NCBI RefSeq assembly: GCF_020085105.1
Contig: NC_058064.1
Coordinates: forward strand, 11,686,501 to 11,750,500
Reading direction: 5' to 3'
DNA: 64,000 nt
Source of the DNA: Siniperca chuatsi
Lineage: Eukaryota > Chordata > Actinopteri > Centrarchiformes > Sinipercidae
Shown: positions 1 to 64,000 of the stretch, piece by piece
Layout: every line of letters begins with the position of its first letter
How positions within the stretch are numbered: the stretch's first letter is position 1
Translations under genes and position numbers: made by a program
The notes under the pieces: generated by a model
The model's input: the letters and a program-made list of their open reading frames with translations, nothing else
What the model was told of the DNA's origin: nothing
The model's database searches: none

Positions 1-614
1 AAACACTCCAGCTATATTTGTAATTATTATTTACTACAAGTTTGAAAAGGAATGTGATTGGTGGGAGGCCTTTCAGTGTGGTTGTGCTTTAACATTTGAA
101 TGAGTTACCCCTCCACTAATGAAAAATAAAACTCTGCAACATGTGGTCTGAAGTAAAGATTGTTTGCTACAGACAAAAGTGAAAGTGTCACTCTTAGACA
201 AATATGCTTGTTTAATGATTACATAGGTCATCATGTTAAGCTCATGTTGTTAAGGTCAAGACTTGGAGGCAGCACAACAAAGATGAGGTTCTGGACAGAT
301 TATATTAGTATTAAGACACAGATCAGACTGATATTGCTAATTTGCCAATGCCACCACTAATAAGGCATCACCAATATTTATACAGTTCCTTGTTGAGAGA
401 CAATCTGTCTGTGGAATCTCATTCAAACGTTATGAAAACAAACCAGTTAACATGTCAGACATGGCTGCAATATTTTTACAGAAATATAGAAGTAAAAAAA
501 CTGACTTCTGACTTCTCTTATCCAGAGAGAGTAAAACTGCTTATCGCTGTTGCCTACAAATGTTGTCCATGGATTATTTCATTTAAAACGGAGCAGAAGA
601 ATTTGAGCACCTAC
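1..614. other. pwp1 intron or flank, no exon seen
   Basis: I see no pwp1 exon here on the minus strand, although the protein should continue after the exon that starts at 615 with a segment resembling ASTDDGFVYNLDA. The next intron therefore probably runs past the left edge of the window. Small open frames in this stretch have no recognisable content. Confidence 0.5.
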
Positions 615-4350
<3,736 letters not shown>

Positions 4351-4929
4351 TCTGGATAAACAGTGTGGTTTATCGATGGAATATATTACAATCTACAAAC
4401 GTGTATTGGTTTTCCAAACTTCTGCACTTCAGGTATGCACACGGTGGGCGTACATGTGAGTTAATTTGGGTCCTGTGTCGCATCTAGATTGCGTCCATAG
4501 AGCGTTGAAATGTCTGCCTGATCAAAAATGTAGAGCACACGTAGGCTAAAGCACCCACTGAGCCACTATGTCTTAAAACATACAGCACCGATGTAATGCT
4601 AAATCTTTTTAAAAATGTGTAATGTTTTAATTTCATTAGCAAGTACCTGTAAAAATTACAACACTAAGCAGTTCAGCATGAGAGCACCTTGCTAAAGGGC
4701 ACCTCGGCAGTTTCTGTCAAGGAATTCTGAGTGTAAAAATGTTTTTGCCTTTTCTTAAGAAAATACAAATAATTCCCAAAAAATTGGATGAGAGTTTTCC
4801 CATATGACCAACATTTGCATTCCCAAGATCCTCAAGTGGGCTATACTGAACAAAATTAAATGAAAGCACATATTTCTTTTTAACTCTTTAGAATTTTTTT
4901 TTAAATGAGAAAGACTTTAAATAAGAAAC

Positions 4930-5900
4930 ATGAGAAAGCAGTTTTATGAACCATGCTACTTCAGCTGTTTGCCAGATCCACGGGTTCCAGAAGTGGTAAC
5001 AGAGATGCAAGGGATGATGGCATCCTCCAGTGATTTCATGACATGGGCGGTCAGCACCACCACTCTGTAGTCGTAAGGTGTACTGTGATGTTTCTTCTTG
5101 GCTGTGGGGACCAAGATATGCTGGAAGACTAGTCATAGCTGGGCACCACACCTCTGGACCAGTCGGGTCGATGCCATCGGGGCCCTCAGCTGTGACGGTC
5201 AGTTGGTCTGATGTTGAGCGTTGTGGAGTCCTGTAGGATGGAGACACTGGTGGATGAACTTGAGAAAGGAGTTGTGAAGGCAGACAGCAGCCTCCTTGTT
5301 AAACCTACTGAAAAACCAGTTTAGCTTGTTGGCTTTTGTTAGGTCCCTTTTAATCACCTTCAATGTTATTATTAACGTTATAGCCTGTGATGGCACTCAT
5401 ACAATTCCACACCTCCCTCCAGTTGTTCAGTTGGCGTTTCCTCTCCAGTTTCCTCCTGTGTTTGTTCCCGTTGTCTTCCTCTGCTTCTGTGGCTCCGTAA
5501 AGCTTCATGTCCTTGATCACCTTTGATTTAGTTTTGGTGAAACAGTGTACAGCTTTTGTGGGCACATTGCCGCAAAAGTAATGCAGTCTGTGAGTCCACT
5601 TATGTCCTTGCCGTCTGGACTGCAGAACACATCCCGAATGGTCACTTGTAGAGCCTCGTTGGCATCCTGTGACCATCTCTGCCACTGGACTACAAGCTTA
5701 CAAATGGGTTCAAGAAAGACCAGGCTGTGAGGGATTGTGAAGCTGGATGCATCCTTGAAATTTGCAGGTCCTGTGTCTCATTTTCTCTGGTTTTGCAGTC
5801 CACAAACTGTTTAAAATTAGGCATTGTAGAAACTAGGGTGACGTGGTTGAATTCCCCTGATATTGCTATGAAGGCACTTAGGTGTCATGTATTTAGTCTT
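4930..5900 (-). mobile_element. decayed non-LTR retrotransposon (LINE) fragment
   Basis: Broken minus-strand reading frames recall the Jockey/CR1/L2-type LINE polyprotein of fishes, in the right order. First come endonuclease-end remnants (a FNHVTL-like start, VDCKTREN). Then come the linker before the reverse transcriptase (DISGLTDCITF), a RRKLERKRQLNNWREVW block followed by AITGYN, then KANKLNWFFSRFN and finally GPDGIDP. A frame-shifted continuation resembles VALTSHVMK. Frames shift several times, so it is dead. It sits between pwp1 and the ano6 remnant. Its right edge near 5900 abuts sequence that also lies 3' of intact ano6 (near 9446), so it probably inserted into the left duplicate after the duplication. 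The exact clade (L2, Rex1 or CR1) is uncertain. Confidence 0.75.
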
Positions 5901-5904
5901 GACA

Positions 5905-7335
5905 CACATTGAGGGAGTGTAGCGCTGTGCAGTTTCTGGACTGTGTACATAGTGTTTAAGGTTAACAGATGGCACAAACAATGTTTTTTACTTTCTTTTG
6001 TCCAACGGCCCCTCAAGAGACAGACCGTCTTACTGGTTGCTACACAATACCCACAACAAAATTCCATATCTTATTTCCGGTCCTAATTTCAGGAGGAGAA
6101 GAAGAGGAAGAAGAAAAAACCTCAATTAATATGTTGTAATAAAAGATAGGCTGGGAGAAATCATGACAGATTAATGCAAGAACTTATTCACCCCCACTGC
6201 AGTTTTTGTAATATGAAATACTGATTTTGGAAGAGCTCATTTGACTCTAGTGTAGGTTATTATTTGAATATAGACTTATCATTAAGCATAGAATTATATT
6301 ATAAATTAATGGAGATATCCTGTTTACACCCACCTCTGAAACAATTATAAAAGCTATTCTGGCAGCAATCACATGCCAGTGGCAGACATACTGCCTCAGA
6401 TGCCTAAGGATACAGAAAATCCTGTTTCCAAAAAAATAAAAGTTTTAAATTAAGCATTTCCTTAAAACTAGTCAACCAACTGTGATATCAGTCATCTACC
6501 GGCCTCACTGTCTAATTTTGTTTCTTTTTAAAGCTGTCTGCATCTGATGACTTGTGTTGTCCATAAAATGCCATTAGTGACGTCAGGCTATTTGTGCAAT
6601 TTCAAAAAAGTTGTGGTGAAGCTGAAAAAGCCAGCTATGCTAAAAGGCCTAATACTTCTGAGAAGGGGTAAAACTTAAAATGGCACACACATGCAATTGT
6701 ATTAACTTCGTTAGATGGATCATTCTGCAGGTTGTGATATTTTCAAACCAGTAAGGTGTATTCAGGGGCTTGCTCTGGTTGGGGAAATGGTTGAAGTTGA
6801 ATATTGACAGCGAGCTGTTGATGTAGCCCTCCAGGGTGTTGTTAGCGTGATCTCCATATGGGTACACAGAGAAAGACCAGTAAAAGACCAACTGTGGAAT
6901 CATGTCTAAGTGCAAGGACCATGGCCTGTTGAGACAGAAGGACACCAAGGAAACATAGGAAAAGTGATATTAAGAAATATATACAGAGCTCTAGATGTGG
7001 CCTTATAGGCTATTTTCATTGTTTGCTTTGTTTTTTGTTTTTTTATAGTTTCTGGCATGTGCCTCTGCAGGCAGGGTCAAGGCAAATTTTGTATCCTTGC
7101 ACAATGCATCTGGCAAGTAATAGAGATTCTAACGGCATGACATCATATGGTTTAATGCAGGAGAGCGACAGTTTCCCAAGAGATAAACCGCTTTTTCTTT
7201 GGCAAAGGCGACGTAGAAACAGGAGGAGTAATAGTTGGCAAGAGATCTTCAGAGTCAAGCCGTTCTCATAATCTGTCTTAGTCCGTGGCAGCTCTGTTAT
7301 TGTGTGTCAGATTAGAAAGGATTCAGGATTAAACC
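5905..7335 (-). pseudogene. truncated ano6 duplicate (3' flank, exons 20-flank, 19, 18 and 14 remnants)
   Basis: This is a second, broken copy of the 3' part of ano6. 5905-6090 matches the ano6 3' flank (9446-9610; both have 'cttactggttgctacaca'). 6090-6135 matches intron 19. 6328-6420 matches exon 19, with internal losses. 6700-6950 matches exon 18 and still reads [14 protein letters not shown], then [12 protein letters not shown]. 7020-7130 matches intron 17. 7160-7335 matches exon 14 and the adjoining intron 13 sequence. The coding part of exon 20 and all of exons 15-17 are missing, and exons 19 and 14 carry indels, so no functional channel can come from it. The copy ends abruptly near 7335, where pwp1-like sequence follows. 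Confidence 0.85.
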
Positions 7336-7439
7336 ACAATAACAATATAAATAACAATATAATTATCCCATTAACTTGAGAAACCAAATATTGTTGTGTT
7401 GAGTCATCTCAGCACACACAGATATTGTGATCTTGACTA

Positions 7440-7700
7440 CTACAGCAGATAAAGTCAGATTCTGAGTGGCAATGCTTACACCTCTGACTGAGAAAACACA
7501 GTGGCTCAGACTGCAGTAATGTGTGTTTTTTCAACACATTCCTGTTCTTTTTGGGCTTCAGTAATGATGCACTGTTGCTGCTCTTGGCTCAACTCAACCT
7601 TACGTGGAATAGAAAAAGTGTCTGGAACAAGTTGGTAAGCTCATATGTTTCAAGCTCCAATCAGATGAAGAGAGAGACTGTATTATGCACCGCCAGTAAA
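7440..7700 (-). pseudogene. copy of pwp1 exon 2 with flanking introns
   Basis: The stretch 7465-7680 aligns with pwp1 3065-3290. Both hold 'cttcagtaatgatgc', 'ctcttggctcaactcaacct' and similar flanks ('gtttcaagctc'). The intact exon reads VELSQEELQRIITEAKEELG; the copy is mutated and the exon's 3' splice context is altered. No other pwp1 exon is visible beside it. It lies directly beside the truncated ano6 copy and marks the junction of a tandem duplication. Confidence 0.82.
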
Positions 7701-7783
7701 AAGAGAAACTTAACAGCAGCTGGAAATCTTGTGTTTGCTAACCTCAACCTCACCTTGGTGGTTTTAATTCTCATCTTGCTGCA

Positions 7784-7831
7784 GTGATGTCACAGTGTAC
7801 TCCAGGCATTGTCAGTACACTGTGACATCAC
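7784..7831. repeat. perfect 18-bp inverted repeat (hairpin)
   Basis: The arms are 7784-7801 (gtgatgtcacagtgtact) and 7814-7831, its exact reverse complement, with a 12-nt loop. Each arm contains a near-palindromic CRE-like 'tgatgtca'. No coding context. Confidence 0.9.
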
Positions 7832-9773
7832 CATTGACTTTTATTACAGGTGCAACAGAGCACACTTCTGACAACATCAGAGGTGAAAGATACAGAGGTA
7901 AAATTAAATAAAACATACATTGGTAGAAAGTTTTTTATTAATCTTCAGAGATTTTTTTTAAAGACTTTGAAGTACAAGAGGAAAACTTATTTTTTATAAA
8001 ACAATTTCACGGCATTGTATAAAACAAAAAGACAAGACAGATATGCATCGCCAGATATTGCTGGTATATGATACTGTTTACATACATGGTTATAGTACCA
8101 TTGTTTAAATCACAAGGCGAGGCAATAATACAGCAGAGGTATTGATCTAAGATTTCAGCAATGACACAGGAGATTAAATTACTGTATCACCTTTATCACA
8201 GGATATATATAACGTGCAGGCAAAACGTGCAGTGCAGTGGTCATGGCACAGGACTGGAACTCTGTAATTAAAAAGTGCAAGACAGTATTCTAGATGTAAG
8301 TACATGCATAAAGAAAGAGACAGATTGTACTCACATCTTCAACTAAACCACTTCACAGGGCTGAGATTCATTCATTTAATTAAAAATATAGGTTCAACTG
8401 AACTGCATTTGGTGTAATGACAAAAGAGTGTTGTTTCAAACTTGTATTCATCAAATCTTTACATGGCATCCGCTCCAGTTTTGAACTGTCAAATAAATTC
8501 ACTTGGCTGTACTGAAATTGAATCCCCACCTCATGCAATATAACGACATTTGAAAGTCTTAAAGAGGTAAAGGTATTTTCAGGCACATTTAGACGTCCAT
8601 GTCTATTCTAACTCCTGCTATCTCATCACTTGTTTAACATTGTGAGCTGTTTGACGGATCACTACAGCTCTTTAGTTCTAGTAACAGAGATGGACAACAT
8701 TGCATTCAAAAGTGGTATAATTGTGTATATAATAATACTGATATTTCATGACAGCATTAAATTAAAACAATCACCTGGCAGCAGCACTTGTTGGTTACAT
8801 GGAGGCCACAGCAGGTAGCTTAATGGATGGAGCGAGACACACTGCAGTGCTGATGTAGCTAAGCTAAAAAATTTGATGTAGTCATAAAACTGGAAGACAC
8901 TTAAAACAAGTAAAAATATCCATCAAATGTTTTGACAAAAAAACTCAAGGTCTACACACTAGCTTTTTCCGGAGCTTTCAACCATACATGTACTGTATCT
9001 TACGTTCTAGGCCAACACGAATGGGAACAGCAGCTACTGGGCTCACATGTCAACTGACTCATCTCCATGACAAGTGAGCAAATTTCTTTCATCTGCTGAT
9101 GAAGACCATGTGATATGGTTGAAAGAAAAAACTAGTAAGTGGACATTGAGTTGGGATTGTTTTGTTGTTTTTCATTCTTAATCCACCAAATGGTTGGTGC
9201 TATTTAGTGTGAAGCTTCAAAATGTGAGGCACTGATTCCTGAGGAAGATCTTGTAGATCAAAAACGTTGCCTTGAAAAGAGGATTAAACTATTTATTTGG
9301 AGCTTAACAGTGTGCAGTTGTTTCTCCTTTGTGCACTGATTTGACATCCCTTGTTTCACTAGGAAAAGACACTCTTAGAGGTGATAGAGGACAGATACAC
9401 TGTTCTTTTTCCTTTTACATGCTTTGGTCTGACATACGCCAAACACAATGAGGGAGTCCAGAGTATGAGGACAGTAGACAGAGGTGAAAAGTAGACAACA
9501 GTGGTTTCTCCTTTCTTTGTCCAACAGCCCCTTAAGAAACTTCAGATGTCTTCTTCCTTACTGGTTGCTACACATTTTCCATAACTAAAGTCCACACCTT
9601 GTTTCGGGTCTTAGTTCTGTCACCACCGGTACACAAGGTGTTGGATCGGTGTTTAAACAGATGTGTGTAGGTGCTGCAAAAAACTGGGTAGTCATGTATA
9701 TACAGTTTCAGGGATGAACATGTGACAGACCTAGAAAGGTCTGATCTCTTCTTCCATACGTTTTCATCTACTG
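7832..9773. other. ano6 3' flank with degenerate repeats, no gene seen
   Basis: There is no convincing coding exon. 8957-9142 is an imperfect inverted repeat ('ctagctttttccggagcttt' at the left, 'ttgaaagaaaaaactag' at the right), probably a MITE remnant. 9225-9345 ('cctgaggaagatcttgtaga' then 'caaaaacgttgcc') resembles a dispersed vertebrate repeat end. The part nearest 9774 is expected to be the ano6 3' UTR. Confidence 0.5.
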
Positions 9774-12700
9774 TCAGAAATTAAGTTCCAGCTCGTCCTT
9801 CGCCGCGTTCTCCTCTATGTGCTCGAAAGTCTCGTCATAGACTGGTTTCAAACGTTTGGTCACCAGCTTGAGGTTGGTCTCATGAAGGATAACCTGGGTC
9901 AAGTATTTCTCTCGTTTGATCTGTTCTTTGACAGCGTATGGGACGTCTGGGATCATGTAGGACAGGATGAACTTGGTAAGGTAAACAATGTGCTGTGAGG
10001 AGAAGAAGAAGAAACCTCCATTAATGTGTTTTAATAATTGACATTTTCATAATAATTTTTTTTGTGTCAGGGAGATTTACTGTTATGTTCATACCCACCT
10101 CTACAACAATTATAAAAGCCATTTTGGCAGCGATCACATGCCAGTAGTAGATATTGTACTCATACTGCCTGGGGTGCCCGGGAGGATACCGAAAATCTCG
10201 ATACCTAAAAAAGAAGCGTTTCCTTCAGAACTCAAACAAGATTTTCCACATCTTATCTTATTTTTTTTCAAATGTCTGCATATGAAGTTGTATTTTGTCC
10301 ATTATCTCTGGTCATTTTTGCAATTCACATAAATAAACATGTGAGACATTGTGTGGAAGCTGGATAGCTGGCTCTGCTCAAATGCAACATACCACTGTGA
10401 AACTCAAGAGTTTTGTCTCTCTCAAGATGTTATATATGTATTTAGGGAATAATTAATCACATGACTATTATCAAAGTGGAATCATGTATGTGTTCTTTCT
10501 TGTATAAAAAAAATCAGAATTTTGTCTAGACTTTTATAACCAAAATTCAGTGCAAAAGTGTTCACATTTGTGAAAGCAATAGCTATGAAAACAAAAGAAT
10601 ACATCTTTGTACCTGCAGGTTGCGATGTTGTCAGTTGTGTTGAGGGGCCTGCTTTTGTCGGCGAAGTCGCTGGTATTGAATATAGACAGCGAGCTGTTGA
10701 TGTAGCCCTCCATGGTGTTGTTAGCGTGATCTCCATATGGGTACACGGAAAAAGACCAGTAGTAAACCAACCGTGGAATCATGTCTGATGTAAAAGCAAT
10801 GATCATGGCCTGTTGAGACACCAGGACACCAAGTAAACGTAGTGAAAGCAGAAAATTGATCCTCAGCGCTATTGTCACAATTGTGATCAATATAATTTTT
10901 ATAGTTTCTGGCATGTGCCTCTGCACCAACCAGGTATTTGCATACTTGCATAATGCGTCTGGCATGAGTCATTGCTTAAATAAGAACACCTGTACTCTTG
11001 TAAAACTTGTACTGTTTTTGCAGATTTTTTGACAGAGAGGTGTAGATTCGACTATATGGTCTTTTTTAAATCTGTAGTTTGTGATTGTTGTATTTCACTG
11101 GACTGCATTATATTGAGAAACTGACAAAGAAAGTTTATTATGCTTTCCAAAGTAAGATTTACTGAGGCGTTGTTGCATTCAATTTTACAGCTATACCTAA
11201 TTAACCAATAACTCAGTGTAAACAGTAACTTACATTTGTTGCAACAGCCAAGATGGCGATGCCTTGAAGAATGGGCTGCCAGGCCCCGATATCCTGGGCC
11301 TTCTCTGGCACGTTGCGGCGATACTGAGTGGTGATTTTCCAAGCATCAACCCGAATCTCAAACAGGTTGTTGACCAGAGCCAGGATGGGAGCCAGAGGGA
11401 AGGAGGCCACAAATAGGGTCACAAAACCAAATTGGATGACTGTAAGAGACAAGATACATGTATAAAAAACACAGGCACTGTCGAGACTACCCAGGATTCA
11501 GTTGCACCAGGTATTTGTTTATTGATTACTTATTGTGTGTAAATTCCCTCATACATTCTTAGTTACTTACTAGCTAGTGTCAAACTAGTTTACTAAATCA
11601 GGTTACACCATTAAAACTTTTACCATTAAAAAAGAATGTCTTAGCTAGTAAGACCTTAGTAAAGTACATATCGGTTGCTAGTAAATGGACTGTACTTGTA
11701 TAGCACCTTTCTGACTACTCAAAGCGCTTCAACTACATATCACATTCACCCCATTCACACACTGATGGCAACTGTTCATAAGTTGGAAGACTAATCATTC
11801 ACACACACAATTTGGGGTTCAGTGTCACTGACGACATGTGGGCTGGGGGAAGCTGGGATCGAACCGCATATTTCTCCTCTTACCTGTAGTGCTGTTTATC
11901 CATCGAGATTGTTTTGGTGTGAGTTGCTGAGTTTTGGAGACATCGGCCGTAGATATGTCTGCATTTTTTTAATATAATGGGACTATGTGGCACTCGGCTT
12001 ATGGAACTATCGGTAGAAAGAAAATAGTTCCTACATCAAACTGCTCACAACAAATCTGTGGATTATCTTGAGGAACCGGGTCATGATTCCTGGAAAGAGA
12101 TGTTGCTATTGAGATCTTCAAATGTATTTTTTTTTGGTGCTTTGAGCACCAAAAGCTGAGTGCCATATAGTCCCATTATATTCAAAAAAGGCAGACATCT
12201 TTAAAACTGATATCTCCAAAACTGGGCAAGTCACACCAAAACAATCTAGATGGATAAATAGCACTACAGGTAAGAAGAAAAATATATGTTTTTGATTTTT
12301 GGGTGAACTGTCCCTTTAAGTAGGGATGAGCGAGTACACCATTATCTGTATCTGTATCTGTTCAACCAACTAAATAATCTGTGTTCGTATCAGTACTCAG
12401 AATGGGTGGGGCTTAAACCAGAAGTAGGCAGGATTCATTTACAGAAGCCTCAGAATTGAGCTTCAGAGCAATGTTTTTGATCACAAGAGTAAGAGAACTA
12501 TGTACAGTTTTATCGTAGAAAAGGTTTCAGTCGTAGTCATCTGGACACTGTTTTCAAAATCAATACGTTTCGGCTCCCATCCGGAAGTCATTCTCAATTG
12601 TCAATTACGTATTCTGAAACCTTTTCTACGATGGAACACTCCTGGACGAATGAGGGACTACACCGTCTTGTTATGTACGGTTTAAAAAAATAAAATAAAA

Positions 12701-15700
12701 GTTGCTATATTTACGAGTACAGATATTGACAAATTTTACTCTTGTGATACTCGTGCTCGTACATCATCAATGAGTACCGGATACTCATTTCAGCAGAGTA
12801 CTCGCTCAACCCTACCTTTAAGAACAGCTTGTGCAAGCAGCGCCATGTGTGCAGCTCTAAATGTGGCAGACAAAGGGACTTATTTTTCTCTACTTACCCA
12901 TCTCAAGATATTCATAGAACAGTCCTAGTTTTGAAACAGGCTGGAGCTGGTAGTCTTGCTCCCAGCGAGGAATCACCTTCTCTGAGGTCCGGGTGCAGTA
13001 GCGGAAAATCAAATTCTTCACCCACCTGTGGAGGGGTGGAAGAGATCAAATACAGTAACGGTGACTGTGACTCAGTATGACAATGGAGAGTTGGTGTATG
13101 ATTAGCGCCGTGGCCTTGACACCTGTTGTAAGCAGCAGATTAACTTATGTTCACTGGAGACATGCTGCATCTATAAGCTGCCATTTTGTTACTTAATTGG
13201 ATTACTTGTTTTTTATATTTGACAAAAAATTGGTCTTAGATTCTGACTTCTTACGGTAGCAAGACCTCTTGGATGTTGTTCCAGATGGCTTTTCCACCCA
13301 TGATGATAGAGAGCTGAGTTGTCAGCTCGATCAGACAACCACCAGGATCACACTGCAGGACAAAGAGATACAAAGCAAGAGTCATGAATAACAAGTAAGT
13401 AAATTTGACACATAACAGCTAGATGGACAAACTGTACCTCCTCGTTCCGGTATTTTCCCAAGAGATAAACAGGATCTCCAGGAAAGCCAACTGCTTTCCC
13501 TTTGGCGAAAGCGATGTAGAAACAGGATGAGTAATAGTTGACGAACTGAAAGAGGAACATCTTCAGAGTTAAGCTGTTCTCGTAGTCCGTCTTGGTCCGC
13601 GGAAGCTCTGTTATTGAGTGTCAGATAAGAAAGGGTTTAGGATTAAACCACGTTCAAGTCAGGAAAGGGCAGAAGTACGATTCCAACTCACCAAAGTCTG
13701 TGATCCAGATGGCGACCCGCTCATAGAGAATATTGAGGATCATAATTACAACAAAGCTGATGAGGGAGGCTGTGACAGAAGTGGCCATCTGAGGCGTCAC
13801 ATACTCCTTTAAGGGTTCCAGCTCCTTCAGGGTTTGAGCTCTGAGTTGAGCTGAGAAGGCAAAAAATGCAGCAAGGCGGTAGACAGTGATGGCCACAATG
13901 GATACCAAGATCAACAGAATCTAAAAGACAAAATGCAGTTAATGATTAATGTGTATTCTGTTTTGAAATGGAAAAAATAGGTAATGCTTTATTTTATGGG
14001 TCTGTCATTTCTGAATAAATTCCTAATTATTTCCCAGCTGAACATGCAGAAATACGTAATTTGTCTACATGCAAACATACAATTCAATACATATGGGTAG
14101 TTAAGTCTCCAATAATAAATAATTAATAAATGTATATTTATATTAAATTGGCCTTTTTTTTTTAAAGAAATGAGCATTTCCCCAATAATTAGTACTAAAT
14201 TACATATTCATTCAGACATTATTATTATTATATTATTATTTATTATATTATTTATACAGAAAATTCTCAGGAAGTTGTTAGTGAATTACAAACCAGTAAA
14301 ATAAAGTGTTAGCAAGAAAAATAAATTAAAAGAAAAATGGCATTTATTTACATTACCCAGAATAAGACCGTCCCAACTCCTATCGACACCCGAACACATC
14401 GTCCACAGGCTGTAAAAGGCACTTTTTCTTTTACCTAGATCACAAACAAACACTATGAAATACTGGACTTTAACAGCAAGACGTAAAACATATTTTTTGA
14501 ACAACGTATCTCTAAATAGTACCTTTCAAACTAAGTAGAAAATCTGGTTGCATCCATATTTAAAACCCATCTTAAATTTGACTGTTTTGTGACCATAGAA
14601 CTAAAGAGTAAACCAGTTTTCTGACTATGGGATACAGCATGAGCCGGAAAAAAGTCTGTGTGTGTGATTTACCCCTGTGATAGGGTTTTTCCTCTCATAG
14701 ATACACTTGGCTTCATATTCTGGGCGAGGTGGCTCTTCCTGCTCTAGAAACTCCACAGTGTCCCACTGGTACTCCAGCTCTGCCTGGTAGCGTTTCCAAA
14801 ACTCCAGGAACAAAGTTACTACAGCCAGAAAATGAACAGGAGCAGGAAAAAACAAGCAGGGCAATAATGAGAGAGAAGGAAACAACATAAATTACATAAC
14901 ACTGTATATTATGTTAAAAAAATACATATTGTTTTACCTTGAATAATGCCAAAGACGAGGACAAAATAAACATTTCAAATTGTAAGTTGTAAATACAGTT
15001 TGAGTCTAAGCTGGGGGTATTTGCATGCCTGCATACGCTCTGTGGAAGTGTTTTGTGAAATTGTATAAAACTTACCCCAGATTGACATGAAAACCGCAAA
15101 TACCAGGGTTCCAAAGTTATCAAACATACAAAGTTTCTACAAAGATGGAGAAAAAAGAGAAATATTGAGGTCAAAATTGTCACAGATCTTTCCTGCTTAC
15201 ATGCAAATCAGTTCAAAACTCTTGCTGTGCCACTGGGGATAACAGCAGCCACACACATATGAATATGGAAATTCTGCTACTGCATCATGTTCTGGTGCAG
15301 TAATAACTGTCAACAATGAAAGCAAACCTAAGTAACTTTTGCTGAACAGCGACCACTATGGCCTCAAGTGACAATTATGGAATAAAGTTAAATGCTAACT
15401 CATATCGTAACAGTAGCACAAGTAGAGAAAAATCCTAAAGTCAGTGAGCTGAGTAATGTCTGTTATACATTAGCTAACATTTGCCACTGTAAGCTTATAC
15501 CAGTCCAAATCAGGCTGCAGCGGCAAAACCCCTGAGCGTACTGAAATGAGCAAGGGTGCGTTTTATTGCTAATGAAATCAACTGTTCATTTCTAAGAGAA
15601 ATAATGTGTTATTTATTTTTTCAAAAGTTACATAGTCTCGCTTTAAATGTTCAGAACCACAGGTGAAAGTATTTCTCAAACAAATGTGTTTAATTAACAA

Positions 15701-18700
15701 CTTATACCACCTTCTGTACCTATTTTCACATTTGTAAATGAATGATGCATATTACTTTTAGAATGAAATACAAGACTTTTGCCTCTGAAACATGCAACAT
15801 ATGTACCAAATTTAGAAAATAAACAAGGAGTTCTGATTCCAAATTACATACAGTTGTCATATCGTTCAAATGATATGACATAATATTTGCTGACATGAAA
15901 GTAAAATCATATTATTATAATATATTAACTATCAAGAAACCCTTTGATATTAGACAGATTCTTTTTTAATTGCATATTGAGCGACATTAGTGGGAGGAAA
16001 CATTGTGAAAAACAGTGTAGAAACACATTCAGATTTACAGTTGAAATAAAATAAAACTGACTTTCGAAGCTTCACAGGTGCTGTTCAACCTCCAGTATTG
16101 GCATTCCCTGTCGCACTGTGGACACATCACAATTTCCCCTCCAATTTTTGGGTCGCACACCTCTTTGCTGCAGTATTTTAAACACAGAACAGAGATTATT
16201 AGACAGGGACATTTATAAAAACGAAGCAAAGATAAACAGCAGGGTAAAAAAATAGGCATAATGAGGATTTGTTATACTTTAATAATATAGATTAATTAAA
16301 CATCATATATACTTAATTTATTTACAAGTTCATCATTCAAAATCTCTTTTTAGTGAGTGTCTACAAGGAAATGTACCTCCAGGTGCTGGTGTCTTGAGTC
16401 TTGTATCCATAAATGAAACAACCCAGTCCCACAACAGCAGCCAGAGCGAGCATTATTGTGTAGAAACCTAACCAGGCAAAGTAAATACCGATCTTCTCCC
16501 CATAATACTTCCTGAGTAAAAAAACATTAGTTTTTTAATAACTACTGTGGCTGACACACACAAAACTCAATTTGCAAGGACAAAGAAATTTTGTTCCTGT
16601 TTGAACACACAGGGAAGGTAACTGCAGTCCAGCACAATACACAGGACTAAAGACTTCTAATTCTAGTAGTTTAAGTTCATTTTTGTGAAGTAAACATAAA
16701 TGATTGTGTTCACCTTATGAGGTCAAGTGGTTGCATCTTGTAGAAGCTTTTGGGATGAGCCCATTCTTCATAGAGCAGAAATCTCTCGTTGGGGCAGCCC
16801 TCATCTTTGGACTTGACATTGAACCTGCACTGAAATAGCCAACAGGGATAAAAAACAAAAAACAAAGGACATTTTCAGTAAATGTTTTCTTCAATAATAG
16901 CATGAAACTATGCAAGTAGTATCACTATTACAAACTGAAACCAACATACACCACATCTAATATGTCTTCAGTAAAAGACAAAACATATAGTTTCACAGCC
17001 AGACTAAAAATGAAAGGAAGTTACGTCATGGAGGGGATAGGCTGCTTTGTACACGCCACCATCCAGCAGTTTAGTGATGCCAAACTTCTTTATGCTCCCT
17101 CGTATTTCATAGGGGGCACGACTCAGGATGTAATACGCCTGGAAGAAGAAGATGTTTTTAATCTTTGTGTTCGAGTTATCTTTAATCTGAAATATAAAAA
17201 GAACTGACTGCAACAACGTGAGACAACTTGCCATCCTGCTCCTCATGGACGGCGTGAAGAAGGCGTCTTTGTTGCTCATGTGGAAGTACTCCAGACGGTC
17301 TTTCTCAAAGGGGGCGGTGAAGAACTCGGCCTCCTTGCCAATCAGGTCTTCGTTGGGGTAGAAGTGCTTGGTGATGCAGGAGAAAAGGCGCCACGGGGAG
17401 GGCTGGGAGGACAGGTCGTTGGGCTGGATGGGAAGCTTGATGTGCAGGACCTCGGCGTAGGTGCACAGCACGTCCCATGGCATGTGGACTTTCAAAAACA
17501 GCTCTTTCTCATCTACCACCTGCCGAACACAAAGACGGATCGTGTCAAGTATGAGATACAGTAAGAGAAACCTTCCAAAAAGGTGTTGTGTGCAATCTAC
17601 TTACAGATTGAGTTGCCTCCAGCTCCAGTCCCATCTTCATCAGGCTGGCCTCAAAGTACTCTCGCCGTCTCTACAGAGGAGAACACAGAAAAGAGTTTCA
17701 ATGAGCTTCTGGTTTTAATGCTCGCCTCAGCTCTCTGGCCATTATGATTAAATTTCTTTTCTGAAATTATATACATGACTTATGTGTAAATACTGTTGGC
17801 ATTTGTCTGCCAAGTGTATACACACAGAAGCATTTAATTTAGATAAATCTGACAAACGCACTGAATTAGTATGAAAAAGTATGAAACATATTCCAATAAT
17901 AGAGAATTTAGCACATCAAAATGCTCAGGAACAATGAATACAATAATTAAGACTTCTTGTTCCAACTGCTTTTAAACTTTTTGATGAGTTATTTGATTAG
18001 TTGGGATCATTATCATCCAAGGCAATTAAGTCTTTCTGAATGAATACAAACAAATAATGTCACTTAACCCCACTATCAGTCCCATTCAAAGGAATACCTT
18101 TGAGGTTGACAAAGCAAAAGTCAATGTTTGTTTTAGTCAACCCTGTTTTCATGACACACAGGAAATACCAGAAGTGTGTGAAAATTTAGACCAACATAAT
18201 CAAATATTTAAAAAACGGTTTAGCATCATTTTAAGCTAACAATTTAGATATCTGAAGTGAACCACGCCCTTCCAGCAGTCAGAGCAGAAAAAGGGTTTTG
18301 CAACTTCTGTTTGACCTAGGTTTAGCTCTGTAAAAACAAAGTAAAGGGAGTGTCTGGTAGAGACTGTTGTGCCTCTCATCCCTGACTGGATTTAGTTTGC
18401 TTTGGGATGATTATGAATGAGGAATTGCCTCAGTCCCAGTGGATCTGTGGTGAAGAAGCTCATGAGCTCTGACTTGCAACAACTCTACCAGCTGGCCTTT
18501 TCCCAGGAACTGGCTGAAACTGGATGATCAGCTTCTACACTTGATCTCCTGTGAGTTGCAGGGCACCACTTGGAGGTTACGATTGCAACACTGTAGGTAA
18601 CAGTCTCTGAGGTCTGTGAATCTACAGTATTGTGTAGTTTTGTGATGATGTATAAAAAAGTAGGTGGTATGTTAAATATTCAGCTGAACTAACACATAGT

Positions 18701-21700
18701 TAGACAAATAATAATAACATAGTTCAAGTTTAGATAAGGAGACTGATCAGATTAGAATTTTCTTGGCAAGGTTTTGGTGGTTTAAGTGAAGGAGTAACGC
18801 TCTTCATTTCCACAACTTCCCTCAAGGCACGTAGCCTGCAGCTGTACTGAACAACTCACTATTAGAATGTGTGTTGAATACGAAATACAGCAGAGAGGAA
18901 CTATGAAAACAATGTATGCTCAGCTGTTCCCCTTCCTGGATAATTAAAGGTGAATGCATTATTGTGCACACTGTGCTGAATATACACTGGCATGAGTAAT
19001 TAATTTAAAGTCATAGACTGTCATCCCGCTGCAAATAAAAACTCCCTTTACAAATAAGCAAGAGTTAATACGGTTGGTATGTGTCATTAAACATACAAGG
19101 CATATCATATTCGACTATATATTTTCTTAGAGGTAGTAATGAATATTTATATCTCATTTGCTTTTCAGTTTGACTCTGTTGTGTTATGTTTGATTCACTG
19201 TGTTATAATGAATTTGTTTTGCATACAATTCATGTCATTGCTAGACTTTTATTGAGCAAATCTGACTTTAAAGTAAGTTTTAATGCGAAAACTACAATTA
19301 AACACAATGGTTTCCTTTAATGGAAATAGTGTGTTATGTTCATTAAGAGAAATGATTTGCTACCAAACCTTGATGTAAAAACTCAAAATTTAAGATTCAA
19401 TACTTAATTGTCATCATTGTCATATTGTCATTTCTTGTCATTTCAGTGTTCCAGTAGCTTGGGGATTTGGGACGCTGATCAGTTTATTGCATATCATCCC
19501 CCTCCTCTCTCTCCCCACATTTCCTGCCATATCTCTAATGTACGCTATTTAATAGAGGCAAAAAATACTTTAAAAACCCCCGAAACAATCAGTTCAAAAT
19601 TATTTGGAAAATGAGAGACCTACCTTGCGCCGCTGGTACGTGTGCCTCTTCTCAAATTCCTTCTTGTCCTCATCTTCATAGACCAGGATGAAGTCGATCC
19701 TCCTCACACCATCATTGAAGAATAAGGAGTCGGGTTTGCCATTAAACTCTGCCTGAGGGCAAAAACAAGGCTTATCAGGTAACTCTGTGGCCTGAAACTC
19801 GTACTCCTCTTCCTCCATGGTGCCGTACATGATGTACAGAGAGAAGAGAGAAAGGCTTGTGCGTGGACGGTCTGCGCAGAGATACTAACCTTGACTTACT
19901 TAACTGTGATCTGGGCCATGCAGGAAAAGTGGGAAGAGTCAACAAGCATTATGATACCCGCCCTTCAGCTCTCTCTCTCTTTCTCTCCACACAATCAGAC
20001 TTGTGACACAACAAGGTATTAATAAAGCTCTTGCAAGCATGTGTACCTACTTGCATGATTCAGTGACTTCAATAACTAAATAATTTGCCTTGAGAAAAGC
20101 AAGAAAAGGTTCTTTTGGCTACAATTTTCACAGTTTGACAACTTTATTAAAACAACCAATCAGTCAATCTACACCCGATACACTTTGAGAACATCTGATT
20201 GATATGCTGCTTCTGCAGCTGACAAACATTGTTGTGTTGACTCACCAGTTGTGCTTTGGCCACTGTTGCTCCTTCTTTAATACTTTGATATGTTGGTAAA
20301 AACTCCTCAGGGTAAACTGAAAAACAGACACAACACATAAATGGGAATACAGACATGATAATGATGATCAAAGAAACCCCAAAACTAGATGGATATTTAC
20401 TTGAGCCCAAGTGATACATTAGCAGGCTAATATTATCATGTTGTTATCACAGATATATCATCATCATTATAGTATGTTCAGGTATGCAAAAATTAACTAC
20501 AGCTTTTGCTGGCTTTATATGTATATGTATATTAAATCTGATGTAGTTTTGTGATTTTCTTTAGTTATTTAATACAGTAATAAATTCAATGATATTTATT
20601 GTTCAAAAGTTTGTCTTTTACTGTTACTGTCATTTGTGATAATGAGGTTTATTGTTCAACTGTAAAATATCTTTACTCAGATATATAAGGCCTGCTGCTC
20701 TGTTATAAGCCTAGCTGCAGATTTCTACAAATCTGAACATTTATTAATTTCTAAAAGTTAAATATTTTCACCATGCATGATCTTATGAAGGCAACACTAT
20801 CATAAGTGCCAAACGAATGCAATAGTGTGTAAACATCTCAAATGATCTGACAAAATGAGGTTAGTTGAGGTTGTTGTGAACAGTTTACTCACCTGAGACT
20901 ATAAGTCAGAAAAAAATCATAGATGTATTGTAAGACCAACTGCCACTGGTATTTTATTGTACAAATAGTTTATAGATTATTGATAGTGTGCTGGATTGTA
21001 AAAAGTTATTATTGTAAGGACAAAATGTTCTACAATATGGTGTACATTTGTATTTAAACTATAGCCTGATAAAATGTACATTTATGATCATCAAAAGTGC
21101 AACTAGACTATAATTGATAAAACACACACAGTATATTGTTCCAGTGGTATTTCTAACTTCCTTTCGTAGAAGGCAATTATGTGGTCAGCTGAACTGGAAC
21201 AGCTGAAAGCTGACAGCTGAAACTTTGACAGATGCTAAGTGACACATTAAGTACGACACACTTATGTGTTTACATAAATTAAAAAGGAGAGCTGCTGAGA
21301 GATTGTTATCAGATTTGTATTAGTTTCAATTATCAATATCAGTATTGGCCTCAAACATCCAGCATCAGTCAGGCTCTGATATGTACCAAAACTTCTTTTA
21401 AACCCAAACTCCAACACTGTAAGTAAGGAGTAATATAACCTTTTATTTTCATGAAATTCTCATGAAAATTGTAATTCTTAGTAACCTTTATGAAGTGTTT
21501 TTAGCCATGCTGGCAGTGTGGCCCTAGGCGTAGCAATGTCGGTCTGTCAGTCAGTCCAACACTTTGATCCACATTTTTAATTTGTCCAATACTTTGGTTT
21601 ATGACCTGCAAAACTAATGACATTCCCATCAGCCTCAGCTGTACTTTGTGTTTAGTGTTAATTAGCTAATGTTAGCATGCTAACACGCTAAACTAAGATG

Positions 21701-24700
21701 GTGAACATGGTAAACTTTAGCATGTTAGCAGTGTCACTGTGAGCACGTTAGCTAAGTGCAGCCTCACAGGGCTGCTAGCATGGCTGTAGACTCTGTCTTG
21801 TTTAATCTTTCTTTGCCAGTGAAGGTGCTGCTGACCTTACACGTCACTTCACACTCATACACTCACACCTGGAAACTGACCAGGACAATATTCATGTTCT
21901 ACCTCAGTGGTGCTCACTGCAGCAGCACAGACTTTATTTCCAAAACAGTCAGAGGGTTTGAACCGGTGACCCTATTGTTACAAGCCAGTTTCCCCAGACG
22001 TCATGCTGGTGTTGCTGCTTATTTTTACTGCTTGCGCACAATTTCCCACTCGCTACAATGTTACATTATTTCCTGGAAAAAGAAAAGAAACAGGTCACCA
22101 CCACAGACTGTATAAAACCGTCACCACCTATGTACTGCAGTGTGATCAACACTCTGCCCATTTAGTTTTCCCAAATTCTCATTTAGAAATCTGCATTCAG
22201 TATTCACACCACTGCCCACATCAAAACTAAACAAACACAAACAATATTTTCTGTATGCACTACTGTTATATGCCTAATTGTTGTATTATAAATGCCTTTT
22301 TTTTTTTACCAAACAGATGACACCACATCCAATACGGAAAGTCCTGTAATATTTCCATATACAGAGCAGATCACTATGAGGAAACTAACTGAAAACAGAT
22401 GTTGTTTTCAAAACACTGGCCATAGTAACACCCTGGGAAACTTAACTGTGGAATCACTGCTCATCAAATAAGGCTTTCCTTTAACAAATTCTTCTACCAG
22501 CCCAACAGTCAGACTCTAACAAAGCTTGTTATGCTAGAAAGTCACTAAGCATTTTGATATAAGACATGCTGGTGAACCAGTAACAAATTAACCGCCAGTC
22601 CTTAATGCCTTAGATTCCAGCAGGTTATTAATAATAGCCTAACAGCCTGGCTTTTTAATATCCGACTCCTTTCACGTGTGAAAAATATGATACAAAGAAG
22701 GCTTTCCACCTTTATACTGACCTATTGCAGGCCAAAATCCTCACAGTAAACTGTATTATCACATGTAAGGTAAGGATCTGATGTATTTGAGGCTTTGATG
22801 TGTTAAAGGAAAATGTCAATTCCCTCTTGTGTGTTTTAGTTGCTTGCTGCGGACTGTAGGTCATACTGTACTACCTACATTTTCAAATATAATAAAACAA
22901 ATAATCTGTGCACCAGCTACTGAGTCATTAAACCCAATGGAACCTCTGCAACCTACAGTGAGTCAGTCAGTATGATTCTTTTGAAAAGCATGTTAAAGCT
23001 ATGCTCACAAGCTGTCTTCAATAAAACTCTGCTTTCTCGCCACAGCCCATCCAGCCAGCGCTCACTTCCTCTCTAGAGAACATCCTCCGTACCAACTCAC
23101 GAAATAATAAAACAGACCAAACAAACAGAAAAAAAGCAGCATTATTTAACAGAAACAGCTGTACTAAACTGGATTTATACAGGTGCATGATACACATTTT
23201 ATTCGATCTAAGGGCTAACATTTAAACACTTAACTATTCAAGTGTAAAGTCAGCCACAGCCAAGTGTCCTTCTCGCCATCTGACAGGAAATTATTTTCTG
23301 CATTTCATCCTGTTACGTCTTTCACAGGAGCAGCTCTAAGATCTTGCTTCAGTATTAGCAGTTAGTGCCTATAACTGTATGTTTTGCATGACGGATATTT
23401 GGGAGGAATTCTTTCCAAAAATTGTCTGACAGAAAGGGAGAAATTTCCCCTGCCTCTGGGGGAGGAGAAACTATGTGCAGTGCTGGCTGCTTAATGTGTC
23501 ACTTCCTCCCACAACAAAAAAGACAACCAGTATATATAGGCAGATAAAATAAATACAGTATACTTGTACTTACCATCTTTGCCACCATCTCATCTTTTTA
23601 AAATTTCACAAAAAACATCTCTTTATTGTATTCTTTCATCAGTTAACACTTGTATTGTTTTCGTTTGTCTTGCATTGTTAAAATCACATTAAAATGTAAC
23701 AATACTAACCTGATTACTTACATTACTTAAATATATTTCATCTATCTATTTCATTGTCTATCATAATTAGCGTTGTGCTTTTGCAACACATGTCAAATGT
23801 CATGCCAGAAAAGCCTACTGAATTGAATTGAATTGATTCATTTTCATTCAAACAGCTTTCTCCATACTATGCAGTGACCTACAGTAACTGTCAGATCTGT
23901 GTTAAGATAAAAAACAGTGTTGGGTACATGTTAAAAATCAGACTTCCTGTATCACCATAGTGTGCATTTTGCACATTATTAAGCTGAAACAAACAACATA
24001 AAAGTATCATCTGTTTTTCTGCTGTTATCACATGCTGCAACAAAATGGGAACATTAATAATTAATTAAGAGATTATAGGCTCCATTAAACAGAGTGCACT
24101 TTGACATGCCCACTGTGATCCAGTGTGAAAAGCACTGTTTATTTCTGTATAACAAGACACAAGAGAGCTCATAACATACAAGCCTGTGAGCTAACAGCTT
24201 TACAGACACTGCAACAAACCCGACTGTTGATGCAGGTTTCTATGCTTCTATTCCAGAGTTATGGTTTCAGTTTGTGGTGCAGAGATGTAATCAGCTCTAG
24301 CCTCTAAAGTTGTAGCCTTTAAAGGAGCCACATTAGGCATCTATGAAACAAACAGGGATTCCTGCTGTGGAGTTCTTTTAAACTGTTGGCTGCCCAATAT
24401 CTGTTTTCTCCATTAATCTGTATTGCAGATATGGTGTGAAAAATACGTTAACCACACCCCTGCTGGTTGTTCTGCTTCACATGCCATGTGCATGGTCTGA
24501 ACGTGAAACAGACTCCTAGTGCATGTCAGTGTTTATTATTATTATTATTATTATTGTTATATATTATTGGATTATTATAACTGGTGTAATTACATTTAAG
24601 CAGCATTTTGGATGCAGCTCATTTTAACACGCCTACTTTAAACACTGATGAGTGGTTTATAAAACCGAAGCACATTTTTTAAATTGACCACATGTTTTGT

Positions 24701-25115
24701 ATTTGATATGAATGTGTATCCTCAATGTGACAGTAACTCAATTTATATAAGTATATGTAGTGGAGCATAAATAACAGCACCCACCACTTTTAAGCAACTT
24801 TAAACGTTGTTAAAAAAAATGTCAACACCCACTAAAGCATCAGTTGAGGACAAACTATAAAATAGAGCAGTGATTAATAAGTGCTAACTTTCCCAGAGAT
24901 GAGCATGGCTTTTATTTTAAGCATCCCAGATAGGAATAAAATCCAGACAGTGCACATGACCCCACACACCATGCGCACCAAGACAACAGATCTCATGTGG
25001 AAGATAAAGCTGTTGTCTCACCAGCTTCCTCGTCTATCATGTCTTGTTGGGTATCACCGTCGAACTCCTCTGTCTCAGACATGGAGTCCATCTCTAAAAT
25101 GTCGTTGCCGCTCAT
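9774..25115 (-). CDS. ano6: anoctamin-6 (TMEM16F), Ca2+-activated phospholipid scramblase and ion channel
   Basis: Anoctamin-6 sits in the plasma membrane and, when Ca2+ rises, exposes phosphatidylserine and conducts ions. Twenty minus-strand exons: 25022-25115, 20246-20316, 19624-19752, 17605-17670, 17232-17519, 17025-17138, 16714-16829, 16377-16511, 16062-16167, 15076-15136, 14673-14818, 14357-14434, 13692-13920, 13438-13607, 13255-13352, 12898-13025, 11234-11439, 10613-10809, 10099-10204 and 9774-9992. They sum to 2,757 nt, 918 residues plus stop; human ANO6 is about 910. The N terminus is acidic and cytosolic ([20 protein letters not shown]). Family marks are [60 protein letters not shown] and [28 protein letters not shown] carries the TM8 acidic Ca2+-site residues. 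[19 protein letters not shown] fits ANO6 better than ANO5. Intron 5 uses a GC donor. A broken duplicate lies at 5905-7335. Confidence 0.95.
11695..11875. repeat. dispersed teleost repeat in ano6 intron 16
   Basis: 'atggactgtacttgtatagc' followed by 'tcaaagcgcttcaactacat' and 'attcacacactgatggcaac' is a repeat I recall as very common in ray-finned fish genomes. It ends with 'gctgggatcgaaccgc'. No coding content. Confidence 0.6.
11876..12312. mobile_element. palindromic MITE-like element in ano6 intron 16
   Basis: Left arm from 'cttacctgtagtgctgttta' and right arm ending 'agcactacaggtaagaag' are long inverted repeats (about 120-150 bp each, imperfect). Both contain 'tgtctgc', 'aatgggacta' and 'aaaacaatct'-type blocks in opposite orientation. 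It has no coding capacity. The next element inserted at its right edge ('gaactgtccctttaag'). Confidence 0.75.
12321..12814. mobile_element. hAT-type non-autonomous element (MITE) with 8-bp target duplication
   Basis: The ends are terminal inverted repeats: 'tagggatgagcgagtac' at the left and 'gtactcgctcaacccta' at the right, one mismatch apart. The element is flanked by identical 8-bp direct repeats, cctttaag at 12313-12320 and 12815-12822, as made by hAT transposases. It has no transposase frame. A perfect 19-bp inverted repeat lies inside it (12512-12530 and 12614-12632). Confidence 0.88.
17671..19623. other. ano6 intron 3, no gene seen
   Basis: Non-coding intron sequence between exons 4 and 3 of ano6. 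I saw no exon-like conservation or recognisable repeat end. Confidence 0.6.
19624..19830 (-). CDS. ano6: possible alternative first exon of ano6
   Basis: The exon starting at acceptor 19753-19755 (cag) is open upstream in the same frame to an ATG at 19830. That gives [17 protein letters not shown] in front of the shared [12 protein letters not shown]. The inner ATG has a strong context (gcaccATGG), and MEEEE resembles the human ANO6 N terminus (MEEEEDDDD). Transcription starting in intron 2 would replace the 55 residues of exons 1-2. No transcript evidence is available. Confidence 0.4.
20317..25021. other. large ano6 intron 1 with dispersed repeats
   Basis: There is no exon within this 4.7 kb intron. 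21490-21800 holds the common teleost repeat with 'ttagcatgctaacacgctaa' and 'gcatggctgtagactctgtc'. An ATT trinucleotide run lies near 24534-24555. The rest is AT-rich unique-looking sequence. Confidence 0.6.
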
Positions 25116-26335
25116 AATCCTTGTCGGGGATCCAGTCACAAAGCGAAAAAAACGTTTTTAATAATTTACCGACAGCCTGCTGTATGTTACAGTAGCATTA
25201 AAGCGCAGCCCCGTCCTCCGCGCATTCTTGCTGTATTTCTCAACATTGAATCAGCCGCAAAAAGTTTCTGTCAAGTTGTGACATGAGAGAATGGAAATCA
25301 AACGGGTGGGGTCGGAGGCGGAGGAGGAGGAGGAGGATGTGTTCTTGCACATTTGACAGACCAAGTCAACACCCACTTTACTACATTCCTCAGAAGTTAT
25401 GACTAGTGGTTTAGTATTCCAATTACAAAACACATGTGGCATCTAAGAGTATGTGGGGAAAAAAACTTTTATACTAGGCTACTTTTACATTGTTTTGTAT
25501 GTTTTAAATGTTTAGGGATTTTCCAAACAAATCGCATATTTTTAAGCTGTGGTTTACTTCTTTTGTTTAAGATGTTATGCATTCAGGATGCACCAACACC
25601 AGGAACCATACCCCCATTACTGGCCTCACTGTGTACGTTGCTCCGTTAATTCATTATACACACACAGTGAGCGTTCCCTGCGCAATTTAAAGGGGGAAAT
25701 AATCCGTTAACCCATTTACAGCGGCGGGCTGTAACTTCAAATATATTTTTGTAATTGCACAGGTGTCAACTGCCTACCCGTAATGATAGCATGTTTGCAT
25801 GGGGCGAAGCCAAAGTTTAAAACCAATATTTCCACAGACTTCTCCGGCCACTGCCCCGGCCTGCCATAGCCGGCGCAGCAGAGACGTCGAGCAGAACAGA
25901 GCGCAGTGCGTGAAGGTGTTGGTTTTAACCGCTGGTTTCGCCTCACGCAAACATTTTGTCATTTATTTGACATCTGTATGATAACGAAATATCTTTGAAG
26001 TTTCAAACCATTGCTGTATAACAGACAATAAAGTTATGATTTGTTTCCCCTAAGGTTTGCGCAGGGGTCGCTGAATCACGGAATAACGTAAGGAGTGCTG
26101 AGGTCCCAAATGGGGCTAGGAACCATTTAACAGTGCGGGTCAGCAACTAGGGGAAGGAAAACGGTTACGGAACACCACTAGACATATTTCCGCCAATAAC
26201 AAACCTGCTAGCTTGAAGCAGGCTAAGTGTATTGTTTGTGTTTGTCATGCCAAGTGTGTCAAAACAGTGAGGTAATGGTCATTTTGAAGGTGGTTGAATA
26301 GAAAACATCCAGCTTAGTATCACACAAATGCCACA
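25116..26335. promoter_or_regulatory. shared head-to-head promoter interval of ano6 and ints13
   Basis: The two start exons point away from each other, about 1.2 kb apart. The interval has GC-rich patches (25200-25330; 25840-25925) and holds a MITE-like palindrome. The core elements for each gene were not resolved by eye. Confidence 0.5.
25758..25977. mobile_element. MITE-like element with long imperfect terminal inverted repeats
   Basis: The left arm runs 'acaggtgtcaac', 'atgtttgcatggggcgaagc', 'gtttaaaacca'. It matches, in reverse complement, the right arm ending 'ttgacatctgt', with about 60-70 bp per arm and roughly 80 percent identity. The GC-rich middle has no reading frame of note. It lies between the ano6 and ints13 promoters. 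Confidence 0.7.
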
Positions 26336-34925
<8,590 letters not shown>

Positions 34926-35544
34926 TGTTTCCACAGATACATTGCTTCACCCCTGCCAAGGATGAGATTGTGGACCACAGTGTTTTTCAGACTTTGGTGC
35001 CTATACTCCCAAGGCAAGGACATCAAATAAAATAGACAGTGAACTCTTAACGAGGAATTTATAAAAATTTTTACCCATGATTTTGTAGATATGCTGTTCA
35101 TATATTGTGTAACACAATAAAGCTGTCAATAGAGAATTTTGCTGTTGGCTTTTGCACAAAGTATGTTGAATGTGGAAGTGATTAACTTTCATGTCTTGTG
35201 TCATTAACTTGAACTTGGACAAAAAACCTTCAAAGTTGAGAGTGCAGTTTTTTTCTATATGAATTATATACATACACAATATATCTATGAAATTGTGAAA
35301 TAATCCAAAATAGTTACAATATACAGTTTGCCACAGCACATTTTTATTTCTCACTGACGTTTTGATTTTGTTTTTATTTTATTCTGAGTGTGCTGTACAT
35401 TTTAAAATTTTGAATACACTCTCATTTAATAGTTGTGAATCTGAATCATGTTTGCTTCTGTGGTACTGGAACTATGAGGTTGTTACAATTTACAAATCAT
35501 GCAAGGGATTTTTCTCTATTTTTTGACGATAGCTACTTGAAAAG
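34926..35544. terminator. convergent 3' ends of ints13 and the dystroglycan paralog
   Basis: An AATAAA signal at 35116-35121 ('cacaataaagctgtc') is the likely ints13 poly(A) signal; another candidate is 'atcaaataaaatag' near 35020. The minus-strand gene ends at 35545, so the two 3' UTRs meet or overlap within about 600 bp. Confidence 0.6.
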
Positions 35545-38500
35545 TCATTGTGGAGGACGAGGCTGTGGTGCCATGTGAAGAGCTTTCCTTCCTTGCTCAC
35601 ATGTTGATGGAAGTTGCCCCTCATTGCCTTGTGAGAGGTTAATCCACAGTCTCAGCGGTGGTGGAGGCAGTTCAGATTGGAATAGCGGAGGCCGCCTTGG
35701 TCTTATGGCTCTCAGATCCCTGCTTCGAACTGAGAGCATCCTGCTTGCAGGCCAAATGGCGAGCGTTCTTGACCTTCTATGACCTTTGCAGAAATGGAGA
35801 ACTGTAGCAACGAGGAGGACGATCAGGATGAGAAGGCAGACGACGAGGAGAGCTGTAAACATGCCAGTCATCCACTGATAGTAGTTAATCTGTTGTGAGG
35901 TGGCAGTGATAGCTGGAGATGCAGATACATAGGTGTTAGAGGTGGGACTGAGGGAAGTATTGGTGCCTAAACCTGGAGTCAGGGTAGTGTGGACAGCAGG
36001 GGTAAATCCATCGAACATGGGAGTGGAAGTAGTGGAGAAACAGTCTTGTCTGAAGCTCACAGTTCCAACTTTAGTGATCAGGAACTCTGGAAGCATTGCT
36101 TCTCTAAACGCAGGGTTAACTGATCCATCTGCAGACCTCATTGCGAACCACATGCTCCGTATTTGATCAACATGGCACCGTCTAAGTCTGTCATGACCCA
36201 TCCCACACAAGCTGTAGTTGTACCAGGACACCACAGTGGACCCAGGCCTTATGGAAACAACAGAGAGGTTGTGTTTGCTAGAGCTATTAAAGAAGCGAGA
36301 CAGTTTTGTCAGCAATAGTTCCACCCTGTGGCGGTGACGGAGAATGGAGTGAAGACTGCGTTGAGCTGTCAGGGTGAAAATGTGACAGGGGTCGACGGGG
36401 CTACGACTGAGATCCAGGGTCACAGGCAGCCAGGTGCTGAGGCTCTGTCTGTCCCGGGCGGCCAGTAGGAGGTACTGAGGAGCAAACTGGAGGTCCACCT
36501 CCAGAGGAACACCGTGAAGCTCCAGACCGTCCAGTGCCAACCACGTACCAACGCTGATGGGAGGCCCATCAATCAACCTAATATCCAGGGAAAGAGCGTC
36601 TGCCTCACCATCTTCTGGGTCTAGGAAGGTTTTAGGTGGGATTGAGAAGTGGAAGGGGAACCCAACAGTGGCCATCAACACTGGAATAGACATCAACACT
36701 TTGGGTGGGAGATTCATGGAGCCTGAAATATACATAAAATAAACAATGTTTAAATTATTGCTCAGAAATAGTGAATAAACATGTCTGTAAACAAACAAAC
36801 AAAAAAATAAATTTGATATTTCAGATTTATAGATATAGAAATGTTCGTTTGCAAAAACAAATTCAATGTTGGATGTTAAAGGTACCCTGTGGAGTTTTTG
36901 ACCACTAGTAGCAGTATGGAGCAATGTTTTGATGCGTGGGGTCCTGTTTTGTTAGTATTTTTTGTAGAGGTGCAACGATTAATTGATTGACAAAAAATGT
37001 ATTTATTTATTTAATGGAATTGCAACAGTTTTGATGATTGATCAGTTGTTTTCATAACTTTTTAAGCAAAAATGCCAAATATTGATGGTTCCAGCTTCTC
37101 AGATGTGATAATTCGACGCTTTTCTTCGTAATATATAATAGTAAACAGAACATGTTTTCTGACATTTTGCAGACAAAACGATTAACTGATAATAAAAAAT
37201 AATTGGCAGATTAATCGATAGTGAAAATAATTGTTGGTTGTAGCCCTAATCTTCTGTCGCACACATTAGGACACACATTCACATACAAGCTGCAATACAT
37301 TTTCCTGCCGCAAGTTTTACACTATTCCACTTACTGACAGTTGGTGGCGGTAACGCGCCAAAAAATTTAGCAACACAGCAGGAAAGGCTGCAAGGCAAGC
37401 AAGCAAACATGGATGTAAACAATGTAGATTTCAAATGTTTTAATAGGGGGGACATGCACTCAACAAGTTTGTCAGGTCTAAAAGAAAAGATTGGTGAGAA
37501 ACACTGAATGTAAACAAAACTTTGGTTACAAAAAACAATTCCACAGGGGACCTTTAATGTGTTTTCTTAAAACGTTGGTTTTGTTTCAAATACTTTCTAC
37601 TCTTATTGGGTACATAATAAGTAATAACTAATAAAAAAGCACTTTATGAATGTATTTATTTATTTCGTCAGTCTTTCCGAGAGTATATTTAGGCTTTTTA
37701 TGCAAAAAAACAATGTATTTGGGTAAAGATTGCCTCTAGTGCAACAGACATGTTGGCAGCTGTCCACTACAACCAGTTTCTCTAGTGCAACTGAGATTTA
37801 CAGGAAGTTCCTTGCTCAATGGTAATGGTACCCTTGGTACTTACTTGAGATGGAAGGTGTTGGCTGGACTGAGCTCTGTCTTCTATATAAGGAAAGGCCT
37901 ACAGCCTGTAATGATGTTAATAATGTGGTTGACATCCCATAAAATCGACTGAAAGACATGCTTAGAATCTGCTGTGTGGGACGTCCTTTTGTGATTGGCC
38001 CACTGCTGTCTGTTTGGCAGATTAACAAGGAATTCTCTATACGGACACAATTGCCACTGAGGGCAGATGTGTTCGCTGCTAATGATGTGTATGTGATTAC
38101 TAAGAAGCCACTCGCTTCTAGAGAAGGAAGAGTGTCTGAAATGTCCATTTGTGGTGTAGCTGTTACGTGGTTTATTTCTGTAGTCTTACTGGCAGACAGA
38201 TGCATCGCTGGGTTTGACGTCTGGGTTGAAAAGAATTGTTCACTTGAATCAGACATTAAAAACTGTGATGGAAAAACAGTCCAGTGCTTCCCATCTGGTG
38301 AATAACCTGTCAAAAAGTCCAGAACGTGCTCCACTGTGTTCTCGAGGTCGGTACGTCTGATTTGAGGGGTACAACCATTTACATACACATGATCCTGTGC
38401 CACAGATTGGCCACATAACGGGAATGAAGGATCAAGAGTCTGCATTTGATGAATGAAGGATGTAGTGTAGGGCTCCTGAACAGCAGAGGGAGCAGTTGGA

Positions 38501-41500
38501 TCAAAATAGACATTGGACACTAGTCTAGCGCTTTCAAATACTGAAAGAGGAACTGGACAGGTCACACTAGGGCTTGGTGCAATTGTAGTCAGGATTGCTG
38601 TATTTAAATGCACGCTTGTTGTCATTCCAATGACTAAGGATATGTGGGAAAACACAAATAATGGGACAGAAAGGATATGATGGGTTTTAGTTAAAGCAAT
38701 GTTTACTTGAAGAACCCAAGATGGGTATGTTGGCTGTAGGGACTTCAGTAAAATGTCTGAGCTTAATGTCTGTATTAGTGCATTTTGATCAAAACACAAT
38801 TCTGTGCCTATTTTTGACTGTAAGTATATTTCAACTTTGTTTTCAAGATTTCTTTGCAAAGACGAGACACTAATATCAGGTAGCAAAGATTTTGAGAATG
38901 TCTGCGACAGTGGCATCGTAAACGATGATGCTTTGAGAGACTCTACTGTAAATACTGGATTTGTAATATGGGGTGTCTCAAGTTGTCCACTAAAAAAGCC
39001 AAGCTCAGAAGGTAAAGCTGGTGTAAATGTCATCACTGAGGGCTCCAGCAAGGACGTTGAGAGCGAAGACTCCAATTCGGTTTGTCCAGACAGTGTCAGC
39101 TGACCCGTTAATGTGACCGATGACACGTCCTGAGTTGTTACATTTAGCTGAGACATTACATCCTGATTCATCGCAGACAAGGCTGAGGACAGATGTTGGG
39201 TTGTATCAAAGTGCTGAGTTATTGATAATTGCTCAGCCATTAAATATGAGGTCGGTGACACATCTGGAAACAGCTGAGTAGACGGTATTCTGTTTGATGG
39301 TGGCTGTGACTGTATTGTCTTTAATCTGGAGTTCAGTAGCAGGACCTCACTAAAAGTCTCTGTTAGAGGTGGGTGAGAAACAGATGGGAGGTTATAAAGT
39401 GTTGGTTTGGCAGTGTGGTGATCTTTAATAGGCCCTTGGTTATAGATAATGTGACCTATGAAAGAGAAAATGCAAGTCAGTACAATGGAAAAATATTCCA
39501 TGAATGCAGTAAATCATCAAATTAAATAAAATCATCACTACTGTTGTCTGGGATTGTTTATGGATGTACTTAATTTATCCATTCTTTCATTCAGCCATCC
39601 TTTCACTGATATGCAGTCATACATTAGTTGGTTTTCCCACCAACATAACGAGCTAACAACTATTCATTGTATTCAATCACCAAACTTACAGCTGCTATAC
39701 TCATTTTTTTTAATATTAACAATGGATCAAATGACTATGCATAATGTGAAAGGGTTCGATCACAGACAAACTCACAGAGAATTGTCAACTCTGCAGCTCT
39801 ATGGAGTGTTTAATGGCCCACAACATTTCCAGATGCTCTAAAAACCCACTGCACACTACATGCCCAGCTCCAAAAGGTAGATATGCTTCATTCAACCAAT
39901 GTCGGCAAAAGAACAGCAAAACCTCCACTTATTCTGACTTGGGAGTGTTCATACATTATTCCAAGATGGTTACCCCCACTGCCAGCCTTGTAGTCACATC
40001 ATTTAAATAGCCTTAATTAGCTTTTGCAGTGTTGTCACTGCTGAAGTGAAATCAGATACAAACTGCTCCATTTTAAATAACTGAATTGATTATATTAGTG
40101 TTAATATTGGATTTTTATCTAGATGTAACTGCCATCGATGGTGGCTTTGCAGCCATTTTGCTGTTTGTTGACACTTTCTTTTCAACCAGTCGGAGATATC
40201 ATCGCTGTCAGAAATTTCCAATATCCCCGACTTCTGGAATTACAACTCGGAGGCTGACCTGAAAGTTATTTCCAACTTGGTTGCTTGTTATTAAGGTCTA
40301 AACAACATAACGTGAACACAGCAATAGACAGTCAGTGACTAGCAGGTAAACACAGTGGAGAATTTAGCTGCTAAAAGGGAAATGAATATTGGACGTAGAT
40401 TGATCATGTGGCCAGAAACATGACACCAAATGAATGCCAATGTTGCTCTGTATCTGCTGCATTTGTGAATAAGCAACTGTTTGCTAACAAGTTCGCTATA
40501 GCAACCTAAAGGTGTAGCATTTGCAGCTTGTTTCTGCTGTCTCCAAGTGTCCAAAATATAATTTAATGTAGTTTTAAATACATTTTTTCATCCACTTTCA
40601 TCCACTTGATTTATAATTCATAATGTATGTCTTCATGTGATCCTCAACATGACATTCAACTCTAACATAGTCATTTGTTTTCTATGTCATTCATGCTTCT
40701 CATATTTCCATCACTACATTGGCCCATATGTTCTTCTATTCATTCACCCATTGAGCTCCATTCTGTGGGCTCCCCTTCAAACAGAGATCAAGTCATTACA
40801 ACATATGACTTGAATGACGGAGCACCCAGAACAATCCCATATAGTCATATAGAAGTCAGCGGCAGCAGACTTACCCAGTGAGCTCACTGTGGGCTGACTT
40901 TCTGAGTCAGTGTGGCTGGCTCTATGAGAACCAGACCAGAGGGGGGATTCCTTCGGGTGGGGTCGGAGGGTCAGACGGGTGGTGAGCAATTTTCTGTCGA
41001 CTGCCTCATGTGTCAGCGTGGAAGTGACACCGTAAGAGGCTGGGGTCAGTGGCAGTGAGAGGTAAATACTGTGCAGTGTGGATGATGGTAATGATGGATC
41101 TGATGTGACTTCTGATACTTGTTCACTGCAGCCAGTCGCCTCTACATGAGGTTTTATTTTCGAGGCAGAAAGCTCAGTTTGCTTGATATGTTCCTGAGAT
41201 TTGTGAACTGAAATCCGGTTTGGAAGAGTGCAGCCAGGTTCCACACTGGTTGACATGTGCAAAGTTGTCAAAATAATGTTGCCAGTAAATGCTTGTCGCT
41301 CCAGGAAAGCATTAACATCCTTGCTGTATGGGTGCCAAGTTGTCTGCTTGATAGAGAAAAGAAAATTTGAGGACACCTGTTTTTTTTGCATGTGATTTGT
41401 CTCTAAAATAGCGATAGGCATCTCAGGATTAATGTCAGAGTGATACATGAGCGTCTTACAAGCATGCAGTGCAGAAGTAAACTTGAAAACCTTCTCAGGT

Positions 41501-44450
41501 GAATCTAGGCAAATATCAGCCTGTGGGCCAGAGTGCTGAAGTAAAAATCCTTTGGTGACAGAGATGGCGGTATTTTCAGTTGAATCATCTGCGTGTGTTG
41601 GCTCCAGCCTTGTCCCCACATGGTTCATATGTAATAAGATGATCGACAAACTTGGTTCCAGCTTGGTCAAAGGAAGAGAATATATGTGTGAATGCTCTAG
41701 TTTCGCAGTCTGATGGACCTGAGTTGGCGTTGGAACGATCATATTCCGAATAGGGGTACATTTTAGCCTTTGCAAGTCTCTCTTAACTTTACGTGGGACC
41801 CCTCCAGGTGCACAAAGCACCCGCCATCCAAAAACAGGAGCTTCCAGTAACCTTGCCAACCCTCCTGCTGTCACACTGTATTCCAGTACCTTGGCTAAAT
41901 CAGACTGTCGTTCCTCTCCTTGACATCCGACACGCCACAGAAGCTGAGCAACATCTGCTGAGACATCTTGTTTCTCATTACCACGAGTAATTTTCTCAGC
42001 AAGCCCACCTTGCCTACAAACTCTGAACTTCTCTTGTTGTTGTATGAAGGATTTTCTTCTTGAAAATAGGTAGACAAAGCCCAGTGGCAGGCGCAGGTAG
42101 TCAGCCATGATGGTGGCCAAACGGATACGCTGGCTGGCGTCAAGAGTCACCGGGTTCAACTGAAGTAGAAGGTTAGCCCAGATGGTCATTTCCCCCTGAG
42201 AGCAGGACAGTGTATTCCTATTAGACCCAGAGACAAAGTAAAATCAGATTTTCAATTATTTTAAAGGATAAGTCTGTCGATATTCTGTATTTTTCTTATT
42301 GTCAACAAATCCCATGAAAAGACCAAACGAACGATGAACTGATCCTACTAATAAGTATCGTCTGTGCAGCCAAGTCTGATGTAGTTAATTTCTTGTGGCA
42401 TAGATGTCCAATGAGCCACACTGTCGCGCTGGGTGACTCGATCCTACATACACTGTCCTAATGTTGTAAATACTCACCAGTGAGCCGCCGACAAATGCTC
42501 TATTTACTCGTGTGGGAGTGACGTTTTCTAAAAAAGTACAGTGCCCAGTTAAAACTATATATTTGTGACCTTTTTTTAGCTGCCTGCATTAACTGCCATG
42601 TTTTGGCCACATAGAGGCAGCACAACAAGCTGTAAAAACAAAATAAAAAACATTGATATATTATCACCTTATAAAGTTGATATGTTAAACATGTCAGCTA
42701 ACAGTTTCCCATTTAATCATCCATCACATGGAACAACATTAGCATTCAGGAGCAGGGTTTGTGCCCACTTGATAAATGTAACATTCACTCTCTTTTTAGC
42801 TCTGTGGGTTTGTTGCCACGAGCGATCCCCCTTCACATTATTCATAGCCATTTATTTTATTCTAAGAGCCAAAAAGCATTCTGATGAGTGGAAAACACTG
42901 TCATTGTCCTATCGCTAGGTCCATTTAGCATTTTCTGTGTTAGTAGCCTAGTCAAACCACTGGGGTACTCAAATACAATATTCAATACACAATACTACAA
43001 TACAAAACATTCAAATGCAGGAAAAGATTTGTTTTGGTCTATATATCTCAGCACACAGTTGGCTTTGTAAAGTGTAAAGAACCTGCAGTAAGTCTTCCCC
43101 ATGTGCTATAAAGATCAAGAAAAAATGGCTGCATACTTCCACCCCTCATTTCCTGCCCTCTTACCTTGCTGGGTTCTTGTCAGCCACTGTTCTGTTTAGG
43201 ATGTGCAGATAAAAGTAGGCAGCACGCTGCTCTCCAATAACAGACACTTTAAAGTGGTATATCCCACAATCCTCAGTCAGAGCCAAGCCAGCTAGACAGC
43301 TAGTCTGTCGCCAAAAAACCATCCAGTGGGGCAAAGTGCTGTCTCCATCAGCCAGAGATAGCTGGGGGGAGAGGAGCTTATATTAGTAGTTTGAATTTAA
43401 TATTTTTTTCATGTATGCTTGTTTGTGTGTGTGCAAGCTGTGGCCACACTGCTTCTAGATTAAAGACACATCACTTTTCAACAGCATCCCTGCAAGAAGG
43501 TCTGCAGGACTATACTATGAAGCCATCAAACTCCACTTCATCATCAGATGTAATGAACACCCACAAGCAAGCGTGTGCAATTTGGGACACTAATCACTGT
43601 GCAGTATCACATGATGCAGACAATCATTTTATGATTGCAGGTGTGTGCGTTGGGGTTGGTACTGCTGTGGGAGATAAAAAGCAGAACAAAACAAAAAACC
43701 CCTAATTGTATTCACTGCCATTCTACGGTTGCCTTCCTTCTGTCACAACATAAAAACAGACTCTCATTGTGACATTGAGGACGCTGACCAAGCATTCCCA
43801 CACAATCCTCATACTTTATGAGTGTGTCGAACCTGGCACATAGCTGTGTGGATTCAAATGTGTAATATGTTGATGTCAGCATATTAAGGAAGCCAAGAAC
43901 TAAGCCTGAATGAGGCTTTAAGGGGCACTTTGCAACCTGGGTTTTTGCCTTCCTGGGCAAATTTCTCCAGGTGCTGCTGACCCCAACTCCATTACACTAT
44001 ATAAATGAGGGAAATCACGAAAAACACAATATGACCCCTTTAATCAAATAGTAACACATGAAAGATATTCCAAAAATGACAAAATAATTGATAAAGTGCC
44101 TCGCTAACTTTAAACTTATATCAATTTGGTATGCAAAATGAATTTACTTTGTAGACATATCTGCCCAAAGATTTGTCTTTATTATCTTCGAGGAATGCTC
44201 GGCTCACCTGGTAACGCTTCGTGTGTCCCGGGGTTGCTGGGATGGGTAGTTTAAAAAAGAAAGGGGATCCTGCCTCAGACGTAAAGTTGGGAAAGCCACC
44301 GACTTCAGTCGTTATAGGACAATGTTGCATTAAACTTTGATTGTGCTTCACATTCTCCAGCAGCAGCAACACTTTGAGGTAGAAGTCCAGGGTTTTACAT
44401 GACAGGGTGATCTTTCGGTTAAATGGTCCAGGGTGCTTGAGGTCATCCAT
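35545..44450 (-). CDS. divergent dystroglycan paralog (five coding exons, ~1,523 aa)
   Basis: Dystroglycan links extracellular laminin-type ligands to the cytoskeleton. Exons 44208-44450, 43165-43361, 40875-42217, 37845-39455 and 35545-36722 sum to 4,572 nt with every phase matching. Domains in order: a cadherin-like domain (residues ~45-145; LPHWMVFW, LTEDCGIYHFKVSVIG); an S6-like domain (~150-290; DASQRIRLATIM, APVFGWRV), aligned with alpha-dystroglycan's LGYPVVGWHI; a KVKR pro-protein-like site (~293); a Ser/Thr-rich mucin-like stretch (~300-1,130); a second cadherin-like domain (~1,140-1,240; GFPFHFSIPPKTFLDPEDGE); a SEA-like domain with RPGSTVVSWYN, matching the human RGSIVVEWTNN cleavage site; paired cysteines (RRCHVDQI, FRQDCF); a membrane span (~1,412-1,440). 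The 83-residue tail has PPPP but no PPxY. DAG1 is about 895 residues. No signal peptide is evident, so an upstream exon may be missing. Confidence 0.85.
36878..37560. mobile_element. nested MITE-like repeats in last intron of dystroglycan paralog
   Basis: The outer element begins 'ttaaaggtaccctgtggagt' and ends 'ccacaggggacctttaa', an inverted pair. Inside it, 36965-37249 is a second repeat with 'gaggtgcaacgattaattga' and 'gttggttgtagcccta' ends. This family, as I recall it, is abundant in teleosts, and fragments also sit near 32090-32165 and 46560-46655. Confidence 0.65.
39502..40874. other. intron of the dystroglycan paralog, no feature seen
   Basis: Non-coding sequence between exons 4 and 3. 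No exon-like or repeat-end pattern was recognised. Confidence 0.5.
42218..43164. other. intron of the dystroglycan paralog, no feature seen
   Basis: Intron 2. Short open frames here (for example around 42598-42918 plus) have no recognisable content. Confidence 0.5.
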
Positions 44451-47400
44451 GTCCTGTTACTACGGGACTGAATTCGAGGTAACGCTTCATCTCACTCTAC
44501 CACTCTCGTTTTTCACTTCGATCTTTTTCTTTCTTGTAAGGTAAATAAATCCTGAGAGCGCTGGTGTTCTTTTTTAGTCTCACCAGATATCCAGAATGTC
44601 ATTTAATATGTTAATTATGGCAAAATGTATTCCACGCATCCATTATTCTGGTTGATTTTCAACCAGTCCACTTAAATGTTGCTCAGGAAAATGTAGATTT
44701 CATGCACAAAAAGAATCTGCATTGTAAAGCATTGGTACCATCTATGAAATCCATGGGAGCCAACCACCTCCAACACGTGGTAATGAACATTTTTTGCAGG
44801 CTGAAAGTTTTCATAGTATTTCCAGCCTTTTTCATCAGTCATGTCTGTGTCCTTTCTTACCATTGCACTGTACTGCTGCTCACTGAGGAATGCACCCAGT
44901 AGTCCTATAATGTCTCTGTTGTCCGCTTAATCAGGTTAAAAAAGATCAAAATTCCAACAGAATACGTGTAACAAGGCAGGGACATCTTCACATAAACGCT
45001 TTACAATGAATCACCAACAACAAACGTGTGTGTTTACAACAGGGCAGAACCTGATCCTCAAAGCAGTCATTAACAGAGCTCTTTCTCTGTTGATACTGCA
45101 TGTTGCTGGAGGTCCAGTTACAAGTCAGTGGTGGTTACTAGGATACCTGCAATGCTACCAGAAACTCTATCAATTACTTTTGCGACTGAAGGTCACAGAT
45201 GGCTGATGTCACTTCAGCCTCTTAGTGCATCAGATCAGAAAGTGCAGACTATTTTTGTGTCAGGAATGGCACTCAGGCATTTCTTGGAAAATTCTTTTTG
45301 AAGTGATGTGACATGTTTTGTCTAAATTGTGAATGTGCGCATGTGAGTGATGACTTTGACTGTTGTGCACACTTTAAAGCCTCTGAAAACATGGCTTCAC
45401 ATCTCAAGTATTTATCTATAACATTAAATATTCCTGACTAAATACGCAACAATGAGTTAAAACAAGTCAAAGTCTATAGCCATGCTAGCGGTTCTGTTGT
45501 ACTAAGGCAAAGTGGCGCTTTGAGCTAAATACTAATGTCAGCATGCTAACATGCTCATGATGACAATGTTAACATGTGGATGTTTAGTAGGTATAATGTT
45601 TACTAATAAGCAATAAAAACAAAGTACGGCTGAGGCTGGTTGGAATGTCACTAGTTTTGAAGGTATTTGGTCATAAATAACAAATTAAATTTTTGGCCTG
45701 ATGATGGCGCTAGGTGAAAAGTTGGGGGAACACCAAAGTGGTTACAATTCATTCCTGAGGGACATGAATGTCTCTATCAAGTTTTGTGGTAGAGAAATTC
45801 TGTCTACTTTAGGTTCTTGAAATAAAGCTGAAATCACATAACTGTGAATACAAGGTTTTTATTCATGTACACAAAGAGAGAAGACCCCTTACATGAAAAT
45901 CACACAGCAAATCAAGCCGACTATGCTGAGTAACAAACAACTTCCCATACTCCACGCATCATATCGATTCTTCTCATAACAAAGTCATTTCTCATGCCTG
46001 GTTTTGACTGCTTGATGCATATACACACACATACAGACTTCACTCTGTACCTAGTTAAAGATTGTCTTCTCACAGCAGAGCAAAAACATTTTTTCCACTT
46101 GAAAAGCACTCAGTAAAAATGCATCCCCCTTGTTAACCTGCCATCCCCCCCTCTCCATCCCCCAGTAGCAGAGAGTGCAGGGGCAGAGGGGTTGTTTAGT
46201 TGAATATGTCAGCCTGACTCATTGATCCTTTATCTGACTGAGGTTTGTGCAAGTTACAATCTATGGCCCAGTCCATGGCTCTGAAATATTAGTGGCCTAA
46301 CTGTGCTGTGTATTGTTAAATCCATGGCACTTAACAAATCACATACTGAGCACCAAAGTCACAAGGACTCATCCTCTAGGCACCATGGATATTTGTTCCA
46401 AATTTCATGGCAATCCATCCAGTAGTTATTGAGATATTTCTGACTGGACCAAAGTGGTGGACCCATTGCCATCCCTAGAGCCACACTGCTAACCCTAACC
46501 CTATCTTTGGCTTTTGGTCTCTTAGGTCAGACAACACAGGTAAAGTGAAGACATCAACTTGGACTCCAGAAAATTTTAACTGGCATTTTTCAATGTTTTC
46601 TGACCATCTTATTGACTAAATGACTAATCGATAAGATTAATAGTCGCAGCCTTACTGTAGTTAAGTGAATGGTACCCAATGGCTGCCTGGAAGGCAAGAA
46701 AACACATTTAAAAAATCAAAACACTATGACATGCTTAAATCCAATGTCAGTGTACGCAATTTGTAGTAAATTGCTTAAAACACACAAAACACTGATGTGG
46801 TTCTTGAAGGGTTTTTAGGTTTTTTAGGGTTAAGTCACTCACATTTTATATTTTCACACTTGGATCCACATTTTGGCTAAATAAAAGTAACTTGATGGCT
46901 TATAAAATTATTTCCCCTTATTTCAGGCATCAGAAAAAACGATTATTGTGGTGGTTAAAGTATTAGTCCTCCTGTGCGGACTGATGGGAGCAGGCCAGAC
47001 CATGACAACGAGGTCCGTTGAGAAGAATAAGTGATGCTGAAATGGACACAAACATATATTACATGGCACCAGTCCAAACAGATGTGGAGGAAAAGGGCAG
47101 ACTGAATAAAGAACAGTCTCACTTATCGTCCCAAGGAAGCAATGACGATGGGAAGAAAAAATGCACTTTCATACAGCATGTGGGTGGTGTTTAGAAAGGA
47201 TTTCTTTATGAGGTTCAAATGGGCACCTATAATAATTTCTGAGGGGATTGCTCTGTCAGAGTGAGTTGTTTTAACATTCCTTTAATGACAAAACTTTTCA
47301 AAACTGAAAATACACGTGATAATATAGATATTTCGTTGTGTGTAGTTAATTTCTTTGTATGTCTTGTTTTCTTTTAGGGCAGGGCACAGCATTGAGCGTA

Positions 47401-48326
47401 TGCCAGGACACTGTGCATTTTAGGGAGACACACAAGCAGCAACCTTAAAAGGGGCACCCCAGTGATTTAGCATTGCACTTAAATTAACTTGGAGGACTCA
47501 CAAGAGATATTAAAAAAAAGAGTAGTCAAAAGGTGTGCAGCAGAGGCCGAGATATCCTGACTTTTAGTTTGGCTAAAACACCAAAAACACTGGATCCTAC
47601 AATCCCCCTAATGCAACTTGACAATTAACTTTTCAATGCTGTGAGCACCATAAACCAAGTTCCTTTCATCTCCACATTGGAGGGAAGCAGAAAGCGGAGC
47701 ATGTGCCATGTATCAAGGCTGAGTCCGTGCCACAGCGGCGCGGGTTCGAATCCAGCCCGGGCCCTTTACTGCATGTAATGATATCTCCCCTGCCTTTCCT
47801 GTCTCTACCAAATAAAGCAGACATGTCAAAAAATCTTAAAACAAACAAACAAAAAAAAGCGAATGAAACCAAAACTATCTGCATAGCCAGATAACATTAG
47901 AGGTAGGTGAGAAAATATAATATGTTGTGATTTGGATGAACCAACCCTTCAAGTTCTTCAGAATAAAAAAAAAATCTTTTGCCAAATCACTGTTTTCACA
48001 TTTTTAATTTGACTTTTTGTCAATTATAAACTTTTTGTCAGTAATAAACAACAACTTCTATTAAAATATCAGTGGCTCACACAAACCCTTAAGATTATCT
48101 GTGCTATGTTTTTGGAATGGTAGCTTTGCATAGTTAGAAAATAATGACTAAGCTGGTCCTTTATGCATTAATGGATTTACTATCCTTGCTGATATATTAG
48201 CAATATTGACTTAAAGATGAGATGGAATATTTTTAAAACCAGACTGCAAGTTGCACTGTTTAAACCAGAATGACATACAATTTTACATATTTTACACTTC
48301 TTGTATTAAAACACCAGCTACTACTT
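44451..48326. other. intergenic, dispersed repeats
   Basis: There is no supported gene. It may hide an upstream signal-peptide exon of the dystroglycan paralog and the 3' UTR of the zinc-finger gene that starts at 48327. 45480-45800 ('tgtcagcatgctaacatgct') and 46360-46490 ('ccaaatttcatggcaatcca') belong to a widespread teleost repeat family also seen at 21490-21800. Confidence 0.6.
47690..47850 (+). mobile_element. tRNA-derived SINE (3' part) with A-rich tail
   Basis: A B-box-like 'gggttcgaatcca' is followed by 'cctttactgcatgtaatgat', 'cctttcctgtctctaccaaa' and 'aataaagcagacatgtc', then an A-rich end. This is the layout of a common fish SINE family. The tRNA-like left end is degenerate. Confidence 0.65.
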
Positions 48327-51300
48327 TCATTTATGTGTTTGAACATGCATTTTAAAAGTGCCTTCTTGCCTGAATATTTTACCGCACTTCAGACACTGGG
48401 AAGACTTTTTGTTCGAATGGATCATCATGTGCCTCTTCTGCGCTCTCAAAGTGTGAAAGGATTTGGGACACACTGAACACCTGTAAGGACTCTCTCCTGT
48501 ATGTTGGCGCATGTGAACCGTCAATAGGCACTTTGCTATGAAACCTCTCCCACAGTGTTTGCACGTGTATGGACGCTCGCCTGTGTGATACCTCATGTGT
48601 AGCCTTAACTCCCCGGAGGAGAGGAAAGCCTTGCCACATTCTGTGCACAGATAGTTCTTTTCCCCTCTGTGCATCCGCATGTGTCTCGTCAGGTGCTGGA
48701 TCGAAGTCTTTCCACAAATGTGACATTTATAGCGTCGGTCTCCTGTGTGAATGCGAACGTGCAAACCGAGGTTATAAGAAGACCTGAAGCCCCGGCCACA
48801 GTGCGAACACAAATATGGTGTCTCCCCCGTGTGAATCCGGCGGTGCACATCCAGGGACCATCTGGACGAGTACTTCTTCTCACACTTGTCGCAGTGGAAT
48901 GGCAGTGTGTGTGTTTTTATGTGGCTGTTCAGGGTTGAAACATCCTTGAAGACTTTCGCACAATACATGCATGTGTTTGTTGCACTCCTCATCTCAGGAG
49001 TGCACGTTTCAGCATCTACTTCCTGAAGGACGTTGTCTGTCTGAGGTTCTTTAGACTGAGGTCGGCTGGGTTCCTGGATCAGGTGCGCCTGTCTGATGTG
49101 CTGCAGAAGACCTGACACTTGGCTGTCGGAGTAAGGACACAAAGAGCAGGTCTGCAGTCTTAAAAGTGTACGATTGTTTAAATCTGAAAGAGACGAGATG
49201 ATGAAGAGATTCGGTTTAAGTGCTACAAAAATGAAGTTTTTAATATAAATAATCATTTTCTGTCAAGATTATAGATTTTTAAAAGTACTAATTCTCTCAA
49301 TTTCTTTCAATCTGTGAAATCAATCCTTGTAATATTACTATAGTTATTCAAACAAATGAACAAAGTCGTATGAATATGGAAATTCAGTGGGGAAGCAATT
49401 ATTTTCAATGGTGTCTAAAACTGGATGCTGCCATACTTGAGCAGTTTGCAGCGGTCCGGTCATCGCTTTGTTCATCTTTTAACTTCAGGTCTTCTTCTCT
49501 TTTGCTACAGTCCTCCAGAGTTGGACTAACGTCAGTATGGTTTTCCTCAACGGGCTCCTCATCCTCCCTATAATCAAACTGCCCTTCATCTTCGCTACCT
49601 GTGGACAATTCCTGTTGCTCTGAAGCGAGTTGCTTCGAGTTTGGTTTGGGGGGAAGAGACAGCCTTGGCAAAAACATACTCTGAGTTTGAGAGTAGCCTG
49701 TGAGGAGAGAAAAAACCCATTAAAATCTGAGTAAACATGTAATATGTTGAGGTGTACATTTAATGCTAAGAGTCGAGACACTTGCGCCAATATGGGTCTT
49801 TCAATTTCACAGGGTATCTGCATACTTTAGTATAAATGTATTCATACAGTATTTAAGATTTTTAAATACTCACAGAGGGAAAAAATACATATTCAGGAAA
49901 TTTCTGTGCGTATTAGCTAGCATAACATGCTATAGCTAAAGACTACAGCTTGGCAAAAACAGCAAAACCAGCAGCATACAACTCATTGGGCTTACCATTT
50001 TTTGGGTGCCAGCATAGCACCACTGCTGTTCAGATTTCATTGAAGAATCCGGTGCTTTTCAGCCCATTTAAAATATTTTTTAACAACCGGTGCCTTAAAA
50101 TTCATTCATATTTACTGAGCTAAAGAGAAGTTTTTCCCCTTATCATAAACTCGTGAGTGGATGTGTACTATTAGATTTGTGACATATACTGATGTTTTTT
50201 TTTTTTTTAATGCAAAGAGCCCACGGGTGATAGTCATATTTCTTGTTCACAATTTTTGTGCTCAGCATGTCATTAAAATGCAGGAAAAACAAACAAACAA
50301 AAAAGGTTTTAACATAAAACATTTCTTATGGCCTATATCCAGTTTTGTTGTATTTCCATGGGTTTAACCACTTAAATACCAAGCATGTTTTGTAGTTAAA
50401 TTTCAGTGCTGAAAAATTCAAACTCAGGCATCACTTTGAAGTCAGTAAATGTTCCAAGAAATGTTCACATTGTGTCTCTTAAGAATCCCTGAATGGTTTA
50501 GGCGGCCTAGGGCAGTTGAGTTTATTTTACTGTTTTTCTTTAACACTGTAGAAGATGACTTACATTTGTTTGTGCTTCCTGACTGTTGCTGGTGGAAGTG
50601 CAGTAGTGCCTTCAGCTGATCCGGTTCCAAAACCAGTTGTCCACATTCTTCCATGACAGAGGGGGTGCTGCTGAGCCACTCTGCAGTCTTTAAAGTGTAC
50701 CCATCATAAACAAAAAAGACCATGTTTATACAACACCATCGATCATTTCCTGGCTCTTTATTCAGTATCTTGCTTGGTAACAGTTACTTTGACCAAAGCC
50801 TATTGTGCCAAAGTGTGATCAAAACAAATAAAAAATGATAAATCCCAAAATTTGCACAGAAATGATGCCATGCTTATTTTTTTAAACATTTCTATTTGCA
50901 CAAAGTGTTGATACATTTAAAAATGTACAGTACCTGTTTAATATCCGGTATAGGCAAAAGATTATCCAGTGTTGAGATGAATTTCCATACTAATGTGTGC
51001 AATGTGGCTTCATACTGCTGGCCATAGTGGATGGGAAAGACCTCCTGGGAAAGAATTCACACACACACACACACGCATACATTATGTCAGGAAAATGTTC
51101 CACTGTCATATGTCCAGTCTCTCTTCTCTCATAAAGATATGATTTGAGCTACTTGCCTTATTGTCTCCATCTTAATATTTACTTACAAAAGTATTAATAG
51201 ATTGATGAAACACAAGTCGCTATCTATAAAAACAGTCCGTTATCAGATACAACTTTAATTATGGTAATAGTATTAAGAATGTCTGACCTTGAAAAACATC

Positions 51301-54300
51301 TTTCTCTCCTCTGTGTCCTTGAGCAGAATATGAACAACCTCCACAAAGTTTGACTTTGAATTTTCCAACTCCTCCAATTCCTGTTAAGTGGTATCAAAAG
51401 CAAACAAACAAACAAACAAACAAGACAACGATAAAAATGTTGGTTCCCAAAGAGTGATTCAGGGTCCCTTTCGACCAATCAACAAGATGCATTATTAATT
51501 CCAAGTTTGATCAAAATCCAAAAACCAATCAGTCTAATATTGTTTTTCATCATATGTGCTTTCATTTGATACTTGACAACAGAGAAACACGTTGTACATC
51601 CATGACTTCAGCTGCTTGTTGACCAAGGACTTTATCCATAATGACAACCTCTGTCTTTTTGTTTCAGCAGTCTTATCTTTGACTTGCATTGCCTCGTGGT
51701 CTTATCAAAGCCCTGAGTGGTGAGCTCGGGGCTCAGCTGAGCAAACACTAATTTCTCTGTGGGTCAATAAGTAGCTCACAAACTAAATAAATAACATAAA
51801 ATGAAGTAAAGAGAAGCAGAGGAGCTGGTCGGTGTCCGTAATAGTGGGAGCAGATGCAGAAAAGCATCAATTAAACATCAAGGAGAAATCTGCCTGGACT
51901 GAAATCCCAAGGGAATAAAGAAGGCAGGGAAACCGATCAAAGAGTCATTACTGCTACATGGGAACAACATAGGGCCATCCTGTGTGTCAGAAGGGAGAAG
52001 ATCATTGCCTCAGGCAAAATGAGGTGGAGATCCATGGATGATGTCCTCAATGATCACTCACGGGACTAAAAAGGATTAAAAGAGGAATGCTACTTAATTT
52101 GGACTTTGAAGGGTCTGCCTTTCCCTTCTGTCTCTGACAAGAAAAACAGAGGAGCTTGTCCTACTACCATGTGACAACAACAGAACATCAGTTCAGTGTC
52201 TACCACACACAGCTAAAGCCTTGTTAAGGTGCTGAAGCTGACAAGCAGATTTTAATAACATCTATCTAATATAACCTATTCAACACTAATTATTATTCTT
52301 TAATTATGTGGGTGCCTCTTTGTAAAATAAGCTCTCTAAAATTAATTAAAAGTTCAAGCAGACGCCTAATTTAAGAGCCATTTAGAGCTCCATTACAAAA
52401 TATTCTTGATATTAACATTAATGTGAAAGCTGTGCTTATACTGCAGATCCAACTGAGAATCAACACACCGCTCTGCAGCTCTATGCTGCTTTCAGTTCAG
52501 TATTCAGACACACCTGCAGACTTACCTGCTGATCACAGGTGGAGCCCATTGTGAGGTTTTGAATGACCCTCAGGTGAGGCTGCATATTCAGCAGGTTAGC
52601 TGCGCTCTCACTGCGACACAATTCCAACACCATCTGAAACAGACACCATAACAGACATATATGTTGTTTGTCTAATAATATGTGTAACCTCAAGTAAGGT
52701 TACAAAATGTTACATTGTAATGTTCTAAATAATAAAATCTGCCTAACAACAAATACACTTAAGATGTGAGTTAGTTACTGTTAGAAATCCACTACACTGA
52801 CACTAAACAAACTTTTACTGTATAAATTTAAATCAAGGAACAAAGATAATTAGGAAGTTGAAATTATTTGAAATTCTTACCCTTGCCCTTAGTCTGAGCA
52901 GGAGTTGCACTTTCTCTCTGGGCGTCAGCAGCTCTGGAGTCAGCTCTGTCACCAACCTCACCAGCTCCTCCACCTTTCCATAATGTAGCACATTACAACA
53001 CTGGACCACTTGCCAGGCAAAGGCACACATCAGACGCAGCGTTGGAACCAGAAGACACAATGAGGAGACGGACAAGCAGGAACCTGCAAAAGGGATAAGA
53101 AAAAGTAAAATTACAGAGCAATCATAACTTGCATATAGATGTATTTTGACAAATATGAGAAGTTCCAAACCCAGTATAGATGGTCTCCCCATAAATGTGC
53201 AATTGCAATAATTGAAAGTTCCCTGTGTTTGCGACAATGTTTGTCTAATTCCCACAATATTTCTGTAAAAAAAGGCCAGATCAGAGGAATGACTACTAAT
53301 CATCACTCTCTCCTGCATAAAGTAACCTAATTCAGAACATAATTTCTAATATTTTAACCTTTAGTTTAAGTTTTAAGTTTACCATCAATCCCATAATATC
53401 CCAAAAAAAAAAAAAAATCTAGCCATTGTATTTATGGACTGAAAGCTGCACTCAGGCTCTGAGTAAACACCCTGCTTGACACATAATGTAAGTTGTAAGT
53501 CACAGTAAAGTACAAAAACTGCTTATTTTACTTAAGTCTTCCACTGTTTCAGAAAGGTCTTGCTGTGATGTCTGCAGAGATACAGGGGGTGAATCCATGA
53601 CTTCAGCTGCATCTTTAGTCTCAGCCTCTGGCTTACAACGACCAAGGACTTTATCCATAATGGCAAACCATCTGCTCTTTTGCTTTTTAGAGTCCGTCTG
53701 ATCCTTAACCTTTATGTATTTTTGTTTCAGCAGTCTTATCTTTGACCTGCATTGGCTGGTGGTCTTATCAAAGCCCTGAGTGGCGAGCTCGGAGCTCAGC
53801 TGAGCGAACACTCTCTCATTTCTAGTTGATCGAAGCTGCTCCTGGATGCTCTTCTCTGCCCATCGGCTGAGCAGCACTTTGACTTCATCTGATGTCCAAA
53901 CAGCCCGCGACGTATCTGTTGAAAGCAATGTAACCTAGTTAATACAGTAACAGCGCTCAAAAACGCAGATAATGACCTATGTCATGAGGTTTAAAACAAC
54001 ATACCTTTCACATGCACATACTCTGGTGACTTAGGTTGTGTCAGCACAGCAGATGAATCCACCTCTGTAGAAGTCTCTCCACCAGGGCCAAGGACTCCTT
54101 CTAAAATAGCAAACCAGTCACATTTAACGTCCCCATATGGTTCCACTTCCTTGATTTTCCTGTACTCCTCTTTAAGGTTGTTCACTTTAAGACTGCACTG
54201 ATGTGGTGTCTTGTTAAACCCCACCAACGCGAGTTCACTGCTGAGGTACCTAAAGACTTGATTGTTTGTTGCTGTGGTGAGAAGCTGTCTCTGAATGTTT

Positions 54301-56755
54301 GGTTGTGCCCAGAGGGTCATCAGCACTTGGATTTCATCAGGCAACCACTGGGTTTCATCTGTGAAAGTATAAAAAAGCAAAATAGAACAAAGGTGTCTTA
54401 GTTAAATTAAAAAATATACAGAAATTTAGTTAGTGTGCATTCAATTTTTCTTTATTTCTCTCCTGTGCATTCCCTTAGTTTCTCTGCTGTTTTTTATGGC
54501 CCAATAGCATGAGATGGGAGCTGAAGCTGGTCAAACGTTCCTCCCTTATGTACATAGAAAGAGGTGCTTAACTTCCAGTGGGGAGCAGCTTATGTGTTCT
54601 CTAGCAACATCTGCTGTAGCTTGTTTTAAATTGCATAAATTAAAAACAAAAAAAATCAAAGTAAAACAGAAAACAATCTTCAGATGGTGACAGCATGTGG
54701 CTGGTTTCTAGTTTTAATTTCTACTTACCATCAGTGTCCACATCCAGGACAGACTGTGACTGACTGAGCAGAGAGGGGTCTGTGGAGGAGGGCTCTGTTG
54801 TTTCTGAATGTCTTGCTGCTGCAGCCTTGGAACTGAGGACATCATCCATAATGGCAAACCATACACTTGTACGGGTGCTGTTGCTTCCACCTCTGTGTTG
54901 ACCGTTTTTGATTCTCTTGTACTCCTGCTTCAGTTTTTTTATTTTCTCCCTGCACTTCTTTGGCGCTTTGTTGAATCCAAGTGATGCTAGTTTAGCACTT
55001 AGGCGGGCGTAAACTTTATTATTCCTCACGTTGAGGAGAAGCTCTTCTTGAACAGCGGGATTTGCCCAAAGTGTCAATAATGCTTGGACCTCTCTATTTG
55101 ACCAACAGCACAAGGGCGTATCTGTGACAGCAAGAACGTAGATAAACTAAGTACATTTTAAGAAAGCAATGAATGATTTGAAGGCAAATGAAGTGAATTC
55201 TCAATTAAAGATGGTGTTCCACTACCACTTATTCTGCATAGCATTTAGCCTCTGACCAGTTAAACAAATTTTTCTCACAATGTATCTATCTAAAGACTTT
55301 ATTTAGGTACTTTTGAAAGACTCTTCCTAAAAAATAAACTACAACACTCAGTCATCGAGTCACACGCTTCTGCCTCATCTTGTTTAGTCCTATATATTAC
55401 ATCAAAACAAAGCGGTGTTCAACATGAAGGCCAGTGTTTTAGAATGAACTACTAGAAGTATAAATGTGCTTTAGATAAAACTTTTTTCCCCTGTCATGTA
55501 GGAATTATTAGAGAACACAACTAGTGTTTTACAATGCAGCAACTTGCAAAAGACATTTTTCTTTATTTGACAGAATGAGCAACGTTATTTATAAGTATAT
55601 TTATATCTTATCCTAAAGGTAAATTCCTTTAGCCTGGTGATTACTTGCCTTTGACTGATGTTTGCACTGCAGTAGAGCTGTAGGTACTTGTAGACGGACC
55701 GTCAACATCTTCTAGTTGAATGGAGTAGAAACCTGGGTACTGTGGTTTCTCTGTGGGGCAAGGTGTTGGGCCTGGTGTAGGGCAGGGTACGAAGGTGCTG
55801 TTGCAGCTTCCAGGAATGTCCGTCATAGTGTGCGAATCTGCAAGAGAAAAATAACCTAATGAATAAGGTTGTCACGATACCAGAATTTTAAACTTTGATA
55901 CAATACTTGTATAAAAAAACGATTCGATACCTCTTTCGATACAGGCAAAGAAATTATTTGTTCACTGATTTCCCTTTTATCAACACAAATCTACCAAAAA
56001 AAAAGCAGGTCAGCATTAATTTGACTTCAGTTGTCTGTATTTTTATTAATACATCTGCATAAGACACCTTGACAAGTGGGGTAAGGTGTTTTGGATGGGT
56101 GATTAAAACATGATTATGAGACTCACTATACATTGTGGTTAGTATTAACTCTATTTTGAATTTGTATTTAGTGTGTTTTATACTGTTTGTGTTTACTTAC
56201 CAATGAGCTGCAGGTAAATGTAAACAACTGTTTGAAAGTAACGTTTGTCTGTACATGGTCCCTGACGTATGTCTTTTACAAAAACCCAGGTGAAACAATA
56301 AACCGACTTTTTGGTTGACTGAAGACCTTGAAATAGAAAATAAGTCATATTTAGTAATATTTAGCCTATTACAACAAAGACAACTTACCTGTTCCAGCAT
56401 CTGAAACCATGTATTCAGGTATCATGGTGGCTGACTGTTCTGTGTTGTCTGTTGTAGCTGGTCTTTCACTCATGATAGTGTCCATAGCATCGTACCACCT
56501 GAAGGTCTTAACTTTGTCCCCACATCTGTCACTGTGTTTTTTTATTTTCCTGTATTCAAGTTTAAGCTTCTTTATCTTGTCCCTGCACTGTTTCGCAGAG
56601 CGACTCATGCCTACTGCAGCCAGTCTACCTGACACTTCCCTGTATACTTTCTCATTTCTAAATGATTCCCCGAGGTCATGCTGTATTTTTTCTTCCGACC
56701 ACACTGCTATAAGCGCCTTAGTCTCTTCATGAGACCAGTTCACCTGTGGCTCCAT
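48327..56755 (-). CDS. four Myb/SANT-like domains + TIN2 N-terminal domain + C2H2 zinc fingers
   Basis: Twelve exons: 56389-56755, 55649-55837, 54729-55121, 54005-54358, 53532-53915, 52881-53083, 52526-52633, 51288-51380, 50934-51044, 50564-50687, 49437-49697 and 48327-49183. They sum to 3,444 nt, 1,147 residues plus stop, all in phase. Exons 1, 3, 4 and 5 each encode a Myb/SANT-like DNA-binding domain, as in ZSCAN20/29 (WSHEETKALIAVWSEEKI, then QCRDKIKKLKLEYRKIKK, then RWYDAMD). Exon 2 is a Pro/Thr linker. Exons 6-10 (~563-775) resemble the TINF2 N-terminal (TRFH-like) domain: AFAWQVVQCCNVLHYGKVEE, LLRLRAR, MFFKEVFPIHYGQQYE. Exon 11 is acidic. The last exon has about nine C2H2 fingers, one short (CHICGKTSIQHLTRHMRMH). 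TIN2 bridges TRF1, TRF2 and TPP1 in shelterin; a telomeric or chromatin role is inference. Intron 2 needs a GC donor. The sister gene lies upstream. Confidence 0.85.
51600..51780 (-). pseudogene. relic of a Myb/SANT-like exon in intron 7 of the fusion gene
   Basis: It aligns with exon 5 of the same gene (53590-53815): 'accaaggactttatccataa', 'ttgtttcagcagtcttatct' and 'tggtcttatcaaagccctga' occur in both, with a block missing in the middle. Reading frame and domain are broken. It lies inside the TIN2-domain exons, so it is a dispersed duplicate rather than a normal exon. Confidence 0.85.
55860..55950. repeat. fragment of a dispersed teleost repeat in intron 1
   Basis: 'ggttgtcacgataccagaat' followed by 'aaacgattcgatacctcttt' is a motif I recall from repeats scattered in teleost genomes. 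Ends not resolved. Confidence 0.4.
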
Positions 56756-56819
56756 GTCGTTTTCTTTCTATTTGTTCTTAAACCAAGAACAACTAAGAAG
56801 AGTTGTTTGCTGGTGAGTG

Positions 56820-56900
56820 TTTTTTTTTTTCAAAATGGCGCTCCTTCCTCTTGTCGCTTGAATGACGTCACATTATTTGGGCCAATCAGATGACCGTTGC
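56820..56900 (-). promoter_or_regulatory. promoter of the Myb/SANT-TIN2-zinc-finger gene
   Basis: Just upstream of the ATG at 56755 are 'caaaatggcgctcc' (YY1-type), a perfect CRE 'tgacgtca' at 56863-56870, and a 'gccaatcag' CCAAT element at 56881-56889. This is a typical housekeeping TATA-less promoter. Confidence 0.55.
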
Positions 56901-58337
56901 CTAGATACAGCGCCGCTGAAGGCGGAGACGGTGGTTATGCCCAGAGCCGTGAAGATGAACGTGAATGCGTGATAACGGTTTGGCTCGCATAGCGGGGCAA
57001 AGGCGTGCTGTACCGGACCAGTGGAAATGGGCTTTTATATCCTGAACTGGTCTTGCAAAATGCACCCTATTTATAGACGAAACGGAAGCCGCCAGCACGA
57101 AATTTTGTCAACAAATCGTTACGATACGTAGCAAGAAAAGTGCAGAGAACACCTACTTTTCACATCGTTGTATTTTTAAAAAAATGTCAATATATCAGCT
57201 ATCGTTTTGTCACTTTTGAACACTGACAGCTTGAATGACTAAACCTAAACACCTATTTAGGTCCCATTTCAGGGCTCATGTTTGTTCAAGACAGCAGTAG
57301 AATAAAAACAACTTTCACAAGATAACACAAGTAAGACAACAGTCCTTCGCTATGTGTATTTATTTTTCTGCAAAACATCAAAAACAAAAAATATTGAGAA
57401 CAGTTATATTACTTAATGGCTTATATACATGGCTGCTCACAACAGGAAAAGTAATGGGAAAGGTAAGATTCACAGCACAACCTCATCACACTTGCATAAT
57501 GTTTACTGTATCGCAGCTAAATTAAAATTATCAATGTTTTCTTGTGTTAATTCAACACCATTTCAGCAACAAAACTGCATCTACTGCTGATTAAAAGTAA
57601 AATCATAATAAACACAAAACAGCCTATTTTCACTCTAAAACAAAAGCAAAGTAGTTGTAATGTTTACAGTTCAGGGTTACATAAAAAAAAGCATGTGGTT
57701 AAAGTAGTTTTGAATCATTACAAAGGATACGGTAACAAAGATAAAATGTTTCCTAGTGACACTACAACATTTTATTACATAGACAAATTTTCTACGCTCA
57801 CATGCATTTAAATACTTTTATTGTATTGTTTACATGATGCCTTTCTCTTAAATGCTGGCTATATCAGGGTAGCGTCTTGAAAAGCACAGTGTTTGGAAGA
57901 CCTACCTTTTATTTCTCAAAATGTGACGACTTAGGGTAACTTCATTACCTAAATCATTTTGTCACATCACATAGTTATATAAAAAACAGCGCTGATGTGC
58001 AGTGAAACAATGGACTTTGTTAGTTGAGATGCTCCAGCTGGCAGCAATGATCGGAGCCAACCATTATAACTCAAACTGGTCTTTAAATTCAGTGATCAGA
58101 AAAAAATCATTCAAAATGTGTTTTCACTACCCAAACCATCATGGTGACCTGATCCCCACCACAAGGTAACAAACCCTGAAAAAACTTGAAAACTTTGAAA
58201 ATTACATGGTTTATAGGGGCACTTATTCAGTAGCTTTCTGAATTAGCCAGTCAATTAATAAATGATGAGTGATCAACAGTTATCAGCCCTGAAACTCCAA
58301 ATCAGAGCTTATTTGTTACAAAATTTTTTTTTTGGGA
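56901..58337. other. intergenic and likely 3' UTR of the right zinc-finger gene
   Basis: There is no coding exon. The AT-rich part left of 58337 is likely the minus-strand 3' UTR. A reverse-strand AATAAA near 57359-57366 ('gtatttatttttc') could be its poly(A) signal. Confidence 0.45.
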
Positions 58338-61140
58338 TTAATAATCATCGCTACCCTCGTCTTCCTCGTCATACTTCCTCTTTAGGGAGTGCTTCTTGTG
58401 CTTACCCCTGTGTCTCCGTTTACCAGAGAAGTCGGGGTTAGCGTCCCTCGTATGCAACTGCTCGTGCTTCTTAAGAAGGCCGGGGACGGAGAATCCCTTC
58501 CCGCACGTGTCGCACGTCCAGGGCTTCTTGCACGTATGAGTCCTTTTGTGGACGTTCAGATGGGACGCCAACTTGTAGGTCTTCCCGCACACATCACAGC
58601 TGAACGGGCGCTCGTTGGTGTGTAATCTGATGTGGACCTTCAGATTCCCGACCTGAGTGAAGCTCTTGTCACATATGGAGCACCGGTAGGGTCTCTCTCT
58701 GGTGTGGATCCTCAGGTGAACCCTCAGGCAGTACTTGCTAGAGAACTTCTTTTGGCAAACGGGGCATGGGATCTTAGCTTTGGGCACGTGGTCTTGCTGG
58801 TGCCTCTTCAGGTCAGACAAATAGACGAAGGTCTTTCCACACTGGGAGCAGAGATACTGGCGGTCACCGATGTGGTAGCCCATGTGTCTCTTCAACAAGC
58901 TGGGGACGAGGAACCTCTTCCCGCAACGCTCGCACATGTGAGGACGATCTCTGGTGTGCCAGCGCTCGTGGTTCGACAGCTTGAAAGCCGTTGGGAAGCT
59001 TTTGTTGCAGTGCTTGCAGGGGAACGTCATCTGGCTCGTGTGGCACTCCATGTGTCTTTTGAAATAGGTGGACTGCGTGAAGCCCTTGTTGCAGATGTTG
59101 CAGTAGAAGGGCTTTTGGCCACTGTGGGCCAGCATGTGCTTCGTCAAGCTCTGCAATTTGGTGAAACACTTGCCGCACTGGCCGCAAGCATAAGGACGCA
59201 CCGTGCTGTGGGTTTTCAGGTGGTTGTTGAGGAACGCCTGCGTTCTGAAGCTTTTGTTGCATGCCGTGCACAGGAAAGGCTTCTCTCCTGTATGAATGCG
59301 CTCGTGGTCCATTAGCTTGGACTGATAAGGGAAGCTCTTGTCGCACACACCGCAGGTGAATCTGTCAGCTGGAGGCCTAATTTGCTTTTTTCTTCTTATG
59401 CTTGGCTTCATGTCATCCCTTGCGCTCAACCTGGCTGGAGGAAGTGGTGGCAGGGCTGGGAGTGAGAGCGAGTTGGTGGCAATCTGTGACACCCACTGAT
59501 GCAATGTGACTCGCTGAGTTTGGGGCTTTTGGCCGTCCTTTGTTCCTGCACTGCCTGCATTCTGTATGGTGGAAGCGCTTTTGATCGGTACTTGAACTAC
59601 CCTGAAAGGGATTGATTTCAAGGGCAGCCCCCGCTGTACTTCTGGTTTCTCTGGTGCTGCTGGTGCTCCATCTTCTCCTCTGATTTGTGGAGTTGTGGCA
59701 GGCTGTTCCTGTGTACAACTCTTCTCTTGTACCAAGTTCTCCCTCTGGGCTGTTGTCGTGACACTCTTTCCCTTTGCAGCGCTGCTGTCAGCTGTTTTAT
59801 GACTGTATCGCCCTCTCCCCTGTGGTCCAGTAGCAGGGGCTGCTGGGCTGTCAGAGTCATCTGACATCACTCCTAAGTCTTCTGTGTCACTGAGGGAGGC
59901 TGGGCTTGTTTGGTTGAGGGTAACCTCTAATCGCTTCGGTGATTCTGGTGGTGGTGGTGGTGGTTCTACTGGTTTGGGCCGGAAGGCGAGTGAAGCGAGC
60001 ACACAGTCGCCCACTGAGGACGAGATGGTTGCTGCACAAATGGAGAAAGCTTAGTCAAATTCATTTTCACTATATTTAATGATTTATTTTCTTTTTCTTT
60101 CTGTGTTTCATCATATGTTTACAGGAACAACCCAAAGTATACCTTTAACACCAAGGAGTCCCTTGGCCTGCTGGTGCAGTAGGAGAGTCTTCAGGTCCCC
60201 AGGGTCAGGGATGAAGCCTCCACACGCCTCCAGGACAGTGGGCTCCGTTGAGATCATGGCACCAAGCTGAGGTAGAGGCAGGAAATAGAAATAATGAATG
60301 AGTTTGCAGTAAATCTATACTATCCATTTTACCTCTTAGGTTGGATCATGTTTTTATGGTCACTGTACAGATTATCCCCTCAGGAAGCTTTCCCCTGCTA
60401 TTTTATAAGGCTTCTTGTAACAGCTCACAGCTGTTGTAAAAAAAGATGACATTTTAAAAATATAGGTAATATAACCTAAATAATATCCTTAGTCCAGATC
60501 CTGACAAAGACAATTTCTTCAATGACATTATCAGGCCTTAAAATTCAGGCCTGAAATTGGTCCAGTGAATTGGTTACATTGATTTTTTACATTGTTTTGA
60601 TGTATTTCAGCAGTTTTTCACCTATATCTACATGGTAAAATCGGTTTGATGCTTCATTCCAACAAGGCTTAAAGCGTCTAGAGAGGTATGGAATTTTGCA
60701 GACATTCTAAACATGTGTCCGGATACTATAATGTGTGTTATTGATCACCTTATTGCTTTGGCCTGTCCATAGAGATCAATTACAAAACACCAGTGGGGCT
60801 GGGAGGAACTCTGGGCCTTGCTCAAGCATTTTGCCACTGGGTCAACCAGATAAAAGGTACTTCCTGTCTCCAACCAGTAGCCCACCCTGCTGTCACTGCC
60901 CCAGGGTAAATGTCAGAATGCAATGATAGTACACGTGCATACCTGGGAGAGATTGGGAACAGGAAGAAGTTGCTCCAGCTTGCAAACCAGACCTGCAGTC
61001 AGAGCCTGCAGCGCTGTATCGAACTTTGTGCCGTACTGAACAGGGAACACTTCCTGCAGAGAAAGAAATATGTATTCATTTAACAGCTTCATGACTTTGA
61101 AATTGTGAGGGCCAAACACAAACAACGTATACACTATATA

Positions 61141-61203
<63 letters not shown>

Positions 61204-63510
61204 TTAATGCCAAATTCACAGTATTGTTGTTCCTATTGTTGTTCCTATTTACACATTTTTCTGTTTGTGTTGGTAGACAACAGAATGGGTCAGTATGAAA
61301 TTTGATCGCATAAAATACAGTCATAAATACTATGTTATACTGACAACACTAGAAGCAACAAAAGGCTGTCATATTCAAGTACAGCCACAAAGCATCTTCC
61401 ACCACATTTAAATGGCTTTGTGTGATGACAACCAACCACTCTTTAATACCACATTAAGACAGATGTGGATACCTGGAAAAAATGCTTCCTCTCAGACGGG
61501 TTTTTAAGCAGATTCTGGACCAGCACCATGAAGTTCATTTGAGATTTCTCCACTTCTGAGTCCTTCTGTAACACAGGAAGTACTATAAGGTTTAATTCAC
61601 ACATTGGGATTCTAGTGTGCTGAATAAAAATAAACATAAGCTGTGTTTACAATTGTATATTATATGTTGCTCAGAAAGAAAAAAAAGTTCTTCAATCTTA
61701 CCCCTGAAGATGCAGAGACCTTCAACTTATTTATTAGAGTTTGAATAGCCCTGGAATCTGGTGGGCCCTCTTTGTGAATCAAATCCAAAATGATCTACAG
61801 TAGGAGATACAGATTATATATAAAAAAAAACAAAACAAAAACAAACTTCATATGAACATAAAGTACAATTGCAGTAATATTCTTTCCTAATAGGGATCAA
61901 GTATTTCAGACAAGCTTATTCAAGATAATCGCTTCTTTTTTCCTCAAACACAATATCAAAGATGACGAGCACAAGTGAAAGCACAAATTCTGCTGTGAAT
62001 GAGGTTGACAGCTACATTCAAAGATACAGGTATGGAGGCTATAACTTCAAGTGCTCTTTTTGTTCTTGATGTGTATGATTTCTAATAGGAAACATGTAGA
62101 GCTCATCAACATAGTGCGGTGTGAACATCCACTTTGATGTTCAGTAGCCTTAAAGAACAAATCCTGAGGAATGAATGCCATTTTAGAAGCCTGGAGAGTG
62201 CACAGCATCACAGGCTCAGTGTGATGGAGGCATGTCGCAACTAAAACTTTCTGGAAGCAGGAGGGTTTGAACCTGACAGCAGCCAAAGTATTGACTTTTG
62301 TACACGTCAAAGAGCAAGTATAGATCACTGATTGGTTTTTATCTCTATCTAGTTAAATTCACTGTTTTGATATCTGCTGCTTACATAAATTGCATTCTGC
62401 TGTTTGAGGCACACACACACAACAGAAGATAAACTCTCACCCTTGCTCTCAACCCCAAGAGGAGCTGAGCAGTCTGCTTGAAACTCATGACCTCAGGAAC
62501 AGTTTGCGTCACCATGGTCACAAACTCCTCCACTTTCCCATACTGCTTCACGTCTCTCTGCCGTATGACCTGCCATATGTACGAGTATGTCAGCTGCAGA
62601 GGGGAAGCCATCAAGCGAAGGGAGGCCAGGGGAAGGGCACCTCCAACACCTGTGCAGAACATGACATTAAGTTAGCACGTTTTGTGTAAGCATGTGTGAA
62701 AAGCCAGCAGTTTTTTTTTTTTGTTTGAAGCTGAAATTGTTGCATTAGGCACATATATGCATTTTATTTTATTGTTTTAACTTGTGTACATGGTTTCTAC
62801 TAATTTTCTACTTTGAACTTATATGATGCGCGTATGTGCTTTGTGTTTCATACTGTGTTTCTGTTTCACTGCTGTGTAACCAACTGAACTGCCCTTCAGG
62901 GACAATCTTCCCCTCTATCAGTGATGATGATGAGATCCATTGGATTTGCAAAATGTGTGTGTTTAATACAAACCTACCAACAGCATTAGTGGTTTTGCAA
63001 ACTGGAGTCAGAAGTTGCTGTAGGGGGCGCTGCAGTGCTAACGACATGCTTTGATCACTGCAGATAAACTGCAGAGGACTTGGAAGTGTGCACGTTTGCG
63101 CGTGCACATGCAGTCGTGAAGAGAATAAGCGCCAAACTACAGCCGAGTTAGATTCAAACTTTAAGTAGATAGCGTGGGCGGTATATTGTTACTTAAGGGA
63201 GTCATCATAGTTGATATTACACGATGCAGCGACCGATCAGGACATCCGGGGATGCTTTCATTTGAAATCAAGCAGCCTGGACAGTCTCTGCTAACGGTTG
63301 TTAGCTAGCTAATCACCAAACAGCGCCAAAATAACTGAAAAGACTTTGTTACACGCATGTTGAACTGCGATATAAAGCAAACAGTCAGTTTACCGCAACA
63401 GATGGCTTGCGCTGCATGTCATTTTCTGACCACCGTTCACGGCGGCAGCTACTGTTAGCTTGCTAACGTTAGCTTAGCAACTTACCTGTAGTATCAGAGC
63501 GTTTCTCCAT
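58338..63510 (-). CDS. TIN2 N-terminal domain + 11 C2H2 zinc fingers
   Basis: Seven exons: 63486-63510, 62441-62649, 61702-61794, 61473-61565, 60943-61053, 60143-60266 and 58338-60031. They sum to 2,349 nt, 782 residues plus stop, in phase throughout. It starts MEKRSDTTG. Residues ~9-218 resemble the TINF2 N-terminal domain (IWQVIRQRDVKQYGKVEEFV, LLLGLRAR, EVFPVQYGTKFDTALQAL, LLPVPNLSQ). A proline/serine-rich acidic linker follows (PPPPPPESPK, SDTEDLGVMSDDSD), then RRKKQIRPPADR, then 11 regular C2H2 fingers (~440-750) with TGEKPF-type linkers and a basic tail ending DEEDEGSDDY. Intron positions and several exon lengths (93, 111, 124 nt) equal those of the left neighbour, so the two are tandem paralogs; this one lacks the Myb/SANT-like exons. 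It is probably a nuclear DNA-binding protein; any telomere link is inference. Confidence 0.88.
61141..61200. repeat. (TG)n(TA)n microsatellite in intron
   Basis: Four TG units are followed by about 26 TA units, within an intron of the zinc-finger gene. Confidence 0.95.
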
Positions 63511-64000
63511 TCTGTGGTGAGGATGTGTCGCTAATTCATGAGTTAATCAACCGAGTGCACAAATAGGCAGACAATGTTGCAGTTTACCCAGATATATAAT
63601 GTTTTAAAGTATTTAACCGTCTTTCTCCCGACCGTCAAGCCAGGAAGAATAATGGCGACCGGCGGGTAGCGGCTTTCCAAAACAAAAGTCCGACTGTTTC
63701 CGGCGGATCTTCCTATATAAAATAAAAGCACAATCTTTGCAAAAGTTGCTATGAAGGAGCAGAAAACACAAAAGCAATCGGCCATATGAATTATGATAGT
63801 TATGACCTACATTATAATTATTTTTAATAATGATATTTTCACTGTGTTGAGGACCTTGGTGTATTCATTCATTCATTCTTTCTACGTGTCTAAATTTAGT
63901 TTTACTATAAAGTGTGAAAGTATACAAAGTATAGATGTCCAATGAAAACAAAGGAGTTACAGTATAACAAGATCCAGCTCAGTGCTGCATTACAGCCACA
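63511..64000. promoter_or_regulatory. 5' flank of the TIN2-zinc-finger gene
   Basis: GC-rich sequence with 'aataatggcgaccggcgg' (YY1-like) at about 63648-63665 and 'cctatataaaataaa' (TATA-like) near 63713 lies upstream of the start at 63510. No coding exon was seen to the window end. Confidence 0.4.

Follow-up and report, generated by a model that had tools for sequence, protein, structure and literature searches.

Does the minus-strand gene at positions 48327 to 56755 of the window (the whole 64,000-nucleotide stretch of Siniperca chuatsi DNA that was analysed) encode one protein that joins a Myb/SANT-like array to the N-terminal domain of TIN2 and to zinc fingers and, if so, does this protein act at telomeres or elsewhere? 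The answer matters for shelterin, since TIN2 is described in PMC7617103 as its structural scaffold. All twelve exons were found with compatible phases in our own splice model, and the introns are GT-AG, except for intron 2 (GC-AG). The features of the gene are as follows.

56389..56755, minus strand: exon 1, start codon and Myb/SANT-like module 1 (myb profile, 118.2 bits)
55649..55837, minus strand: exon 2, linker, with the GC-AG intron next; same in RefSeq P0001
54729..55121, minus strand: exon 3, Myb/SANT-like module 2 (120.0 bits); missing in isoform X4 (P0002)
54005..54358, minus strand: exon 4, Myb/SANT-like module 3 (111.2 bits)
53532..53915, minus strand: exon 5, Myb/SANT-like module 4 (109.8 bits)
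52881..53083, minus strand: exon 6, first part of the TINF2_N / TRFH-like domain, phase 1 junction with exon 5 (105.9 bits)
52526..52633, minus strand: exon 7, TINF2_N
51650..51757, minus strand: degenerate, incomplete copy of exon 5 (Myb module 4) within intron 7 (43.1 bits; 98 bp at 92.9% identity to exon 5)
51288..51380, minus strand: exon 8, TINF2_N
50934..51044, minus strand: exon 9, TINF2_N; LVWKF, with K in place of human TIN2 E153
50564..50687, minus strand: exon 10, last part of TINF2_N; RefSeq start adopted
49437..49697, minus strand: exon 11, TRF1-binding-like motif FLPRLSLPPK and acidic linker
48327..49183, minus strand: exon 12, C2H2 fingers (about nine), then the stop codon

Our own coding model comprises 3,435 nt (1,144 aa). 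The RefSeq model P0001 has 1,147 aa and a stop, i.e., the same 1,148 codons that a sequence-only reading of this DNA had counted over twelve phase-compatible exons. The two translations agree residue for residue apart from Thr-Ala-Glu, which P0001 gains by beginning exon 10 at 50687, nine bases before our start; this tripeptide or a close variant is present in aligned orthologs. We dropped the exon 10 acceptor of our first model (50678), the RefSeq position being better.

To assign domains, we searched Pfam (E up to 0.1) with the 1,144-aa model plus one extra Ser. Myb_DNA-bind_4 matched four stretches (1.1e-66), and TINF2_N matched in the same frame over profile positions 1-149 of 149 (1.9e-45; 155 bits versus a cut-off of 29.4), as the sequence-only reading had anticipated for both. 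The TINF2_N match is distributed across exons 6-10; exon 6 by itself, read as an open frame, scores 45.6 bits. Eight C2H2 fingers follow by strict pattern and a shortened one by eye (near residue 1016), so the earlier count of about nine was right. Neither SCAN nor KRAB was among the Pfam matches at this threshold, and NCBIfam gave no match. In a structure model of low overall confidence (mean pLDDT 60.4, pTM 0.30), residues 581-720 reached 81-92 per ten-residue block. The best 50 of 265 Foldseek matches (E up to 10) were all zinc-finger by title, with no TIN2 row; the fold match is thus based on the VIA-align list, whose second comparison ranks 5xyf_A first, and on sequence.

Might two adjoining genes, one with a Myb array and the other with TINF2_N and fingers, have been fused by the gene model? 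Exon 5 does meet an in-frame stop on read-through into intron 5, and Myb-less relatives are common. However, we looked for AATAAA and ATTAAA in intron 5 and found neither. Moreover, M581, the first ATG of exon 6, falls in helix 1 of the TRFH-like fold, past the conserved LLVPTLRL, so a complete domain requires an upstream exon. The entire frame is also carried by contigs of P0012, P0016, and P0037, the longest of which (3,885, 3,754, and 3,942 nt) leave no room for introns and are presumably transcript assemblies. Myb and TINF2_N occur together in 57 of 58 related proteins, and the combination with fingers recurs in salmonids (P0294, P0295, and P0298). Of the two results that the sequence-only reading had named as refuting its gene, neither came up. 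We consider an annotation artefact very improbable; the comparisons confirm that the predicted Myb array, TINF2_N domain, and fingers belong to a single real gene, as first proposed.

We asked how this gene relates to TIN2. The canonical tinf2 of Siniperca is a separate locus on another contig (G000:C22:15.16M, L016) with a DC patch, and in our tree it clusters with canonical TIN2, with the window gene outside. These two results rule out that the window gene is the fish's own TIN2, and the tree gives no orthology to tinf2. The window protein has the TRFH-type N-terminal domain of TIN2 but adds the Myb array N-terminally and fingers C-terminally, where the DC patch is absent.

Two features bear on whether the domain could still engage shelterin. 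First, human TIN2 requires the glutamate E153 for binding to TPP1 and TRF2. The equivalent residue is a lysine in the window protein and is lost in all 55 acanthomorph relatives analysed (54 K, 1 N), whereas it is E in 17/17 proteins with a DC patch. The partner of the TRFH-like domain is therefore probably not TPP1. This argument carries the effect of a mutation in human TIN2 over to a very remote protein and presupposes that the contact is unchanged; at the adjacent human F152 position, even canonical fish TIN2 has W. As a counterpoint, the glutamate is not universal outside the clade by alignment (missing in 12/119 TINF2_N-plus-finger proteins and 26/78 TINF2_N-only proteins), and the salmonid and Umbra Myb forms retain it. 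Second, the TRF1-binding motif of TIN2 is FxLxP in mammals and takes the form LSLPP in fish TIN2, which presumably binds TRF1 likewise; the window protein carries FLPRLSLPPK after the domain. A strict TRF1-binding-like pattern is present in 31/55 orthologs, versus 0.2 expected by shuffling, and in 16/17 proteins with a DC patch. Since TINF2_N is also the best conserved section of the protein (0.85), the protein may still be connected to TRF1 or shelterin.

By sequence, the Myb modules belong to the trihelix type. Myb_DNA-bind_4 and its kin were among the Pfam matches (E up to 0.1), with no telobox-class Myb_DNA-binding, and the closest solved structure is plant GT-1: PDB sequence matches at E up to 5 consisted of two entries for GT-1 and a dehydrogenase matched by chance (1.7), with no TRF1 or TRF2. 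We therefore rejected a telobox Myb. The window protein is like TRF1 and TRF2 in combining TRFH-fold and Myb-class domains in one chain, and in that sense only; its trihelix-type Myb makes the parallel superficial, its TRFH is of the TIN2 type, it has extra fingers, and domain order and number differ.

These results split the earlier suggestion of a telomere or repeat-binding factor. In its fullest form, the TRFH-like domain and motif would bind TRF1 or shelterin while the fingers and Myb array sit on telomeric or interstitial TTAGGG. The conserved motif speaks for such a link; the lost glutamate, the missing DC patch (kept by the canonical tinf2), the trihelix Myb, and the membership of the window gene among at least 17 non-canonical TINF2_N loci speak against it. 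We regard a shelterin-linked factor as unlikely; the sequence evidence on a telomere role is mixed, and the role is unestablished.

To place the gene in its family, we surveyed TINF2_N loci. The Siniperca genome holds at least 18, partly clustered, 16 of them with fingers after the domain. With TINF2_N followed by C2H2 fingers and a position in the non-canonical clade, the window protein fits a teleost family annotated as si:zfos-932h1.3, 'zinc finger protein 184 / 135 / 2-like', and other names, in which TINF2_N is a recurrent predicted head domain. It differs from most members by its Myb modules, which are lacking in 122/177 MADF-free proteins with both TINF2_N and fingers. TINF2_N and SANT-class modules are combined in at least three layouts (Myb array before, Myb array after, and MADF before). 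In a quick midpoint-rooted tree, the Myb modules of 'TINF2_N then Myb' genes (Siniperca C23:11.494M and Megalops P0232) separate from those of 'Myb then TINF2_N' genes. Predicted orthologs place the window gene in acanthomorph fishes, and its close kin are in salmonids and Umbra. We found no paper on this family in the open-licence literature searched.

The window contains a second member, which the sequence-only reading had missed (63510-58338):

58338..63510, minus strand: neighbouring paralog, next upstream; 7 exons, 782 aa, TINF2_N (Pfam 1.9e-50) and about 11 C2H2 fingers

Its model has no Myb module, and G occupies the E153-equivalent position. Its tree position is unsure (branch 0.8), so we do not claim closest kinship between the two window genes.

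A multi-copy, partly clustered family of this kind invites comparison with KRAB- and FiNZ-zinc-finger genes. A fish counterpart of these would control transposons, expanding with mobile DNA and using TINF2_N as recruiter; the FiNZ genes offer a precedent (PMC10547256 and PMC11603059). Conservation is indeed lower at finger contact positions than elsewhere in the fingers (0.67 versus 0.80; 8 fingers, 52 orthologs). However, the contacts of finger 1042 hardly vary (0.88-1.00), and the Myb, TINF2_N, and finger layout occurs at just 1 of the 14 Siniperca loci for which upstream sequence was examined, so the branch of the window gene did not multiply here. The likeness is to a head domain in a multi-copy C2H2 family; the head domains themselves are unrelated, and PMC10547256 does not mention TINF2, TIN2, SANT, or MADF. 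Transposon control thus seems to us rather improbable.

Instead, we favour, with some confidence, a DNA-binding regulator whose head is a co-opted TIN2 TRFH domain and which would control chromatin or transcription at internal sites. The N-terminal half of TIN2 (the TRFH fold, usually with the TRF1-binding-like motif) would have been duplicated out of tinf2 in teleosts and joined to C2H2 fingers, replacing the C-terminal part; in the branch of the window gene, a trihelix-type array would also have been placed in front. The Myb array and fingers would bind selected DNA sites, with the TRFH-like domain recruiting proteins in the manner of SCAN and KRAB in mammalian zinc-finger proteins. This domain may bind TRF1 or another TRFH-domain protein, or else a partner of a new kind. 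Control at internal sites, rather than end protection, is the most likely job predicted from sequence. A parallel in layout is offered by ZSCAN20 and ZSCAN29, which are built as SCAN, Myb/SANT, and C2H2. The window protein shares the latter two (Pfam) behind an interaction head that is TRFH rather than SCAN. SANT domains in ZSCAN20 and ZSCAN29 are described in PMC3706607.

The folding domain of TIN2 thus appears many times in one fish genome at the head of predicted DNA-binding proteins, with three domain classes combined in one branch, and a TINF2_N match in a teleost annotation is often not TIN2. Tentatively, the family as a whole could use a shelterin scaffold domain as a recruiting head; many members keep both this domain and the TRF1-type motif, and could thereby bring TRF1 or further proteins with a TRFH domain to numerous internal sites picked by their fingers and Myb arrays. 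Should TRF1-type partners still be recruited by the domain, a telomere interaction would have shifted to internal sites in fishes; if not, a telomere scaffold domain would have turned into a general recruiting module comparable to SCAN or KRAB. Orthologs in killifishes and other experimentally tractable percomorphs (Nothobranchius P0049 and P0051, Kryptolebias P0046, and Fundulus P0038) make both outcomes open to experiment.

The joining of Myb/SANT-like modules, the N-terminal TRFH-like domain of TIN2 (TINF2_N, PF14973), and C2H2 fingers in one minus-strand gene (56755-48327), as the sequence-only reading had proposed, is real, and its main interest lies in the family to which the gene belongs rather than in a lone oddity. 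A protein search with residues 440-770 of the window protein returned 61 proteins, among which P0001-P0058 form one family with it; the named members are acanthomorph fishes, Polymixia and Myripristis through percomorphs. By profile matches, 57 of these 58 proteins combine TINF2_N with one or more Myb modules (four modules in 39, three in 9, five in 5, two in 2, six in 1, and one in 1). P0057 is the sole member with no TINF2_N match, and fingers are missing from some models. In P0012, P0016, and P0037, the complete frame fits on a contig 3.7-3.9 kb long; since the window gene with introns spans 8.4 kb, these contigs are most likely assembled transcripts. Intron 5 contains no polyadenylation hexamer, and the first ATG of exon 6 sits within the first helix of TINF2_N in the predicted structure. 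The recurrent pairing and the full frames argue for a single gene. Salmonid P0294, P0295, and P0298 likewise combine Myb modules, TINF2_N, and fingers, and Umbra P0296 combines Myb modules and TINF2_N.

Within the gene, P0002 is an isoform without exon 3, and intron 2 (55649/55648) has a GC-AG donor (AAG/GCAAGT). Within intron 7 (51757-51650, minus strand) lies a partial, decayed copy of exon 5, the exon that encodes Myb module 4. Its 92.9% identity over 98 bp points to a fairly recent duplication of Myb exons at this place. Two entries of Melanotaenia boesemani, P0014 and P0045, are on different contigs.

Other genes in the window
63510-58338, minus strand, neighbouring paralog, directly upstream of the window gene: 7 exons, 782 aa, TINF2_N (1.9e-50) and about 11 fingers
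35545-36951, minus strand, dystroglycan-like frame (DAG1, 1.6e-8)
17004-17600, minus strand, anoctamin exon (Anoct_dimer, 3.9e-34)

TINF2_N exon lengths and phases are similar between the neighbour and the window gene. A PF14973 search of the Siniperca genome gave 35 matches at exon level, spread over 5 of its 65 contigs; these matches group into at least 18 loci (counts are lower bounds; C24 may hold two), 10 of the 18 on the window's contig, C23. Sequence was retrieved at all loci, two of them within the window. Same-strand fingers lie downstream at 16, window gene and neighbour included, with same-transcript modelling for those two genes only. The canonical tinf2 (C22:15.16M) carries GDSILASLSLPPSGR and KTKHGTYVPTLREYW. 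At the 14 loci whose upstream side was examined (all except three on C20 and C23:18.158M), Myb modules were found ahead of TINF2_N in the window gene only, and no MADF exon was found. At C23:11.494M (C23:11481000-11494000), TINF2_N is followed by six Myb modules, with no fingers within the fetched stretch; the order is identical in Megalops P0232 (1,594 aa; TINF2_N, then eight modules).

A three-sequence profile search, scoring the 7,999 candidates richest in shared words, found 145 proteins; the best 120 comprise canonical fish TIN2 (TINF2_N without fingers, often ending in a DC patch at the C-terminus), TINF2_N-only, TINF2_N-finger, and MADF-TINF2_N proteins. When the TINF2_N portion of a finger protein from Hoplias served as query, 374 were found, and TINF2_N-finger proteins are the majority of the best 120, extending to Scleropages, Megalops, and Brienomyrus. 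We classified 299 proteins (P0001-P0298 and the neighbour) by our own profiles; 298 match TINF2_N.

Domain classes among the 299 proteins
TINF2_N + fingers: 122 proteins
TINF2_N alone: 82 proteins (a class inflated by fragments and truncated models, and by canonical TIN2 whose DC patch was not recognised)
Myb + TINF2_N + fingers: 55 proteins
TINF2_N + DC patch: 18 proteins
Myb + TINF2_N: 8 proteins
MADF + TINF2_N: 7 proteins
MADF + TINF2_N + fingers: 6 proteins

Zebrafish tinf2 exists and its expression has been measured, according to PMC5425123. In three models TINF2_N is joined to something else, a Tc1-like transposase in Maylandia and WD repeats in Amphiprion percula and Channa argus; these (P0113, P0148, P0215) are probably merged models, yet the WD join occurs in two species. 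By eye, Salmo salar P0065 has two consecutive TINF2_N-like stretches.

The TINF2_N tree started from 90 rows: 77 chosen from the 298 database proteins, 11 loci of the Siniperca genome, and both window genes. Dropping 4 long or uncertain rows left 86 domains. Of these, 71, none with a DC patch, form one clade (100/100) separate from canonical TIN2, whose rows are a grade with the root as drawn. The C22 locus nests in the canonical percomorph group, adjoining Centropristis TIN2 (99/80), and C23:11.507M falls with MADF proteins, though no MADF exon was found there. Ten acanthomorph Myb-TINF2_N-finger rows form a clade (100/99) adjoining Aplochiton P0088, whose model begins within TINF2_N. A 17-row clade (98/87) unites these with the Myb forms of salmonids and Umbra and with two salmonid models that have TINF2_N only. 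Unless there were two separate gains of Myb arrays, the fusion therefore probably dates back at least to the salmonid-acanthomorph common ancestor. In a quick, midpoint-rooted tree of 43 Myb modules, those following TINF2_N (C23:11.494M, P0232) separate from those preceding it (98*); TINF2_N and Myb therefore appear to have met more than once, or to have split very early. MADF with TINF2_N is a third pairing. Judged by sequence, the TIN2 TRFH domain of teleosts became a head domain of zinc-finger proteins, one old branch of which gained a Myb array.

A telomere role, also raised by the sequence-only reading, is possible and not the best reading. In its favour are the TIN2-type fold and a motif about 20-30 residues past TINF2_N (LSLPP in fish TIN2; mammalian counterpart FxLxP, PMC5309834). 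The strict motif occurs in 16/17 DC-patch proteins (shuffles, 0.2), 92/119 TINF2_N-finger proteins (0.6), and 31/55 acanthomorph orthologs (0.2), the shuffles preserving composition only and ignoring shared descent. It is found in 24/53 TINF2_N-only proteins and in none of the MADF proteins (0/4 and 0/6), and it is absent from salmonid P0295. Only a looser version of the pattern fits the neighbour. Against this role, the window protein lacks a DC patch, and its Myb modules match plant GT-1 (2ebi, 4.8e-4) in a sequence search of PDB chains, with no match to TRF1/TRF2 chains at E up to 5. Changing human TIN2 E153 to Ala abolishes binding of TPP1 and TRF2, as PMC8262337 describes. The equivalent glutamate is lost in 55/55 acanthomorph orthologs (K in 54, N in 1) and is E in 17/17 DC-patch, 107/119 TINF2_N-finger, 13/13 MADF, and 52/78 TINF2_N-only proteins; this count leaves out 10 of 298 proteins with poor coverage or no match, including P0011, P0052, and P0057 of the 58. 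The position was mapped in a gap-free alignment stretch from an F-E pair and a K seven residues further along, matching the paper's F152, E153, and K160. Human numbering beyond this pattern is our assumption. F152-equivalent, W in canonical and window proteins alike, is non-discriminating. Since salmonid and Umbra Myb forms retain E, the change, as judged from these alignments, arose later, in the acanthomorph line.

Conservation was scored across 52 orthologs that have at least five fingers and one or more Myb modules: TINF2_N reaches 0.85, the fingers 0.81, the Myb modules 0.58-0.77, and the linkers between and after those modules 0.51-0.67. Within the 12-residue finger stretches, contact positions average 0.67 and the remaining positions 0.80, yet the contact positions of finger 1042 are nearly fixed. 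This pattern would suit a predicted DNA-binding protein whose target is partly stable and whose interaction domain is under strong constraint.
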